A DNA stretch of 64,000 nucleotides from Pseudobdellovibrionaceae bacterium (lineage in GTDB: Bacteria > Bdellovibrionota > Bdellovibrionia > Bdellovibrionales > Bdellovibrionaceae): contig CANFQX010000004.1 in the NCBI GenBank assembly GCA_947449255.1, positions 62,001 to 126,000 of the forward strand. Direction: 5' to 3'. The position numbers were made by a program, and so were the translations under genes. Positions 1 to 64,000 of the stretch are shown here, piece by piece. The notes beneath the pieces are model-generated. The model was given only the letters and a program-made list of their open reading frames with translations, was not told where the DNA came from and ran no database searches. Numbering within the stretch: position 1 is the first letter of the stretch; each line of letters starts with the position of its first letter.

Positions 1-933
1 TAAATTCTTTGAATGACTATCATTATTGCCAATAAGAAGATTAAAACAAATCCAGTCTAAATAATTAAAAAGCGCTGTGGCTCTTTGCTTTATCGTTACA
101 TTTTTTTTAATGAGCTCAAAATTGTCTTTCAGTGTTGGGCCACCCTTTTCTTCATACTTTTCCTCACTCACTATGCCCTGAGCCTGGCAAAAATCTTGTT
201 GATGGATCCGATGGTTTTCGCCGTTTTTATCTATAAAGCGATCATATCTTTCTGTAATAAAAAGCGGATAACCATCTTTCTCAAAGATAAAGCAATCTGA
301 AACGACAAAGCCAATCGCCTTTGCCAATTTCATACAATAGAATTCGTTATAAACAGAATCTTTGACACCAGATCTATTTATAGGAACTTTTATGATATGG
401 GTCGTGGGTCGACCGTTTGTTGGCAAGTAAAATTCATTATTCCTGAATATGCCCGCAAATTTATCTTGCGCTCCGGCGATGGAAAGAAAGCCTGGATCCA
501 TCTCAGAAATTACTTCCGCAACTGATTTCTTTTGCTCGATAGCTTTATAAATTTTTACCTTATCTAATTTAATTTCCTTCGCCCCTTTCTTTTTAAAAGG
601 AGATACCAACTCATGGGTGATTATAACAGCTCCTGCACAATCGGAGCCGAATTCATCCAAAAAATCAAATGTGCCTTGAATATGATGACTTTTTTCTAAG
701 GTGTCGCGAGCCTCACCTTCGGGCAAAAGATTTTCAAAAAATGAAAGTGTGATTCTATTCCCAAAGGGCTCTGCCTGAAGAGGCATCGCCAAGCTCAATT
801 GAAATTTCTTTGGATGTATGAGCCATTCTTTGCTGTAGGTAAAAGAATAGACCAGTTCACGATCTTGATTCAGCACTCCTACCAATAACTCTTCAAAAAA
901 AACATTAAGATATTTGATATTTAATTTACTCAT
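1..933 (-). CDS. hipA: HipA-family serine/threonine kinase toxin, partial (C-terminus beyond window)
   Basis: I translated the minus strand from ATG at 933 and found one open frame of 311 codons running off position 1. The N-subdomain shows FFENLLPEGEAR. The kinase core shows GAQDKFAG, TTHIIKVPI, ITERYDR and HRIHQQDFC, and near the edge LLIGNNDSHSKNL, which carries the catalytic Asp and metal-binding Asn region of HipA kinases. HipA kinases phosphorylate tRNA synthetases and slow growth until neutralised by HipB; that is family knowledge. The start overlaps the hipB stop as ATGA (930-933), so the two are translationally coupled. No internal stop or frameshift is visible in the part present. 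Only the last quarter or so of the usual ~430 residues is missing. Confidence 0.93.
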   Translation of the reverse strand, partial: MSKLNIKYLNVFFEELLVGVLNQDRELVYSFTYSKEWLIHPKKFQLSLAMPLQAEPFGNRITLSFFENLLPEGEARDTLEKSHHIQGTFDFLDEFGSDCAGAVIITHELVSPFKKKGAKEIKLDKVKIYKAIEQKKSVAEVISEMDPGFLSIAGAQDKFAGIFRNNEFYLPTNGRPTTHIIKVPINRSGVKDSVYNEFYCMKLAKAIGFVVSDCFIFEKDGYPLFITERYDRFIDKNGENHRIHQQDFCQAQGIVSEEKYEEKGGPTLKDNFELIKKNVTIKQRATALFNYLDWICFNLLIGNNDSHSKNL

Positions 934-1154
934 TCTTCAAACTCCAAAACAATCTTAAAGCCAAGAACCTGTCCTATTTTAAAAAGAGTCGACAGCTTGA
1001 CCTCTCTCTCTCCAGGATTACTTTCAAATTTGCTGATACCATTTGCTGACAGGTCACAAAGCTTTGCCAGTTCTGATTGGGAAATCCCAAGCTCTTTCCT
1101 TCTCTCAGTGAGTGCCTTAACTAATTGTTCAATATGATGTACAGGAATCTGCAT
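930..1154 (-). CDS. hipB: HipB-like helix-turn-helix antitoxin
   Basis: This 74-residue protein is almost entirely an XRE-type helix-turn-helix, with ELGISQSELAKLCDLSANGISKFE as the two DNA-contact helices (residues about 19-43) and a short C-terminal strand (GFKIVLEFEE). In the HipBA family the small HTH protein binds HipA and represses the operon. It sits directly upstream of hipA with a 4-bp overlap, the usual order. Three inverted repeats upstream (1164-1278) are probable binding sites. The C-terminal hydrophobic strand matches the HipB dimer strand. Confidence is high because of the partner gene. Confidence 0.9.
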   Translation of the reverse strand: MQIPVHHIEQLVKALTERRKELGISQSELAKLCDLSANGISKFESNPGEREVKLSTLFKIGQVLGFKIVLEFEE

Positions 1155-1163
1155 ACGGAAGAG

Positions 1164-1179
1164 TCTCCCTTTGGGGAGA
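1164..1179. promoter_or_regulatory. Probable HipB operator 1
   Basis: Inverted repeat TCTCCC-TTTG-GGGAGA ending 10 bp ahead of the hipB ATG. It matches the same CTCCC-N4-GGGAG pattern as the repeats centred near 1221.5 and 1270.5. HipB in E. coli also uses several inverted-repeat operators, with a different sequence. Binding by this HipB is inferred. Confidence 0.7.
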
Positions 1180-1208
1180 TTTTAGACTCACTTGCAATAC
1201 TCCGCAAG

Positions 1209-1234
1209 AAAAAACTCCCTCAAGGGAGTTTTTT
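1209..1234. promoter_or_regulatory. Probable HipB operator 2, also terminator-shaped
   Basis: Perfect 11-bp arms, AAAAAACTCCC and GGGAGTTTTTT, around a TCAA loop. The core is the same CTCCC-N4-GGGAG as the other two operators. The A6 and T6 flanks also make it look like a bidirectional intrinsic terminator, so it could act as an operator, a terminator or both. Confidence 0.65.
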
Positions 1235-1262
1235 ATCCCTTTGTCTGTTCAATCTGTGGCAA

Positions 1263-1278
1263 TCTCCCCCTAGGGAGA
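1263..1278. promoter_or_regulatory. Probable HipB operator 3
   Basis: Inverted repeat TCTCCC-CCTA-GGGAGA, third of the series, about 49 bp beyond operator 2. The rest of the gap to 1470 shows no other convincing element or gene. Confidence 0.65.
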
Positions 1279-1470
1279 CTATCAATTCCATTCACCTAGA
1301 CCTCAGCAAGGATGCCTTCAGGGGAAATTTGAAAATAACCGTGCTTTTCCATTTCTTAATCGTCTTAAGGCTTGCAAAAATAAGCCCTGATCAACCTTCG
1401 AAAAAGATTGATATTTCGGCAGCATCTGCCGATGATATATTCTTTTTTAGTAATAAAATTTGATTTGAAT

Positions 1471-1761
1471 TCACAATCTAAGCGCTCCCGGTAAAATGCT
1501 TGAGATAAATGGATCAGAATTTTGCTGCAGATCCTGGAATACCGTCAAATCTATTTTTTGCTCGCCAATCTGTTCCTCAATTTTTAGACGAATTCGCTGT
1601 TTTTCCTTAAACCCTATGGCTTTGGATTCTATTGAAAGATCAATATCTCCACCTTTTTTTGAGTCATCAGCTCGCGAGCCAAAAAGCCAAACCTTAGCCT
1701 CAGGATCAATGGTCAAAATGGAATTTAATATAGCTTCTTTTTCTTTTGGAGTGATTCTCAT
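1471..1761 (-). CDS. Minimal nucleotidyltransferase (MNT/MntA-like) domain protein
   Basis: This 96-residue protein consists of one nucleotidyltransferase domain with the signature LFGSRADDSKKGGDIDL (residues about 26-42): the GS motif followed by the D-x-D metal-binding pair. MNT proteins of this size are normally antitoxins that AMPylate a neighbouring HEPN RNase. No HEPN gene is visible on either side. The upstream same-strand gene is a DUF4143 ATPase, 32 bp away from the alternative long frame and probably cotranscribed. It may be an orphan antitoxin or the partner of that ATPase; the fold is clear, the role is inferred. Confidence 0.8.
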   Translation of the reverse strand: MRITPKEKEAILNSILTIDPEAKVWLFGSRADDSKKGGDIDLSIESKAIGFKEKQRIRLKIEEQIGEQKIDLTVFQDLQQNSDPFISSILPGALRL

Positions 1762-1793
1762 CCTTTATTGATACCGAGGCCCAAGCTGGGATC

Positions 1794-3149
1794 TCAACTC
1801 CCCTCAAGCACTTTAGCTAGTGCTTCGGTTGCATAAAGCGGTAGCTCGATCAGTTCAATTTCATATCTTCCTTCTGCAAACTGATGAGTCACCCTTTTTA
1901 TTTGGAAGGGTGCAAGGGATATTTTGACTGCTCTTTTAATTTTTTTCTCTCGAGTAAAATACAACAGTGACTTCAGGTGACCTGATGCTGTTGATTTTAC
2001 TTCAATGGGGACAATAGTATTTTTATGCTGCACTAAAAAATCCACTTCTCCCTTTGCTGAGCCTTTGTCACGCAGCCAATAATTAAGATGGGGAGTAACC
2101 GTTGAACCATAGAACTGACTCAGATGTTGAGCCACAAACTGTTCAGCTAAATAACCTTTGGTCAAAAAGGCTTTATCAATTTCGGTAAAAATAGACTGAA
2201 CATCCGCACCTTGAATGGCACTAACTAAGCCTATATCCAAAAAATAGAGCTTGTAGATATCGATATCTTCACTGGCCCAGAGTGGCAACCCGCTGGCCTC
2301 ACAGTGAATGCAGGGTTTTAAAATTCGAGCATTTTTCAACAGCTCAAGTGCTTTTCTTGTTTCTCTGGCTTTAGCATGGGAATCCAATTCCTGATACATA
2401 ACCTTTGTGCCCAAGTGGGACGCTGCTGATTCAAAGACACCCACTAATCTTTCAACATTGGTTCTCTTTCCATATTTCGGGAAGTCCGCCTTGTAGGTTT
2501 CTAAGATTTGATTTTGCACATCTCGCACATCCAACAATGATCTAGAATCCGTAAATCTCGAAACTGCCTTGGGCATGCCCCCCACAAAAGCAAACAATCG
2601 AAAATAATCATTGGCTTTATTATGAAGTGCATCTGAGAACTCGAGACGTAAAATTCTCTCTACAAGCTTTTCTTCCCCAAGAGCTATTAAAAACTCAAAA
2701 AAGGTCATCGGACCGATATTTAAAAATTGAACTCTTCCAACAGGAAAACTGATTTCCTCTTTAGCTAAAACAATTTCAAGAAGTGAGCCGGCAGCAATAA
2801 CTGGTATCTGTGGAGTTTCCTCATAAAAATACCTAAGGTACTTTAAGAGTTTTGGATCCTCTTGTATTTCATCAAAAAATATTATCGTAGACGGCTCTAG
2901 ATTTTGACCTGATAAAACTTCAATTTCTGAGATTAAATCCGAAATCTTAAAACTTTCTTTTTTTGTAGAATGGAGCTTTGTCTTTTCTAGATTGATTTCA
3001 ATAAATGGATACTTATGATTTGCGCAGAAATCACGAACCAAGGTCGACTTGCCGACCTGCCTTGCCCCTCGCAAAACGAGTGGTTGTCGATCTTTGAGCG
3101 CATACCATTTTTCAAATTCAACAAGTGCTAGCCGTTTTAAAACCTTCAT
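1794..3149 (-). CDS. AAA-family ATPase with DUF4143 C-terminal domain
   Basis: The start is placed at MKVLKRLALVEFEKWY because this family begins with such a segment just before Walker A; a longer frame reaches 3185. Walker A is LRGARQVGKST and Walker B is IIFFDEIQEDP. The C-terminal third (DUF4143) ends in KGEVDFLVQ...IPIEVKST, which resembles the D-(x)n-E-x-K core of PD-(D/E)xK nuclease folds. Proteins of this type (~400-450 aa) are frequent in accessory regions; their biochemical role is not settled. The neighbours (hipBA, an MNT protein) support an accessory or conflict-system context. It ends 32 bp before the MNT gene on the same strand. Confidence 0.85.
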   Translation of the reverse strand: MKVLKRLALVEFEKWYALKDRQPLVLRGARQVGKSTLVRDFCANHKYPFIEINLEKTKLHSTKKESFKISDLISEIEVLSGQNLEPSTIIFFDEIQEDPKLLKYLRYFYEETPQIPVIAAGSLLEIVLAKEEISFPVGRVQFLNIGPMTFFEFLIALGEEKLVERILRLEFSDALHNKANDYFRLFAFVGGMPKAVSRFTDSRSLLDVRDVQNQILETYKADFPKYGKRTNVERLVGVFESAASHLGTKVMYQELDSHAKARETRKALELLKNARILKPCIHCEASGLPLWASEDIDIYKLYFLDIGLVSAIQGADVQSIFTEIDKAFLTKGYLAEQFVAQHLSQFYGSTVTPHLNYWLRDKGSAKGEVDFLVQHKNTIVPIEVKSTASGHLKSLLYFTREKKIKRAVKISLAPFQIKRVTHQFAEGRYEIELIELPLYATEALAKVLEGS

Positions 3150-3385
3150 GTAAAACACTATAACCAGCTGAAATAACTTATTCAAGGTCTTTTTTAGTAC
3201 TTAATTCGACCATAAATGGTTGCATTAACGGCTAAATATGTACATTTAATTACTTCTTGAGAAAAAGAAACTCAGGCCCCCAGCCGAGACCTCCCTCAGA
3301 CCAAAGTCTCAAAAAAAACGCACCTGCCTAGACTTGCCACCTCTTTGGACGTGCTCAGTATTAATAATGGAGTAAACTAAGAGCC

Positions 3386-3754
3386 ATGAGCAAAATCAAA
3401 ACTATGGGCGCCGACAATAATAATAAAAATAACAATCGCAATGAGGATTCTTCAACACCTGCTGGCGGTGTCGCTGTTGAGACCACACCCATTTTGGACA
3501 CGCCAAAAATGTATAAGGTCATACTGCTGAATGACGATTTCACCCCGATGGACTTCGTCGTTCTTGTATTGCGTCGATTTTTTGGAAAAACAGAAGAACA
3601 AGCCACGGCAATCATGTTAGATGTACATAAGAAGGGCGCTGGCATCGCCGGAGTTTTCTCGCTGGAGATTGCGGAGATGAAGGTGATGCAAGTCAACCAA
3701 TTCGCACAACTTAATCAGAATCCCTTAAAGAGCACCCTCGAGGAGGAAACATGA
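3386..3754 (+). CDS. clpS: ClpS, N-degron adaptor of ClpAP
   Basis: 122 residues with a flexible Asn-rich N-terminal tail (1-30) and a typical ClpS core starting near YKVILLNDD. The N-degron pocket residues are visible: N49-D50-D51 in [10 protein letters not shown] and H81 in DVHKKG. ClpS carries substrates with destabilising N-terminal residues to ClpAP. The stop overlaps the clpA start (ATGATGAG at 3751), the standard clpS-clpA pair. TTGCCA at 3334-3339 with TATTAA at 3359-3364 could form a weak promoter with a long 19-bp spacer. Confidence 0.96.
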
Positions 3755-6084
3755 TGAGTCGCGAACTTGAACGAAAACTCGCTGAAGCCACCGAACTTGC
3801 AAAACACCATCGCCATGAGTTCGTGACGTTGGAACACATCCTTTTAGTGCTCACAGAGTCACCCATCTTGGTTGAAATTTTGGAAGCCTGCGCCGTCAAT
3901 GTGCAAAAACTTCGCCTGGATTTGCGAGAGCACCTCAAAGTGGGCATTCCTCAAATTACTGATGAACAACTGGCCTCTTACGGTGGATTTGAATCTTGGA
4001 ATCCAGAATTCACCCTGGCCTGCCACCGTCTGATTCAGCGTGCAGCCATCCAAATGAAAAGCGCCGGACGAAATCAAATCAGCGAGGGCGGCTTGTTGGT
4101 TTCCTTATTTTACGAACAAGACTCCCATGCTGCATTCGCCTTGGTCAGACAGGGACTCACTCAATTTGACATTATCAATTATATTTCTCATGGAATCTCA
4201 AAAGATGGCAAAGACCATGAGGCGCCACCCGCTGGCACTCGCCCCGATTTTCAACAATCCTCCGCAGAGGGTGGCGAAGAAGCTCGCACCTCCCCACTTG
4301 AAAGTTTTTGTGTGAATCTAAATGAACGGGCACGTCAGGGAAAAATTGATCCCTTGATTGGTCGTGAAGATATCTTAGCCCGCACTGTTCAAATTCTTTG
4401 TCGTCGAACAAAAAACAATCCCCTTTTTATTGGTGAGCCCGGTGTCGGAAAAACAGCCATCGCCGAAGGCCTCGCACAAAGAATTGTAACTGGTGATGTT
4501 CCTGAAAAACTAAAAGGTGCTGTGATTTATTCTTTGGATTTAGGAAGTCTGCTGGCCGGTACTAAATTTCGTGGCGATTTCGAGGGCAGACTTAAAGCCG
4601 TCGTCAAAGAAATCGGCAAACGGCCCCACAGTATTTTATTCATTGATGAGATTCACACCATTGTTGGTGCCGGTGCCACAAGCGGAGGCTCCATGGACGC
4701 CTCAAATCTCTTGAAACCAGCTCTTGCCAATGGCGACATCAGTTGTATTGGCTCGACCACGCACAATGAATACCGCCAACATTTTGAGAAAGACCGTGCC
4801 CTGAATCGGCGCTTTCAAAAAATCGACGTCAATGAACCCACGACACAAGACTGTATTCAAATTCTGAAGGGACTTCGCAAAGTTTATGAAGAGTTTCATC
4901 AAGTCACTTTTTCAGACGAGGCCTTGAAAGCTGCCGTTGAATTGTCCCAAAAACATATTCACGGTAAACTTTTGCCAGATAAAGCTATCGATGTCTTGGA
5001 TGAAGCTGGAGCTTATTTTAGACTTAAAAATGAAAGCGCCACCGAGCTGCATATTGATGTTCCTGAAATTGAAGAGATCATTTCAAAAATCACCGGTTTA
5101 CCCATAGCGAATATCTCTTCCACAGAAAAAACTGCACTCAGAGACCTGGATAAAAAACTCAAAGCCCTCATCTTTGGACAAGACGAAGCCATCGATCGGC
5201 TTGTTTCAAATATTAAGTTTGCACGCAGTGGTTTAGGACGTCCAGAAAAACCCATTGGCAGCTTTCTTTTCACTGGCCCCACTGGGGTCGGAAAAACTGA
5301 GGTCTGCAAACAGTTAGCCCATATCATGGGTGTCCACTTTGAGCGCTTTGATATGAGCGAGTATATGGAAAAGCACTCCGTTTCAAGATTGGTTGGAGCA
5401 CCTCCGGGATATGTTGGTCACGAAGAAGGCGGCCTGCTGACGGAAGCTGTGACCAAACATCCATATTGCGTTTTACTTTTGGATGAAATTGAAAAAGCTC
5501 ATCCCGATATTAATAACATTTTATTGCAAGTGATGGATGCTGGTCGATTGACAGACAGCAATGGTCGAGTTGCCATATTTAAAAATGCCATTGTGATCAT
5601 GACCTCTAATGCCGGCGCTTTGGAGACATCCCGTGGTTCGATTGGCTTGATTGATGACAACCGCAGCAGTCTTTCCTTGGAAGCAATTAAAAAGTCATTT
5701 TCTCCTGAATTTATCAACCGACTTGATGCTGTAGTTTCGTTCAAAGATCTCAATGACGATATGATTTTGAAAATCACGCAAAAATTTGTGGACGAATTAA
5801 AGATGGCACTGCTGAACAAGCAAGTTGAACTGAATGTTTCACAAGACGCTGTTAAATGGCTCATGAAAAAAGGCTATGACAAGATCTATGGTGCTCGTCC
5901 CCTTGCTCGCTGCGTGGATGAACATTTGAAAAAGGCCTTGGTTGACGAACTCCTCTTCGGACGGCTCGTCGATGGCGGCCGCGTCAATGTTGAATTAGAA
6001 AAAGACATGCTTAAATTTTCATTCACATCCGTGGCTAACATGGGCTCGGGACCTAAAACCAAGAAGCAGCCGGTCACAATGTAG
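3751..6084 (+). CDS. clpA: ClpA, ATPase subunit of the ClpAP protease
   Basis: 777 residues, the normal ClpA size. It has an N-terminal Clp repeat domain ([28 protein letters not shown]), a linker near 140-185, AAA1 with Walker [10 protein letters not shown] and Walker [10 protein letters not shown], and AAA2 with Walker [10 protein letters not shown] and Walker [13 protein letters not shown]. The D2-small domain has the sensor-2 GARPLAR. It unfolds substrates delivered by ClpS and feeds them to ClpP, which is not in this window. There is no ClpB-type middle domain, which separates it from the disaggregase. Translation is coupled to clpS by overlap. Confidence 0.97.
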
Positions 6085-6090
6085 TTTGTT

Positions 6091-6119
6091 TTTTCAAAAA
6101 GAAACACTTGGGGTATAGT
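6091..6119 (+). promoter_or_regulatory. Possible htpX promoter
   Basis: TTTTCA (6091-6096), a 17-bp spacer, then TATAGT (6114-6119). Transcription would begin close to the left arm of the hairpin at 6122-6152. Sequence-only prediction. Confidence 0.35.
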
Positions 6120-6121
6120 GT

Positions 6122-6152
6122 TTGAGTGAGAGCAAAACGTGCTCTCACTCAA
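6122..6152 (+). promoter_or_regulatory. 13-bp inverted repeat in the htpX leader, touching the ribosome site
   Basis: Perfect arms TTGAGTGAGAGCA and TGCTCTCACTCAA around AAACG. The right arm runs straight into the Shine-Dalgarno AAGGAG (6151-6156) ahead of the htpX ATG at 6166. No T-run follows, so it is not a usual terminator. It is either an operator or an RNA hairpin at the very 5' end of the message. It differs from CIRCE. Confidence 0.75.
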
Positions 6153-6165
6153 GGAGTAAATTGAT

Positions 6166-7062
6166 ATGGCAATGTTAAAAAGAATTGGTTTGTTCATGCT
6201 GACAAATCTTTTTGTAATGGTCACAATTGGGATCGTTTGGTCTTTGGTCAGTCATTTCTTAGGCTTGGCTGGTCTAAATTCATACATTCCATTTCTGATG
6301 GCCTTTTGTTTGGTTTGGGGTATGGGTGGAGCCTTTATCTCTTTGTTGATGTCTAAGTGGATGGCCAAAATGTTCCATGGCGTTCAAGTTATTGATGTCA
6401 ACAATGCAAATCCTGAACTTGCAGGTTTGGTTCGCATGGTTCATGCCCTTGCTTGTCGGGCAGAACTTCCAACAATGCCTGAAGTGGGTATTTATGATTC
6501 AGCTGATATTAATGCCTTTGCTACGGGACCCAGTCGTGGCAACGCAATTGTCGCGGTTTCTACTGGACTTTTACAGAGAATGAATGATGACGAAATTGAA
6601 GGCGTGCTTGGACATGAAATTGCCCATATTGCCAATGGCGATATGGTTACAATGACTTTGATTCAAGGCATAGTGAATGCCTTTGCAATGTTCTTTTCAC
6701 GAATTCTGGCCAATATTATTGCCTCGAATGTCGATGAGAAATTTCGCTCTATCACCCGCTTTGCCGTCACAATCTTAGGGGACATTGCGTTCACTCTTCT
6801 GGGGTCCATCGTCGTCAATTATTATTCACGCAAACGCGAATTCAGGGCCGATGCGGGAAGTGCTCAGTTTGCATCAAAAGAAAAAATGATTTTAGCTCTT
6901 AGAAAGCTACAAGCCGTCTATGAGCTGCCCATTCCTCCAGATCAAACAGCGACCGCGACATTAATGATTTCAAATCGCAATGGCGGTGGTCTAGGTGGAT
7001 TATTTATGACTCATCCCCGATTAGAAGATCGCATAGATGCATTGCAAAGACCGCGATTCTAA
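6166..7062 (+). CDS. htpX: HtpX, inner-membrane zinc metalloprotease (M48)
   Basis: 298 residues. There are two N-terminal membrane segments (about 7-35 and 38-62), then the zinc motif HEIAH at residues 150-154, two more hydrophobic segments (about 165-215), and the third zinc ligand in REFRADAGSA. The C-terminus has the MTHPRLEDRIDAL block typical of HtpX. HtpX degrades misfolded membrane proteins and is normally a membrane-stress gene. An AAGGAG ribosome site lies 9 bases before the ATG, adjacent to a strong hairpin that probably controls expression. It is preceded by clpA by 81 bp and has its own probable promoter. Confidence 0.97.
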   Translation: MAMLKRIGLFMLTNLFVMVTIGIVWSLVSHFLGLAGLNSYIPFLMAFCLVWGMGGAFISLLMSKWMAKMFHGVQVIDVNNANPELAGLVRMVHALACRAELPTMPEVGIYDSADINAFATGPSRGNAIVAVSTGLLQRMNDDEIEGVLGHEIAHIANGDMVTMTLIQGIVNAFAMFFSRILANIIASNVDEKFRSITRFAVTILGDIAFTLLGSIVVNYYSRKREFRADAGSAQFASKEKMILALRKLQAVYELPIPPDQTATATLMISNRNGGGLGGLFMTHPRLEDRIDALQRPRF

Positions 7063-7125
7063 GATCTTGGCCTATTCGATTTTGGTCTTTTAAAAAAATA
7101 CAAAAGTTCGGCTGGTCCGGTATTG

Positions 7126-7167
7126 TTCTTAACATAGAGAAAGCGTAAACTTTTTCTATGTTAAGAA
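7126..7167 (+). promoter_or_regulatory. Long inverted repeat that contains the transglycosylase start codon
   Basis: Perfect 13-bp arms TTCTTAACATAGA (7126-7138) and TCTATGTTAAGAA (7155-7167), with an inner AAAG/CTTT pairing across CGTAAA. The ATG at 7158-7160 lies inside the right arm, so in RNA the start codon would be paired. As DNA it would be a strong dyad. No Shine-Dalgarno is obvious before this ATG. Confidence 0.75.
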
Positions 7168-9491
7168 ATCAATTCAAAATAAAAATTACATGTGCTTCTA
7201 TTTTTCTATCTCTAAGCTTTTCCCTTGTTGGAATCAAATCTCGACTTAAAAAAATATTGAGCCTCCTCTTTGTTTTTTCTTTTTTGGGCTGCACGACATC
7301 TTCTAACATAAAGAATCAACTGACAGATCTGATCGCTCATTCAAAAAATGCAAATCCGCCGGATGAAGGTTTTTTATTAAAATGGAAAGCTGCCAGTCTG
7401 CCCGAACAGGTAAAGCTATCGGCACAAAACAATGAATTGAATATTAAGTGGTGGACCGTATATCTTTCTAGCGCTGCCAAAATAAAAACCAATGCTCAGG
7501 AATCCTGCCTCGGCTTTAAGTCCCTTGCCCATGACCCAGAATTCCCACTCAATGAATTGGCTTTTCTTCGGGCGTCGCAGGCTTGTCCTTCAAATGAAAA
7601 CCTAACAGCTTCTAAAAAAGATCCAACAACTCACACTTCAGATTGGTATGAAGAACTCCGCGCTGATATTCAATTGCAGAAATCTCTTGAAACCCTTGAT
7701 ACTAAAGACGACATCAACGCACTCATAGAAAAATCACTGACGGAACCTAACAAAAAAAATAGAGAAGACTTTCTTTTGAAGGCACAGAGCTTAGCTCAAA
7801 AAATTTCACCCGAGGAAGACTCTAAGGAATTTTTAAGCAAAATTCAGATCTTGCTCTTTAAAAACTCGCCACGATTGATCCCTTCTCCATCGACAAAAGA
7901 ACTTAACTCTGTGGCTCTAGACTTTCGTTTTCATCGCAATTTTGATAAGGCCCTGGAAATCTATAAAACTATCGTTGCCAACCCAAAGTCTTCATCCGAT
8001 GAGATTTTCCAGGCACTAAAAAATATTCGAATAACTTTCAAGGTAGCGCAAAGGCGAAATGATTATATCAATGCGACCTCGGATCTTGTGAATTGGGCTA
8101 AAAAACAATACAAGGCGGACAAAAAAAATCGCAAATCTCTGGCCCACTTTCATGACACTCAAGTCCTTTTAGCGCGAACACTTTGGACCGAGGACCAAGT
8201 TTCTCAGGCCATGCAAATTTTAAAGGAAACTCAACACTTGTTGCAAGGAAGCTACCCCATGGATGAGGTCTATTTCATTATGGGCCGGATGGAGGAGGAG
8301 GAAGGACACTTCGATAAAGCCTGGGGATATTATGATGCAGCTTCGAAACAAGCCCCAAGTCAGCCCAGTCTTCGTGCCAAGTTAATCTGGCTCAAGGCTT
8401 GGACCTCCTACAAACTTGGTAACTTCGAAGAAGCGCGCTCGAGCCTTGAATCCCTCAAAGAGCCAAAGAATGATCCAGCTGACAAAGCCAAAGCCCAATT
8501 CTGGCTTGCTAGAAGCCTCTCCCACCTCAATCAAAAAGCATTGGCCCAAGCAGAGCTTGAAAGTCTCATCAAAGAAGACGGCTTGGGGTATTATGGAATG
8601 CTTGCCCATCGCGAATTAGGGCAAGCCTTTGCTGAAATTAAAATCAACACCCTTGAAGAACATCCTTCGATGGGCAACTCTGAAACAGAAAATAAAGTAA
8701 AACAACTCTCTCTTTTAGATATCAGTCAGCTTCCGAAAAACTTTTCTATGGAAATTGAATGGCTGATCGCACTGGATGAAAAATCATTTGCTGAAAAGGC
8801 CCTAGGCGAAGCCGTTGAATTTCTAAAAAAAGACAAAACCGTTTCGGAATCTACGTGGCTGAACATTTCATCAGCCTTTGCGCGCGCCGGACTTTATTTG
8901 CCACTTTTTGCCACCCTAGGAAGCCTTCCCCCAGAAATCAAAGACCAGCTCCTGAGCAGTCATCCTGACTTATTATTCCCACAGCCCTTTGCCGGAATCG
9001 TCAATGCAGCCTCAGTCCAAAGTGAAATACCACGGGAGTTCATTTACTCAATCATACGACAAGAATCTGCATTTAATCCCGAAGCTCGCAGCGCTGCTGA
9101 TGCCTTTGGCTTGATGCAATTGCTACCCAGCGTTTCTAAAAACATCGCCGAAAAACACAACTTAAAATACAGTGAGGCCACAGACCTCTACAAACCAGAA
9201 ATCAATATTCCTCTAGGGTCCTTTGAACTTAAAAACTTGATGAAAAAATACAACAACCAATATATTCTTGCCGTCTCAGGATACAACGCAAATGACAGTG
9301 CCATTCGCGGGTGGCTCAACACGCGCTTTAGACCAGACCCTATCGAATTTATTGAAGAGATCCCCTACGATGAAACCCGCGCCTACATCAAACTCACAAT
9401 GAGGAATTATGTTTTTTACCGCAGACTTCTCAGTCCCGGCTCAAAAATAATTTTTCCTGAGGAGTTGTTAAAACTCCTCAGTACCAAATGA
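7158..9491 (+). CDS. Soluble lytic murein transglycosylase (Slt70-like), lipoprotein
   Basis: 777 residues. The N-terminus has two hydrophobic stretches, the second ending in a lipobox-like FLGC at about residues 44-47, so the mature protein is probably a lipoprotein. Residues 100-580 are helical, TPR-like repeats (for example PMDEVYFIMGRMEEEEGHFDKAW), as in the Slt70 U-domain. The C-terminal GEWL domain has the catalytic Glu in RQESAFNPEARS followed by AFGLMQLLP and SGYNA. It cleaves peptidoglycan to 1,6-anhydromuramyl products. No in-frame ATG or GTG lies nearer the lipobox, so 7158 is kept although its start codon is buried in a hairpin. Confidence 0.9.
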   Translation: MLRNQFKIKITCASIFLSLSFSLVGIKSRLKKILSLLFVFSFLGCTTSSNIKNQLTDLIAHSKNANPPDEGFLLKWKAASLPEQVKLSAQNNELNIKWWTVYLSSAAKIKTNAQESCLGFKSLAHDPEFPLNELAFLRASQACPSNENLTASKKDPTTHTSDWYEELRADIQLQKSLETLDTKDDINALIEKSLTEPNKKNREDFLLKAQSLAQKISPEEDSKEFLSKIQILLFKNSPRLIPSPSTKELNSVALDFRFHRNFDKALEIYKTIVANPKSSSDEIFQALKNIRITFKVAQRRNDYINATSDLVNWAKKQYKADKKNRKSLAHFHDTQVLLARTLWTEDQVSQAMQILKETQHLLQGSYPMDEVYFIMGRMEEEEGHFDKAWGYYDAASKQAPSQPSLRAKLIWLKAWTSYKLGNFEEARSSLESLKEPKNDPADKAKAQFWLARSLSHLNQKALAQAELESLIKEDGLGYYGMLAHRELGQAFAEIKINTLEEHPSMGNSETENKVKQLSLLDISQLPKNFSMEIEWLIALDEKSFAEKALGEAVEFLKKDKTVSESTWLNISSAFARAGLYLPLFATLGSLPPEIKDQLLSSHPDLLFPQPFAGIVNAASVQSEIPREFIYSIIRQESAFNPEARSAADAFGLMQLLPSVSKNIAEKHNLKYSEATDLYKPEINIPLGSFELKNLMKKYNNQYILAVSGYNANDSAIRGWLNTRFRPDPIEFIEEIPYDETRAYIKLTMRNYVFYRRLLSPGSKIIFPEELLKLLSTK
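9457..9481. other. Hairpin at the end of the transglycosylase gene
   Basis: Perfect 10-bp arms CTGAGGAGTT and AACTCCTCAG with a GTTAA loop, within the last codons of the gene and between convergent genes. There is no T-run on the plus strand. It may stabilise the 3' end or terminate with help. Confidence 0.55.
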
Positions 9492-9525
9492 AGACAACAA
9501 GGGTGGGCCTCTAAAGTACAAGAAA

Positions 9526-10095
9526 CTATCGATGCAAATGATGACCTGAGTTGCCTACGATTTGCATAGAGCTCACTTGCGGACCTTTTTCACCAAGAGA
9601 CTCTGAAAATCGAACTTCTTGGCCTACTTTCAATTTTTCGAATTCTCCATTTAACAAAGAATTTCGATGAAAGTAAATTTCACGGTCGTCCTCAGTTAAA
9701 ACAAATCCACAGTCATCAAAATCTATAATACGTACAATTTTCGCATGTGCTGGTCCAACTTTTTCTTTCACTCGCCCTTCACGAATACGGGTGAAGTCCT
9801 CAAGTTTTCTTTTGGCGGAATCAAAGGCATCCCGAAGGGCTACATAAATATCTTCATGGGCATGATTTTTTTCTGGTTCCTTATCAATGAAGATGTCACC
9901 CCCAGGCATATGCAAGCGAATTTTTATATGATAAATTCCTCCCTTTTGATGTTTGCGATGGGGATGCGAAATCACCACATTGCAAGACATAATCCGGCCA
10001 TATATTTTTTCGATATGCTCAACATATTCCCAGACGGCTGCGGAAACTGCTGTAGACTCTGAGAACCCAAGGTATTGAATTTTTAAATCAATCAT
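9526..10095 (-). CDS. Ribosome hibernation factor (HPF/RaiA)-cold-shock domain fusion
   Basis: The start is set at the second ATG (MIDLKIQYLGF) because GGAG lies six bases upstream of it. Residues about 1-105 form an HPF/RaiA domain: a beta strand IDLKIQYLG, a helix with VWEYVEHIEKIYG, CNVVISHPH, YHIKIRLHMPGG, and a second helix DIYVALRDAFDSAKRKLEDF. Residues about 115-185 form a cold-shock OB fold: AKIVRIIDFDDCGFV (replacing the usual GxGFI RNP1 region), EIYFHRNSLL and LKVGQEVRF. HPF blocks ribosomes in stationary phase; the added domain should bind RNA. It ends convergent to the transglycosylase gene. Confidence 0.88.
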   Translation of the reverse strand: MIDLKIQYLGFSESTAVSAAVWEYVEHIEKIYGRIMSCNVVISHPHRKHQKGGIYHIKIRLHMPGGDIFIDKEPEKNHAHEDIYVALRDAFDSAKRKLEDFTRIREGRVKEKVGPAHAKIVRIIDFDDCGFVLTEDDREIYFHRNSLLNGEFEKLKVGQEVRFSESLGEKGPQVSSMQIVGNSGHHLHR

Positions 10096-10477
10096 AATCA
10101 TCTCCAGGAAATTGATTTGTTAGATCTATCTTAATCGAATTTTATAAAAAATCTCTGTGCACTTCTACACACCTTTTATGAAATTTGCCTTTTAACAAAA
10201 AATTTTTTATTTCAGAAAGAAGACTACGTCTTATTCATATCGTTTCATTTCAGGACACTGAGACTAAGTCACTGAGAGTCTTGGTTTTCAGCGCTTACAA
10301 ATAATTGAACAACTAGGCTGAACTGCCTCAAAAAATGCCTATCATCTGTAATCTTCCATCTTGATCTAAAATGAATTCTACCGATAAGACTCCTAAGAGC
10401 TGGTCATATTTTTCTGGCTCTTCACCGGATTCATCCTGACTTTAAAATCTTGATAATCCTAATAAGGAGCTCTCTTC
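10096..10477. other. Non-coding gap between the HPF fusion and the subtilase
   Basis: No gene recognised in these 382 bases. Visible elements are AAGAC-TAC-GTCTT (10220-10232) and a direct repeat CACTGAGA at 10256-10263 and 10270-10277 (14-bp period). AAGGAG, nine bases before the subtilase ATG, is the only clear signal. The region must hold promoters for both divergent genes. Confidence 0.6.
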
Positions 10478-11986
10478 ATGTTTTCTCGCAAATGGTGGAT
10501 TACATTTGGTGTTTTCGGTCTCCTTTTTTTTAGCGGACTGGGTGCTTATATTTTCTTTGATCAACGACAAAATCCAGAAGACTATTCCCCCGCTCGCTCC
10601 CAAAGCTCACAAAAAGATTTAAGTTCAAAAAAACCAAAATTTTCTCAAAAAGACAGTCCTCGCGGTCTGGAAAACTCTTTCATTACTTCCAAGACTGATA
10701 AAGTCGAAGATGAACCCAGTGCCCTCTTCAATGACCCTGCCATTTCACAAGCCTGGGGGTTAAAAAAATCAGACGCAGCCAGAGCCTGGTCCATCACGAA
10801 AGGCAGTAAAGATATTCTGGTCGCAATCATCGACACAGGAATAGATGTCGACCATGAAGATCTGCGCCACAACGTCTGGGTCAATAGCGGCGAAACAGGC
10901 CGTGACAAACAAGGCCATGATAAATCGACAAATGGAATTGATGATGATGGCAATGGTTTCATTGATGATTTACATGGTTGGAATTTTGTCTCAAATAACA
11001 ACAAGCTTGATGACAATCACGGCCATGGAACACATATCGCCGGTATTGTTGGCGCGGAAGCTGGCAACGGACTGGGCATTATTGGAATTTCTCCACAAGT
11101 GAGTCTGATGATTTTAAAATATTATGACCCCAAAGTTCCAAATACGGACAACTTAAGAAACACTGTTGCTGCAATTAGATACGCCGTAAAAATGGGTGCC
11201 AATATTATTAACTATTCCGGTGGGGGCACTGAATTTTCTCAAGAAGAACATGATGCTGTCGCTGAAGCCGAAAGAAAAGGCATCCTGTTTGTTGCCGCTG
11301 CCGGCAACGAACGTTCCAATTCAGATCAACATCATTACTACCCGGCTGATTATAAACTTAGAAATATAATCTCCGTCACAGCAATTGATCCCTCAACGCA
11401 AGTCCTTTCTTCATCGAACTACGGAGTCGATACTGTTGATATCGCAGCTCCAGGACAAAATATTCTTTCTTGCCTGCCAGGCAATGCCTATGGATACATG
11501 ACCGGGACATCTCAGGCAACGGCCTTTGTCACGGGTGCTGCGGCACTGGTGATGGCTCACAAACAGTCCTTCAAGGCGGAAGATGTAAAAAAATACATCC
11601 TATCAACTGGAGATGCACAAACTCAGCTTGCATTAAAAACAAAAACATCTCGGCAGCTGAATCTTTATAAAGCCTTAACTATTTTAGATCAGGGTGTTTC
11701 TGCAACTGGCGTTGTTGCTGCCAACACGCAAAATATGAAAACTTTTTCTGCCAATCCCAATGAAATAGAAAATGTAAATTCAAATACAAACCAAAAAAAT
11801 GACGAGGGCTCAGACAAAAGCGCCACAGAGATCAGCCACTTCGGCAAATCCTTAATGAGTGCGATGTCACCAAAGCCTGAGGGAAAAAGTAAGGCGCTCA
11901 AACCTGAAGGGCAAAAGCTTGAAGGCCACAAGCTTGAAAATCAAAAATTTGACTCAAATAAATTGGGTGCAAAACAAGAAAACTAG
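10478..11986 (+). CDS. Subtilisin-like serine protease (S8), membrane-anchored
   Basis: 502 residues. A short basic N-terminus and one hydrophobic segment (residues 8-27) give a signal-anchor or signal peptide. The S8 catalytic residues are visible: D119 in VAIIDTGID, H183 in HGHGTHIAG, the oxyanion N277 in AAAGNE and S345 in MTGTSQATAF. After the domain (about 400) comes an Asn/Lys/Ser-rich low-complexity tail with short PEG/LEG/LEN repeats near the C-terminus. A secreted or periplasmic protease is expected. The stop TAG shares its CTAG with the stop of the convergent pseudouridine synthase gene. Confidence 0.93.
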   Translation: MFSRKWWITFGVFGLLFFSGLGAYIFFDQRQNPEDYSPARSQSSQKDLSSKKPKFSQKDSPRGLENSFITSKTDKVEDEPSALFNDPAISQAWGLKKSDAARAWSITKGSKDILVAIIDTGIDVDHEDLRHNVWVNSGETGRDKQGHDKSTNGIDDDGNGFIDDLHGWNFVSNNNKLDDNHGHGTHIAGIVGAEAGNGLGIIGISPQVSLMILKYYDPKVPNTDNLRNTVAAIRYAVKMGANIINYSGGGTEFSQEEHDAVAEAERKGILFVAAAGNERSNSDQHHYYPADYKLRNIISVTAIDPSTQVLSSSNYGVDTVDIAAPGQNILSCLPGNAYGYMTGTSQATAFVTGAAALVMAHKQSFKAEDVKKYILSTGDAQTQLALKTKTSRQLNLYKALTILDQGVSATGVVAANTQNMKTFSANPNEIENVNSNTNQKNDEGSDKSATEISHFGKSLMSAMSPKPEGKSKALKPEGQKLEGHKLENQKFDSNKLGAKQEN

Positions 11987-12669
11987 GAAATCTCCTCAAA
12001 GACTTTAAAAAATTCATGAGGGATGGGAGCTTCAAATAAATGCTCACGGCCCTCAATGAAAATTTTTAAAGCCCTTGCATGCAAAAACATTCTATCGGTG
12101 CCATAAATATCTGACATTCGACTGTTGTATTTAGAATCTCCATACCGACTATCACCAACAATACTGTGATTATCCATGGCGGAGTGCTTGCGAATTTGAT
12201 GTTGCCTGCCTGTAAATAGCTTCACTTCAATCATAGATAGATATTGCGAAGATTTAATCAATCGATAATCCGTACGCGCCGAAATGCGGTCCTTGGCTGC
12301 GCCTTGAGGATTTTTTCGCCCCTCAGCCTTGTCAGAAATTGGTTTTGACCAACTTTCCCATTGCGATGAAGTATTGTCTGATATTTTGAGTGTTCCTCGT
12401 AAAATCGCCGTATAATTTTTTTCGCAGGTTTTTGATTGAAATTGCTCGGCCAATTCCTTTGCCGCTTTTGAATTCAAGGCTAAAATTAGAACCCCACTGG
12501 TTTCCTTATCTAATCGATGAACTAAAAAAAGGTCTTCAAATGTTCCCGGTTTAAGTTGCCTTCGAAGCAGGGCGCAGACATCTTGCGGGTCATTATGAAC
12601 ACTCACCCCCACGGGCTTGTTGATCACGATCCATGAAGTGCCTTGCGCAAGGATAGGCAACTGAATCAT
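11983..12669 (-). CDS. RluA-family pseudouridine synthase
   Basis: 228 residues. The catalytic motif is LVHRLDKETSGVLIL, containing the conserved Asp of RluA enzymes, and GRQHQIRKH follows as the family's second motif. There is no N-terminal S4 domain, so it resembles the short RluA/RluC-core type that modifies uridines in rRNA or tRNA; the exact target cannot be read from sequence. The start overlaps the helicase stop by ATGA (12666-12669), so it lies in the same operon as the helicase and the zinc-ribbon protein. Confidence 0.92.
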   Translation of the reverse strand: MIQLPILAQGTSWIVINKPVGVSVHNDPQDVCALLRRQLKPGTFEDLFLVHRLDKETSGVLILALNSKAAKELAEQFQSKTCEKNYTAILRGTLKISDNTSSQWESWSKPISDKAEGRKNPQGAAKDRISARTDYRLIKSSQYLSMIEVKLFTGRQHQIRKHSAMDNHSIVGDSRYGDSKYNSRMSDIYGTDRMFLHARALKIFIEGREHLFEAPIPHEFFKVFEEIS

Positions 12670-14717
12670 TTAATCACTGTTTTGCCGTTGGCCTTGTTTT
12701 CCAATTTACTATCTATCTTAAGATTCAAATTAGATAAAAAGCTCGAAACTAGATCTTCACGATCTTGTCCCGTCACAGGGCGAGCCCCCATTGGAAACTC
12801 TTTGTACAAGGCGACAGGAATTTCTAATAAAAACCTTGAAGGTGTCGAAGGTCTCACAACGCCATTTTTTTTACGTTGCTGACAACGAGACATCACTAAT
12901 TTTTGCTTCGCGCGAGTGACGCCAACGTAAAACAATCGACGTTCTTCATCGATATCCGAACCTAAATTTTTATGCGGCAACAAATCTTCTTCAAGACCCG
13001 CTAAAATCACTATTGGAAATTCCAAGCCTTTGGAAGCGTGTAAGGTCATGAGTTGAACCTTGTTCTGATTGGCTTCATCTTCATTGAGATCATCACGCAA
13101 GAGCATGCAATCAATAAAGCTTTTAATATATTCAACTTCATAGGCACGACGACCTAAATAGGAATCTAAAATCCTTCCAAGAATTTCAACCACCATCCAT
13201 TTTTTCTCAGCCCCCTTGGGGTCTGTGGCCGAGCCATAGACATAATCTCTATAGCCAAGGTCTGAAAAGATCTGAACCATTTTGGCTCCAGGTGAAGAAC
13301 CTACATTAAAATCTAAAATGTTTTTGGGAAGCTCCTCAATAAAATTCATTAAAAAATCAATGGCAAAGCCGGCTTTTTCTTGGATTTCAGCTTCTCGCCA
13401 TAATCGGCAGGCATCCATAAATGTAAGACGTTTTTTTTGCGAGTACTCTGTCAGCTTATCCAACGTTGTGTCACCCACTCCACGGGGCGGGACATTGATA
13501 ATTCGTCTTAAGGACACTTCATTGGGCGCCAAAGATTGCTTTAGGTAGGCCATCAAATCTTTGATCTCTTTACGATCAAAGATAGAGGTCCCACCTGAGA
13601 TGTTGTAGGCTATGCCGGCCCTACGCAATGAAGACTCAATCAAACCTCCTTGAGTGTTTGATCTGTACAAGATTGCTAAATCCTTGAGCTGAAAATCCTG
13701 ACGTTGAAAGTGCAATATTTCACTGACTACGAATTCGCACTCATCTTCTTCACGCTCTAGGATAAAAACTTCGGGCAACTCACCCGTTGTCTGAGAGGCC
13801 TCCGCTTTAAGAACTTTTCCATGACGATTTTTATTTTTTGAAATGGCCGCATTAGCGACATCTAAGATTTCTGAAGAAGAGCGATAGTTTCTTTCTAACT
13901 TGATCACCTCGCAGTTTTTAAATTCCTGAGGGAAATTTAGAATATTTTTTACCTCAGCACCCCTCCACCCATAAATGGACTGGTCATCGTCGCCAACCAC
14001 GGTGATATTATTATGAGCTTTGCTAATTTGATGAATCAAATCCATTTGCATGCGGTTGGTGTCTTGAAACTCATCCACCATCAGCTGAGAAAACTGATTT
14101 TGAACTTTCTCAAGGATTTCCGGATGCTCCTTAAATAACTGTAAGGGCTTAATCAAAAGCCCTTCGAAATCCACAACACCCAAGTGTTCTAGGCGCTTTG
14201 CGAATTTTGGCGTCAAGATTTCAACCATTTCATGGTATTCGTCAAAGCCCTCGGTCACTGGTGCTAAACCTGTGCGCCGATCGTTGATCATCGATAATAT
14301 TTTATCGAGATCAAATTTATCTTTTCCAGAATTTTTAATATCTTTGATCAATTCTTTTAAAACAGCATTGCAATCGGTCTGATCGACAATACCAAAATAA
14401 GGGGATAGACCTGCATGCTTATGAAAGCGACGTAATATTTGCAACCCAAAGGAATGAAAAGTTCCAGCCCACAAGCCATTGCCAGCGCTGCCCAACTTAT
14501 GACTCACGCGGTGCTTGAGTTCTCTGGCTGATTTATTTGTAAAGGTCAATACACAGACTTCAGAAGCCTGTGCCACTTTTTCTGAAATCATGCGCCCAGT
14601 TCTGGAAACCAAAACAGTCGTTTTTCCCGAGCCAGCGCCTGCTAAAATAAGCAAAGGGCCGTAATTGTGCTTTACGGCCTTTTGTTGCTCAGGGTTTAAT
14701 CCTTTAAGCCAATCCAA
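12666..14717 (-). CDS. Rep/UvrD-family superfamily 1 DNA helicase
   Basis: 683 residues with all SF1A motifs: Q-motif NPEQQKAV, motif I LAGAGSGKTT, motif II MVDEFQDTN, motif III GDDDQSIYGWRGA, LERNYRSS (IV), LMTLHASKGLEFPIV (V) and RRLFYVGVTRAKQKL (VI). It unwinds DNA 3' to 5' in repair or replication restart. It ends soon after motif VI with an unstructured tail. The ~70-residue Tudor-like C-terminal domain of UvrD/PcrA, which binds RNA polymerase, is absent; the length fits Rep. The gene immediately upstream encodes a small protein with a Tudor-like segment. Confidence 0.94.
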   Translation of the reverse strand: MDWLKGLNPEQQKAVKHNYGPLLILAGAGSGKTTVLVSRTGRMISEKVAQASEVCVLTFTNKSARELKHRVSHKLGSAGNGLWAGTFHSFGLQILRRFHKHAGLSPYFGIVDQTDCNAVLKELIKDIKNSGKDKFDLDKILSMINDRRTGLAPVTEGFDEYHEMVEILTPKFAKRLEHLGVVDFEGLLIKPLQLFKEHPEILEKVQNQFSQLMVDEFQDTNRMQMDLIHQISKAHNNITVVGDDDQSIYGWRGAEVKNILNFPQEFKNCEVIKLERNYRSSSEILDVANAAISKNKNRHGKVLKAEASQTTGELPEVFILEREEDECEFVVSEILHFQRQDFQLKDLAILYRSNTQGGLIESSLRRAGIAYNISGGTSIFDRKEIKDLMAYLKQSLAPNEVSLRRIINVPPRGVGDTTLDKLTEYSQKKRLTFMDACRLWREAEIQEKAGFAIDFLMNFIEELPKNILDFNVGSSPGAKMVQIFSDLGYRDYVYGSATDPKGAEKKWMVVEILGRILDSYLGRRAYEVEYIKSFIDCMLLRDDLNEDEANQNKVQLMTLHASKGLEFPIVILAGLEEDLLPHKNLGSDIDEERRLFYVGVTRAKQKLVMSRCQQRKKNGVVRPSTPSRFLLEIPVALYKEFPMGARPVTGQDREDLVSSFLSNLNLKIDSKLENKANGKTVIK

Positions 14718-14735
14718 ATTATTTTTTCCTATACC

Positions 14736-15176
14736 CTAAACGCGATTATGAATCAAAGAGCGGACTTCATCTTCAAAGACCACTTCAATTTTATCATTCA
14801 TTGCATCTTTGATGAATCCCATCCCAAATTTAGGATGTTGCAATTTAGTGTTTTTATTGAACTTGGATTTCATATTGTAAGTCACCATGGGAACTGTTTC
14901 ATTCGACATCAACATGTCGTATTCATTGCGATGACTTGATTTTCTTGATTTAACAGATTCCTCACGCTTTTTAGCAGCGACTCCAGTGAGTGGCTTACCG
15001 GCACGAGTTTGTGATTTTGGAAGAGAATATGATTTCTGAGAACCACAAATTTCACATTTGATTTTTGCAGCCGTCGCCGAAGTGTGGGCTAAAACCACAT
15101 GATATCTATCAGCATCACATTTTTTACAAAATGCAAAAAAAGATTTCGCGACGGGGGGGAGAGTGTTCATCGTCAT
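14736..15176 (-). CDS. Zinc-ribbon plus Tudor-like (DUF3553/PcrA-CTD-like) small protein
   Basis: 146 residues. Near the N-terminus are two CxxC pairs (FCKKCDA and CEICGS, residues about 16-44), a zinc ribbon. The middle (48-105) is basic and probably disordered. The C-terminus reads LQHPKFGMGFIKDAMNDKIEVVFED, then RSLIHN, close to the HPxFGxGxV...KVxVxF pattern of DUF3553 and of the PcrA/UvrD C-terminal Tudor domain. The start is supported by AGGAAG upstream. It ends 18 bp before the helicase gene, so they are likely cotranscribed. Domain calls come from visible motifs; the link to helicase or RNA polymerase is inference. Confidence 0.7.
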   Translation of the reverse strand: MTMNTLPPVAKSFFAFCKKCDADRYHVVLAHTSATAAKIKCEICGSQKSYSLPKSQTRAGKPLTGVAAKKREESVKSRKSSHRNEYDMLMSNETVPMVTYNMKSKFNKNTKLQHPKFGMGFIKDAMNDKIEVVFEDEVRSLIHNRV

Positions 15177-15267
15177 TATTTCTTCCTATCTCGTTTAGTT
15201 TCTCGAAACACCATTAATTTTATTTACAATTCAAAATTCAACTCAAACTCTTTGCTTTCATTGCTTT

Positions 15268-16200
15268 TTAAAACTGCAACTTAGAGCGATAAATTAGCAA
15301 CTTCTCGTTCAAGTCCTTTTGGGCAATCTCACCCGTATTTAAAAAAAAGGGACCCTGCCCTGATTCTATTTTCCTTTGCAGATCCAGCATACTGCTTTCA
15401 CTTTGAGGATCTATGTACTCATCCGTGGAGCCATAAGCCTCCAAAAAGGCCAAATCTGGCTCTTTATTGAAAAACTTCTCCCAACAGTGGGTATTGACCT
15501 GAACTCGATAAGTTATAGTCTTAGCATGAGAATGCACTGGAGCGTAAGCCCCAATCACCTCTAAATGACCATAATGCGAATGAAGTTTTAATGCCGGGCT
15601 GCCCCATTGGGTCATTCCAGTGCATTGCTGGACATTGGCATACCATAAACCAAAGGCTTTGGACATAAAACCCAGTCCATAAAGCTGTTCTTCTTTAGGC
15701 AGCAGCGAATTCACTGAGCACAAATTATGGGCAGCCCACTCCCCTTTGTGCATGGTGGGAATAATAATAAAAAGCGACAAGGGCACCCAATCGAGTTCAT
15801 CGAGAGATTCAACCTCTTTGAGTACTTTTGAGGTTCGAATAGGGCTTCCCGTTGCCGGAAACTTTTTTGGATCTAAGATTTCTCGAAGTATTTTTGAAAG
15901 TGCCCGGGGCTTTATTGCAAAGCCAGCTACAAAACCGGGGACGACTGCGCAATCATAAAAAACCCAGCGAGGCATTGCCATGTTCGAAGGGCCAAAGGCC
16001 CTTTCTTCCAACGAGTAGATGCGATCCGCAAAGGCAATCTCTCTGACATCAAGAGGATCCTTAATAATAGGATTTTGAGGAAACCAATCCAAGCGATGAA
16101 AAGATCCGGGCTGAGCAATTTTATTTTCATGCCGAACGAAAACATACGGCTTAATATCTTCACTGTTCATCCAGCTTGCTTTTTTTAAAAGCTCATTCAT
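15268..16200 (-). CDS. Uncharacterised 310-residue cytoplasmic protein
   Basis: I do not recognise the family with confidence. No signal peptide or membrane segment is visible. It has two His-rich strands, LKLHSHYGHLEV and APVHSHAK, and a central WVPLSLFIIIPTMHKGEW stretch. The layout faintly recalls acetoacetate-decarboxylase-like folds, which I cannot verify. It lies 54 bp downstream of fumC on the same strand and is probably the last gene of an SDR-fumC-this-gene operon. Codon use looks like that of its neighbours. Confidence 0.75.
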   Translation of the reverse strand: MNELLKKASWMNSEDIKPYVFVRHENKIAQPGSFHRLDWFPQNPIIKDPLDVREIAFADRIYSLEERAFGPSNMAMPRWVFYDCAVVPGFVAGFAIKPRALSKILREILDPKKFPATGSPIRTSKVLKEVESLDELDWVPLSLFIIIPTMHKGEWAAHNLCSVNSLLPKEEQLYGLGFMSKAFGLWYANVQQCTGMTQWGSPALKLHSHYGHLEVIGAYAPVHSHAKTITYRVQVNTHCWEKFFNKEPDLAFLEAYGSTDEYIDPQSESSMLDLQRKIESGQGPFFLNTGEIAQKDLNEKLLIYRSKLQF

Positions 16201-16254
16201 TTAAAATTACCTCTTCACTCAATTCGCACTCAATCCAAAAACGACCAGTTGGAA

Positions 16255-17631
16255 TCACACCATTTTTTCTGGTCTCACTATCTTATCAAATTCTTCGCCA
16301 GAGAGGAGTCCAAGATTAATAACTTCCTCACGCAAACTTGTGCCATTTTTGTAGGCAGACTTAGCGACTTTCGCTGAATTATCATAGCCAATATAGGGAT
16401 TTAGCGCCGTCACCAACATCAAAGACTGCTCTAAATTTTTTTGAATTTGCTTTAGATTTGGCTTTAGGCCCAGTAAACAATGATCCGTAAACGATTCACA
16501 GGCATCAGCAAGCAATCTTATAGAATTCAAGACGTTAAAAACAATCATGGGTTTAAATACATTCAATTCAAAATGTCCGGAGGCCCCGCCAATGGAGGTC
16601 GCCACATGATTTCCCATGACTTGGGCACAGACCATCGTCATGGCCTCGCTCTGAGTTGGATTCACTTTTCCGGGCATAATTGAACTCCCCGGTTCATTTT
16701 CCGGCAACAAAAGCTCTCCGATCCCACAGCGCGGACCAGATCCCAGCAGTCGGATGTCATTGGCGATCTTCATCAATGACACTGCCACAGAATTCAAAGC
16801 TCCACTGAGCTCCACCAAAGCGTCATGAGCTGCCAGGGCTTCGAATTTATTTTCCGCCGTCACAAAGGGAATCTGAGTTTCCTTCGCAATAGCAAGAGCC
16901 ACCTCCACCGCAAACTTGGGATGAGTGTTTAAGCCCGTTCCCACCGCAGTGCCGCCGAGGGCCAACTCATACAGGGAGGGCAAAGTCTTTTTCACTCTTT
17001 GAATTCCATGCTTCAATTGCGTTGCATATCCGGAGAACTCCTGCCCAAGAGTCAAAGGTGTCGCGTCCATCAAGTGTGTTCGCCCGATTTTTATAATCTC
17101 ATTAAATTCAGTTTGTTTTTCTGCGAGCGCTAGGTGCATTTTGCTGATCATTGGCAACAACCGACTAAAAATCTGCTCGACGACAGCAATATGCATCGCC
17201 GTTGGAAACGTATCATTGGAAGACTGCCCCTTATTGACATCATCATTGGGATGAATCTCATGGCTGGGCAAATTCAAGTTCAGCAACTGCATAGCACGAT
17301 TTGCAATCACTTCATTGGCGTTCATATTGGTCTGAGTGCCAGACCCCGTCTGCCAAACGACCAAGGGGAAATGCTGGTCTAATTGACCGCCTATGACTTC
17401 ATCAGCTGCTTGAATGATAAGATCTGCTTTTCGATCTTCCAAAACTCCCAATTGCCTGTTGGTTTCTGCTGCACATTTTTTAATTATCCCTAGGGCTCTG
17501 ATCATTTCCCTGGGGAAAAGATCTCCCCCAATACGAAAATTTTCCTTTGATCTTTGAGTCTGTGCTCCCCACAATTTATCGTCGGGAACATTCACATCAC
17601 CAAAAGAATCTTTCTCAATGCGAAAACCCAT
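16255..17631 (-). CDS. fumC: Fumarate hydratase class II
   Basis: 458 residues, the usual size. Diagnostic motifs are [32 protein letters not shown] (catalytic His region) and the signature [13 protein letters not shown] containing the catalytic Ser loop. [11 protein letters not shown] separates fumarase from aspartase and argininosuccinate lyase. It converts fumarate to malate in the TCA cycle as a homotetramer without an iron-sulfur cluster. It follows the SDR gene by 25 bp on the same strand. Confidence 0.97.
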
Positions 17632-17656
17632 TTTTAGAACTCCATTAGAATTTGTT

Positions 17657-18427
17657 TTAAATTTCTCGATGAACCATGCCCACGTGGGCTTGGTCCGTGG
17701 GATAAATTACAAGCTCTTGAATATTGACATGTTGAGGCCGAGCCACACACCAGGCAATTGTTTCGGCGATATCTTCAGGCTTCAGCGGATTCATGTTGGC
17801 ATAGACACTGTCGGCTTTTTTCTGATCCCCTAGGCGAACCAGGGAAAACTCAGTGTTGACCATGCCTGGTTCAATATTTGTGACTCGGATATTTGTGCCC
17901 ATCAGATCCATTCTTAAGCCCTCTGAAAGCGCACGCACGGCGAATTTTGTAGCGCAGTAAACACCGCCACCTTGATAAATCCAACGACCAGCCACCGAGC
18001 CTATATTAACAATATGACCCGATTTTTTTTTGATCATATGAGGCAAAACTCCTCGAGTCATCGCCAGCAGCCCTATGATATTGGTGTCGATCATTGCATC
18101 CCAATCCTCCAAGCTCCCCTCTTGCATCTTCTCCGTCCCCTTTGCTAATCCGGCATTGTTGACGAGCACTGCAAGATGATCGAGCTCTGCATAATGGGCC
18201 TTTAAAAACTCACTGGTTTGATAGCGATCTGAAATATCAAAAGACGCTTTTTTAATTGCTATTTTATGTTGATATTTTGCGTGCAAATGACCTTCAAGGG
18301 CGTCCAATCGAGAAGATCGCCGTCCAGTAATCAGTAAATTATAGCCATAGGCAGCTAGAGCATCGGCTGTTGCCCATCCTATTCCTGAAGTCGCACCCGT
18401 AATTAAAGCCCATTTACTCACATTCAT
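17657..18427 (-). CDS. Short-chain dehydrogenase/reductase (YdfG-like)
   Basis: The start is set at ATG 18427 because GGGAG lies five bases upstream; a GTG two codons earlier is less likely. The Rossmann motif [16 protein letters not shown] ([11 protein letters not shown]), the catalytic Ser in NIGSVAGRW and YCATK (YxxxK) are all present. Length (about 256) and the [23 protein letters not shown] tail resemble YdfG/3-hydroxy acid dehydrogenase enzymes that reduce malonic semialdehyde or oxidise serine; the substrate is not certain. It is the first gene of the fumC operon. Confidence 0.9.
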
Positions 18428-18564
18428 AAGCACTCCCGATGGTTTTCCAATTTAAAGCCCATTCATCCACTTATGTTCCGTGCGGATCTCGCCTTTGGGT
18501 AGCAGATACGCGTTACAGCCCCCTAAAAATTCCATACAACTTAATAACGCAGCGTGTGGCAAAT

Positions 18565-18579
18565 AGGTACGGCGTACCT
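18565..18579. other. Short dyad ahead of the YchJ-like gene
   Basis: AGGTAC-GGC-GTACCT followed by TTTTT, about 30 bp before the gene start. It could be a small operator or a weak terminator. Confidence 0.3.
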
Positions 18580-18609
18580 TTTTCTGATAAAAAAGTTTAG
18601 GTTGGGGCC

Positions 18610-19017
18610 ATGAAATGTCCATGTGGTTCACAAAAAAAATATTCTGAGTGTTGCGGTCCTTATCATACTGGAGCAGAGAAGGCTCCAACAGCGGAGGCTT
18701 TAATGCGCTCTCGCTATAGCGCCTTTGCTAAAAATCAAATGGCCTATTTGCGTGAAACGACAGATCCGCAAACTTTGCTCGGCATCGACGATGAAGCCAA
18801 TCAAGAGTGGGCTGATCGAGCAAAGTTTTTAAAGCTTGAAATCCTTCACACCGAAGAAAAAGGCACCAAGGGTATTGTTGAATTCAAAGCCCTCTATTCG
18901 GTTGAAGACGAAGAGTACGTCCATCACGAAGTCAGCACTTTCCGAAAGCAAGCTGGAGTTTGGTTTTTTAAATCTGGCAAAGTTAAACAACAGGCAAAAA
19001 TTCAGGCTAATGCATGA
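18610..19017 (+). CDS. YchJ-like SEC-C motif protein (UPF0225)
   Basis: 135 residues. The N-terminus MKCPCGSQKKYSECCGPYHTG is a SEC-C-type zinc-binding motif (CxCxnCC), followed by ALMRSRYSAFAKNQMAYL, the conserved block of YchJ/UPF0225 proteins. The rest is an NTF2-like fold (beta strands KGIVEFKALYSV and WFFKSGKV). Function in bacteria is not established; zinc binding is expected. The stop overlaps the next start as ATGA (19014-19017), so it forms an operon with the EVE and Dus genes. Confidence 0.9.
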   Translation: MKCPCGSQKKYSECCGPYHTGAEKAPTAEALMRSRYSAFAKNQMAYLRETTDPQTLLGIDDEANQEWADRAKFLKLEILHTEEKGTKGIVEFKALYSVEDEEYVHHEVSTFRKQAGVWFFKSGKVKQQAKIQANA

Positions 19018-19472
19018 ATTACTGGCTGATGAAATCAGAACCCGATGTTTATTCAATTGATCAATTGAATAAAGACAAAACCACATGGTGGGAAGGGGTT
19101 CGTAATTATCAAGCCCGAAACTTTATGATGAAAAACATGAAGGTTGGCGATGCTGTTTTATTTTACCACTCCAATGCAGAGCCACCTGGAATAGCAGGAC
19201 TTGCGGTGATTTCAAAAAACGCCATGCCTGACAAATTGCAGTTTGATCCTAAATCGGATTATTTTGACCCCAAAGCCACCTTAGATAAGCCAGTTTGGTT
19301 TTGCGTTGAAGTTGAGTTTCAACAAAAATTCAAACACTTCATCAGCCTTCAAAAAATTCGCGAACAAGACGACCTCAAAGACATGAGTGTCCTGCAAAAA
19401 GGCTCTCGCCTTTCCGTGCAGCCCTTAGAGCAAAAGCATTTTGAAATCGTCCAGGAATTGGGCGGCTTATAA
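19014..19472 (+). CDS. EVE domain protein (YTH-related fold)
   Basis: 152 residues, a complete stand-alone EVE domain: MNYWLMKSEPDVYSIDQL, then TTWWEGVRNYQARNFM, VGDAVLFYHSNAEPPGIAGLA and the C-terminal RLSVQPL strand. EVE domains belong to the PUA/YTH superfamily and bind modified bases. Proteins of this exact type (thymocyte nuclear protein 1-like) are widespread with unclear function. It sits between a YchJ homologue and a dihydrouridine synthase in an operon, which suggests RNA metabolism, though this is inference. Confidence 0.93.
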   Translation: MNYWLMKSEPDVYSIDQLNKDKTTWWEGVRNYQARNFMMKNMKVGDAVLFYHSNAEPPGIAGLAVISKNAMPDKLQFDPKSDYFDPKATLDKPVWFCVEVEFQQKFKHFISLQKIREQDDLKDMSVLQKGSRLSVQPLEQKHFEIVQELGGL

Positions 19473-19474
19473 AA

Positions 19475-20440
19475 ATGAAGTTGTACCTTGCCCCCATGGA
19501 AGGCGTTGTTGACTGGGTCATGCGAGACACCCTGACCAAAATTGGCGGCATCGATCAATGCGTGACCGAATTTTTGCGAGTCACAGACCGACTTCATCCC
19601 GATAGCATTTTCTATAAAAATTGCCCCGAACTTAAAACTGGTTCTCGAACAAGATGGGGAACCCCGATCTTTGTTCAATTGTTGGGTGGTCAAGCCGAGC
19701 CCCTTGCGCTGAATGCTGAAAGAGCAGTTCAATTAGGCGCCCTTGGCATAGATCTCAATTTTGGTTGCCCTGCAAAAACGGTCAATCGCCATGACGGTGG
19801 TGCAAGTTTACTTAAATCCTGCGATCGACTTTACACCATTATCAGCACTGTTCGAAAAATTGTTCCCGAAAATATTCCAGTGACCGCAAAAATTCGACTG
19901 GGTTTTGATGACCCTTCAAAATGCATTGAAATTGCCCAAGCTGTTGCTGAAGCTCGGGCCACTTGGCTCACCGTTCACTGTCGAACAAAAACAGATGGCT
20001 ACAAACCACCTGCTTACTGGGAGTGGATCCCTCAAATCAGAGAGAAAAATCCAGGCCTAAAAATTATCGCCAATGGAGAAATCTGGAACGTCGATGACTT
20101 TAAGCGCTGTGTTGAAGTCACACAATGCCAAGATTACATGATTGGCCGAGGCGTATTGAGCAATCCCTTTTTATTTAAACAGATCCAGCAATCCTTGGCC
20201 TGCGATCTAAAAACAAACCCGGTTGAAGAAATGAACTGGAACAACACAAAAGTGATGCTGCCCCATTTTTTCGAAGCCTCGCAAATCCATATCAATGAAC
20301 TCTTTGCTGTATCTAGAACAAAGCAATGGCTGCGCGCCATCTCGCTAAAAAATGAAGAAGCTAAAGAAGCCTTTGATCAACTTAAAATCCTTGAAAATCC
20401 GGAAGAGTTTAAAATTTTGTTAGAGCGTTTGACTAGGTAG
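19475..20440 (+). CDS. tRNA-dihydrouridine synthase (DusC-like)
   Basis: 321 residues with the Dus TIM-barrel: LAPMEGVVDW at the FMN-binding start, VQLLGG, and the catalytic Cys in DLNFGCPAKTVNRHDGGASLL (Cys at about residue 100). TVHCRTKTDGY and ANGEIWNVDDF are the phosphate-binding strands, and MIGRGVLSNPFLF closes the barrel. The length fits DusC, which reduces U16 of tRNA with NADPH. It starts two bases after the EVE gene and ends the operon. Confidence 0.94.
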   Translation: MKLYLAPMEGVVDWVMRDTLTKIGGIDQCVTEFLRVTDRLHPDSIFYKNCPELKTGSRTRWGTPIFVQLLGGQAEPLALNAERAVQLGALGIDLNFGCPAKTVNRHDGGASLLKSCDRLYTIISTVRKIVPENIPVTAKIRLGFDDPSKCIEIAQAVAEARATWLTVHCRTKTDGYKPPAYWEWIPQIREKNPGLKIIANGEIWNVDDFKRCVEVTQCQDYMIGRGVLSNPFLFKQIQQSLACDLKTNPVEEMNWNNTKVMLPHFFEASQIHINELFAVSRTKQWLRAISLKNEEAKEAFDQLKILENPEEFKILLERLTR

Positions 20441-20518
20441 GAGGATGCCCATTGCCTCACGGCAACCTTTCCTCAGTTAATTTTATTACTTGAGCATCAT
20501 GGCGACTCTGAATTCTAA

Positions 20519-20650
20519 ATGAAAGCTTCTTACTGGGCTTTCGGCCTGAGCTTTTTCACTTTAGATTTTCTCTTAACTTTCTGGCTCTTTTTACCGACCA
20601 GTGAAGTGTGGGAGTTTATTTCATATGCCCAAAAAATTTCTAGATTCTAA
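20519..20650 (+). CDS. Possible 43-residue membrane peptide overlapping the efflux adaptor start
   Basis: ATG at 20519 opens a 43-codon frame ending TAA at 20650. The protein begins MKASYWAFGLSFFTL and is strongly hydrophobic over residues 5-27, one membrane span with a polar C-terminus. It overlaps the first 26 bp of the adaptor gene in another frame. No convincing Shine-Dalgarno precedes it. It could be a small coupled protein or chance. Confidence 0.25.
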   Translation: MKASYWAFGLSFFTLDFLLTFWLFLPTSEVWEFISYAQKISRF

Positions 20651-21749
20651 AATCACCTTGCCAGCTCTTGTCTGTGCCCTTGCTGTTAGTAGTGGTACAG
20701 TGGTTTATCAAATTTTTTTTCCAAAAATTAAAGCTAATGAAACCTACAGTAAAACTTATAATCAAGAAAAATTTCCCGCTGTCAGTATTATTGAAAGTCT
20801 TCGCAAAGACTTGCGTAGAGTTTTTAAAAGTTATGCAACGGTACAAGGCTGGAAGGAAGTAACGATAAGACCAGCCTCTCAAGCTACCGTTAGAAAAATA
20901 CTCGTAAAAGTTGGCGATCCAGTAGATGTCCAGCAAGTTCTCTTACTTACAGGATCCGAAATTCAACGTCTTAAAAACGACTTAGAAAAAATTGATTTTG
21001 AACTTAGGAACCTAGATTTTACTGTCACCTTGGCTTTAGCAAAAAAGAATTTCCTGTCCAATAAAGAGTTTAGACAACGAGAGCTTGAACACAAAGCAAG
21101 TCTGATCAGAGCGCAATTAAGTAAACTAGAAACAGCCGAAAGCATTCAATCACCAATCAAGGGTGTTGTTGCAGAACTAGGGTTTAAAGAAGGCGACTTT
21201 ATTGATAACAACAACAGTGCAAGCATCCGAATAATTGATATTACAAAATTAAAAATTCAACTCTATGTACCACAGGACATCGTTTCATATCTATCGCTGA
21301 ACCAAGAAGTCAGTCTAAAAAAATCCGCGGACTCAGATCCCATAAGCGCAAGCTTGCTTTCTATTTCACCCAGTGTTGATTCAAGAACTGGATCAGTATT
21401 TGTCGAAGTTGTCATCGAGAAGGCTCCCCCGACTCTAGTGGCAGGAATGTTTGTCGAAGTCGAGTTGCCACTTGAAAAAGCGGATCAAGCCATCAGCGTT
21501 CCCACACAAGCTGTGATCTATGAAGCTGGCAAGGCCTACGTCTATAAGCTTAGTCCTCTGAAAAACCGAGGAGTCGCATCCAAAGATGATCTTCGCGAAT
21601 TAGCACAGGTAAATAAAATCCCAGTAGTCATCGGCGTTAAACAAGGTGAATTAGTACAGATCTCAGAGGGATTAGAACAGTTTGATCAAGTCGTGGTACA
21701 GGGTCTTGGGCCTTTGTCTAATGGTGCTACGGTAGAGGTTATTCGCTAA
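20625..21749 (+). CDS. RND efflux periplasmic adaptor (membrane fusion protein)
   Basis: The start is ATG 20625, ten bases after GGGAG; a GTG at 20601 is also in frame but lies upstream of that site. An N-terminal hydrophobic segment (about residues 9-27) anchors the protein. Then come a lipoyl half-motif (KILVKVGDPVDVQQVLLL), a short alpha hairpin (about 115-170), SPIKGVVAELGFKEGDFI (second lipoyl half), a beta-barrel, and the membrane-proximal domain with ISEGLEQFDQVVVQGLG. It bridges the permeases and outer-membrane channel. It is the first gene of a run with two permease genes. Confidence 0.92.
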   Translation: MPKKFLDSKITLPALVCALAVSSGTVVYQIFFPKIKANETYSKTYNQEKFPAVSIIESLRKDLRRVFKSYATVQGWKEVTIRPASQATVRKILVKVGDPVDVQQVLLLTGSEIQRLKNDLEKIDFELRNLDFTVTLALAKKNFLSNKEFRQRELEHKASLIRAQLSKLETAESIQSPIKGVVAELGFKEGDFIDNNNSASIRIIDITKLKIQLYVPQDIVSYLSLNQEVSLKKSADSDPISASLLSISPSVDSRTGSVFVEVVIEKAPPTLVAGMFVEVELPLEKADQAISVPTQAVIYEAGKAYVYKLSPLKNRGVASKDDLRELAQVNKIPVVIGVKQGELVQISEGLEQFDQVVVQGLGPLSNGATVEVIR

Positions 21750-21783
21750 CCTTTCTACTCGTCGCTTGCTAAGATCATATGGA

Positions 21784-24700
21784 ATGATTGAATTTTTTGT
21801 CAAAAGACCCATCTCAGCTTTGGTGATCTGTATTGGTATTTTGGTCCTTGGATCAATTTCATATCAGCGAATTCCTATTCAATTAATGCCAGAAATGAAT
21901 ATTCCAGAATTCAAAATAATTACTTCCTGGGGAAGTGCAACTTCAGAGGAAGTTGAAAACCAAATTACAATCCCCATAGAGCGCGCCGTTTCCACTGTCT
22001 CTGGCTTGAAGTCGACCTCTTCACGTTCACTGAAGGGCACTTCTGAAATACTTCTAAAATTCAAATCAAACATCGACATTCCAAAAGTCGTATCAGAAAT
22101 AAAGGATCGCCTGGATGGCGTAGTCCTCCCTGATGGCTCAAAAAAACCTCGGATCGTTCGCTTTCAATCGTCCAGTCAATCCGTAGCAGAATATCTTATA
22201 CAGCCAAAGATTGATCTAAAATCACTTTCAGAAATTCAAATTGACATAGAAGATGGCATAAAAAGGGAACTTGAGAAAATTGATGGAGTTGCATTGGTAC
22301 AACTCATCGGTGTGCCACAAAAATTAATCAAAATAGATATCAATCCCATTGCAATGCAGAGCTTTGGCCTCAGTTTACAAAGCATCACAGACTCAATTCA
22401 GAATCAGAACCGCACAGCACAAACAGGACAGATTGATTACCAAGGACAAACGATTCCAGTAAAAGTTGGAAAGCAGCTCGAATCAAAAGAAGAACTGCTT
22501 GCTGTTACTCTAAAGACGGAAGGCCAGAAGGCGGTCCGCCTATCAGACATTGCACAGGTCAATCAGGTTAATCTGGAAGATGGCAAAGTTCGGATGAACT
22601 CAAAATCCGCCATTCTTCTGCAAATAAAAAAGGAAGCAGAGGCAAATACAGTTACCGTTGGTCGCCAGGCGCGAGAAATGATGAGCAATTACATTCGAGA
22701 AAACAAAAATGATTATAACATTGTTGATTTTTCAGACCAAGGTAAAGAGATTGAAATGGCGGTAAATAACGTCAAGGAATCCGTCATTACTGGTGCCATC
22801 TTAGCAGCTTTCATTATTTATCTTCTTTTACAATCAGGTTGGACAAGCTTTGTAATTACATCGGCAATTCCCATTTCATTAATGATAACTTTGATTTTGA
22901 TGTACTTCACTGGAGTCACCTTGAATCTCATGTCACTGGCTGGCCTTGCCCTCGGCGTTGGAATGCTTGTCGACAACTCAACTGTCGTACTAGGTAGTAT
23001 TTATGAAAAAGGACTTGAGACGAAGAGTCTTTTTGAAGCCGCTATATTCGGAACGCAAAACGTAGTGGGTGCTATTACCTCAAGCACCTTATCAACAATT
23101 GCAGTTTTTGCTCCGCTCGTTTTTATCGAAGGTGAAATTGGTTTTCTATTTAAAGATGTAGCATTAACGATGTGCTATTCTATTTTTGCTTCTCTACTGG
23201 TGGCAGTAACGGTTGTTCCTTGTTTGACCACACAAAAAAGAAGCTTCATCAAAAATAAACATATGAAACCTTTTAAAGTATCTATTCCTCCAACAAAAGG
23301 CCTTGTTGATTCAAGTAAATTGGCTCTCGATCTTCACTTAGCAGCATTTCGTCATATTTTTGAGCTCCGCCATTTTCTTCGACTTGAGTCTAAAGTATTG
23401 AAAAGATTTAATGACCGATTAGGCAAAGTGCACGACTTTGCTTTAAACCTAATACAGTCAATTTTATTTCTATTTGAAAAGCGCCTGGATCGTATCATTC
23501 CTTTCTGGATAAATCGGATTAGAGCAGGCGGATTAGTAATTATAGGAACCGTATTGATTGGTGCTGGCATCATTTCTTCCCTAGGTGCTGATCTTTTCCC
23601 AGAAGAAAAAATTAACAAGATACAATTTCAGCTACTATTTCCTCCATCACGAATTGTTAAGACAAACGAGGAACAGATATATAGAATCGAAAACAGACTG
23701 GGTAATAATCCCCTAATTCAAAATATTATTATAGAAGGTGATCCCCTTTCCAAATCAGTCTATCGCCTAACTGTCTTTACCAAAGAGGGACAAATTGACA
23801 ATACTACCAAGGATGTTGTAACTGCACTCGGCGAAACTCCTGACCTTCAGTTCAACAGGCAGAAACAAAGTGTCTTTGGTGGGCAGAAACCTATTCAGCT
23901 TTTACTTTTTAATGACGACCTTAACCAACTTAAAAAATCAGCGACAGACGTGATGAGTGATATTTCTCGACTTAAAGGACTTTCTGATTTGGAATCGAAT
24001 CTAGACATCTGGACTGGTCAGATACAAGTTAATTTAATTCCTGAAAAAATGAGCTATCTTGGAATTGATCCAAATGCGTTCATCTCTTTGTCGCAAAGTC
24101 TTTTGGATTCAACAATATTGCCTCCTTTTGCATTTGGAACAAATATTCTTCAAGCCAAAGCACAGGCCTCACCAAGCTTCGTAAATGATATAGATTCTCT
24201 GGGCAATATTGCCCTTGAATTGGACCAGAATCGAAGAATTTACCTTAGACAAATTTCAGAAATTAAAAACGTAAGCCTTCCTGCCGAACTTCGCAGGGAG
24301 GACCGAACTCGCGTAGCTGTAATCCAAGCGAACCTAAATGGATGGGATCTTGAAAAAGCATCAACTGAAATCAAAAACAAAATCGACAAATTAAAAACCG
24401 AATGGAAATTTGGTGGCCAAAAAGAAGAGCAAGAGAAAAGCACCAAAAACTTGTTCCTTGCAATAGCTTTTTCAATATTTTTAATCTACCTGATATCTGC
24501 TTCTCAATTTGAGAGCTTAACACAACCCTTTGTGGTCTTACTCGCGGTTCCCTCTTCAATTTTGGGGGTTGGAATTTTTCTGATACTTTTCGGTCTGAAT
24601 TTTTCTGCCTTAGTTTTAGTTGGATTTATAATACTTGTCGGAGCTAGCGTAAATACTTCGATCGTCATGGTCGACTATGCAAATCAACTTATGATTGAAG

Positions 24701-24948
24701 GTGCAAACGCAAAAGTTGCAATAATTCAGGCAACAAAAAAACGTATGAGATCCATTGTCGTAACGACAGCTGCAAACATTTTGGGACTTTTACCTATGGC
24801 GTTTAGCTTTGGTGAACCTGGTTCTTCTATGCAACAACCCCTGTCTGTCACTTTGATCGGTGGACTTCTTAGTTCAACGCTAATTACGTTGATGATTGTT
24901 CCTGCATTTTATGTATTAATCAGAGGGAATGGAACCAATGCTTCTTAG
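21784..24948 (+). CDS. RND efflux permease, first of a pair
   Basis: Start set at MIEFFVKRPISAL, the normal family N-terminus; a TTG six codons upstream is in frame. About 1,054 residues with the duplicated RND architecture: TM1, a large periplasmic loop, TM2-6, TM7, a second loop, TM8-12. The TM4 proton-relay motif reads GMLVDNSTVVLGS, with Asn where AcrB has the second Asp. The TM10 region reads LVGASVNTSIVMVDYANQL. It overlaps the next permease gene by 20 bp. The pair suggests a heteromeric pump as in MdtBC; the substrate is unknown. Confidence 0.94.
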   Translation: MIEFFVKRPISALVICIGILVLGSISYQRIPIQLMPEMNIPEFKIITSWGSATSEEVENQITIPIERAVSTVSGLKSTSSRSLKGTSEILLKFKSNIDIPKVVSEIKDRLDGVVLPDGSKKPRIVRFQSSSQSVAEYLIQPKIDLKSLSEIQIDIEDGIKRELEKIDGVALVQLIGVPQKLIKIDINPIAMQSFGLSLQSITDSIQNQNRTAQTGQIDYQGQTIPVKVGKQLESKEELLAVTLKTEGQKAVRLSDIAQVNQVNLEDGKVRMNSKSAILLQIKKEAEANTVTVGRQAREMMSNYIRENKNDYNIVDFSDQGKEIEMAVNNVKESVITGAILAAFIIYLLLQSGWTSFVITSAIPISLMITLILMYFTGVTLNLMSLAGLALGVGMLVDNSTVVLGSIYEKGLETKSLFEAAIFGTQNVVGAITSSTLSTIAVFAPLVFIEGEIGFLFKDVALTMCYSIFASLLVAVTVVPCLTTQKRSFIKNKHMKPFKVSIPPTKGLVDSSKLALDLHLAAFRHIFELRHFLRLESKVLKRFNDRLGKVHDFALNLIQSILFLFEKRLDRIIPFWINRIRAGGLVIIGTVLIGAGIISSLGADLFPEEKINKIQFQLLFPPSRIVKTNEEQIYRIENRLGNNPLIQNIIIEGDPLSKSVYRLTVFTKEGQIDNTTKDVVTALGETPDLQFNRQKQSVFGGQKPIQLLLFNDDLNQLKKSATDVMSDISRLKGLSDLESNLDIWTGQIQVNLIPEKMSYLGIDPNAFISLSQSLLDSTILPPFAFGTNILQAKAQASPSFVNDIDSLGNIALELDQNRRIYLRQISEIKNVSLPAELRREDRTRVAVIQANLNGWDLEKASTEIKNKIDKLKTEWKFGGQKEEQEKSTKNLFLAIAFSIFLIYLISASQFESLTQPFVVLLAVPSSILGVGIFLILFGLNFSALVLVGFIILVGASVNTSIVMVDYANQLMIEGANAKVAIIQATKKRMRSIVVTTAANILGLLPMAFSFGEPGSSMQQPLSVTLIGGLLSSTLITLMIVPAFYVLIRGNGTNAS

Positions 24949-27900
24949 ATTGCTGTCAAAAAGAACATTGGCATGTGCATTAGCCTCGATCGTATTAGTA
25001 TTAATCTCAGTTTACTCATGGTTTGCTATTCCAATCGAGGTGATGCCTAAAGAAAATACTCCTCCCTATTTGATGGTGCGAGTTAATGCCCTTTCCGTTC
25101 AAGACCCTGAACTCTTAGAAATAAGTCTGGCGAAAAATGTCGAAGGAGCACTGAAAACTGTCAGCCATGTTATTTCAGTGAATTCGTCCGTTGATACCAG
25201 AGGTCTTTCAGTATCGATAAACTTGAAACCCAATAGCGATCTTGACATTGCAACCATCCAAATTTACGAGGCACTTGGCCCACTTTCTGAATCGGGAAAT
25301 ATTGACATCAACCAAGTCAGCATTACCAGGCTAAATCCGGACGCCGTAGCTGTTGTAAAGCTTTCCATCGCCTTAGACTCAACAGAAAAATTGGACTTCA
25401 AAAAGCTCAAGGATGAATTAAAAATATGTTTTGAATCAGTGAGCGGTGTTGCAAAAACTGATATTACAGGTATGGAACCTTCAGTTCTTGAAGCAAAAAT
25501 TTCCAGAAATATTCTGAGTAAAAATTTACTCGAGCCACGGTACCTTTCTCAACTTCTTAACGTGAGAAATATTCAAGAGTATGTAGGTCCCCTAAAAATA
25601 AATACAGAGATTCTCCCAGTTTTTTTTAAACTTGAAACAAGTGACATCACTCGAGTATTAAATAAACCATTGCGATTAGAGAACCCTGTCTCGTTGGCCT
25701 CAATTGCCCAAATAAAACTTCATCGGAAACAGGATGATGAAATATTGAAATTAAATGGCAGTCCTACATTTTTAGTTGAGATCTATCCGAAGGACGCTAC
25801 AAACCTTTTTATCTTAAACGATGGCTTACAAGAGGGCGTTAGAAAATTTCGGGCTGGACCTTTTGGAAAACAAGTACGTATAGACACGATCTTCAACCTA
25901 ACGGATGATCTAAAATCAGCAGTTTCAGAGGTTTTTAGTTCTCTCTATCAGGCAATGCTGATCACATTCATTGTTGTATTGATCTTTTACCGAAGTTTTA
26001 TGCAAACTATATTAATAAATCTCACGATACCTATAACTCTGCTTCTTACCGTTCTTTTTCTCTATGCCTCCGGTAAAAGTCTTAACATTCTGACACTTTC
26101 GGGATTGATTCTTGGCATAGGAATGGTCGTCGACAACGCAGCCCTTGTTCTTGGAAGAGTTGAAGAACTTAGGCAAAATCTCTCCTTAAAAATTGCATCG
26201 AGCCAGGCCGCCGTGGACGTCTCGTTGGCCCTCATTCTTTCATCCATAACAAATGCCTTAATTTTTTTACCGATCGTTTTTATTGAAGGTGGGGATAGTT
26301 TTATTGATCTGCTCAGAGCCTTTCAGATGCCAATCATTGGATCTGTTATAGCTTCCTTAATTGTCGCTCTGCTAATTTTACCACTTGTTAGAATGCTTTG
26401 GGGTCAATTTTCTCTGACAAAAAATATATCTAGTTCGGCTGAAACCAATGACTATGAAGTCTTCATACCTATCTTTAAAAAGCTGCATGAATTTAGATTT
26501 ATTCTGGCAATATTAAGTATAGTAATGTTCCTTTTCTGCTTGGACCGAGTCGCCAACATGGACTCAGCGGACCTTGAAAGCCCAAGAGACAGTTATATTA
26601 CAGCCAATATAAATTTTTCTCCAGAAATAGAGGCCGACGAAAGAAAAAACATCTTTTTAAATGTTGAAAAAACTTTGTTGGAAAAAAAAGCACAATTGAA
26701 CTTCCGACTGATGCTTTCTGATTTCAGTCCAGAGTCTCTGAATGGAAGATTGACCTTTTACCCGATAGATAGAAACGACAAGGACGAAGAGCTCAATCAA
26801 CTTGAAAAAAGGCTCAAGGAGCATACTTCTAATATTCCAAATAAATCCGGCATGAGTTTAAGTGTGGGTTATAATTCAATGCAAATCAGCGCGGGTAAGG
26901 CAAAGTTTGATCTATACCTAGAAGCCACAAGCCAAAAAATTGCGGAACGTGTTTTTCCAGATATCAAAAAGTCTTTAACCACAGTCATGGGTGTCACAGA
27001 TGCTCAACTTGAAAAGGATGATCGAGCTGCAAAACAAATGGTACTTTTGCCAAAATATGAAGTTTTAAAATCGCATAATATCAATATTTCACTTTTATCA
27101 ACTACGATCAGTTCCTATATAAACTCCGTATCAATCGATCAGCTAAAATTAAACGGAGAAAATACAATTTTGCGAATTAGGATTCCTTCGGATGAAAAAA
27201 AATGGACAAATGAAGAAATTTTAAATTTGGATTTAAAAGCCTATGAAGGCACATTCAAAATTCGGGACCTTGTCGATGTTGCATTTGAAAACATCATGCA
27301 AAACATTCAACGACGTGAACAAAAAAGTTCTGTTAGGATTGTAGTAACGGCAGACCCAAGTCTTAGAAATCAAAATGACACTCGAAGTGAGGTGATGTCT
27401 AAGCTTAATTCTTACTCATTTCCTTCCGGAATCAAGATGGCTGTAAATGACAGTTACCTGAGAATCATTGAAATGCAGAAAAAAAGTCAGTTTGTTATTA
27501 TTCTCAGCATACTTTTAATATATCTGGTCCTGTCCAGTATGTTCGAGTCCATTTTTATACCCTTCGCAATTATTTTTTCAATCCCCCTTGCCTTGGTTTT
27601 TGGTGCGGGTGGGCTTTGGGCAATTGGAAAACCGCTAGATGTAATGGCCCGCCTAGGCTTGGTCATCCTAGTGGGAGTGGGTGTTAATAGTGCAATCATA
27701 CTGATTGAACTTATAGTCAATCTCCGCTCTCAGGGAATTCCTCGAAAAGACGCCATCTTAATCGGATGTGCAAAGAGATTCAAAATGGTTCTAATGACGA
27801 CATCAATTCAAGTTATCAGCGTTTTACCCGTCGCCATGGGAAAGGCAAAGCTCATGGGGATTCCCTATGCCAGTCTCGGCGTCGTCATAATCAGTGGAAT

Positions 27901-27994
27901 GATTTTTTCAACTCTTGTCACCTTGATTCTATTGCCTATAATTTATGAATTCTGTGATAATCTAGATATGACCTTTAAACGCTCTAAAAACTAG
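24929..27994 (+). CDS. RND efflux permease, second of a pair
   Basis: 1,021 residues. The RND layout is the same but sequence identity to the first permease looks low. The N-terminus is RLLSKRTLACALASIVLVLISVYSW, the TM4 motif is GMVVDNAALVLGR, and the TM10-11 region is LVGVGVNSAIILIELIVNL. The periplasmic loops (about 35-330 and 560-860) are present. Two different permeases in one operon imply a mixed trimer; this is inference from the MdtB-MdtC precedent. An alternative ATG lies three codons in (24938). The stop shares CTAG with the convergent TolC-like gene. Confidence 0.92.
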   Translation: MEPMLLRLLSKRTLACALASIVLVLISVYSWFAIPIEVMPKENTPPYLMVRVNALSVQDPELLEISLAKNVEGALKTVSHVISVNSSVDTRGLSVSINLKPNSDLDIATIQIYEALGPLSESGNIDINQVSITRLNPDAVAVVKLSIALDSTEKLDFKKLKDELKICFESVSGVAKTDITGMEPSVLEAKISRNILSKNLLEPRYLSQLLNVRNIQEYVGPLKINTEILPVFFKLETSDITRVLNKPLRLENPVSLASIAQIKLHRKQDDEILKLNGSPTFLVEIYPKDATNLFILNDGLQEGVRKFRAGPFGKQVRIDTIFNLTDDLKSAVSEVFSSLYQAMLITFIVVLIFYRSFMQTILINLTIPITLLLTVLFLYASGKSLNILTLSGLILGIGMVVDNAALVLGRVEELRQNLSLKIASSQAAVDVSLALILSSITNALIFLPIVFIEGGDSFIDLLRAFQMPIIGSVIASLIVALLILPLVRMLWGQFSLTKNISSSAETNDYEVFIPIFKKLHEFRFILAILSIVMFLFCLDRVANMDSADLESPRDSYITANINFSPEIEADERKNIFLNVEKTLLEKKAQLNFRLMLSDFSPESLNGRLTFYPIDRNDKDEELNQLEKRLKEHTSNIPNKSGMSLSVGYNSMQISAGKAKFDLYLEATSQKIAERVFPDIKKSLTTVMGVTDAQLEKDDRAAKQMVLLPKYEVLKSHNINISLLSTTISSYINSVSIDQLKLNGENTILRIRIPSDEKKWTNEEILNLDLKAYEGTFKIRDLVDVAFENIMQNIQRREQKSSVRIVVTADPSLRNQNDTRSEVMSKLNSYSFPSGIKMAVNDSYLRIIEMQKKSQFVIILSILLIYLVLSSMFESIFIPFAIIFSIPLALVFGAGGLWAIGKPLDVMARLGLVILVGVGVNSAIILIELIVNLRSQGIPRKDAILIGCAKRFKMVLMTTSIQVISVLPVAMGKAKLMGIPYASLGVVIISGMIFSTLVTLILLPIIYEFCDNLDMTFKRSKN

Positions 27995-29349
27995 GGTGCC
28001 AAACTTGTTCCATTATAATAAAGAATCTGGGCGGCAAGAATATACATAGTCTTTCTGCGCGCGGCATACGAAATCTCTGCATCAAACAATCGACTAATTG
28101 ATTGTTGCATACTCAATAGGTTAATTCTGCCCATTTTGTACATTTCGCGGGAATATTCATTTTGCTTTTGAGCTTTAATAAGAGCCTTTTGCGAGGCTTC
28201 TAAGCTTTTGCGGTTGATTTCAAAACTTTCAAGATAGCTTTCAACCTTAGCCTTGCTGATTTCAACTTCTTCATGAAATCTCAAGGCTGAAACTTGATAA
28301 TCAAGCTGGGAGGATTTTATTGATCTCTGTGTACTCAACCAATCCCAAACCTGCCAACTGAGATTTAAACTTACCGTTGTAGAATTGAGCGCAGTTCGAA
28401 GACCACTTGATGGAACGTCTGCAACATAGTTGTCCAAGTTGACTGTATGACCGACGCGTAAAGATGTGGTTGGCCAATATCCTAACTCAGTCTGTTTTAG
28501 TCTTTCAAAATAAGTTTCCATTCCCAATTTTGAAATCTGGTGGTCCTTTGATTGCTCAACAATCAAACCAATAGGTTTCTTTTTTAATTCTGCGAGCACC
28601 TTGGGAAATATTCTCATAAAGTACGGATCAAGCTCCGTTAAATCCATGGTCGGAACCAAATAATCTGCATCTTTATTCAAAAGGACCTGCAAGCTTCTAA
28701 GCGTGCTTCTAATATTCTGATTTAATTCTAAAAGATCTCTTTCGGTATTCAAAACCTGGATCTCTGTATCAAGAGCCTCAATCTGCGTTCGGGCACCAGC
28801 TTTTACCAAAGCTAAGCTTTCTTCATGTGTCCATTTTGACTCAACAAGAAGCCGCTCAAAAACTTCTTTTTGCCTCAACAGCAACAAATAACCAAAGTAG
28901 GTATCCAACAGGGAAAGTATGTAAGACTCCGAATCCCTCCGCTTTTTGATTTGTTCAATGTCCTCACTTAATTTAGCTATTTTAATATTTCTGATACTTG
29001 AGTAGTTGTCCCATAAATTCCAGGATCCAGAAATCTCAGCCGTATTCAAACTTGAATTTAAATTGCTTTTTTGGTCATTAATGACACTTTCATAGTTACT
29101 AATAGTTTTTCCTGCACTGAGACTCACAGTCGGAAGTAAATTAGTCCAAGCGTTCATCGTTCTGATTTCGGCTTGCTCTAGGGAAATGTCTTGGGTCTTA
29201 ATTGCTATTGAGGATTTTAGACCATCTTTAATTAAGTTTTCTAGTGATGCATTGGCGTCTAAAGCACTGGCACGGTCAAAAACTAACCCCGCAAAAAGTA
29301 CAGTTAAAAAGAAGATACATTTTTTTATGAAATTCCCAGTAAACATCAT
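27991..29349 (-). CDS. TolC-family outer-membrane efflux channel
   Basis: 452 residues. A signal peptide (NFIKKCIFFLTVLFAGLVFDRASA) is followed by two OEP repeats, each with long amphipathic helices (for example QLDYQVSALRFHEEVEISKAKVESYLESFE) and short beta segments that build the barrel. It is the likely exit duct for the two-permease pump, although it is encoded on the opposite strand and convergent with the operon. Its ATG is only 14 bp from the divergent plus-strand gene at 29364, leaving almost no room for a leader. Confidence 0.9.
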   Translation of the reverse strand: MMFTGNFIKKCIFFLTVLFAGLVFDRASALDANASLENLIKDGLKSSIAIKTQDISLEQAEIRTMNAWTNLLPTVSLSAGKTISNYESVINDQKSNLNSSLNTAEISGSWNLWDNYSSIRNIKIAKLSEDIEQIKKRRDSESYILSLLDTYFGYLLLLRQKEVFERLLVESKWTHEESLALVKAGARTQIEALDTEIQVLNTERDLLELNQNIRSTLRSLQVLLNKDADYLVPTMDLTELDPYFMRIFPKVLAELKKKPIGLIVEQSKDHQISKLGMETYFERLKQTELGYWPTTSLRVGHTVNLDNYVADVPSSGLRTALNSTTVSLNLSWQVWDWLSTQRSIKSSQLDYQVSALRFHEEVEISKAKVESYLESFEINRKSLEASQKALIKAQKQNEYSREMYKMGRINLLSMQQSISRLFDAEISYAARRKTMYILAAQILYYNGTSLAP

Positions 29350-29350
29350 T

Positions 29351-29356
29351 TATAAT
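29351..29356 (+). promoter_or_regulatory. Perfect -10 box next to two divergent starts
   Basis: TATAAT at 29351-29356 lies seven bases before the plus-strand ATG at 29364. Transcription from it would begin at or near that ATG, giving a leaderless message. No good -35 hexamer is visible. Confidence 0.4.
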
Positions 29357-29363
29357 TGTATCC

Positions 29364-30260
29364 ATGCCAATTGTAATAAAACAAGCTCGAACCTCTCAGC
29401 AGTTAGTGGATATTTTAGAACACCGTCATCGCTGTCATTTTCAGCTAGATGGAAAGCTAGTCGATCACATGGATGTTCTCCCAAGCACAATGAACACCGT
29501 AGCATATCTAGACAATCGTGTAGCTGGGTCTGCCCGCTCTGTACTTTACGAAAAAACCAATAGCTCGTGCAATGAACCTTATAGTTTTTCTGATTCAAGC
29601 CAGAAGCTGAGCGGACTCATTGGATATATAGATATGGTCTGCCTTTCAATTTCTGAACATTTATTTCCAACTATTTTTCTCTATCTTTTAAAAATGTGTA
29701 TTTATCAACTCGCTCAAAACGGTTTTAAACATATTTTCTTTTTGGCCCCAGAGACAATGTCTGCTCAAGTTAAGACTCTGGGCTTCTCTGCAGTTTCAGC
29801 ACCAGACAAAGGCTTTATCCCAAATGTCTTACATACTGCAGATTTTATAAAAACCTTTGAAGCGGGCTTTGCTGACCGAGAAATCTTGAGATTCCAAGAA
29901 ATTTTTTACTACACAGTATTTGAACCTGGGGAAATCATGGTTGTCGAAGGTGAACGCGGCAACAACGCCTATGTTTCTGAAAATGGGGAAGTCGAAGTCA
30001 TTGTGAAATCAAAAGAAGGCCTTGTGTCCATAAGTCATATCCCAACGGGTCAACTGATTGGAGAAATCGCCATGATTACAAATGAACCAAGAACGGCCTC
30101 ATTGATCTGCAAAGAAACGACCGCCTGTGTGTCATTTGATCGGGGCGATTTTTTGAGAATTCTCTATGCCGAGCCCCATCGAAGCATAGATATTTTTAAA
30201 ATATTGTCGCGAAGAATTCTTTCATCCAACAAGCAGATTGCAGAATTGAGAAAGGCCTAA
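29364..30260 (+). CDS. GNAT-like N-terminal domain fused to a cyclic-nucleotide-binding domain
   Basis: 298 residues. Residues 1-165 have a strand-helix pattern like GNAT/FeeM-type acyltransferases (TVAYLDNRVAGSARSVL; IDMVCLSISEHLFPTIFLYLL; HIFFLAPETMSAQVKTLGFSAV). The usual R/QxxGxG/A loop that binds the CoA pyrophosphate is not visible. Residues 175-290 form a CRP-type cNMP pocket with GEIAMITNEPRTAS, including E234 and R243, the residues that hold the phosphate-ribose. No DNA-binding domain follows. A cAMP-gated protein acetyltransferase exists in mycobacteria with the opposite domain order. One base separates it from the next gene. Confidence 0.75.
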   Translation: MPIVIKQARTSQQLVDILEHRHRCHFQLDGKLVDHMDVLPSTMNTVAYLDNRVAGSARSVLYEKTNSSCNEPYSFSDSSQKLSGLIGYIDMVCLSISEHLFPTIFLYLLKMCIYQLAQNGFKHIFFLAPETMSAQVKTLGFSAVSAPDKGFIPNVLHTADFIKTFEAGFADREILRFQEIFYYTVFEPGEIMVVEGERGNNAYVSENGEVEVIVKSKEGLVSISHIPTGQLIGEIAMITNEPRTASLICKETTACVSFDRGDFLRILYAEPHRSIDIFKILSRRILSSNKQIAELRKA

Positions 30261-30261
30261 G

Positions 30262-31023
30262 ATGGCATTAGAAACTAAAGTTTTGCTAGCCCTGACCGAC
30301 CGCAATTTATCTCTTCAGCTTATCGAAAAGTTTAAAAATAAATTTCCAGACTGTCCGTTAAGTTTTGAAGTCACCGAAGATGGTCGCAGAGCAATTGAAG
30401 AGGTAAAACTTTATCGACCCTGCGTTGTGGTCGTTGATTTAAAATTACCTAGTATAAACGGCAGCGAATTAGTTGCTGAAATATTTAGGGCTTTTTCAGA
30501 TTGCCAGATCATTGTAGCGGCTGAAAAGATGGATCAAGTTGACATTGGTCTTGTGAAAATAGAATTGCCGATTCTTGACTGGGAAAAATTTATAAACGAA
30601 TTAACGAACTGTCTTCCTTTAGATTTTCAGATTCAATACGGACTTATATCGAGGAACACAAAATTTCATGAGGAATTAAGTATTTGGTCATCTAAATACC
30701 GCAAAGACTCAGGGAAGCCTTCACTTAAGACCGAGTCCTGGATCTTCTTAAAAAATATTTCCCCGAATCAAAAAAATGAACCAGTGAATGCAATAAAAAG
30801 CTTAAGTCCCTCTGAAAAAGGCACGGTCCTTAACTTATCGGGCTTTGTTTGGGCAGAGCTACTAGTCATTGGTATCTTCACTGGAGGCTTGATGGGAAGC
30901 TTTTATTTAGGTGAAGAAAATGGTTTTTTAAAGGCTGGAATTCAAATATTCTTAACATCTCTTTTAATTGTGAATGGCCTTGGATTTTTTTTATTAAGAT
31001 TATTTTCGAGAGCCCGCAATTAG
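30262..31023 (+). CDS. Degenerate receiver domain with two C-terminal membrane segments
   Basis: 253 residues. Residues 5-120 follow a response-regulator receiver pattern, with the phosphoacceptor-position D59 in VVVDLKLPSINGSEL. The acidic pair at the end of strand 1 is reduced to LTD, and the usual Lys of the KP motif is replaced (IELPI). Residues about 195-250 contain two hydrophobic spans (WAELLVIGIFTGGLMGSFYL and GIQIFLTSLLIVNGLGFFLL), so it is tethered to the inner membrane. It is cotranscribed with the cNMP fusion, one base apart. A pseudo-receiver working with that protein is inferred. Confidence 0.7.
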   Translation: MALETKVLLALTDRNLSLQLIEKFKNKFPDCPLSFEVTEDGRRAIEEVKLYRPCVVVVDLKLPSINGSELVAEIFRAFSDCQIIVAAEKMDQVDIGLVKIELPILDWEKFINELTNCLPLDFQIQYGLISRNTKFHEELSIWSSKYRKDSGKPSLKTESWIFLKNISPNQKNEPVNAIKSLSPSEKGTVLNLSGFVWAELLVIGIFTGGLMGSFYLGEENGFLKAGIQIFLTSLLIVNGLGFFLLRLFSRARN

Positions 31024-31048
31024 CCAGGCTCTCAAAATTATTATTTAA

Positions 31049-31963
31049 TTAGTGAATTGATGAAGGTTGGCCTGGATACATTTGGGCTTCACGACCTTGA
31101 ACTTCAGATTTTAAGGCATTCATCATATCTGCACAAGATTGCTCTGCACCTGAACTACGAACTTCCTCACCGATTTTTTCAAAACAAGCTTTTCTTTTAG
31201 CTGCTTCTTTTGTCTTTAAGCAAGCTTCAGCTGATTTGCGAATTTTATCGACAATTTTAACGCAATCAACTGCCTTGGTTTCTTTTTGGCCAGGTTGAGC
31301 TTTTCCAGCCTGTTCTTTTTGACCACCTTGGGTTTGTTGACCTTGTTGGTTTCCGTTCATTGTAGAAGCTTGATCTGGGTACATTGATTTTTCTTTTGCC
31401 TCGTACTCAGCTTTTTTTGGTTCTACTTGAGTACGGCAGCCTTCCATGAAGCCAGCTGGTACTTTTTTACCAATTTGATCAAAACATGCTCGGCGTTTAT
31501 CTTGCGCTTTAATTTGTAAGCAGTTGTCAGCCATTTTTGTAACGTTACCAAGCTCCTTTTGGCATTTTTCAGCAGGCCAAGCTGAACCTTGAGTGGGTTG
31601 GCCACCTGTTGGCAGTTTCGCAGCTGTTCCTGATGTTGGTTGATTGCCCTGCATAGGTTGACCTTGGTTCATTGAACCTGGCATTTGTTGTTGACCTTGA
31701 TTGGGTTGGCCACCTGTTGGCGGTTTCGCAGCTGTTCCTGATGTTGGTTGATTGCCCTGCATAGGTTGACCTTGGTTCATTGAACCTGGCATTGGTTGTT
31801 GACCTTGATTGGGTTGACCACCTGTTGGCGGTTTCGCAGCTGTTCCTGCTGTTGGTTGGGTTGCTGATGTAGAACTCGGCTGACCATTTTTATTTGGATT
31901 GTTTTGTGCTTGTGCAGCAAAACCGATGCCCACTGCAATTGATAAAGCGATAAGTTGTTTCAC
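31049..31963 (-). CDS. Secreted protein with duplicated four-cysteine modules and Gln/Pro/Gly repeats
   Basis: 304 residues, GTG start after GGAGG. A signal peptide ends near AQA (residues 1-20). Residues 25-125 are low-complexity: about two and a half copies of a 36-residue unit containing KPPTGGQPNQGQQ and PGSMNQGQPMQGNQPTSG. Then come two related helical modules, one with CQKELG...NCLQIKAQDKRRACFDQIGKKV...C and one with CVKIVD...ACLKTKEAAKRKACFEKIGEEV...C. Each has four Cys in the same spacing, suggesting two disulphides per module. I do not know the family. It is convergent with the receiver gene. Confidence 0.8.
   Translation of the reverse strand: MKQLIALSIAVGIGFAAQAQNNPNKNGQPSSTSATQPTAGTAAKPPTGGQPNQGQQPMPGSMNQGQPMQGNQPTSGTAAKPPTGGQPNQGQQQMPGSMNQGQPMQGNQPTSGTAAKLPTGGQPTQGSAWPAEKCQKELGNVTKMADNCLQIKAQDKRRACFDQIGKKVPAGFMEGCRTQVEPKKAEYEAKEKSMYPDQASTMNGNQQGQQTQGGQKEQAGKAQPGQKETKAVDCVKIVDKIRKSAEACLKTKEAAKRKACFEKIGEEVRSSGAEQSCADMMNALKSEVQGREAQMYPGQPSSIH
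31602..31850. repeat. 108-bp in-frame tandem repeats
   Basis: Units beginning with CCACCTGTTGGC occur at 31602, 31710 and 31818, so two full copies and part of a third, with a period of 108 bp (36 codons). Copies differ at few positions, so copy number may vary between strains. Confidence 0.85.
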
Positions 31964-32857
31964 ATGACCTCCAGGTAATTAACGTTAATTGGTTTCTTTA
32001 AAAAATCTTTGGTGGGGTCATTATGAACTCTTTTGCATTTCAACAACAAGACATAGAGTTGTATTTAGACTAAGGTATTGACTTTCGAATGCATGTGAGC
32101 ACTCACCTTGTTCTTCATTGGATTTAAGATCGACGAAAAATAATTCAAGAGAGAAATTAGTGAGAAGAGCACGAGGAGGAGCAACTTGTAATAGCTGGAC
32201 CTGCGTTAATTTAAATAAACCGCCATGCCTCACAAACATATCAATTTCAGCCTGCCCCACCCCGCTTAACCCCGGAGAGACGCGCACCTTTGTTCACCGG
32301 TTTTTAACGGGGCAAGGAAGGAATGAGCCCTATTAAATATTCAATGATTCCCCATGGACATACATAGAAATGCATAGCGATACATTGCCAAACATAGACT
32401 TGATCGGAGTATCCGAAAGTTAATGTTGCATTTACACACCTTTGCAAGAAAGATCCCTAATTAAAAAATATTTTTTGAAAGACTATTTATTCCAAGACTT
32501 ATACTTCCTACTTTTTGCTTTCTAATTTCTAATTTCTAATTTTTTATGAACTCAGATCAAATATCGATCTCCGATCGGAGAAGCGTTGCAATATAAAATT
32601 GATTTTTAATAATTTTTAATTTGCGACTAAAAATGAAGTGTTTTTTTTAAAACAGTCTTTGCCGTAAATAGGGGTTTTAATACGGTCGCTAGGGAACAAA
32701 TCTCAATTATAAAGAGCGTTTTCATCAATTCAATCAAGGTTCCCAGGAATAAAAATGAGATCGCTAGAACCCCCTCTGGAAGCGCTTCTTTTGTCTCTCA
32801 AATTCCGTGATATAACACTTTCACAGGTTAGTTCAAAGCCAATCAAAGAGGTGAAGT
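31964..32857. other. 894-bp AT-rich gap before the HNH gene
   Basis: No gene supported; the small frames here look like chance. Near 32260-32312 there is an imperfect dyad (CCCCG...CCGG and CCGG...CGGGG) with GACGCGCACCTTT (32279-32291) in its loop. That 13-mer recurs at 34325. From about 32450 to 32700 the DNA is very AT-rich. GAGGTG stands just before the HNH start. Confidence 0.55.
32279..32291. repeat. Flanking repeat, left copy
   Basis: GACGCGCACCTTT, preceded by CCGGAGA. The right copy is at 34325-34337, on the other side of the HNH gene. Confidence 0.6.
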
Positions 32858-34018
32858 ATGAACATGTTCAGTTTACAAAAGTCAGCTGCAGAAGAATTAA
32901 ATAACCTCAAAAAACTCAGCGATGCGGCTCTGATTGAAGGATTTAAAAATCTGATTCTGCGTGAAAAACGGTTGGGCGATTTGATCTTGTTAAATTTGCA
33001 AGAAATGAATTCCAGGAAAATTTATGCACAGCTTGGCTATGGAAGTTTTTTTGAATTTTTAGTTAAATATTTTAATTTAAGTGAATCCTCGGCCTATCAG
33101 CGCATCAACGCGATGAAGTTGATTCAATCAATTCCCGAAGCGAGAGCCGCACTTGTTTCCGGGGAAACAAATCTCTCCACCATGGCGGCCACTCAGGGAT
33201 TTATTCGCAAACTTGAATCAGAAAAAAAAGTAGTTTTAAGCTTTCAAGAGAAAAAAGACATTTTTGATGCCGTCAAAGGCAAAACCCGAAAAGAGGCGCA
33301 AGCAGCCTTTGTCTCCATAAATCCTACGGCAGCACTTCCTGCCAATAAAGAAAAACCTTTAACCGCAAATCACACCTTGTTGCAAGTGACTGTCGATCAA
33401 GAGACCTTGCAGCTTTTGCAAGAGGTTAAAAGTCTTTTGAGTCACGAAATCCCTGACGGGGACTTAAAAAAAATATTAAAAAAAATCTCTAAAGAGAGCC
33501 TAAAGATTTTAAAAAACAAAAAAGGCCGCTGCATAGAATCGAAAATTCAGACAATGGATGATCAGCGCCATCACACAGAAACGAAAGTTGAGACTATAGA
33601 CCCTCAACGCATAACCACAGATTGTAAACTTAAAACAACTGACCATCAATGTCCTGGCAACCATAGTCCACATTCAACCAATGACTCTAATTTTAGAAAA
33701 ATAATACAAAAATATCGAAGGAATGATCTTCAAACAAAACTCCGATCCTCGAAGCACTGCGAAATCGAAAAACTCTCTCGATATATTCCGATCGAGACAA
33801 GACGTCTTGTTTTTCAAAAAGCGCAAGGCCGCTGTGAATTTATTGGCTCTGATGGAAAGCGCTGTGAAAGTCATTATCAGTTGGAAATTGACCATAAGTT
33901 GGCTTGGAGTCAGGGCGGTTCGCATGATGAAGCCAACTTGAGATGTCTTTGCAAAGTACACAATACCTTCCGTACAAAAGAAACCCACGGTTTTTGGTGG
34001 AGAGATCTTTCCCTCTGA
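32858..34018 (+). CDS. HNH endonuclease with DUF222-like N-terminal domain
   Basis: 386 residues. Residues 1-170 are helical and include YAQLGYGSFFEFLVKYFNL and SSAYQRINAMKLI, the pattern of the DUF222-type HNH proteins common in Bdellovibrio genomes. Residues 225-275 contain three imperfect repeats of T(M/I)DxQR. The C-terminal HNH domain shows CEFIGSDGKRC, LEIDHKLAWSQGG, then ANLRCLCKVHN, giving the zinc Cys residues and the catalytic His. The role is unknown; such genes are often multicopy and mobile-like. Flanked by a shared 13-mer and an unusual nested stem. Confidence 0.88.
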   Translation: MNMFSLQKSAAEELNNLKKLSDAALIEGFKNLILREKRLGDLILLNLQEMNSRKIYAQLGYGSFFEFLVKYFNLSESSAYQRINAMKLIQSIPEARAALVSGETNLSTMAATQGFIRKLESEKKVVLSFQEKKDIFDAVKGKTRKEAQAAFVSINPTAALPANKEKPLTANHTLLQVTVDQETLQLLQEVKSLLSHEIPDGDLKKILKKISKESLKILKNKKGRCIESKIQTMDDQRHHTETKVETIDPQRITTDCKLKTTDHQCPGNHSPHSTNDSNFRKIIQKYRRNDLQTKLRSSKHCEIEKLSRYIPIETRRLVFQKAQGRCEFIGSDGKRCESHYQLEIDHKLAWSQGGSHDEANLRCLCKVHNTFRTKETHGFWWRDLSL

Positions 34019-34175
34019 TTGTTTTGATTTTGCGCTGATTGATTAGAATTCGCGCTGATCTTTCAATTTTCAGATTGTGTCTGAAATTAGCCTGGGATTG
34101 GTCTGAAATTTCTATTCCTGTGAACTTATAAGGGCGGAGTAAACTTTATCCAATCCTATCTAATCCTATCGTAAA

Positions 34176-34199
34176 GTCCTTCAACCAGGACCTTTTTTT
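34176..34199 (+). terminator. Intrinsic terminator after the HNH gene
   Basis: GTCCT-TCAACC-AGGAC followed by CC... and seven T. The stem is short (5 bp), so efficiency is uncertain. Confidence 0.5.
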
Positions 34200-34203
34200 C
34201 GAT

Positions 34204-34308
34204 GACTCAAATTATTCGCACCGAAAAATATTTAAATCCAATATATCGAAGCAATTTTCCAAATTGCGCACCCTCAATCGTCCATTTCGGTATCATTTAA
34301 TTTGAGTC
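34204..34308. other. Nested three-stem structured element
   Basis: Outer arms GACTCAAATTA (34204-34214) and TAATTTGAGTC (34298-34308). Second arms ACCGAAA (34220-34226) and TTTCGGT (34285-34291). Inner hairpin GCAATTT-TCC-AAATTGC (34251-34267). All pairings are perfect and correctly nested. It fits a structured RNA or a small palindromic repeat element; the remaining gap to 34519 holds only the flanking 13-mer and the next gene's ribosome site. Confidence 0.6.
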
Positions 34309-34324
34309 AATTCGCGGGAGAACC

Positions 34325-34337
34325 GACGCGCACCTTT
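34325..34337. repeat. Flanking repeat, right copy
   Basis: GACGCGCACCTTT, preceded by CGGGAGAACC. The left copy is at 32279-32291. Confidence 0.6.
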
Positions 34338-34519
34338 AACAAAAAATGGCAGTTGTAGAGAAATTAGGCATCTCTTTTATCTTTAATTCGAACTAAGTAA
34401 CTTTTAAAGGATGGCACAGGATTCGCAGTATGAGTCACTCAAACGATCGTTCTATTCGAATGAAGTGAAATTAATTCCACAAGATTTGGAACGGTCTCAA
34501 ACTAACAAAGGAACCATTT

Positions 34520-35050
34520 ATGAAAAATCCAGCTTTATTATTGCTAGCTATGATGTCCTTCTCCACACTGTGCTTTGCGAGTTCGACACCAGCTTCAGTT
34601 CAATCACTTTCAAATCAAGTTGAAACTTATGGATCTTCTCAAATAGAGGCCAGAACAATCATGCAACTTTGTGATCTTCTAAGGCCAGATAATACCAATA
34701 TTAGTTTTGGAAAAAAACTTAGCAAGTTTACTTGTATTAAAAAATCTGGTGGATTAATCGAACTTCAAGCTCAAAATGCGTTAGGCAGCTTATCAATTTT
34801 TGCAAATTCTCAAGACCTGGTTGTCGTCGTTAACAATACGGGAGGCGATCTTGCCTTAAGGTATAAAAATAACTTAGCGCAATCTCTATATTTAACTCTA
34901 GATTGGACAAACAGTGGAAGTCCAAGCAGAATTTTAGGTGGCGCAAAGTTAAATGGATTCTATGAAGCAGATTTGACTCTTATCGACGGTAATTCTGAAA
35001 TCCGGATAGGCCAGATTCGGGAATTTAATGGACAAAATATATATCCATAA
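34520..35050 (+). CDS. Small secreted protein of unknown function
   Basis: 176 residues. Signal peptide MKNPALLLLAMMSFSTLCFA, with cleavage likely before SSTPAS. The mature part has two Cys (C52 and C72 region) and a beta-rich C-terminal half (LVVVVNNTGGDLALRY, SLYLTLDWTNSG, NSEIRIGQIREF). AAAGGAACC precedes the ATG. I do not recognise the family; it is probably periplasmic or exported. It stands alone between the HNH region and the MacB gene. Confidence 0.75.
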   Translation: MKNPALLLLAMMSFSTLCFASSTPASVQSLSNQVETYGSSQIEARTIMQLCDLLRPDNTNISFGKKLSKFTCIKKSGGLIELQAQNALGSLSIFANSQDLVVVVNNTGGDLALRYKNNLAQSLYLTLDWTNSGSPSRILGGAKLNGFYEADLTLIDGNSEIRIGQIREFNGQNIYP

Positions 35051-35144
35051 AACGATTGGGCAGGCTTAGCGAGAGTTATTGGAGCAGTTGAGTGTGAAAG
35101 TATTCAGCGAATCCGAACAGATAAACTTCAGGAATTTAAAGCAC

Positions 35145-37094
35145 TCACTCATGCCGAAGAGCATCGATCGGATGAAGGTCCGAAGCCTTCTTCGCTGGGT
35201 AAATCCCAAAAATAATCCCGATGAACACCGAGAAGAAAAATGAAATCATCACCGAATCTAAGGTGATCGTCATCGGCCAGCCCAGGGTCTTTGCCAAAGA
35301 AACTGTAACTCCCCAAGCCAGCATCAAACCTAGCAATCCACCAATGACACTCACCACGATGGACTCTGCCAGAAACTGCATCATGATATCAAACTTTCTG
35401 GCACCCACGGCTTTTCTAAGTCCTATTTCTCGAGTCCGCTCTGTCACGGACACAAGCATAATATTCATAATCCCAATGCCACCCACAAGAAGCGAAATCG
35501 CAGCAATCGAAGAGAGCAGCATGGACATCGTTTTGCTGCTTTCTGAAAGTGCTGACTGCAGATCTGCCATATTGAAAATCTGAAAAGAATCACTTTGCGC
35601 TGAAACCGGTACTCTGTGCCTTTTATTCAGGACTTCCTTGATAGAGTCTTGCACTGTGTCTAATTTGTCTGGGGACACCACTTCGATATCCACTGAATCC
35701 AAATAGTCTTTTCCAAACAACCGATACATTCCAGTTTGCACGGGGATAACGATGCGGTCGTCTTGATCCATGGGGCCCTGAGCACCCTTTTCCGGAAGCA
35801 CGCCAATAATCTGAAAATTAATTCGATTGATCTTAATAAATTCGCCCAAGGGATTTTTATCGCCAAAAAGTTCTCGCACCACTGTCATTCCAATGACCGC
35901 GACCAAGGCGCGCTTCTGATTTTCAGAATCAGAAAAAAATCGCCCCATGGTGGGCTCTGAACTGCGAATTTTTGTAAACGCCGGAGACACCCCCAGAGCT
36001 GTCGTGTTCCAGTTTTTATTCAAATAAGTGGCTTGCACTCGCCCTTGAACATTTGGTGCCGCTTCGCGAATATCTGAAATTTGGGCACGCAGCACGGCCA
36101 CATCCTCGGTGGAAATCCGTATTCGCACACCCGATTCTTGAACTACTCCCCCAACCCTTATTGATCCCGCCCTTAACACAAGTAAATTTGAACCCAATGA
36201 AGCCAATTGTTTTTCAATGGCTTTTTGTGCTCCTCGGCCAAGAGCTAACATAGTAACAACAGCGGCCACGCCAATTAAAATACCTAGCATAGACAGGGCC
36301 GAACGAACTTTATTTGATTGCAGAGTTCTATAGCCCTGATGAAAATGCTCAATCAATTCGCCGAAGTGAAATTTAGTTTTTAAAGATTGTTCCGACAAAT
36401 GATTTTTTTTAATCTCGGGCAAAGGCGCTCTGCGCTCGTCAGATTGTATCACACCATCACGCATTCGAATCAGACGCTTGGCTTGCGCACCAATTTCTTC
36501 TTCATGGGTAACAATGACCAATGTAATACCCTGCGAATTTAAATCCTTCAGAATATCCATGATTTCAACTTCGCTTTTGGAGTCCAAATTGCCTGTGGGC
36601 TCATCCGCAAAAAGAATTCGAGGACTATTGATCAAGGAACGTGCAATGGCCACACGCTGTTGCTGACCACCAGACAACTCGTTTGGATTGTGTTCTGAAC
36701 GAGATTCGAGGTGGACTCTCTCTAAGAGCTGATAGGCTTTTTTTTGATCAAATTTTTTCTCAGAATACAGCAAAGGTAAGGAGATATTCTGCCAGGCTGG
36801 CATTCGTGGAAGTAAATTAAACTGTTGGAATATAAATCCGATTTCATCACGACGAAGGACGGCTAAATCATCTTCTGAAAGTTTTGAAACCTCTCTGCCA
36901 TGCAATTTATAGGAGCCCTCAGAGGGCACATCCAACAGGCCCATGATGTGCATCAAGGTGGATTTCCCTGAGCCTGACGGCCCCATGATGGCCACAAAAT
37001 CACCATCATCAATTTTTAGATTGATATCAAGAAGAGCATCGACCTGTGTCTCACCCATGGTGTAGGATTTTCGAACATGACTAATCTCAATCAT
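35145..37094 (-). CDS. macB: MacB-like ABC transporter, ATPase-permease fusion
   Basis: 649 residues. The N-terminal ABC domain has Walker A GPSGSGKST, signature LSGGQQQRVAIARSL, Walker B ILFADEPTGNLD and the switch His in IVTHEEE. After residue 240 come TM1 (ALSMLGILIGVAAVVTML), a periplasmic MacB_PCD domain, and three C-terminal TMs with the GLRKAVGARKFDI segment. MacB proteins pump macrolides, toxins or lipoprotein-like substrates with a TolC channel. It is the third gene after the TolC and MacA-like genes and lies 26 bp downstream of the adaptor gene. Confidence 0.94.
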   Translation of the reverse strand: MIEISHVRKSYTMGETQVDALLDINLKIDDGDFVAIMGPSGSGKSTLMHIMGLLDVPSEGSYKLHGREVSKLSEDDLAVLRRDEIGFIFQQFNLLPRMPAWQNISLPLLYSEKKFDQKKAYQLLERVHLESRSEHNPNELSGGQQQRVAIARSLINSPRILFADEPTGNLDSKSEVEIMDILKDLNSQGITLVIVTHEEEIGAQAKRLIRMRDGVIQSDERRAPLPEIKKNHLSEQSLKTKFHFGELIEHFHQGYRTLQSNKVRSALSMLGILIGVAAVVTMLALGRGAQKAIEKQLASLGSNLLVLRAGSIRVGGVVQESGVRIRISTEDVAVLRAQISDIREAAPNVQGRVQATYLNKNWNTTALGVSPAFTKIRSSEPTMGRFFSDSENQKRALVAVIGMTVVRELFGDKNPLGEFIKINRINFQIIGVLPEKGAQGPMDQDDRIVIPVQTGMYRLFGKDYLDSVDIEVVSPDKLDTVQDSIKEVLNKRHRVPVSAQSDSFQIFNMADLQSALSESSKTMSMLLSSIAAISLLVGGIGIMNIMLVSVTERTREIGLRKAVGARKFDIMMQFLAESIVVSVIGGLLGLMLAWGVTVSLAKTLGWPMTITLDSVMISFFFSVFIGIIFGIYPAKKASDLHPIDALRHE

Positions 37095-37120
37095 TGACTA
37101 CTCCATTAATTCGGCCAAAA

Positions 37121-38089
37121 TTACCTTCTCGGAGTGTGCCCACTGCCCATCGGCGAGAATGGATTTGAACTCTTTTTTTGATCTCGATTCATTTTAACCT
37201 CGGCAATCAAAACTACATCACCCTCAACAAGCCCACTAACGACTTCCGTGAACTTCCCATCAGAAATACCCAATTGGATATCTTGCATTTGTTCTTTTCC
37301 ATCTTTACCTCGCAGACTGACCATCGTTCGACCATCACGAACTTGAAGAGCTTCATTGGGCACCAGCAAAATACCCTTGCGAGATTCAATGAAGAAAGTC
37401 ACATTTGCGGTCATTCCACTGCGCATAAATTCGGGAGTTTTTTCTGGCAACACATCTACGATATATTTCGTGACATTGTTAACTGTCTTGGCATCATAGG
37501 CGATTTGATCTGCTGCGGCCCTAATTTTTTGATCAGGATAAGCATCTAAAATTATTTCTGCTGATTCCCGCAATTTAATTTGTGAGATATCTGTTTCATC
37601 AACTTGTGCCTTTACAGTCAATCGATCGGACATGGTGAAAATAGCATCGGAGTTGGTAAAAGTTTGCCCAGGCTCCACATTTCTTAATATTAAAGTGCCA
37701 TTGATCGGGGCCATTACCGGCGTGGGCAAATACAACTCAGACCAGCGCTGATACTCTTCTTCGCCTTTTGCTCTTGCCGAATCGAGCATGGCTGCTCGTT
37801 CAGATGAACTCATCCAAGCTATGATCTGTCCTTTATGAAGGCGCTGCCCTTCTTGAACTAAGACTTTTTCCATGCGCCCAGGAACCGGCGCCTTAATTTC
37901 CAAACGATTCTCAGGCTGTACCGTTCCTGTGGCAAGTATTGTGAATTCTATATTTCCTTTTTTAATGGACATCGAACGAAAAGTGGTTTGGCTGTTTTTA
38001 TCAGTCCTTAGCCAAAAAAAGATGGCCACCAGAACGATTCCAATCAACATGACCAAAATTACTGCATATTTTTTTGACGGCTTTTTCAC
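37121..38089 (-). CDS. macA: MacA-like periplasmic adaptor
   Basis: 322 residues. N-terminal anchor (YAVILVMLIGIVLVAIFFWL), lipoyl halves KAPVPGRMEKVLVQEGQRLHKGQII and NVEPGQTF, a very short alpha hairpin, a beta barrel and the membrane-proximal VVSGLVEGDVVLIAE segment. The unusually short hairpin region means a shorter coiled coil than in E. coli MacA. The 4-bp overlap with the upstream TolC gene and the 26-bp gap to macB define a three-gene tripartite pump operon. Confidence 0.93.
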   Translation of the reverse strand: MKKPSKKYAVILVMLIGIVLVAIFFWLRTDKNSQTTFRSMSIKKGNIEFTILATGTVQPENRLEIKAPVPGRMEKVLVQEGQRLHKGQIIAWMSSSERAAMLDSARAKGEEEYQRWSELYLPTPVMAPINGTLILRNVEPGQTFTNSDAIFTMSDRLTVKAQVDETDISQIKLRESAEIILDAYPDQKIRAAADQIAYDAKTVNNVTKYIVDVLPEKTPEFMRSGMTANVTFFIESRKGILLVPNEALQVRDGRTMVSLRGKDGKEQMQDIQLGISDGKFTEVVSGLVEGDVVLIAEVKMNRDQKKSSNPFSPMGSGHTPRR

Positions 38090-39402
38090 TGAATAACTCC
38101 TACACCCCTGGTTTGCTCCCAGTTCGACTCTGAAATGATACGATCTCTTCGTGCTTGAATGTAAACCTTAGTTTTTGAAATCAAATCATTTTCAATAATA
38201 TCCCATTCATCAAAAGTGAGTAAGCCATTGTTGTATTTAGCCTGGGCTATTTCAGCACGACTTTTAGCGGCCAGCAAAAAGGCTTCGCTGACTTTAAAAT
38301 CTTCGACTGATTCTAAAAATCCAGTAAAGGCCTTTTTCAATGCGGACAATGACTGCTGTTCAGCATTTGTGAGCTTACTTTTTGCCGCATATAAATTGGA
38401 TGTTGAACTTTTGACTAAATAATAATCTTTTCCTCCACCAAAAAGGGGCCATGTCAGCTGAGCGCCGATAGACCAGCGATCTTGATTTGGAAAAAAAGTA
38501 TTGTCAGTTTTCCCAACAGATCCAGTTAAATTTAGTGTGGGATAAAAACCTGACTTTGAACTTTCTAAAACTGCTGAAGACACGTCAACCTGTGCTTGAA
38601 ATTGTTGCCTATCTGGCGTGGCCAAGACTAGTTTTTTAAAGTCAGGCTCCTGAACAGGAGGAGGAACTAAAGGAATTTCATCGGTCATTTCAATTTGCTG
38701 ATTTTCTGAATCCAGGATTTCACTGATTCCCAATACTTTTTTTAAATCAGTCTGACTGGTTTCCTTAGAATGAAGTGATCTTAAAAGATCCGCCTTTGCC
38801 TGTTTCAAATAGGCCTGAGCCAAGAGTAATGAGCCCTTATTTTCTCTTCCGCTGGCATATCTTAATTCGACCATTTTCAGATTGTCTTCACGACGCTTTA
38901 AAAAACCTTGGGCTGCTTTTTCAATTTCCTTAGCAAAAAGAAAATTGGCAATGGCAGATTTTAGATCAAAGCTGACCTTGGCTTTTGTTGTTACCAGACT
39001 GGCTTTGGCCAACTGCACTTGCGCCTCGTACTGATTCACCCTCGCCATATCGGCAAAGCCATTGAATATATTTTGAGTAGCCCCAATCGACCCGCTATAA
39101 ACATCTCCACTGATTGTATTTCCAAAAGAATTGCTGGGTCCAGTTTTTGAATAGCTCAGATTGCCAGAGATTTGAGGATAATAGGACCCTCGAGTGCCCT
39201 CGGTCTGATATTGACTGGCTTGAACACCTGCTTCTGCAGCCATTATTTCAACATTATTTTTTTTTGTAAGTTCAATACATTGATTGTAGGACAAACGCTC
39301 TTCTGCAACCGCAGAAGAGCTTAGAGTCAGAAAATAAAAAAGAGCGATAAGTGATGATAGATAAGCTTTTTTGAAATTGGTTCCTAGAATGAAATCTTTC
39401 AT
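38086..39402 (-). CDS. TolC-family outer-membrane channel of the Mac pump
   Basis: 438 residues. A signal peptide (AYLSSLIALFYFLTLSSSAVA) precedes two OEP repeats with long helices (for example SALKKAFTGFLESVEDFKVSEAFLLAAKSRAEIAQAKY) and the terminal strand region. It is first in the operon with macA and macB, so it is probably their dedicated channel. The C-terminal coding end overlaps macA by ATGA. Export role inferred from the family. Confidence 0.92.
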   Translation of the reverse strand: MKDFILGTNFKKAYLSSLIALFYFLTLSSSAVAEERLSYNQCIELTKKNNVEIMAAEAGVQASQYQTEGTRGSYYPQISGNLSYSKTGPSNSFGNTISGDVYSGSIGATQNIFNGFADMARVNQYEAQVQLAKASLVTTKAKVSFDLKSAIANFLFAKEIEKAAQGFLKRREDNLKMVELRYASGRENKGSLLLAQAYLKQAKADLLRSLHSKETSQTDLKKVLGISEILDSENQQIEMTDEIPLVPPPVQEPDFKKLVLATPDRQQFQAQVDVSSAVLESSKSGFYPTLNLTGSVGKTDNTFFPNQDRWSIGAQLTWPLFGGGKDYYLVKSSTSNLYAAKSKLTNAEQQSLSALKKAFTGFLESVEDFKVSEAFLLAAKSRAEIAQAKYNNGLLTFDEWDIIENDLISKTKVYIQARRDRIISESNWEQTRGVGVIQ

Positions 39403-39447
39403 ATTTAAATTATCAAAGGTTTCAGCTTGAACGGGAAGAAAAATCCT

Positions 39448-40644
39448 TTATGGATTTCTCTTTAACACAGCAGCATAAAATCCATCAAAGCCTTCTCGGT
39501 CAGGACGAGTATGAATTTGCTTTAGCAAAGTCCATTCGCTGCCATGATCAGCCATAAATTTTTCGACCTGTTTTTCATTCTCAGATGGCAATAAACTGCA
39601 AGTGGCATAGACCATCAGTCCACCTTTTTTTGTCATCTGGCAGTAGGTTCCCAAAATTTCAGCTTGAAGACTTTGTAAGCGAACAATCTCTTCTTCCTCA
39701 AGTTTCCACTTCGCATCTGGATTGCGGCGAAGGACACCCATCCCAGAGCAAGGCACATCCAGCAACAACCGATCCGCTTGTTCTGCCATGCGTTTAATCA
39801 CTTTTGTTGAATCAATCATCCGAGTCTCAATAATATCAACGCCATCACGACGAGCACGAATTTTAAGCTCCTGCAATTTCCACTCATGAATATCCATGGA
39901 AATGATGCGACCTTTGTTTTTCATCAAAGAAGCCATATGCAAAGATTTTCCACCGGCTCCAGCGCACGCATCAACGACTCGCATTCCAGGCTCGATCTCA
40001 AGAAGTGGCACAATCATTTGTGATGCAGCATCTTGAATCTCAAACATGCCTTTTCTGAAAGGTTCGGTAATAAAGATATTTCTGCGCTCTTTCAAGCGAA
40101 TGGCATGGGGTAATTCTGGACCTACTTTTTCTGCCTCAATCTCAAGCTCTGTCAGTGCACTAAGAACTTGATCTGGTGTGGCTCTCAGGCCATTGGCACG
40201 CAAATAAACATCTGCAGGTTTATTCAAAGCAGGAACTAGCTTTTCCCAATCTTCATCGCCCAACTCTTGGCGAGCACGAGCATCCATCCAATCCGGCAAG
40301 GAATTAATGATAGCAAAATCATCAGCGGCTTGTTTTTCTTTTCGTCGAATGTATTCGTAGTCGAGGCCTTCAAATTCTTCCCAGGGAGGCAGATCGTGCC
40401 CCTGTCGAAGCCACTGGACGCCGACGATTCTCCAGAAATCTTCACCATTGGCCATGAATTCCAAAAGTCGATACCAGCGAACAACCTCGTAAACAGTTTC
40501 TGCAAAAAATTTTCGATCTCGAGATCCCCATTTGCTATGGGACTTTAGATTTTTTTGAATGACTTTATCGGCATATTTATCGTCGAAAAAAATCTCTTCA
40601 AGGGCTACAATAAGGGCTTCAGTAAGATGTCTATGAATTTTCAA
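39448..40644 (-). CDS. RsmB/NOP2-family RNA (cytosine-5)-methyltransferase
   Basis: 398 residues. SAM-binding motif VVDACAGAGGKSLHMASLM, the catalytic Cys motif DVPCSGMGVLRRNPD and the second Cys in VYATCSLLPSENE are all present. An N-terminal NusB-like helical segment and linker occupy about 1-150. It probably methylates rRNA at C5 of cytosine; the site is not determined. It overlaps the upstream beta-barrel gene by ATGA (40641-40644). Confidence 0.94.
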   Translation of the reverse strand: MKIHRHLTEALIVALEEIFFDDKYADKVIQKNLKSHSKWGSRDRKFFAETVYEVVRWYRLLEFMANGEDFWRIVGVQWLRQGHDLPPWEEFEGLDYEYIRRKEKQAADDFAIINSLPDWMDARARQELGDEDWEKLVPALNKPADVYLRANGLRATPDQVLSALTELEIEAEKVGPELPHAIRLKERRNIFITEPFRKGMFEIQDAASQMIVPLLEIEPGMRVVDACAGAGGKSLHMASLMKNKGRIISMDIHEWKLQELKIRARRDGVDIIETRMIDSTKVIKRMAEQADRLLLDVPCSGMGVLRRNPDAKWKLEEEEIVRLQSLQAEILGTYCQMTKKGGLMVYATCSLLPSENEKQVEKFMADHGSEWTLLKQIHTRPDREGFDGFYAAVLKRNP

Positions 40645-41327
40645 AATGTAAATACCAGGCCACCGGCCAAAAAGGTTCCGTTCATTTGACCAGAACTCGT
40701 TAACAAAAGATGATTCTTTAACCCAGCCTCTAAAAAGAAGCCAGTCTTTTGAAAAATATCCAAGAATCTTGAGCCAACAACCAATTGATAGTCCAATGAC
40801 AATGGAGATTTTCCACTCAGCTGAGTTAAAAATACGCCCAATCCTGCACCAACCCCAAAATAAAGTGGGAAATGTGCGTTGGATTCAGGAAAAGTAATCA
40901 AAGGCATAAATGACAGTTTCGTCGCATTTTCGTCGCCCACACTAAACTCATTGTAGCCAATCCTTAAACTTAAATCCATGTACTGATGCCACTGTCCTGC
41001 GCGATAGGTCACATCGACCCCATTACCAGCAACGTCCTCAAGTCCTCCTGATCGTCCCCATTGATAAGATTGAGAGGCCGCGTACCTACTAAAATCGATT
41101 GAAAGGTAATGAGCAGGGTTTAAAGCACCATGAACCAGAGTTCCTAAACGCTCAGATTCAACGGACTCTTGTTTTAAGCCCGACTTTTTTTCAAAATATT
41201 TTGCTGCCGCATCTCTGCCCACGCGCGGAGGTAAATCCATGGATTGCTCTGGTGGTTCTGCAGCAAAAACTCCTGAAGCAGCTATATTGATTAAGAAAAT
41301 AAAAATAATCATTGCCTTCACACGCAC
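40641..41327 (-). CDS. Putative outer-membrane beta-barrel protein
   Basis: 228 residues. A signal peptide (MIIFIFLINIAASGVFAAEP) is followed by repeated amphipathic strands (HYLSIDFSRYA, QYMDLSLRIGYNEF, FPLYFGVGAGLGVFL) and a C-terminal aromatic residue (FLAGGLVFTF). This is typical of small outer-membrane barrels of about 8 strands. Function unknown. It overlaps the methyltransferase gene by 4 bp. Confidence 0.72.
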   Translation of the reverse strand: MRVKAMIIFIFLINIAASGVFAAEPPEQSMDLPPRVGRDAAAKYFEKKSGLKQESVESERLGTLVHGALNPAHYLSIDFSRYAASQSYQWGRSGGLEDVAGNGVDVTYRAGQWHQYMDLSLRIGYNEFSVGDENATKLSFMPLITFPESNAHFPLYFGVGAGLGVFLTQLSGKSPLSLDYQLVVGSRFLDIFQKTGFFLEAGLKNHLLLTSSGQMNGTFLAGGLVFTF

Positions 41328-41455
41328 CTCATTTTTTTAAAATGATAACAAAGAAAATCCACTTTGATGACATATTGACGTAGGGCGCCATTAACCCTGG
41401 ACCATTGACTGAAAAGGCCCTGGTCTCCTAATCTCCACCTTGAGGAAAACCCACG

Positions 41456-41974
41456 ATGAAATGCCCTTTTTGCGGCCATGCCGAAGACCGAGTCCTAGAT
41501 ACTAGAGTGCAAAAAGATGGCGGCATTCGCCGTCGGAGAGAGTGCTTTGAATGCAAGGCACGTTTTTCCACAATAGAAACTATACTCTTAGCCTATCCGT
41601 TTATAATAAAAAAAGATGGACGCAGAGAACCCTATTCAAAAGAAAAAATTTTTAAGGGACTGCAAGCTGCCGTCCAAAAACGTCCAGTGAGCCTAGCCCA
41701 ATTGGATTTAGCTGTTGAGCGTATTTCATCTTGGCTCATCAATCGCGGGGAAAATGAAATTTCATCCCGCCTGATTGGAAAAAAAGTAATGGCTGAACTT
41801 AAGCAACTCGATGAAGCCGCTTACATTCGATTTGCTAGCGTCTACCGAACATTTAAAGATGTTCAAGAGTTTGTTGAGACCCTAGAAGATGCTGAATTGC
41901 TTGATTTTGTTGACACTAGCAATCCACAATTAAGCCTGACCGCCATGAACTTTGCTGAAAGCGAGAAAAAATAA
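41456..41974 (+). CDS. nrdR: NrdR, ribonucleotide reductase repressor
   Basis: 172 residues. A four-Cys zinc ribbon (MKCPFCGHAEDRVLDTRV and RRRECFECKARFSTIE) is followed by an ATP-cone (VIKKDGRREPYSKEKIFKGL...). This is the classic NrdR architecture that senses ATP/dATP and represses nrd operons. The start follows TGAGG at a ten-base spacing. The stop abuts the nusB start, the common nrdR-nusB pairing. Confidence 0.97.
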   Translation: MKCPFCGHAEDRVLDTRVQKDGGIRRRRECFECKARFSTIETILLAYPFIIKKDGRREPYSKEKIFKGLQAAVQKRPVSLAQLDLAVERISSWLINRGENEISSRLIGKKVMAELKQLDEAAYIRFASVYRTFKDVQEFVETLEDAELLDFVDTSNPQLSLTAMNFAESEKK

Positions 41975-42385
41975 ATGATGAAACCCACAGCACGAAGACA
42001 ATCCAGGGAACTAGCACTGCAAATTCTTTTCCAAACTGAGTTCGCACCTCAAATTGGCATCCATACTTTTTTATCTGTCTTTGAGCAAAGTTTCGATGCT
42101 GAAGTGATAGCTTATGCTGACCAGCTCGTCATTGGCGTAACAAAAAATAAGGCTGAAATTGATTCCAAGATGCAAGCCTCAAGTGCACATTGGAAAATTG
42201 ACCGTATGGCAACGATTGACCGCAATATTTTAAGAATTGCTATTTATGAAATGAAATTTGCCAAAGAAACTATCAAAGAGAACATTGCCATCAATGAAGC
42301 CGTTGAAATTGCAAAAAAATATGGCTCTTCAGACTCACCAAGCTTCGTCAATGGACTGCTTGATCAGGTTAGCAAGGCGCACTGA
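41975..42385 (+). CDS. nusB: NusB, antitermination factor
   Basis: 136 residues, all-helical NusB fold. It starts RRQSRELALQILFQTEF and has the conserved C-terminal IDRNILRIAIYEMKF and INEAVEIAKKYGSSDSPSFVNGLLDQV. It works with NusE and BoxA RNA in rRNA transcription antitermination. It follows nrdR with no gap, and its stop overlaps the next ATG (TGATG). Confidence 0.96.
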   Translation: MMKPTARRQSRELALQILFQTEFAPQIGIHTFLSVFEQSFDAEVIAYADQLVIGVTKNKAEIDSKMQASSAHWKIDRMATIDRNILRIAIYEMKFAKETIKENIAINEAVEIAKKYGSSDSPSFVNGLLDQVSKAH

Positions 42386-42837
42386 TGTCCACTCATGTGC
42401 TTTCCAGAGCAAGCGCTTTCAATCCAGGGGCTGACCTTTGGATTGTGGCCCATTTGGAATTGTCACATTGGACAGCTGAGCTTGATTGGTACCTTAACTT
42501 TCAAATTTGTAAAGCCTCTCGCCACCAATCTGCGCAGACCATGGGATTCTTAAACCAAGTCACAAAATTGACAGACCTTGATACGTTTGAGTTGCCCGTC
42601 TTAAAAAATGCACCCTTAATGATCCCATCTGAAAGATTATTACCAAACAAGTGGGTGGTCGTAGTGCCGGGTGCCACCAATTTTGAGTCCTGGATAAAGG
42701 ATATTTTCAAAGTTTGGTCTGATCTTAACCAACCTAGCCTTAGAGTTTTTTTACCCCCGGGGCTAAGTTCAGGAGCCTTTCAACAGGCCTGGATTCAGCA
42801 CATCAGTTTTCAGGATTTCACAGTCGTGCTTGATTAA
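42385..42837 (+). CDS. Uncharacterised 150-residue protein in the nusB operon
   Basis: I do not recognise the family. No signal peptide. It has a mixed alpha/beta look with strands WIVAHLEL, KWVVVVPG and FTVVLD. It is translationally coupled to nusB by a TGATG overlap, so it is probably cotranscribed with nrdR-nusB. It could be a small cytoplasmic protein of this lineage. Confidence 0.72.
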   Translation: MSTHVLSRASAFNPGADLWIVAHLELSHWTAELDWYLNFQICKASRHQSAQTMGFLNQVTKLTDLDTFELPVLKNAPLMIPSERLLPNKWVVVVPGATNFESWIKDIFKVWSDLNQPSLRVFLPPGLSSGAFQQAWIQHISFQDFTVVLD

Positions 42838-42878
42838 AGTCCACTTCTCGATTCACAATAGAGAAGACAAGGACAAAT

Positions 42879-43493
42879 ATGGAAAAAATAACACAGACAT
42901 TTGCATCAAAGATTTCAATTTTCCAAAAACGAATGCAATCCTTTTTGGAAAATGACTCCCAATCAAAAAGTGACGAGCAGGACCTCCTCCGCCAGGGTTT
43001 TGAAACAACTCAAGATCTTTCGCTCATAAGAGGTCTTGCACAAGGCCTTCCAGATGATCATATCGACCGAGCCATTATTATTTTTTCTCGCCTTGCGATG
43101 TTCTTCAACTCTGGAATTTTGCTCGAAAACACAGATCAAAAATGGAAAGCTCAGGCCTTCTTCCATCAAGGAATCACAGAACTGTTAAAAAATTCCAAAT
43201 TAAAACCAACAAAATCTGCAATTGGTCGGACTCACCCAACAGGTAAGCAAGATGAAAACACTACAATTAATATTCCAAATGTAAACTTGATGACCGTATT
43301 AAAAACTGATTCTCATTCAATATTAAAAAAATTAAATCTTAATCACATTGATCCAGACAACAAGACCAGCTGTGTGCTGATTAAAGTCACTCCAGATTTT
43401 TCATTTTTGCTTTTTTCAGTTCTTCCTGAACTTTGGCTTCATGATCACATAGAAAATATTCGTCGTGCCCTAATCAATGGGTTCACAGACTAA
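42879..43493 (+). CDS. Uncharacterised 204-residue protein upstream of the PPDK regulator
   Basis: Not recognised. A helical N-terminal half (KISIFQKRMQSFLEND; LSLIRGLAQGLPDDHIDRAIIIFSRLAMFF), a polar linker near 125-150 and a final helix/strand region (IDPDNKTSCVLIKVTPDFSFLLFSVLP). No signal peptide. AAGGAC precedes the ATG. Its stop overlaps the next start (TAATG at 43491-43495), so it is coupled to the PPDK-regulator gene. Confidence 0.72.
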   Translation: MEKITQTFASKISIFQKRMQSFLENDSQSKSDEQDLLRQGFETTQDLSLIRGLAQGLPDDHIDRAIIIFSRLAMFFNSGILLENTDQKWKAQAFFHQGITELLKNSKLKPTKSAIGRTHPTGKQDENTTINIPNVNLMTVLKTDSHSILKKLNLNHIDPDNKTSCVLIKVTPDFSFLLFSVLPELWLHDHIENIRRALINGFTD

Positions 43494-44341
43494 TGGAGAA
43501 AGCTGCAATACAGGTCTATACAATCTATATTCTATCTGACAGCACCGGAGAAACTGCGGCAACGATGATTCGAGCGGCTCTTGTCCAATATTCGACCAAA
43601 GAAATAAATATCATTCGCTGCAAAAATGTCCGCACTGAAATTCAAGCAGAAACGGTGATTGAAGAGTGTTTTGATCAGCGCGGGATGCTCGTCTTCACGG
43701 TAGCAAGCGAAGGACTTCGGGCTAAAATTCGTGAGTATGCATCCCTAAAAGGCCTGCCCCATTTTGACCTCCTGGGCCCACTATTAAATACTTTTAATTC
43801 TTTTTTTGGCGAGCATTCAGAGGATCACGTTGGTGCTCTTCGTGCTGTAGATGAAAGATATTTTAAACGCATCGAGGCCATAGAATACACAGTTAAACAC
43901 GATGACGGGAAAACTTTTGCTGAACTTGATAAGGCTGACATAGTTCTGGTGGGAATCTCCAGAACCAGCAAGACCCCGCTGTCGATTTTTTTAAGCCACA
44001 AAGGATGGAAGGTGGCCAATGTTCCCTTAGTGCTGGGGTCTCCACTTCCAGATGAACTCTTTAAGATTGATCAACGCAGAGTCGTTGGACTCATTATTGA
44101 TATGGACACCTTGCAGAGAATACGCAAGAGTAGATTGGAAAAATTTGGTCAAGATCCTGGCGGATCCTATGCCTCAATGTATAACATTTCCAAAGAGATC
44201 GAATATGCCGAAGAACTCTTCAAACAAAATCGGCGGTGGCCTGTTTTCAATGTAACTGAGCGAGCTCTTGAGGAGACCGCTAGTGAAATTGTTCGCATCA
44301 TAGCCGCAAGGCTGGGTCTACCAGACAGTGTCATTTTTTAA
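43493..44341 (+). CDS. Bifunctional PPDK/PEP synthase regulatory protein (DUF299)
   Basis: 282 residues. The conserved N-terminal ILSDSTGETAATMIRAAL, the P-loop-like GISRTSKTPLSIFLSHKGWKVANVPLV, and the C-terminal VTERALEETASEIVRII define the PPDK regulatory protein/PSRP family. It phosphorylates and dephosphorylates a threonine in pyruvate phosphate dikinase or PEP synthase, controlling PEP formation. The target kinase gene is not in the window. Followed directly by a strong terminator that overlaps the next gene's stop. Confidence 0.95.
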   Translation: MEKAAIQVYTIYILSDSTGETAATMIRAALVQYSTKEINIIRCKNVRTEIQAETVIEECFDQRGMLVFTVASEGLRAKIREYASLKGLPHFDLLGPLLNTFNSFFGEHSEDHVGALRAVDERYFKRIEAIEYTVKHDDGKTFAELDKADIVLVGISRTSKTPLSIFLSHKGWKVANVPLVLGSPLPDELFKIDQRRVVGLIIDMDTLQRIRKSRLEKFGQDPGGSYASMYNISKEIEYAEELFKQNRRWPVFNVTERALEETASEIVRIIAARLGLPDSVIF

Positions 44342-44371
44342 TAGAGGGTAAAATTTCCCTCTATTCTTTTT
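44340..44371. terminator. Intrinsic terminator between convergent genes
   Basis: Perfect 9-bp stem AATAGAGGG / CCCTCTATT with a TAAAATTT loop, then CTTTTT on the plus strand. The right arm overlaps the stop codon of the LysR gene (44361-44363). Confidence 0.85.
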
Positions 44372-45302
44372 CATGCTGAGACAATGTTTTGTAAAAAACC
44401 TCAATCAACGGCTTTGCAGCTGAATTTTTTTTATAATAGCATATTAGATCCAGTTCATAATGAAAGTCCTTCACATAAACACGGCGAAGCCTCCCTGAAC
44501 GCACCTGCTTTTTTATTGAATGAGCAGGCAAAAAACCCCACCCAAGCCCAGACTCGATAACTCGTTTTAAAGTGCCCACATTTGAAGATTCAAAAATGCA
44601 ATTGGGCTCGCTTCGTTGGTGAGCTTCACCCACGTTCTTTGAAAAACTAACTGAACCATTTATTTTTTCAAGTAAGGCTTGATTAAAGTTGGGAAATTCA
44701 TCTGTAAAGTTCACCAGTGGAAAGTTTCCCAAATCTTTAGTCAGGATTTGTAGGGGTAATTTCTCGTCCTTACTCGATCCGACGAGCCACATTTCTTCTT
44801 TAAGTAAGAACTTCTCTTCGCAATTTTCGAATTCAGCAGCATATTGCGTTTTAATTTCAGGAAGAATAATTATATCTAAATTTGACTTTTTAAAAGTCTT
44901 AATCAAATCATCACCTCGGCCATATTCAAACTTAAGCATCAATTCTGGATTGTGCCTCATGAGTCGAGCAACAATAGGACTCATTAATTGTAAACCTATG
45001 GAGTTCAATGTTCCAACTCGCAAATGGCCCCTCATTTGATTGCCAATGGCCTTAATAGCAATTTCTGCTTGCTGAGCAAGGTGGATTATTTTCTTAGAGT
45101 ATTCATAAAGCATTTCCCCCTGAGGCGTCGCTTTAATTTGTCGAACACCTCTCACCATCAACTCAACACCTAGATCTTGTTCTAGATTTCTGATCTGCTG
45201 ACTGACTGCGGGCTGAGTAAGATAAAGTTTATCAGCAGCTGCAGTCATGCTGCCTTCATCAAGGACTGTCACAAAGGTTGTCAGTTGGTAGAGGTTTTTC
45301 AA
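44361..45302 (-). CDS. LysR-family transcriptional regulator
   Basis: 313 residues. The N-terminal winged helix reads LDEGSMTAAADKLYLTQPAVSQQIRNLEQDLGVELM, the classic LTTR signature. A linker helix and a periplasmic-binding-protein-like effector domain (91-300, beginning RGHLRVGTLNSIG) follow. It is divergent from the 45393 gene across 90 bp that contains a dyad, so it probably controls that gene or itself. The effector is unknown. Confidence 0.93.
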   Translation of the reverse strand: MKNLYQLTTFVTVLDEGSMTAAADKLYLTQPAVSQQIRNLEQDLGVELMVRGVRQIKATPQGEMLYEYSKKIIHLAQQAEIAIKAIGNQMRGHLRVGTLNSIGLQLMSPIVARLMRHNPELMLKFEYGRGDDLIKTFKKSNLDIIILPEIKTQYAAEFENCEEKFLLKEEMWLVGSSKDEKLPLQILTKDLGNFPLVNFTDEFPNFNQALLEKINGSVSFSKNVGEAHQRSEPNCIFESSNVGTLKRVIESGLGWGFLPAHSIKKQVRSGRLRRVYVKDFHYELDLICYYKKNSAAKPLIEVFYKTLSQHEKE

Positions 45303-45339
45303 GGAAATTTCTCCTTTGTTTTTTTAACAAAAAATGCGC

Positions 45340-45353
45340 TACAATAATTTGTA
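45340..45353. promoter_or_regulatory. Probable LysR operator
   Basis: Dyad TACAA-TAAT-TTGTA between the divergent LysR and 45393 genes. It resembles a LysR-type box in size and position. Confidence 0.5.
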
Positions 45354-45392
45354 CATCTATTCCAATAAAATATCTAGCATCCAGAGGTTTTC

Positions 45393-46109
45393 ATGAGCTC
45401 GATTAAGTGGACCAGTTTTTTCATTTCATTATTTTTAGTCCTATGTTCTTTAGATTCCAATGCTACGGTTTTTAGAAATGCCTATATCTCGTTCGAAATG
45501 CCTGAAACTTGGAAGTGCAATCTTGAACAGACGGAATGGGTTTGTCGAAGTGAACAATCTAAAGAGTCTAAAGAGGCCATTATAATCTTAACAGCCAAAG
45601 AAGTTGGCCCCACGGACTCCTTCCCCCTTTATGAAGCCCACCTTAACAATCCTATAGCGTCGAACATAAAGGGTGCTTCTCAACTTTCTAAAGTGGAATA
45701 TAAAACTAAAGCTGTCCTAATCAATGATCAAAACTGGCTAGATTCACTGCACATGGGATCTGAGGTGCCAAATTATTTTACTCGCTATTTAGCAACGATC
45801 AAAGATCGCATTGCTATTTTAGTCACTTTCAGCGCGCACAAACAGTTCTACACAAAGTACAGCCAAGATTTTTTCAAAGCTGTTATGAGCTTACGTGTAA
45901 TTGCAACAAAGAACTTAAACTCTCGCCCCGAACTGGGTCCCATTCGCCCCGGTGGCGATACTCTTGGCGGGCATATTGGTTCAGCAATGCCGTCAGATAT
46001 GTATCAAGCAGAGCCTAAGGGAAAAGGGAAAAGCAAACTGTTCCTAGCTGGTGCACTAATTTTGGCAGCTCTTGGTGTTTTAGTATTTCTCAAATCAAGA
46101 AAGAAATAA
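45393..46109 (+). CDS. Secreted protein with C-terminal membrane anchor, unknown function
   Basis: 238 residues. Signal peptide at 1-25 (FFISLFLVLCSLDSNA), then a beta-rich domain with two Cys in WKCNLEQTEWVC. A Gly/Pro linker (RPGGDTLGGHIGSAMP) leads to a C-terminal hydrophobic span (LFLAGALILAALGVLVFLK) ending SRKK. So it is a periplasmic domain held by a C-terminal membrane anchor. The anchor with basic end resembles sorting-type tails but lacks a known motif. Divergent from the LysR gene. Confidence 0.75.
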   Translation: MSSIKWTSFFISLFLVLCSLDSNATVFRNAYISFEMPETWKCNLEQTEWVCRSEQSKESKEAIIILTAKEVGPTDSFPLYEAHLNNPIASNIKGASQLSKVEYKTKAVLINDQNWLDSLHMGSEVPNYFTRYLATIKDRIAILVTFSAHKQFYTKYSQDFFKAVMSLRVIATKNLNSRPELGPIRPGGDTLGGHIGSAMPSDMYQAEPKGKGKSKLFLAGALILAALGVLVFLKSRKK

Positions 46110-46130
46110 TAAAAAATATCTTTTCAAGGG

Positions 46131-46160
46131 GCCTTTGAGATCAGATCCAAAGGCATTTTA
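46131..46160 (+). terminator. Terminator after the 45393 gene
   Basis: GCCTTTG-AGATCAGATC-CAAAGGC, then ATTTTAATT. The stem is 7 bp and the T-run is weak. Confidence 0.5.
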
Positions 46161-46181
46161 ATTAGGATAATATTGATTAAT

Positions 46182-46219
46182 AAAAAAACCTTCTTAGTTA
46201 GATCTAAGAAGGTTTTTTT
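46182..46219. terminator. Strong bidirectional terminator
   Basis: Perfect 16-bp pairing from AAAAAAACCTTCTTAG to CTAAGAAGGTTTTTTT with a TTAGAT loop. It ends both convergent genes (45393 plus, 46249 minus). Confidence 0.92.
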
Positions 46220-46248
46220 ATTTGATCTTAAATTATATTTTTAAGAAA

Positions 46249-47151
46249 TTAAGCGATAGTTGGAAATGCGACAACCAAAAGATGGAATTTACCTTTGGCG
46301 GTATTGAATGGTACAAGCATTCCACCAGAACCCAGCGCGCAAGGAACCACTTGGTTAGCACCCATTAATATTCTTGGAATTTTCATTTTTGCACCAAAGT
46401 TTGAAATCTCAGCTTTAGCATTCGCAAAAATAATGTTATTGATCTCACCGACTGCAGATTGATTCTCTTGAGTAAGTTCAGTTTGTTCTATCTGCATTAT
46501 TGTGGACACAACCTCAAGATAACTAGCCTTATCGAAGGTGATCGCAAGGAATCCTTGAAAGTGCTGACTTTCAATATCAACGACCGATGAAACCTCTCCC
46601 ATGAGTGGCTCATGGGGTGATTTTGGTCCTGCTTTATCCATAATAATAGATGTGACCCCAAATTGACCCAAAATATTCAATGTTGCCTTAATAACCGCGT
46701 TAATAACTCGAACATCAACTACATATTTAATATTGGTTCCCTCAGAAGCCTTCATCGGTCCTGCGGGATAGTTGAGCATCGTGATCATCGATGCGATCAG
46801 GTCATCGTTATTGATTGGTTTTTTAAAATATTTACTCTTCCGAATAGCTTCTGGTAAAGTGGTAGGATCCTCTGCAATTCCCAGCACAATGAGCTTAGCA
46901 TCTTGAGTGTTTTTATACCGATTAAGTCCATGAACAAACCAACCCTCTTTCATTCGAGGGCACTCAGAATCCATCAATACTAAATCAAATCGCTGCTTAT
47001 CAGCTTTGATCGCAGCTTCTGCCCCATCTCGTGCATGAATAAAGACTACCGACATGTCTGGATCAGCCATTTTCCTAGGTAAATTCTCTCGAATTTCCTT
47101 CTCAAGCTCCATATCACTAACGATCATGAGAATATTTTTTCTTGTCTTCAT
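46249..47151 (-). CDS. Receiver domain-CheX phosphatase fusion
   Basis: 300 residues. Residues 1-125 are a receiver with phosphoacceptor D61 (LVLMDSECPRM) and the KKPI Lys. Residues 140-300 form a CheX/CheC domain: VINAVIKATLNILGQFGV, GFLAITFDKASYLEVVSTIM, and the phosphatase E-x-x-N in AVGEINNIIFANAKAEI. CheX normally dephosphorylates CheY-P. A fused receiver suggests self-regulation or control of a motility or other signalling output. No other chemotaxis gene is adjacent. Confidence 0.85.
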   Translation of the reverse strand: MKTRKNILMIVSDMELEKEIRENLPRKMADPDMSVVFIHARDGAEAAIKADKQRFDLVLMDSECPRMKEGWFVHGLNRYKNTQDAKLIVLGIAEDPTTLPEAIRKSKYFKKPINNDDLIASMITMLNYPAGPMKASEGTNIKYVVDVRVINAVIKATLNILGQFGVTSIIMDKAGPKSPHEPLMGEVSSVVDIESQHFQGFLAITFDKASYLEVVSTIMQIEQTELTQENQSAVGEINNIIFANAKAEISNFGAKMKIPRILMGANQVVPCALGSGGMLVPFNTAKGKFHLLVVAFPTIA

Positions 47152-47366
47152 AAATCTTTCTTATTTAAAACACACAACACTATCGACCCGAATTAAATAA
47201 AACTGTACACTTAATTAAATCTTTATAACTTGCATTTGGGTAGGCCAAACTTATTAAATTAGACCTAGCTTAAATGACCTGGACTTTAGACGATCTATAA
47301 TGAATGTCTCAATTTCACCTGGTCAAACATCCAGGTTAAAGTTATTTTTTTGGCACTAAAGCAAGG

Positions 47367-47861
47367 TTACCAAATATTTAATATTTCATATTCACGAATT
47401 TGCGAACCATTTTCTACGATGGCAACGTCGCCTTTTTTACGGGATAAAAGTGCGCCACCCACTGGACTATTAGGAGTTATAATTTGAATATTCAACCCTT
47501 CAAACTTCACCGCAAGTCCTCCTCCTTTGACCATGATAAAGAAATGTGACCGCCGCCCCTGACTCTCGACCTCGATCAGAGCCGAAGAATTGATTTTATC
47601 ATTTTCACCAAAATCTTTAACTTGAAGGTGAGTCAGGATAACAAGCAGCTCCTCAATTTCCGAAATACGCTTTGCTTGGGCTCCTGCTAAATAGGAAGCC
47701 TCAAGCCCCCTTGTATCATATTTATTTTCAGGCTTGCTTTCTTCGTGAGTTGCCGCCTCATAGGTTGCAAGTTGTGCTTGCTTTACTATAGCCAGATCTG
47801 CCAGCAATTGCTCCCGAAGTGCCGTCACAAGCTTTTTTTTATCCAAAACAACTGTACTCAT
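47367..47861 (-). CDS. GreA/GreB-like transcription factor
   Basis: Start set at the second ATG (MSTVVLDKKKL), as the first lies against the GGGGG ribosome site. Residues 5-75 form a predicted coiled coil (LREQLLADLAIVKQAQLATYEAATHE, then YDTRGLEASYLAGAQAKRISEIEELL). The C-terminal half is an FKBP-type Gre domain (IQIITPNSPVGGALLSRKKGDVAIV, matching the SPxGxALLGKKxGD signature). GreA-like proteins enter the RNA polymerase secondary channel. It is shorter and more divergent than GreA, so a Rnk- or Gre-like regulator is as likely. Confidence 0.75.
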   Translation of the reverse strand: MSTVVLDKKKLVTALREQLLADLAIVKQAQLATYEAATHEESKPENKYDTRGLEASYLAGAQAKRISEIEELLVILTHLQVKDFGENDKINSSALIEVESQGRRSHFFIMVKGGGLAVKFEGLNIQIITPNSPVGGALLSRKKGDVAIVENGSQIREYEILNIW

Positions 47862-47885
47862 CATGCCCCCTATCCGCTCATGCCA

Positions 47886-49364
47886 TTATGGCAGCATGAT
47901 TACTTCAGGTTGATACTTCTGAAATTGTGGAATGATAGATTCATTCCCATAAATAACAGCTTTAAACTTTGTCGGATCTAAATGTCGTTTTATCGCCGCA
48001 TTAACCTTTGAAGCATTTAGGGAATTTACGCTTTTATTATATTTGGTCAGATAGTCAAAAGGAATGCCATAGAAATCAAGAATCAAGAAATTGAAAGCCA
48101 ATCGATCCGAGGTTTCAATTGTCCTTGGAAACTGGCCAATCAATTGACTTTTGCCCGCATTCACTTCGTATTCGCTGGCCCCATCGCTCACAAATTCATT
48201 CAAAACCTTGAGTGTTTCATCAAAAGTTCGGCCAGCAGAGTCATTTTTTGAAAAAGTGCTAATATCAAAACTACCTTTATCCCTACGAACATCAAAATAA
48301 GATGAAATAGAATAAGTTAAGCCGAGGTCATCTCGAACCTTTTGATTCAATCGACTAGCAAATCCACCACCCAATATTTCGTTCCCAAGACGCAAGGTTA
48401 AAAAATCTTCGTCACTCCTGCTGATTCCAACTTGAGAAAGTCGAATCTGCGACTGCTGAAGTCCTTTTTTAATGAACAGTCTTACTTGCATTTTTTCGGT
48501 AGAGCTTGCTGGTTCAGCTTTACTCGACTGAATAGTCCGGCGATCCCAGTTTGAAAAAGTTTTCTCTACCAACTTCTCGTACTCGCTATCGAATTTTCCA
48601 ACAACGGCCAATGTAGAATTATTAGGTCTGTAATAAGCCAGGTAATGGCTTATTAAATCTTGTTTTGAAATCCCTTTTACAGATTCCAAAGTTCCATTGA
48701 CATCCCTTGAATAGGGATGATCACCAAAAAGAAATTCATCCATTTTTTCGGTTGCATATTCAGAAGGACTGTCTACTTTTTTGGTTAACATAGAAAGAAC
48801 TTGAGCTTTTTTTCGTTTGATTTCCAAATCCGAAAAAGAAGGATGCATGACAATTTCAGAAAACAGCTCTAATAGATTTTCAGAATACAAAGATAAAGTG
48901 TCTGAATCAATTGTAGTAAAATCGTAGCCAGGAGAAATATCTACTCCGGTTCCCATTTGACCGAATTCTTCCGCAATTTTAACTGAACTTCTGTGAATAG
49001 TTCCTTCATCCAATAAACTGGTCATAAAGGAATTTAAACCCGCCATTGATTTTGACTCCTGCATAGATCCTGCTTTAACCAATAGCGTAAGGCTAATTCT
49101 TGGCAGGGAGTCATCTGGAACAAATATTATTTTCAAGCCATTTTCAAGAACCAACTCTCTAAAGGGACGAAATTTAAAATTATAATTTGAGTCTTCATTG
49201 CTTATTGATGCCGATTCATGACCTTTATAGATTATTCGACCTAAAATATCACTTAGACCATTGTTGGCGCCTGAATTTTCTGCTTTAAAGCTAGCGCATC
49301 CCAACAGATTTAAGACCAAACCCAAACAGAACGTCATTATTGGAATTCTAAAAATTTTATTCAT
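47886..49364 (-). CDS. M16-family peptidase-like lipoprotein, inactive-type subunit
   Basis: 492 residues. Signal peptide ending in lipobox LLGC (residues about 20-23), so an outer- or inner-membrane lipoprotein. Two M16 domains, including LRLGNEILGGGFASRLNQKVRDDLGLTYSISS. At the position of HxxEH it reads SFMTSLLDEGT, so the zinc motif is missing. It probably forms the substrate-binding partner of the catalytic M16 encoded just upstream, with a 4-bp overlap, as in other M16 heterodimers. Confidence 0.9.
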   Translation of the reverse strand: MNKIFRIPIMTFCLGLVLNLLGCASFKAENSGANNGLSDILGRIIYKGHESASISNEDSNYNFKFRPFRELVLENGLKIIFVPDDSLPRISLTLLVKAGSMQESKSMAGLNSFMTSLLDEGTIHRSSVKIAEEFGQMGTGVDISPGYDFTTIDSDTLSLYSENLLELFSEIVMHPSFSDLEIKRKKAQVLSMLTKKVDSPSEYATEKMDEFLFGDHPYSRDVNGTLESVKGISKQDLISHYLAYYRPNNSTLAVVGKFDSEYEKLVEKTFSNWDRRTIQSSKAEPASSTEKMQVRLFIKKGLQQSQIRLSQVGISRSDEDFLTLRLGNEILGGGFASRLNQKVRDDLGLTYSISSYFDVRRDKGSFDISTFSKNDSAGRTFDETLKVLNEFVSDGASEYEVNAGKSQLIGQFPRTIETSDRLAFNFLILDFYGIPFDYLTKYNKSVNSLNASKVNAAIKRHLDPTKFKAVIYGNESIIPQFQKYQPEVIMLP

Positions 49365-50773
49365 TTAACAACCTTTTTATTCTCTTTTGGTTCTAAAACA
49401 ATCAAGGCTCTCTGATCAGGTTTTATGTATTTTTTCAAAACTCTTGTTATATCTTCCGCAGTGACCATTTCATATTTATCTAAATCAGAAAAAAGACTGC
49501 TGTAGGAGCCACTCACAATTTCATTGACTGCGAGAGCACGCGCTTTGCCATCGCTGGTTTTGAGGTTGTCCACAAACTCTTTGATGACCTGTGTTTTTGC
49601 TTTCTGCAATTCTGATACAGAAACCTTGGTATTTTTTATTTTACCCAGCTCTTGATAGACCTGGGCCAATGAGCTTTGAATTCCAAGTCCTGGATTCACA
49701 TTCGCGCCAAGTGCAAATATTCCATCATTTTTTAATGAATAGCTGAATGCATAGGCAGAGGTTGCAAGTTGTTTATCGTACACTAAATTTTTATGCATAC
49801 GACTCGAAGTCCCAGAACCAAGTATATTTGCAGCCAAATCTAGGGCGTACATATCAGGGTGTCCTTGCTCAGGACCTTTATAGGCCAAGATGAAAGAGCT
49901 ATTTTGGACCTCTTTTTTCAAACTCGCATTTTCAAATTTCCCTTGGGAAGGCTCTTTCAAGTATTTCCTTCTGGGCATCGGTTTATAGGAGAGTGATCCA
50001 TAATATTTTTCAATCATGATCTTCACTTTATTGGTTTCAAAATCTCCAACAATTACCAAGACAGCATTGTTCGGCACATAAAAAGTATTGTAAAAAAATC
50101 GCAATTTTTCAGTATTGTAGTTGTTAATATCGGCCATTTCTCCTATCACAGGCCACCGATAGGAACTCACTTTAAAAAGTGTATTCATCATCAATTCCCG
50201 AGATAACTCCATGGGATTGTCATCAACCCGCCAACGGCGTTCCTCCTTAACGACTTCCCTCTCACTTTTTAAATCCTCGGGTCTTAAAGCCAAGGAACTC
50301 ATGCGATCAACTTCCATATCCATGACCAGCTCTAATTTTGAACTAGGCAGGCTTTCAAAAAAGCCAGTGTAGTCATAGGTTGTAAATGCATTATTTGTTA
50401 TTCCATTTTCATGAAAAATACGATCGAAGGATTTGCCATCATATTTTTTCGCCCCCTTAAACATCATATGTTCAAGCATGTGAGCGGCTCCAGTAACACC
50501 TGGCGCCTCGTCTCTTGAACCAACTCTGTACCAAGTATGATAACTCAACATTGGAACAGAGTGATCTTCAGATAATAAAACAGTGAGTCCATTTTTTAAG
50601 ACAAACTTAGTCACTGGAAGAGTAATTTTTAAACTATCGACCTTTTGCTCTATTTTTATATTATTTAATTTAACACTGAGGTCTGGCTCCGAAGGTGACG
50701 TGGCCCAAGCTCCACAAGCCAGCAAATTAAGAACAATGCTTAAGCTGGTAATTCGTACTGACAATCGCAACAT
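49361..50773 (-). CDS. M16-family zinc metallopeptidase, catalytic subunit
   Basis: The start at MLRLSVRITS gives a clean signal peptide; a longer frame reaches 50803. A signal peptide ends either at LLAC (lipobox-like) or AWA. The zinc motif HMLEH and the downstream Glu in LKSEREVVKEERR are present, with YDYTGFFESLP between. The second M16 domain shows the GSGTSSRMHKNLVYDKQLA block. It probably pairs with the inactive subunit immediately downstream. A periplasmic peptide or signal-peptide degrader is inferred from the family. Confidence 0.93.
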   Translation of the reverse strand: MLRLSVRITSLSIVLNLLACGAWATSPSEPDLSVKLNNIKIEQKVDSLKITLPVTKFVLKNGLTVLLSEDHSVPMLSYHTWYRVGSRDEAPGVTGAAHMLEHMMFKGAKKYDGKSFDRIFHENGITNNAFTTYDYTGFFESLPSSKLELVMDMEVDRMSSLALRPEDLKSEREVVKEERRWRVDDNPMELSRELMMNTLFKVSSYRWPVIGEMADINNYNTEKLRFFYNTFYVPNNAVLVIVGDFETNKVKIMIEKYYGSLSYKPMPRRKYLKEPSQGKFENASLKKEVQNSSFILAYKGPEQGHPDMYALDLAANILGSGTSSRMHKNLVYDKQLATSAYAFSYSLKNDGIFALGANVNPGLGIQSSLAQVYQELGKIKNTKVSVSELQKAKTQVIKEFVDNLKTSDGKARALAVNEIVSGSYSSLFSDLDKYEMVTAEDITRVLKKYIKPDQRALIVLEPKENKKVVK

Positions 50774-50895
50774 GCTTACAACCTTTTGAATAGAGTATAC
50801 CATATATCTATTCTGAGACTTGCGTGGCCGGAAAACAACTGTTTGAATAAAATTCTAGCTTTCAGTCAGCTCAAGATTAATTAGAAACTAGATTC

Positions 50896-51408
50896 TTATT
50901 GGACAACAAAATCTGAAAAATACACGTCTTTGACAACACCTTTATGAAGTATTTCATTAACCTCTTGGGCAATTTTGTCTTTCAAAAACAACTTACCTTG
51001 TATGCTTTCAAGACCATCGAAGGACTCTTCATTCAAAATTCGAACAATTCTATCTCGCGCTTTGGCCCTATTTTCTGGTTCCATGACTTCTTCAAAGCCT
51101 TCTTTCCCTAGCATTTGTAAATTAACTTCAAGGCGAATAGTTTTTTGCATCTCCCCACCTAAATTGACCGTAAACTTATCCATCGTGTAGACCAAGGGGC
51201 CAACTTCAGCTTCACTGACTGTAGAAGCCATAGTTCTCATCAATTGTTCATCTGTTATTTTCGGATTTTCCCAGCCTATGGTCGAGGAATAGACCATGAA
51301 AACGCCCCCACCCATCACTACTAAATTTAAAACAGCAAACATGATTTGGAAAATCAGTCCTTTGTTTTTTTTTGATTCTGGCGCTGCAGCTGCCTGTTGT
51401 TCTGCCAT
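50896..51408 (-). CDS. fliL: FliL-family flagellar basal-body protein
   Basis: 170 residues. N-terminal cytoplasmic tail with AAAA, one TM (IFQIMFAVLNLVVMGGGVFMVY) and a periplasmic FliL domain: VYTMDKFTVNLGG, RLEVNLQMLG and the C-terminal VKDVYFSDFVVQ. FliL stabilises stator complexes of the flagellar motor. It stands alone without other flagellar genes nearby. Divergent from the transpeptidase gene across a palindrome-rich region. Confidence 0.93.
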   Translation of the reverse strand: MAEQQAAAAPESKKNKGLIFQIMFAVLNLVVMGGGVFMVYSSTIGWENPKITDEQLMRTMASTVSEAEVGPLVYTMDKFTVNLGGEMQKTIRLEVNLQMLGKEGFEEVMEPENRAKARDRIVRILNEESFDGLESIQGKLFLKDKIAQEVNEILHKGVVKDVYFSDFVVQ

Positions 51409-51452
51409 GATTTATTTCCCTCGGTTTTATTGCTTATCGGTCTAGCAGGCTA

Positions 51453-51466
51453 AAGTCTTAAGACTT
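51453..51466. promoter_or_regulatory. 14-bp perfect palindrome in the fliL/transpeptidase intergenic region
   Basis: AAGTCTTAAGACTT, self-complementary. It lies 45 bp upstream of fliL and could be an operator. Confidence 0.45.
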
Positions 51467-51563
51467 CAAAAAAAATCTTAAGCACTTTTCAAGGTGCAAA
51501 AAGTGTCATAACTTGAAAGCAGTGCTATCCAAGGCCGTCAATAGAGGGTTATTTGACCAAAAA

Positions 51564-51582
51564 ATGTCTAGTCCTTAGACAT
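51564..51582. promoter_or_regulatory. Dyad overlapping the transpeptidase promoter region
   Basis: ATGTCTA-GTCCT-TAGACAT, immediately before the -35 box at 51584. Confidence 0.45.
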
Positions 51583-51583
51583 G

Positions 51584-51612
51584 TTGACACTGAAACTTGA
51601 CAAAATGATATG
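51584..51612 (+). promoter_or_regulatory. Probable promoter of the L,D-transpeptidase gene
   Basis: TTGACA at 51584-51589 (consensus -35), 17-bp spacer, GATATG at 51607-51612. A second perfect TTGACA is at 51597-51602 with CATAAT 19 bp further. Both place the transcription start near or after 51619, so the upstream ATG at 51610 is probably not used. Confidence 0.5.
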
Positions 51613-51633
51613 CTCATACCTCATAATAGGACT

Positions 51634-52644
51634 ATGAGAATTTTAGCATCAGGGTGTGTATTATTATTTTTAGGGCTGCCCGCCATATCTAATTCTGCTG
51701 AGAATATTACTCCGGCCGTTGAGAGCCCCACAATTGAGAGCTTGCCAGCGCCACTTTTACAAATCTCTGAGACAGAAGCATTTTCTAAATTCGTAATATT
51801 AGTAGATAAAGAAAAAAGAAGGCTCACCGTTTTTGAACGCAATGGGGCCCAGATTAAAAAAGTCGAGGAATATCCTGCTGACATCGGAAAAAATGGCGGC
51901 AACAAAGTAAAACGCGATGATGCAAGAACACCTGAGGGAATTTATTTTCTTCAAAAGAGATTAGCTCAGCCTGAAATTCCATTTGATATGTATGGCGCCC
52001 TAGCCTTCACAACTGATTATCCAAATCTTTTTGATCGGCGTGAAAACAAAACTGGCTCTGGAATTTGGTTGCATGCCATTCCAGATACCGTAGCACTGAC
52101 TCGGGGATCAAAAGGTTGTGTCGTTGTTCGCAATGATGTGATTAAGAAATTGGCTGACTATATTAAGTTGAATGAAACCCCAATTTTGATTTTCGATCAT
52201 GTCAATTACCTTACCAAAACAGAGCATGAGAAAAGTCGTATCGCCTTGAATGATTTCATTGAAGGTTGGCGACAAGCTTGGGAAACCCAAGATATATCTA
52301 AATACATCACTTATTATGATCAAGATTTTAAAGCGCCGGGATTTAACTTAAAAACATGGGAAGCTCATAAAACCAGCCTTAAATCGAAATATGAATTCAT
52401 AAAAGTAAATCTTTCCCAGCCCTATATCATTCAACACAAAGATCAACTGCTAGTTAAAACACTTCAACGTTATGAATCTAACAAATACATTGATTATGGT
52501 GTGAAGACTATTTATGCGATCAAGACTGGCAGCTCTTATAAGATCATTCGTGAAGAATGGAGCCCCTTTAGCGAAAAGGAAGTCACCAAGGCTATTGCTC
52601 GCGAGAACCCATTGACGGCTCAGGCTTCCGAACAAACGCCTTAA
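51634..52644 (+). CDS. L,D-transpeptidase (YkuD) with C-terminal NTF2-like domain, Csd6-like
   Basis: Start at MRILASG is preferred because the promoter overlaps an in-frame ATG at 51610. Signal peptide, then a YkuD domain with the catalytic HAIPD and the SKGC motif (in LTRGSKGCVVV, Cys162 from this start). The C-terminal 110 residues (from IALNDFIEGWRQAWETQD) are an NTF2/SnoaL-like fold. The same two-domain order is found in the shape-determining L,D-carboxypeptidase Csd6 of Helicobacter. It probably trims or crosslinks peptidoglycan peptides. Confidence 0.9.
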   Translation: MRILASGCVLLFLGLPAISNSAENITPAVESPTIESLPAPLLQISETEAFSKFVILVDKEKRRLTVFERNGAQIKKVEEYPADIGKNGGNKVKRDDARTPEGIYFLQKRLAQPEIPFDMYGALAFTTDYPNLFDRRENKTGSGIWLHAIPDTVALTRGSKGCVVVRNDVIKKLADYIKLNETPILIFDHVNYLTKTEHEKSRIALNDFIEGWRQAWETQDISKYITYYDQDFKAPGFNLKTWEAHKTSLKSKYEFIKVNLSQPYIIQHKDQLLVKTLQRYESNKYIDYGVKTIYAIKTGSSYKIIREEWSPFSEKEVTKAIARENPLTAQASEQTP

Positions 52645-52659
52645 TAATTCAGCTTTTAA

Positions 52660-52845
52660 TTAGTGAGCCTCTTCGACTGAAGTGGTTTTTCCATCCATCG
52701 TGAAGGTCTCTACATTGCTGGCTAGATCAGGAAGCTGATCCAAATGTTTTTGCAAATCTTCCTTTTTTAACTCACCCATGTTCAGGTTTCGTTCAGTCAA
52801 TCTTACATCCCATTTTAGATTATTGTTTGCATCTGATAATGACAT
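52660..52845 (-). CDS. Small protein of unknown function (61 residues)
   Basis: Start at MSLSDANNN, with AAGGGA seven bases upstream; a longer in-frame start is at 52875. It has no signal peptide or membrane segment, and is acidic with a helical middle (MGELKKEDLQKHLDQLPDL). Convergent with the transpeptidase gene by 15 bp. It may be a small conserved protein of the lineage. Confidence 0.6.
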   Translation of the reverse strand: MSLSDANNNLKWDVRLTERNLNMGELKKEDLQKHLDQLPDLASNVETFTMDGKTTSVEEAH

Positions 52846-52965
52846 CTTGTGTTCCCTTCGATAAAAGAACTTCATTTTATAGCTAAAAAATCACCTAGTG
52901 TCCAGTCCCAGAAGGAAAACCAATCACTTAAGTTATCCCCAGCTCATTTTATTGAAAATAAATAG

Positions 52966-53721
52966 CTAGTTCCAGTACTTTGGCGTGTGATCTGACTTTT
53001 TCTCGTTATCAACAACAAGGCGAAGACTTCGCCCCTTGCCTTTACCACCGGCCTTTGGATAGCCTTTGCGAATGAACCAGGCCTTTACCTGCAGGCAGAT
53101 GAAGCCCGAGACCAATCCACCCAAATGGGCTAAATAAGCCACATCTCCGCCCCCATTTACACCCGAGGTCATTAATGAGGCCATTTGCATAAATCCCATC
53201 AAACCTACAAAAAACTTTGTTTTCATCGGGAAAATCATAAAGAAATAAACAATTCTTTCTCCAAAAATAATCCCCTGAGCTAGCAACAAACCAAAAACCG
53301 CCCCGGAAGCCCCAATCACTGGCACAAACAGACCCGCTTGAGAACCCGTCACAGCGGCATATATTAAAACACCAAGGCAGTATAAAATCGCTGCACCAAC
53401 GCCACTGGAAAAATAATAAATCAAAAAGAACTTGGAACCCCAACGCTGCTCTAGCTCGGCTCCAAAGAACCACAGCATCAGCATATTGAAGAGAATATGA
53501 GACACTTGAAATGAATGCAGAAACATATAGGTAAAAAGCTGCCAAAAGTGAAAGTTAAGCAGTACTTTTCCAGGATAGAGACCAAGGTACGAAGTCACTG
53601 GTACCTTCAAGAACACTTCCAGAATAACTTGAAGAAAAAACCAAACAGCGACATTGATAATCAAAAGCCATTTTACTGCGAAAGTCAGTGGTGCTGGTGA
53701 AAAGCTTACATTTCTATTCAT
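52966..53721 (-). CDS. Rhomboid-family intramembrane serine protease
   Basis: 251 residues, six predicted membrane spans. The catalytic Ser139 lies in VIGASGAVFGLLLAQG and the catalytic His199 in VAYLAHLGGLVSG. The basic C-terminus (GKGKGRSLRLVVDNEKKSD) is cytoplasmic. It cleaves membrane proteins within the bilayer; the substrate is unknown. It overlaps the HIT gene by ATGA (53718-53721). Confidence 0.95.
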   Translation of the reverse strand: MNRNVSFSPAPLTFAVKWLLIINVAVWFFLQVILEVFLKVPVTSYLGLYPGKVLLNFHFWQLFTYMFLHSFQVSHILFNMLMLWFFGAELEQRWGSKFFLIYYFSSGVGAAILYCLGVLIYAAVTGSQAGLFVPVIGASGAVFGLLLAQGIIFGERIVYFFMIFPMKTKFFVGLMGFMQMASLMTSGVNGGGDVAYLAHLGGLVSGFICLQVKAWFIRKGYPKAGGKGKGRSLRLVVDNEKKSDHTPKYWN

Positions 53722-54278
53722 AATGATTTAAAATACCCCAAAAGTTTATTGTAGGTCTGCTCAAGATTTTCAACCAAGACTTTAGTCTCGGCAATTAATG
53801 GAAAAAAGTTTAAATCGCCGGCCCATCTTGGAATTACATGGTAATGCAAGTGTTCAGGGATCCCCGCGCCGGCAACAGATCCATGATTTAATCCCATATT
53901 GATGCCACCAGGCTGGTAAACCTCAGATAAGGCCTTCATTGTCATTCGCAATGTGTTCTGAATATCGAAATATTCCTCGTCTTTAAGCTTTAAAACATCG
54001 CCACAATGACGAACAGGCATAATCAAAACATGACCACTGTTATAGGGATATTTATTAATGACCACCATCGAATACTTTGTTTTGAAAACACAAAGGGACT
54101 CAAACGAGATGCCGCCTTTAGCCGCTGCACAAAAAACACACCCCTTGGGCTTAATCAATTTTCGAACATATTTCATCCGATCGGGGCGAACGAGTACATC
54201 TCTCTCTAAGGGCCAGATCTCTTTATCTATACGAATCTCAGCTCTTACAGCTTTAACTTTTTTATTTTTTAAAGCCAC
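53718..54278 (-). CDS. HIT-family nucleotide hydrolase
   Basis: 186 residues. The signature HLHYHVIPRW (H-phi-H-phi-H) follows GINMGLNHGSVAGAGIPE. It also has CVFCAA near residue 48, part of the zinc-binding type. HIT proteins hydrolyse or transfer nucleoside monophosphates (AP4A-hydrolase or galactose-1-phosphate uridylyltransferase-like). Located between sppA and the rhomboid gene in one operon. Confidence 0.92.
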   Translation of the reverse strand: MALKNKKVKAVRAEIRIDKEIWPLERDVLVRPDRMKYVRKLIKPKGCVFCAAAKGGISFESLCVFKTKYSMVVINKYPYNSGHVLIMPVRHCGDVLKLKDEEYFDIQNTLRMTMKALSEVYQPGGINMGLNHGSVAGAGIPEHLHYHVIPRWAGDLNFFPLIAETKVLVENLEQTYNKLLGYFKSL

Positions 54279-54292
54279 ATCATCCCCTGAAC

Positions 54293-55264
54293 TTATTCCC
54301 AGTAACCTGGCATCATATAAAGCGGTTGATTCAAATATTGTGCTCTTAGTAGATATTTCACAGCGACATCAACATTCACACCTGAATTAGCTTTACTCTT
54401 CAATTGATCAGCATAGCCGACTAAGGCATTGATATCATCATCAACTTCTTTGCCGCCCCAATCAAAAATACTCATTTTCTTTTTTGGAATTTCAAAGACA
54501 TCGTAATTATCACCGAGCTTCGCTTCCTTAGCTGCCAACTTTACTGCATCATCAAAAAAACCTTCTTGATCTGCAAAACCCAATTTTACTGCGGTTGAAC
54601 CAGTGAAAACACGACCGTCTGCATATTCATTAACAATATCTTCTTTAAGATGGCGCTCTTTCTGAACAGCACCCTTGAATTGCGCATAAACCTCATTGAT
54701 CATATTTTGAAATAAGGCCTTTTCATCTTCTCGCATCCCGCGATATTCGGCCCCAGAGTCTTTAAATCGACCCGAGGTGATTGAGTAGCGAGAAACCTTG
54801 GCCCAATCATAGAGCTTTTCTAAATTTGCAAACTCCATAATAACACCGATAGAACCTACTAGAGCTCCTGGTGCCACTACAATTTTATCACAGGCAATTG
54901 CTGAATAATAGGCTCCACTGGCCATCACTCCCGTTGTGACACAAATTATGGGTTTTTTCAGCTCCTCACGGGCCTTTTTTATTTCATGATATATTTCTTG
55001 AGATGGTCCAACTGAACCACCAGGAGAGTTGATATTGATCACAATGGCTTTAATGTGATTGTTATCCTTATATTTCTTAAGGTTACTCAAAAACCTTTTC
55101 CCATTTAAAATGACGCCATTCATATCAAGATGAAGTATTGAATTTCTCGATGAAACTTTCTTTTCAGACTCTCCGAAAAACTCTCCACCAACTTTAAGCA
55201 ATAATCCCATACCAAAAAAAACTAAAATAATTATAAATAGTTTTTTTAGAAAACCGTCTTTCAC
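54293..55264 (-). CDS. sppA: SppA, signal-peptide peptidase (S49)
   Basis: 323 residues, the short SppA (no N-terminal second domain). An N-terminal membrane anchor (KKLFIIILVFFGMGLLLKV) precedes the ClpP-like fold. The catalytic Ser is in GVMASGAYYSA and the Lys in SGRFKDSG. SppA degrades leftover signal peptides in the membrane. It lies 14 bp upstream of the HIT gene in the same operon. Confidence 0.95.
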   Translation of the reverse strand: MKDGFLKKLFIIILVFFGMGLLLKVGGEFFGESEKKVSSRNSILHLDMNGVILNGKRFLSNLKKYKDNNHIKAIVININSPGGSVGPSQEIYHEIKKAREELKKPIICVTTGVMASGAYYSAIACDKIVVAPGALVGSIGVIMEFANLEKLYDWAKVSRYSITSGRFKDSGAEYRGMREDEKALFQNMINEVYAQFKGAVQKERHLKEDIVNEYADGRVFTGSTAVKLGFADQEGFFDDAVKLAAKEAKLGDNYDVFEIPKKKMSIFDWGGKEVDDDINALVGYADQLKSKANSGVNVDVAVKYLLRAQYLNQPLYMMPGYWE

Positions 55265-55487
55265 TTAGAGCCTCCAAAAAATTAGACAAATTTGAAAAAA
55301 GGTTTAATTAAGAACTTTTTAACTCATTCTTTAATCTACCTTGATTTCTCTCTACAGAAGAATATCTTTCGCCCCATCTCATCGATAATTTTGAACAGTT
55401 GAAAAAACGAATCTTTAAATTCTAATTCGCTTTTTGATCAACTAAAATCAAAATAAACCATAAATTGATTGCATGATTTTCAATAAA

Positions 55488-55512
55488 AAAGGGACCCATC
55501 AAGGGTCCCTTT
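55488..55512 (-). terminator. rpsA transcription terminator
   Basis: Perfect 10-bp stem AAAGGGACCC / GGGTCCCTTT with ATCAA loop. Read on the minus strand it is followed by a T-run. It sits 56 bp past the rpsA stop. Confidence 0.9.
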
Positions 55513-55539
55513 AAAAGTCTATTGAGTCAATTGCGCTTC

Positions 55540-55566
55540 GCGCAATGCACTAGGCGCAACGCACTA
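55540..55566. repeat. Tandem 13-bp repeat behind the rpsA stop
   Basis: GCGCAATGCACTA and GCGCAACGCACTA, 14 bp apart with one mismatch, next to a TTGCGC/GCGCAA hairpin. Confidence 0.5.
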
Positions 55567-55567
55567 A

Positions 55568-57367
55568 TTACTGTTTATCAGTTTTCATGCTTTTCAACTG
55601 ATCAGCAAACAAGTCACCAAAAGTTGACTTAGAAGTTGCAGTTGCTTTTTTAACATACTCTTCAACATCCGCTTTTGAATCACGAAGTTTTACAAGTTTG
55701 GAAGACAAACCAATTTTACGAGCATCTTTATCGATAGAGATAACTTCTGCTTTCAAAGACTGACCCGCTTTAATGAAATCTTCAACAGTGTTGATTTTAT
55801 CTGTTGTTAATTCAGAAATGTGGATAAGACCTTCGATATCAGACTCAAGCTCTACGAAAGCACCAAAATCAGCTGTTTTAGTTACTTTCACTTCATGTTG
55901 AGTTCCAATAGCGTATTTTGATTCAATATTTGCCCAAGGATCAGACTCAAGCTGTTTAACACCCAAAGAGAATCTTTCATTCTCAATATCAACACCCAAA
56001 ACAACGGCGCGAACTTTGTTGCCTTTAGTGTACATTTCATTTGGATGGTTTACACGTTTAGTCCAAGAGAAGTCAGAAATATGAACCAAACCATCAATAC
56101 CTTCTTCGATTCCAATGAAGATACCAAAGTCAGTTACAGATTTAACATCACCCTCAATGATTGTTCCAGGAGCATAAGACTCCTTCATTTCAACCCAAGG
56201 ATTTTGTTGAAGCTGTTTCATACCTAGGCTGATACGACGATTTTCTGTATCAACTTCAAGCACAACAACTTCGACTTCATCACCTACATTGACAACCTGA
56301 GATGGATGTTTAACACGTTTAGTCCAAGACATTTCAGAAACGTGAATTAAACCTTCAATTCCTTCACCAAGTTCAACAAATGCACCGTAGTCTGCTAATG
56401 AAACTACTTTACCTTTAAGTTTAGTTCCAGCTGGATAAGAAGCTTTTACAGATTCCCAAGGATCTGCATGAAGCTGTTTCATACCCAAAGATACACGTTC
56501 TTTTTCTTTATCATACTTAAGAACTTTAACTTGGATTTCATCAGCAACATTCAAGATTTCAGAAGGATGTTTTACACGTCCCCATGACATATCAGTGATA
56601 TGCAACAATCCGTCCATGCCACCAAGATCGATGAAAGCTCCGTAGTCAGTGATATTTTTAACGATACCAGTAACGATTGAACCTTCAGCCATAGTGTCCA
56701 AAGTTTGTGAACGAAGACTGTCACGTTCCTCTTCAAGAAGAGCGCGGCGAGAAAGTACAATGTTGCCACGTTTTTTGTTGAATTTGATAACTTTAAATTT
56801 GAATTTTTTGCCGAGGTAAACGTCCATATTGCGAACCGGACGAAGATCAATTTGAGATCCTGGCAAGAAAGCTTTAACACCGATGTCAACGCTCAATCCG
56901 CCTTTAACTTTAGCAACAACAGTACCTTCGATAACTTCTTCGTTTTCTGCTGCTTTAGAAATATCAGTCCATGCACGAAGCATGTCTGCTTTGTCTTTAG
57001 AAAGAACGATCATTCCATTTTCGTTCTCGATACGGTCGATGAGAACCTCTACAGTATCTCCAGCTTTCACATCACGAACGCCATCTACAAAGCGGAATTC
57101 ATTGATTGCGATCAAACCTTCAGATTTGTAGTTGATGTCAACTAGAACGTAGTCAGATTGAACCTCAACTACAGAACCAGTAACAACGTCGCCGACTTTA
57201 AAGTCTTGCTCTTTCATGGACGCTTCGAATAGAGAATCGAATTCGCCTTTTTCAGATTGTGCGGCACCATAGATGCCAGGATTTGCAGCTACTTTTGAGT
57301 CCTCTGCATCCAAGAAAGCTAGAACCTTCTGTCTTTCAAGTTCGGCCTTGTTCATTTGTTTTGTCAT
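55568..57367 (-). CDS. rpsA: 30S ribosomal protein S1
   Basis: Start at MTKQMNKAELERQ; a longer frame reaches 57409 but has no matching ribosome site, and GGGAGG lies upstream of 57367. About 599 residues with six S1 OB repeats: the two N-terminal repeats are less canonical, then four with motifs such as YGAFIDLGGMDGLLHITDMSWGRVKHP and FGIFIGIEEGIDGLVHISDFSWTKR. S1 binds mRNA leaders for translation initiation. It follows cmk, an order also seen in E. coli. Confidence 0.97.
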   Translation of the reverse strand: MTKQMNKAELERQKVLAFLDAEDSKVAANPGIYGAAQSEKGEFDSLFEASMKEQDFKVGDVVTGSVVEVQSDYVLVDINYKSEGLIAINEFRFVDGVRDVKAGDTVEVLIDRIENENGMIVLSKDKADMLRAWTDISKAAENEEVIEGTVVAKVKGGLSVDIGVKAFLPGSQIDLRPVRNMDVYLGKKFKFKVIKFNKKRGNIVLSRRALLEEERDSLRSQTLDTMAEGSIVTGIVKNITDYGAFIDLGGMDGLLHITDMSWGRVKHPSEILNVADEIQVKVLKYDKEKERVSLGMKQLHADPWESVKASYPAGTKLKGKVVSLADYGAFVELGEGIEGLIHVSEMSWTKRVKHPSQVVNVGDEVEVVVLEVDTENRRISLGMKQLQQNPWVEMKESYAPGTIIEGDVKSVTDFGIFIGIEEGIDGLVHISDFSWTKRVNHPNEMYTKGNKVRAVVLGVDIENERFSLGVKQLESDPWANIESKYAIGTQHEVKVTKTADFGAFVELESDIEGLIHISELTTDKINTVEDFIKAGQSLKAEVISIDKDARKIGLSSKLVKLRDSKADVEEYVKKATATSKSTFGDLFADQLKSMKTDKQ

Positions 57368-57562
57368 ATCGTTTTTTAAAAACCTCCCACGTAGTAGAAC
57401 CTCGATCATAGAAGCTTCAATGAAACTTCCTGGGCCCTACCCGTTTCCCTTCTTCACCAATAGGCGAATCAATGGTTTAGCGAGTTCAGGGGCCTGAAGT
57501 CAAAGGTTTTACGCATATCGTTAGTTTTTTAACATAAGAAAGGCCAGAAAACTCATTTCCAG

Positions 57563-58219
57563 CTATTGAATTTTAGACCGAACAAAGTGCTCCACTCGGT
57601 CAACCACTTCATTCAAGGACAGCTCTGTAGAGTCCACTACAAAGGCCTCTTCTGGAATAGACAAGGGAGCCACTTTTCGGCTTGAATCTTGATGATCGCG
57701 TTCTTTTTGAGCATTCATCATATCTTGATGGTCCAGCCCCAATTCACTGGCACGTCGAGCCGCCCTGTGTGAACTTGACGCAGTCAAAAAAACTTTTGCA
57801 CTGGCATCAGGAAAAACAACGGTTCCACAATCACGCCCCTCTGCAACCAAATTTTCCGACCCCTTAGCACAATTTCTTTGAGCCTCCAAAAGGGCTTTTC
57901 TGACCTCGGGAAAATGACTGACTTTGCTCGCAAAATTTCCCACATCTTCGTGAGAAATATCGTCAGTGACATCTTGCTGATTAAAAAACACTTTGGTTCG
58001 GTCTGACTCTAAACGGATATTCCAGATAGGATTGTGAGTCAGTTCGGCCAATGCCTTCACATCTTCTAGATCGATGTTCATGTTCATTGCGACATAGGCC
58101 AAGCCACGATAAAATGCCCCGGTGGAGACCCATTTCCAGCCCAATCTTTGTGCCAGCTCACGACTCACTGATGATTTTCCTGAAGCTGCAGGGCCATCTA
58201 TTGTTACAACTAATCCCAT
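57563..58219 (-). CDS. cmk: Cytidylate kinase
   Basis: 218 residues. P-loop GPAASGKSSVSRELAQRLG and the CMP-binding VAEGRDCGTVVFPDASAKVFLTAS are present, with RRASEL and the lid Arg residues (RDHQDSSRKVAPL). It phosphorylates CMP and dCMP. Located upstream of rpsA and downstream of hisC on the same strand. Confidence 0.97.
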   Translation of the reverse strand: MGLVVTIDGPAASGKSSVSRELAQRLGWKWVSTGAFYRGLAYVAMNMNIDLEDVKALAELTHNPIWNIRLESDRTKVFFNQQDVTDDISHEDVGNFASKVSHFPEVRKALLEAQRNCAKGSENLVAEGRDCGTVVFPDASAKVFLTASSSHRAARRASELGLDHQDMMNAQKERDHQDSSRKVAPLSIPEEAFVVDSTELSLNEVVDRVEHFVRSKIQ

Positions 58220-58339
58220 AAATCACCAATTAACCTTATCCATAAATCAAATATCAAAACGCCATACATGTCAGATATGAGAATAATTTCAATAATAAAC
58301 TTAAAAAATTCTCACCCCTGAATCCCGGCGACAAGAAAG

Positions 58340-59467
58340 CTAGCCTAAACTCGAGACCGGAATTTCTTTCAAAACTTCTGAAAGGGCCGTCATTGCTGCT
58401 TCATTTTCATGGTCAAGCCCCACACTTATTCGCATTTGCGTTTTAAATCCGTAATTTAAAATGGGTCTTAAAATAATCCCACGACGAAGCAAGGATTCAT
58501 GAACTTTGCTAGCATCTCGAAGAGTGTCAAACATCACAAAATTGCCCTGCGACTGAACATAGGGTAAACCCATTTCTGTTAATTTGCCATAAAAGTAATC
58601 CAGCCCCTTCCAACAAATTTGCTGCGATCGCTCTAGAAAGCTATTGTCTTGCAATGCCGCTACAGCTGCGACCTGAGCCAAGTCATTCACGTTAAAAGGC
58701 TTACGCACACGATTGAAGACTTCCACGACAGCCTCAGGAGCAATCATGGCACCTATTCGAAAGCCGGCTAGCCCGTAAATCTTAGAAAATGTTCTTAAAA
58801 CTATTAAATTATTATAGGTCCCCATGTAGTTTTGAGCCGAGGCGTAATCTGTCGCTCTCACAAACTCATTGTAGGCCTCATCAAAGACGATCATGAGATC
58901 ATCACGGTTTCCAACTCGCGCTAGGAAATCTTCAATTTCCAGTTTTGTTGCATAGGTGCCTGTCGGATTGTTAGGATTTGAAACAAAGATCAGTCTGATA
59001 TTTTCTTCAGGATGAGCAAAATAATAGTCAGCAATACCCTTTAGATCAAATCGAAAGCCTTCTTTTAAGGGAACCTTGCGTATAGCGGCGCGATTAGCCC
59101 CCGCACTGACTTCATAGGCATTGAAGGCAGCCACGGAGGTTAATACACCCTCTTTGGGTTCACAAAAAATTCTTGTCAGGAGATCAATTAACTCATCGCT
59201 TCCATTGCCAACAGCTATTTGTTTTACAGGAAAGCCCCATAACTTTGATATTGTTTGCAAAAGTTCATAGTGAGAAGGGTCCGGATAGAGATTTTGTTGT
59301 TCCAAAGCACCTCGAACTGCCTCTAGGGCTTTAGGACTGCAACCCAAGGGATTTTCATTACTTGCAAGTTTATAGACAGTTTTCAAGCCATACTCACGTT
59401 GTGTTTCAGAAATTGGTTTTCCTGGTCTATAGGGCACAAGATTTAGAATTTCTGGAGAAATCTTCAC
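58340..59467 (-). CDS. hisC: Histidinol-phosphate aminotransferase
   Basis: 375 residues. PLP fold type I motifs: LASNENPLGCSPKALEAV, GNGSDELIDLL, FVSNPNNPTGTY, FDEAYNEF and the PLP-Lys in LRTFSKIYGLAGFRIG. It converts histidinol-phosphate and often also acts on aromatic amino acids, so it may serve phenylalanine/tyrosine synthesis here because it neighbours cmk-rpsA rather than his genes. Divergent from the hydantoinase-like gene. Confidence 0.93.
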   Translation of the reverse strand: MKISPEILNLVPYRPGKPISETQREYGLKTVYKLASNENPLGCSPKALEAVRGALEQQNLYPDPSHYELLQTISKLWGFPVKQIAVGNGSDELIDLLTRIFCEPKEGVLTSVAAFNAYEVSAGANRAAIRKVPLKEGFRFDLKGIADYYFAHPEENIRLIFVSNPNNPTGTYATKLEIEDFLARVGNRDDLMIVFDEAYNEFVRATDYASAQNYMGTYNNLIVLRTFSKIYGLAGFRIGAMIAPEAVVEVFNRVRKPFNVNDLAQVAAVAALQDNSFLERSQQICWKGLDYFYGKLTEMGLPYVQSQGNFVMFDTLRDASKVHESLLRRGIILRPILNYGFKTQMRISVGLDHENEAAMTALSEVLKEIPVSSLG

Positions 59468-59565
59468 ATCAACATCCTTTGCAAATCAATTTTGCATACT
59501 CTAAAAAAAACTCTTAGTATTCACCTTAAATAAACATAAAAAGTTAAATTTTAAGAACTTTTTGA

Positions 59566-59597
59566 GATTCTTTTAAGAATCCTTTTCTTAAAGAAAA
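59566..59597. promoter_or_regulatory. Two adjacent dyads between hisC and the HyuA-like gene
   Basis: GATTCTT-TT-AAGAATC (59566-59581) and TTTTCTT-A-AAGAAAA (59583-59597). They sit upstream of a TATACC near 59606 and may be operators for one or both divergent genes. Confidence 0.45.
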
Positions 59598-59666
59598 CTT
59601 TTTGCTATACCTGAACGACTAGCTTTAGCAATTTTCCAGTGCAAATTCAATAGAGAGCGTTTAAAA

Positions 59667-61025
59667 ATGCAAAACAATTTTTTGTTAGGAATTAGTGTCG
59701 GCGAGGCCTTCGCAGAATATTGTCTGCTCGAAGGCCGCACGGTTATTGCGACCAAAAGGTCATACCTTTCAAGGGAAGGCCTCAAAAGCTCCCTGAATCA
59801 ATTTATACTAAATCATTCGGATAAAAAAATTGGCAAGGCCGCTGTCAGCATTCGAGTTCCAGAAAAATTACTGGACTATAAATTAAACGGTGCCGTGGCA
59901 CATGTCACCACCAAAGGGTTTGAGCAATGGCTCGACTTGAATGTGAACCCCCTAACTAATTTTACAACAGATAAACTGCAGTTTTCAATTTGCGAAAGAG
60001 TGCATTCAAATGGAGAGATTGCGATTGCTATTGAAAACTCAGAGTTAGAGGCGATATCAAATAAACTCAAAGAATTGGGCGCAAAAAAAGTTTGTGTCCA
60101 CTTGCTGCATGCTTCAATAAATTCCTCAAATCAAGAAAAGGTTCAGCTGTTTCTTCAAGCCCAAGGTTTTGAAGTTTTCCTTCCAGAAAAATCTGAGAAT
60201 GGCGATGAAGTTTCGAGATGGAAAAGAAACTCATTGAAGGCCACCGTCACAAGTCTATTTGAAGATATTAAAAAAGATATTCAAGACGCCCTTCATGACA
60301 GCATCTCTGCGGAGAATATATATTATCTCAACGCCGCTGGTGATTTTTCACAGGACAAAGATCATAATCCAATTGCCGGTCTCTCTGCATCTTATTCAGC
60401 GTTAGCCCTCACTTCAACAAAACCTGATTTTGACATTCTTTATCTTGGACTAGAAAACTTCATTTTAATTTCGCCAAAAAAATGGCAGACCCACTGGCAA
60501 AGTCCCTGGGGATCCATTGAAAATAGGCATTTGGGCTTTAGAAGTCTTTCCATTCAACCCACTTTAGAAATTGCACTGAATGCGTTCCGGCACTTTGATT
60601 TTTCCGAAACTTCCGAAGGATGGGAGCCAGGTCCTATGTTTCTTGGCCGAGGGCAAAAAGCCACTTTGTTAGACCTCTGGTCAGACAGCGCTAAGCTTAG
60701 AAAAATTGACGGCCTTCGTGAGCGGTCTACGGAGAGCGGGATTCAGCGTTTCAAAAAATCACTTTATACGCTTGCAAAGACTAGCAAATCTCATGAAAAA
60801 GAAATCGATCATGTAAATAAAGAATTACAAAGTCTTGCCATTCAAAAAATTGCAATGGAAGCACTGCTCTTTAGAAATGGTAAGAAAATACTTATTACAG
60901 GCCCACTTGCTGATATGTTTGGCAATGGCTTCAAAAAAGATCCGCACTCTACTGTTGAGATCAATGAATTTGCGCTCTCGAACTCAGTTGCACTGCTTGG
61001 GCAAACTCTCCTAAACCCGTCATAA
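59667..61025 (+). CDS. Hydantoinase A/5-oxoprolinase alpha-like protein, divergent and short
   Basis: 452 residues instead of about 680. The N-terminus LLGISVGEAFAEYCLLEGRTVIATKRSYL aligns with the Hydant_A_N IGxDVGGTFTD...V strand pattern, but the GG and T of the DxGGTFTD phosphate loop are changed (VGEAFAE). No clear second ATPase loop is seen. It is followed by a HyuB-like gene 23 bp away. An inactive or re-purposed hydantoinase subunit is the most economical reading; the annotation rests on motif similarity and context. Confidence 0.6.
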   Translation: MQNNFLLGISVGEAFAEYCLLEGRTVIATKRSYLSREGLKSSLNQFILNHSDKKIGKAAVSIRVPEKLLDYKLNGAVAHVTTKGFEQWLDLNVNPLTNFTTDKLQFSICERVHSNGEIAIAIENSELEAISNKLKELGAKKVCVHLLHASINSSNQEKVQLFLQAQGFEVFLPEKSENGDEVSRWKRNSLKATVTSLFEDIKKDIQDALHDSISAENIYYLNAAGDFSQDKDHNPIAGLSASYSALALTSTKPDFDILYLGLENFILISPKKWQTHWQSPWGSIENRHLGFRSLSIQPTLEIALNAFRHFDFSETSEGWEPGPMFLGRGQKATLLDLWSDSAKLRKIDGLRERSTESGIQRFKKSLYTLAKTSKSHEKEIDHVNKELQSLAIQKIAMEALLFRNGKKILITGPLADMFGNGFKKDPHSTVEINEFALSNSVALLGQTLLNPS

Positions 61026-61048
61026 TTTGAAATTTTTAAAGGTTTAAC

Positions 61049-62440
61049 ATGTCTTACCGAATTCAATTATTTCACTCACTGCTCAATAACTTTCTCGATG
61101 GAGAATCGGCACTTGTTACCATTGAGGGCGATGTCTTGGCCGTGCGTGGAAAAAATCCTGCCACCTATGGAACATTAACGACCGCGGCAAAAAATGCTGG
61201 CACTTATTTAAAGCTTCAAGAAGGTGATATCGCCATTCTTAATGATCCTTTCAGTGGTGGAAGTACACTTGATGAGATGACTTTTATAATGGCCATATCT
61301 GAAGACCTTCTTTGGGTTCGCAGAAAGGCCATAGCAAAGTCAATTAAAGCTGGCAAATCTGTAGAAGAAGAAGGCGTACGAATCCCACCGACACCGCTCC
61401 TTCAAAATGGCAAATTTAATGCGATTATTTTAAATGCGATTCAATCTCATCCCGCCTGTCCTCCACATTTTGGAGATTGGATCCAAGCTGAGTTTTCCAG
61501 CATGTCCGCGATGTCTCGCAAACTGATTGAGACCATCGAAGGAATTGGTTTTGAAATCACCGGTGAACTGATCGAAGAATATTTGCATTTATCAAAAGAA
61601 TTGGCCCATCAACTGATCTCCGAAAAAGCATCTGGCGAAACTCGCGTCGATGTCATTCTTGATAGTGGTGAACTTTTAAGACTTAAAATAGACATCCATG
61701 AAGGAAAGATTGCTTTAGACTTTGGCGGAACAACCCCTTCAACAATAATCAACCTCACTGAGTCCGCGGCTTTTGGAACATGCTTCCATACCATCAGTCA
61801 GTTTTATGGTTTTACAGAATACGCGAACAGCGGTTCTTTCGCCTCGTTGCAGGTCACCAAACCTTCAGGGTGTTGGTTGATGGCGAAATACCCTGCCTCA
61901 ACTTTGAAAGGCATGACCGTTGGAATTGCAGCCTTGCAGTTAGCAATTGAGTTGGCGCTAAGTCACATACATTCCAAAAGAGAAAAAGCTCCAAGTTGCC
62001 ACAGCCCCCTGCTCGTTCAGTTTCAGACAGAATTTGCGTCCACAGTCATTGAATTAAAAAGTGGCGACGGAGCATCAGCCCATCAGAATGGAACTTGCGC
62101 CCAAAACGAAAAACTCTCTATTGAGAACCTTGAAAGAGAATTCCCAGTCAAAGTGATTCAGGCGCTGCATCGGTCGCATGGCGATAAAAAGTCTAAATTT
62201 ACTGGCGGGCGTGGACTTGTTTTTCAAATTCAAGCCCTTAAAGACATTGATGTCACGTGGCTTTCTGATTTGACCAAGCATAAACCTCGAATGATTAAAA
62301 AATATTCTGACTTCATCCCCTGCGAAATTTCTTTAGATTCCAGGGGTGAAATGAAAATCCTCCAAAGCCAAGGAACTCAAAGGATTAATAAGGGAGAAAT
62401 TTTAAACCTCTCCTCTGGCAGTGGTGGCGGACTCGACTAA
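61049..62440 (+). CDS. Hydantoinase B/5-oxoprolinase beta-like protein
   Basis: 463 residues. The conserved block GDIAILNDPFSGGSTLDEMTF matches the HyuB motif GDxxxxNDPYxGGTHLPD, and the C-terminus KGEILNLSSGSGGGLD mimics the KGExxxxxTPGGGG end. In real HyuB enzymes the first block holds metal-binding or catalytic His; here HLPD reads TLDE. So the catalytic residues look altered. Forms an operon with the HyuA-like gene. Function unknown. Confidence 0.7.
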   Translation: MSYRIQLFHSLLNNFLDGESALVTIEGDVLAVRGKNPATYGTLTTAAKNAGTYLKLQEGDIAILNDPFSGGSTLDEMTFIMAISEDLLWVRRKAIAKSIKAGKSVEEEGVRIPPTPLLQNGKFNAIILNAIQSHPACPPHFGDWIQAEFSSMSAMSRKLIETIEGIGFEITGELIEEYLHLSKELAHQLISEKASGETRVDVILDSGELLRLKIDIHEGKIALDFGGTTPSTIINLTESAAFGTCFHTISQFYGFTEYANSGSFASLQVTKPSGCWLMAKYPASTLKGMTVGIAALQLAIELALSHIHSKREKAPSCHSPLLVQFQTEFASTVIELKSGDGASAHQNGTCAQNEKLSIENLEREFPVKVIQALHRSHGDKKSKFTGGRGLVFQIQALKDIDVTWLSDLTKHKPRMIKKYSDFIPCEISLDSRGEMKILQSQGTQRINKGEILNLSSGSGGGLD

Positions 62441-62441
62441 T

Positions 62442-63353
62442 TTATTTTCGATTGATGTATTCATACCAAAGAGCCAACTGATACTTTTGGGACTCTGAAA
62501 AATACGAATATGATTCTAAACTCGAATCTCCAAAAATTGTTGTCATCAATAATGGTATCTTCCACCTCACACCGATATTGAGCTGATCAAGGTTTGAATA
62601 GCTAATAGGCTCAAATTGAGAATTTGGTATTTGATGATCTATTTCCCTTCTCTGACTTCTCACTGTTCTTAGTAAAGGTAAAAATCTAGCTAACTCCATA
62701 TTGAGTTCAATCCTCGATAATGAAACACCGTCTTTCTTAACTTGAAGATCATTAAAGCTAATTACTTCGTTAAAAAGGTCGAAAGATTCGCCTTTTAATG
62801 GGGCTATCTCAAAGGATTGGTTGTTAAGCATAAAGCATTGAAACAATTGACGATGAATTAAGCTTGGAAACTTAATAAAAACTTGCTGAAATTGACGGAG
62901 CAAAGCTGGATTTGAAGAAAGTGCTTCTTTATTAACACCAAAAGATGCTCCAAATCGCACTCGTAAATAATTTTCGCCTCCAGTATCTTGGGTAACGGCA
63001 ATGATCTTTTTTTGACTTAAAATTGATTCCTCAAGTTTTTCACTTTCTGAAGAGCCTTCTCGTTGCATCGATTTCCTAATGGATTTTAAATATTTATCTT
63101 CAGCCTTAATTCCAATTTCATTATCAAGCAATAATGCTACAGGAAGTTCGCAGGGTGAGAGAGGATCAAAAATTTCTAGTATTGAATTGCCTAATCGATC
63201 AACAAGTGAGCTCGACGGCGCTGCCTCTTCAAACTTTCCACTGTAAAAGGGACTCTCAGCTGACCAACCCGATTGCGCTCCTAGAGTAACCAGGGATAAT
63301 GCAGTCAGAGCCGCTCTCCTAGATTGATTTAAAATTCTCTTAAATTTCTTCAT
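62442..63353 (-). CDS. Secreted protein of unknown function
   Basis: Start at MKKFKRILNQSRRAA (GGGG upstream); a longer frame reaches 63371. A signal peptide with a twin-Arg-like RRAALTALSLVTLGAQSGWSA is present, so Tat export is possible but the motif is not canonical. The mature part is mixed, with two Cys (SPCELPV and FQCFML) and a C-terminal region ending YSYFSESQKYQLALWYEYINRK. It may be an outer-membrane or periplasmic protein. Family not recognised. Its stop is one base from the hydantoinase-like stop. Confidence 0.7.
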   Translation of the reverse strand: MKKFKRILNQSRRAALTALSLVTLGAQSGWSAESPFYSGKFEEAAPSSSLVDRLGNSILEIFDPLSPCELPVALLLDNEIGIKAEDKYLKSIRKSMQREGSSESEKLEESILSQKKIIAVTQDTGGENYLRVRFGASFGVNKEALSSNPALLRQFQQVFIKFPSLIHRQLFQCFMLNNQSFEIAPLKGESFDLFNEVISFNDLQVKKDGVSLSRIELNMELARFLPLLRTVRSQRREIDHQIPNSQFEPISYSNLDQLNIGVRWKIPLLMTTIFGDSSLESYSYFSESQKYQLALWYEYINRK

Positions 63354-63820
63354 AGTTATCCCCGTTCGCAATTGGCATCCTAAACTGAATGATATTAATA
63401 ATTATTAGCTTCAAGAGTCGTACAGTCATCCTGAAGCTAGCTACATCAACTATTTGTATGCAAATAGGAAGCCAGAGCCCTTTTTAATTTTTATTGAGAC
63501 TTGAGGGAGTAAATAAATTCAAAGGAGAAGTTCAGCAATTCCCTTAAAATCCATTTAAAGGATCTCTCAAAGGGCTTGAGCTGATTTAGCTGCAAGTGAC
63601 TTTGATTAAATCTTTCAATTTTATCGCAAGAACAATGGCCAAATACTTTACATTGGGCAAAAAACGTCATCCTGCAAAACTTAATTAAACATTTTTGTAT
63701 TTAATATCTCCACAAACTTTGGAATAAAGTTTTAAGATTTGCCCTGCCAAGGCAGGAAATAATTAGCTTTCAGAAGTCCTCATAAGCTACCTTTAGTTAT
63801 AACAACTGGAAGGAGAAAAA
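63354..63820. other. 467-bp intergenic region
   Basis: No gene seen. Elements: TAGCTTCA and TGAAGCTA dyad arms near 63405-63445, a CCTGCC-AA-GGCAGG dyad at 63743-63756, and AGGAG five bases before the next ATG at 63821. Confidence 0.55.
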
Positions 63821-64000
63821 ATGGAAGAACTAAATAATTTGCCTTTCGACCTTTCCTTTGATGTTTCTTCACTTATTGCTGGACTTATTTTTGGAGTGAT
63901 TGGTTATTGGCTTTATAAGCAAGGACGAAAAAATTCTAATATTCCAATTGTCTGCTCCGGAGTTGGCCTGATGGTCTACCCCTATTTTGTCAACGGAGCT
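63821..64000 (+). CDS. Membrane protein, partial (C-terminus beyond window)
   Basis: The frame starts ATG 63821 after AGGAGAAAAA and is open for 60 codons to the window edge. It encodes MEELNNLPFDLSFDVSSL, then a membrane span (LIAGLIFGVIGYWLY), a basic loop (KQGRKN) and a second span (IPIVCSGVGLMVYPYF). Two-TM small inner-membrane protein. Family not identified. Confidence 0.75.
   Translation, partial: MEELNNLPFDLSFDVSSLIAGLIFGVIGYWLYKQGRKNSNIPIVCSGVGLMVYPYFVNGA

Follow-up and report, generated by a model that had tools for sequence, protein, structure and literature searches.

A small zinc-ribbon protein of the Bdellovibrionota with a predicted PcrA/UvrD-type Tudor domain, a candidate adaptor between RNA polymerase and DNA repair

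The helicases PcrA and UvrD carry at their C-terminus a Tudor domain (PF21196; PDB 5DMA, 6YI2, 7EGS, 7EGT) that binds RNA polymerase, and in Geobacillus PcrA the substitutions H681A, W684A, K712A and L714A each severely cut this binding (PMC5397179). The PcrA domain docks on a ‘helicase interaction motif’, [VIL]DxxTGE[VIL][VILT], present in RpoB and in UvrB, where its glutamate is more variable, and UvrB and RNA polymerase compete for the PcrA Tudor domain through this one motif (PMC8318588). A PcrA-type Tudor domain is also found on a non-PcrA protein, the Y-family polymerase DinX of M. tuberculosis (DUF3553, PF12073), where the RNAP-binding residues are kept and have been interpreted likewise (PMC6511836). 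The Tudor-like domains of CarD, Mfd (RID) and RapA are further small beta-barrels that bind RNA polymerase, however for CarD and Mfd the contact site is the beta1 region and not the TGE motif (PMC8318588, PMC5397179).

The locus described here lies in a 64,000-nucleotide stretch of a Pseudobdellovibrionaceae bacterium (contig CANFQX010000004.1, positions 62,001 to 126,000; hereafter the window), in which all genes named below are on the minus strand. A small open-reading frame of 146 aa with an ATG start (14736-15176) is separated by 18 bp (14718-14735) from a 683-aa UvrD/Rep-family helicase with a TTG start that lacks a C-terminal Tudor domain (12666-14717), and the open-reading frames reproduced exactly the coordinates and the spacing given in a first-pass annotation of this DNA. 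We looked for a terminator-like site in the 18-bp gap and found none inside it, a promoter scan at the locus gave scores near shuffle level, and in Bdellovibrionaceae the small gene and the Tudor-less helicase are probably produced together. The last 4 bp of the helicase gene (12666-12669), with its stop, are shared with the start of the next gene, which encodes an RluA-family pseudouridine synthase (11983-12669; PseudoU_synth_2, E 1e-28), and this overlap suggests translational coupling; in one relative (L064) the RluA-family gene is on the opposite strand, so the overlap arrangement is not conserved. Directly upstream of the small gene lies a conserved 310-aa protein of unassigned family (15268-16200; neighbour cluster c1, 58 of 86 loci), which has no Pfam or NCBIfam match, followed by the class II fumarate hydratase gene fumC (16255-17631; TIGR00979, 766 bits, above the cut-off).

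Relatives of the small protein are tripartite: they begin with a zinc ribbon, continue through a basic linker of variable sequence and end in a conserved domain. The four cysteines of the ribbon core (C17xxC20 to C41xxC44; 15045-15128) are invariant in 87/87 relatives and would form a zinc-binding site; the four-cysteine Elf1/ELOF1 ribbon of Pfam (Zn_ribbon_Elf1, PF05129) matches 27 of 30 members weakly (best E 6.5e-4), below its cut-off, a generic resemblance only. The linker (residues 55-97; 14886-15014) is poorly conserved, with 14% mean identity to the uvrC-linked relatives described below, and has a pI of 10 in a protein whose overall pI is 9.7. The C-terminal domain (residues 98-146; 14739-14885) conserves H114, F117, G118, G120, F134 and L141, and its HPKFGxG...KIEVVF segment occupies residues 114-134, so that the zinc ribbon and the HPxFGxG...KVxVxF segment which the first-pass annotation had read from the letters were both located. 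No Pfam or NCBIfam model covers the protein. Taken alone it gives only sub-threshold matches, to zinc-ribbon models and to DUF3553 (residues 113-145, E 0.02; 14.9 bits against a gathering cut-off of 20.3 bits), and it has no match to PF21196, for which the best relative gives E 0.0011. None of the papers covered by a literature search describes the protein.

Comparison of profiles places the C-terminal domain with the PcrA/UvrD Tudor domains. Aligned by hhalign to the C-terminal domains of Bdellovibrionota PcrA proteins, the small-protein profile reached 97.2% probability (E 3e-11), compared to 0.2% for the reversed profile, 0.1% for the N-terminal half and no more than 32.8% for any of 30 column shuffles, a resemblance which therefore exceeds chance. 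In profile searches of the PDB the best three chains for a 30-member family alignment were all UvrD C-terminal domains (E 0.08-0.4), and for a phylum-wide alignment the best four chains were all UvrD (E 0.0021 to 0.26). The full-length model, built on a shallow alignment of a restricted set of sequences, was poor (pLDDT 46.9, linker <50) and was left unused. Modelled on its own with AlphaFold2, the domain folded mainly into beta strands (pLDDT 81.8, pTM 0.59), a fold call that rests on the one confident model of five, the other four having pLDDT 65-47. With this model the first three Foldseek ranks were all UvrD Tudor structures (T. thermophilus UvrD with UvrB, the E. coli UvrD Tudor domain, and E. 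coli UvrD with an RNAP lobe; probability 0.99-1.00, E 0.1-0.3). VIA-align Z scores were 5.3 and 5.0 for UvrD, 5.0 for RapA, 4.9 for CarD and 4.8 for PcrA, values inconclusive when taken alone; the CarD and RapA fold matches span Z 4.1-5.0, and no sequence homology of the small protein to CarD, Mfd or RapA was shown. Profile, PDB search, domain model and fold search thus agree on a PcrA/UvrD-type Tudor domain, as the first-pass annotation had proposed from resemblance. This is a known domain in a new architecture: in PcrA and UvrD the Tudor domain forms the end of a helicase, whereas here a protein of its own, 146 aa long, carries it after a zinc ribbon. Unlike DinX, this protein includes no polymerase, and it falls below the DUF3553 cut-off.

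The four PcrA positions required for polymerase binding are shared by the small protein. In the alignment H681 corresponds to H114 (87/87 relatives), W684 to F117 (87/87, with phenylalanine in place of tryptophan throughout), K712 to an arginine or lysine at position 139 (87/87; 46 R, 41 K) and L714 to L141 (86/87). On the partner side, RpoB of the window genome (L154) contains an exact docking motif, IDESTGEII; a second, neighbouring DxxTGE segment in the same protein is a near copy, LDPNTGEAL. The UvrB of this genome (L151) has a degenerate motif, IDPLTGQLI, in which Q replaces E, and a search of the remaining proteins encoded in the window gave no docking motif. The small protein may dock on the beta subunit of RNA polymerase.

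The helicase downstream has complete UvrD_N and UvrD_C regions (UvrD-helicase, E 2e-76; UvrD_C, E 3e-66) with no PcrA_UvrD_tudor match, and its chain stops about 70 residues past the last domain. Its orthologues, in which the N-terminus reads MDWLKGLNPEQ, terminate likewise, in line with the original description of a helicase without a Tudor domain. E. coli Rep is also a UvrD-family helicase lacking this domain; the window helicase shares 37-39% identity with Rep proteins annotated on plasmids, and scores about equally against the NCBIfam models for rep (547 bits, cut-off 951) and pcrA (552 bits, cut-off 911), far below both cut-offs. The same genome also encodes a PcrA of 766 aa (G000:C5), the C-terminus of which matches PcrA_UvrD_tudor (PF21196, E 1.7e-8) and E. 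coli UvrD, and all of 16 further PcrA orthologues from the family and the order have kept this domain. A maximum-likelihood tree places the window helicase in a Tudor-less clade that is split from the branch of PcrA and E. coli UvrD with 100/100 support and takes in a sequence from a family outside the order (L149); E. coli Rep forms a long branch of unsure position and does not group with the window helicase. The Tudor-less clade is thus old and separate, and because a Tudor-bearing PcrA coexists with it, the window helicase does not represent a PcrA that has lost its Tudor domain. The first-pass annotation had suggested that the link to polymerase may have passed from this helicase to a separate partner, the small protein. 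In that form the reading is rejected, given the Tudor-bearing PcrA together with the spread of the small protein through the phylum away from the helicase.

Across Bdellovibrionaceae the small protein was detected, at least as a domain match, in 66/66 genomes, and in 60 of the 66 (tables matched by hand) the two genes adjoin in the same orientation with under 250 bp between them. The exceptions are a genome with about 1.2 kb between them (G011), one whose contig looks rearranged (G026), two with the small gene and no helicase (G040, G041) and two incomplete genomes with neither (G002, G032). The insert of about 1 kb in G011 (L064:4078-5115) holds an opposite-strand ORF of 180 aa (4427-4969), the start of which resembles that of a secreted protein. 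In the Bdellovibrionota as a whole the profile matched 209 of 241 sampled genomes (176/189 of the good ones), although some of the weaker matches probably belong to a paralogue with a lysine-rich tail. No such helicase was detected in 35 of the 39 stretches examined around loci outside the family; in the other four (families f5, f7, f9) a Tudor-less helicase lies 0.8-1.9 kb downstream, one to three genes away. The pairing proposed in the first-pass annotation therefore holds as a tight arrangement specific to Bdellovibrionaceae, where the two may work together, and was not detected at most of the loci read beyond. The small protein is thus widespread apart from any Rep/UvrD gene, which the annotation itself had named as a finding that would refute its idea. 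A match scan of genome contigs with the small protein returned Bdellovibrio only, and a mobile or viral origin was rejected, with no match in phages, plasmids or viral contigs.

The close spacing in those 60 genomes, and the helicase one to three genes downstream in three further families, could mean that the small protein works specifically with the Tudor-less helicase, the two jointly rebuilding the motor and the polymerase plug that PcrA holds in one chain, much as the first-pass annotation had suggested. In other Bdellovibrionales 19 genomes have both genes, 5 the helicase only, 5 the small gene only and 8 neither, a mild association (Fisher p 0.03, uncorrected for kinship, from a tally made by hand from presence tables). 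However, each gene also occurs alone, the small gene for instance in G040 and G041, most of the phylum has it away from such a helicase, and a Tudor-bearing PcrA is kept beside an old Tudor-less clade, so we consider this partnership rather unlikely as the explanation of the small protein.

Gene neighbourhoods point to a second context. In Bdellovibrionales there is a stable block of fumC, (one gene), the 310-aa protein and then the small gene, which makes the contact with the helicase look like a later tightening; the 310-aa gene is directly upstream of the small gene across the family, and is present at 11 of the 39 loci read elsewhere. Outside the order, uvrC is divergent to the small gene in 22 of 25 loci (L105-L115, L118-L120, L122-L124, L126-L130), with less than 150 bp between them in 19, and a gene of the UDG superfamily is often nearby (cluster c6; 14 loci), as is uvrB in four. 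Between families with this arrangement mean identities are 38% for the small proteins and 40% for UvrC, which implies that it outlived much sequence change. Two repair-gene contexts in different lineages, uvrC and a UvrD-family helicase, favour a role in repair or conflict over a link to one helicase. Our preferred reading, which we hold at about even chances, is that the small protein is a free-standing Tudor adaptor which binds RNA polymerase, or else UvrB, in the service of DNA repair. Against it, neighbouring genes are inherited together, so that the pairing with uvrC across families may be one arrangement, counting as a single event, and in Bdellovibrionales fumC and the 310-aa gene adjoin the small gene with equal conservation. 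Also against it stand the many partners of Tudor/SH3-like folds, DNA among them, the TGQ in place of TGE in UvrB, the poor full-length model and the single confident model of the domain.

Alternatively, the protein could be of a DNA-binding or nucleoid type: ribbon and linker would hold DNA, and the Tudor-like domain would either do the same or associate with itself, with no part for RNA polymerase. The high pI of the protein and its basic linker would suit such a function. So would the paralogue, which fuses the same Tudor-like domain to a histone-H1-like tail rich in K, A and P. In the window genome it is encoded on contig C20 (L008:1489-2160, minus strand), where it adjoins an IF-1-like gene; its tail consists of 19-25% K+R, orthologues are present in L155-L164 and L166, and it has no Pfam or NCBIfam match. 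The paralogue is the second match in most Bdellovibrionaceae genomes, confirmed by reading in 12. Nevertheless, the conserved surface of the small protein is the polymerase-binding face of PcrA, which DNA binding alone does not need, and we regard a purely DNA-binding function as improbable.

A wider claim would be that of a dedicated, phylum-wide transcription-repair coupling adaptor, whose Tudor domain plugs into RNA polymerase and recruits separate repair enzymes, docking and helicase or nuclease activity being placed on different proteins. The recruits would then be the Tudor-less Rep-like helicase in one family and excision-repair proteins in others; we think it doubtful in this full form. 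A protein that instead competes for the docking motif of RNA polymerase or UvrB, limiting the access of PcrA, would use the same docking residues as PcrA, and there is a precedent in the competition of UvrB with polymerase for the Tudor domain of PcrA through one motif (PMC8318588), but this leaves the conserved zinc ribbon unexplained and is very unlikely.

As a free-standing adaptor, the small protein would use the same Tudor face as PcrA to attach to the helicase interaction motif in the beta subunit of RNA polymerase, and perhaps to that in UvrB, whilst the zinc ribbon and basic linker would touch nucleic acid or a second protein such as a repair enzyme. It could thereby bring DNA-repair factors to the transcribing polymerase or regulate their access to it, and in Bdellovibrionaceae it may help to recruit the Tudor-less Rep-like helicase.

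Bdellovibrio is a predatory bacterium, and the small protein, present in nearly all of its sampled relatives, may connect transcription with DNA repair as an adaptor that has so far been overlooked. The coupling of repair to transcription by UvrD/PcrA-type docking is disputed in bacteria (PMC8318588). If our reading is true, a Tudor protein whose docking residues are retained phylum-wide, beside excision-repair or helicase genes, separates docking from unwinding, and deletion of one small gene would make the question of coupling testable.
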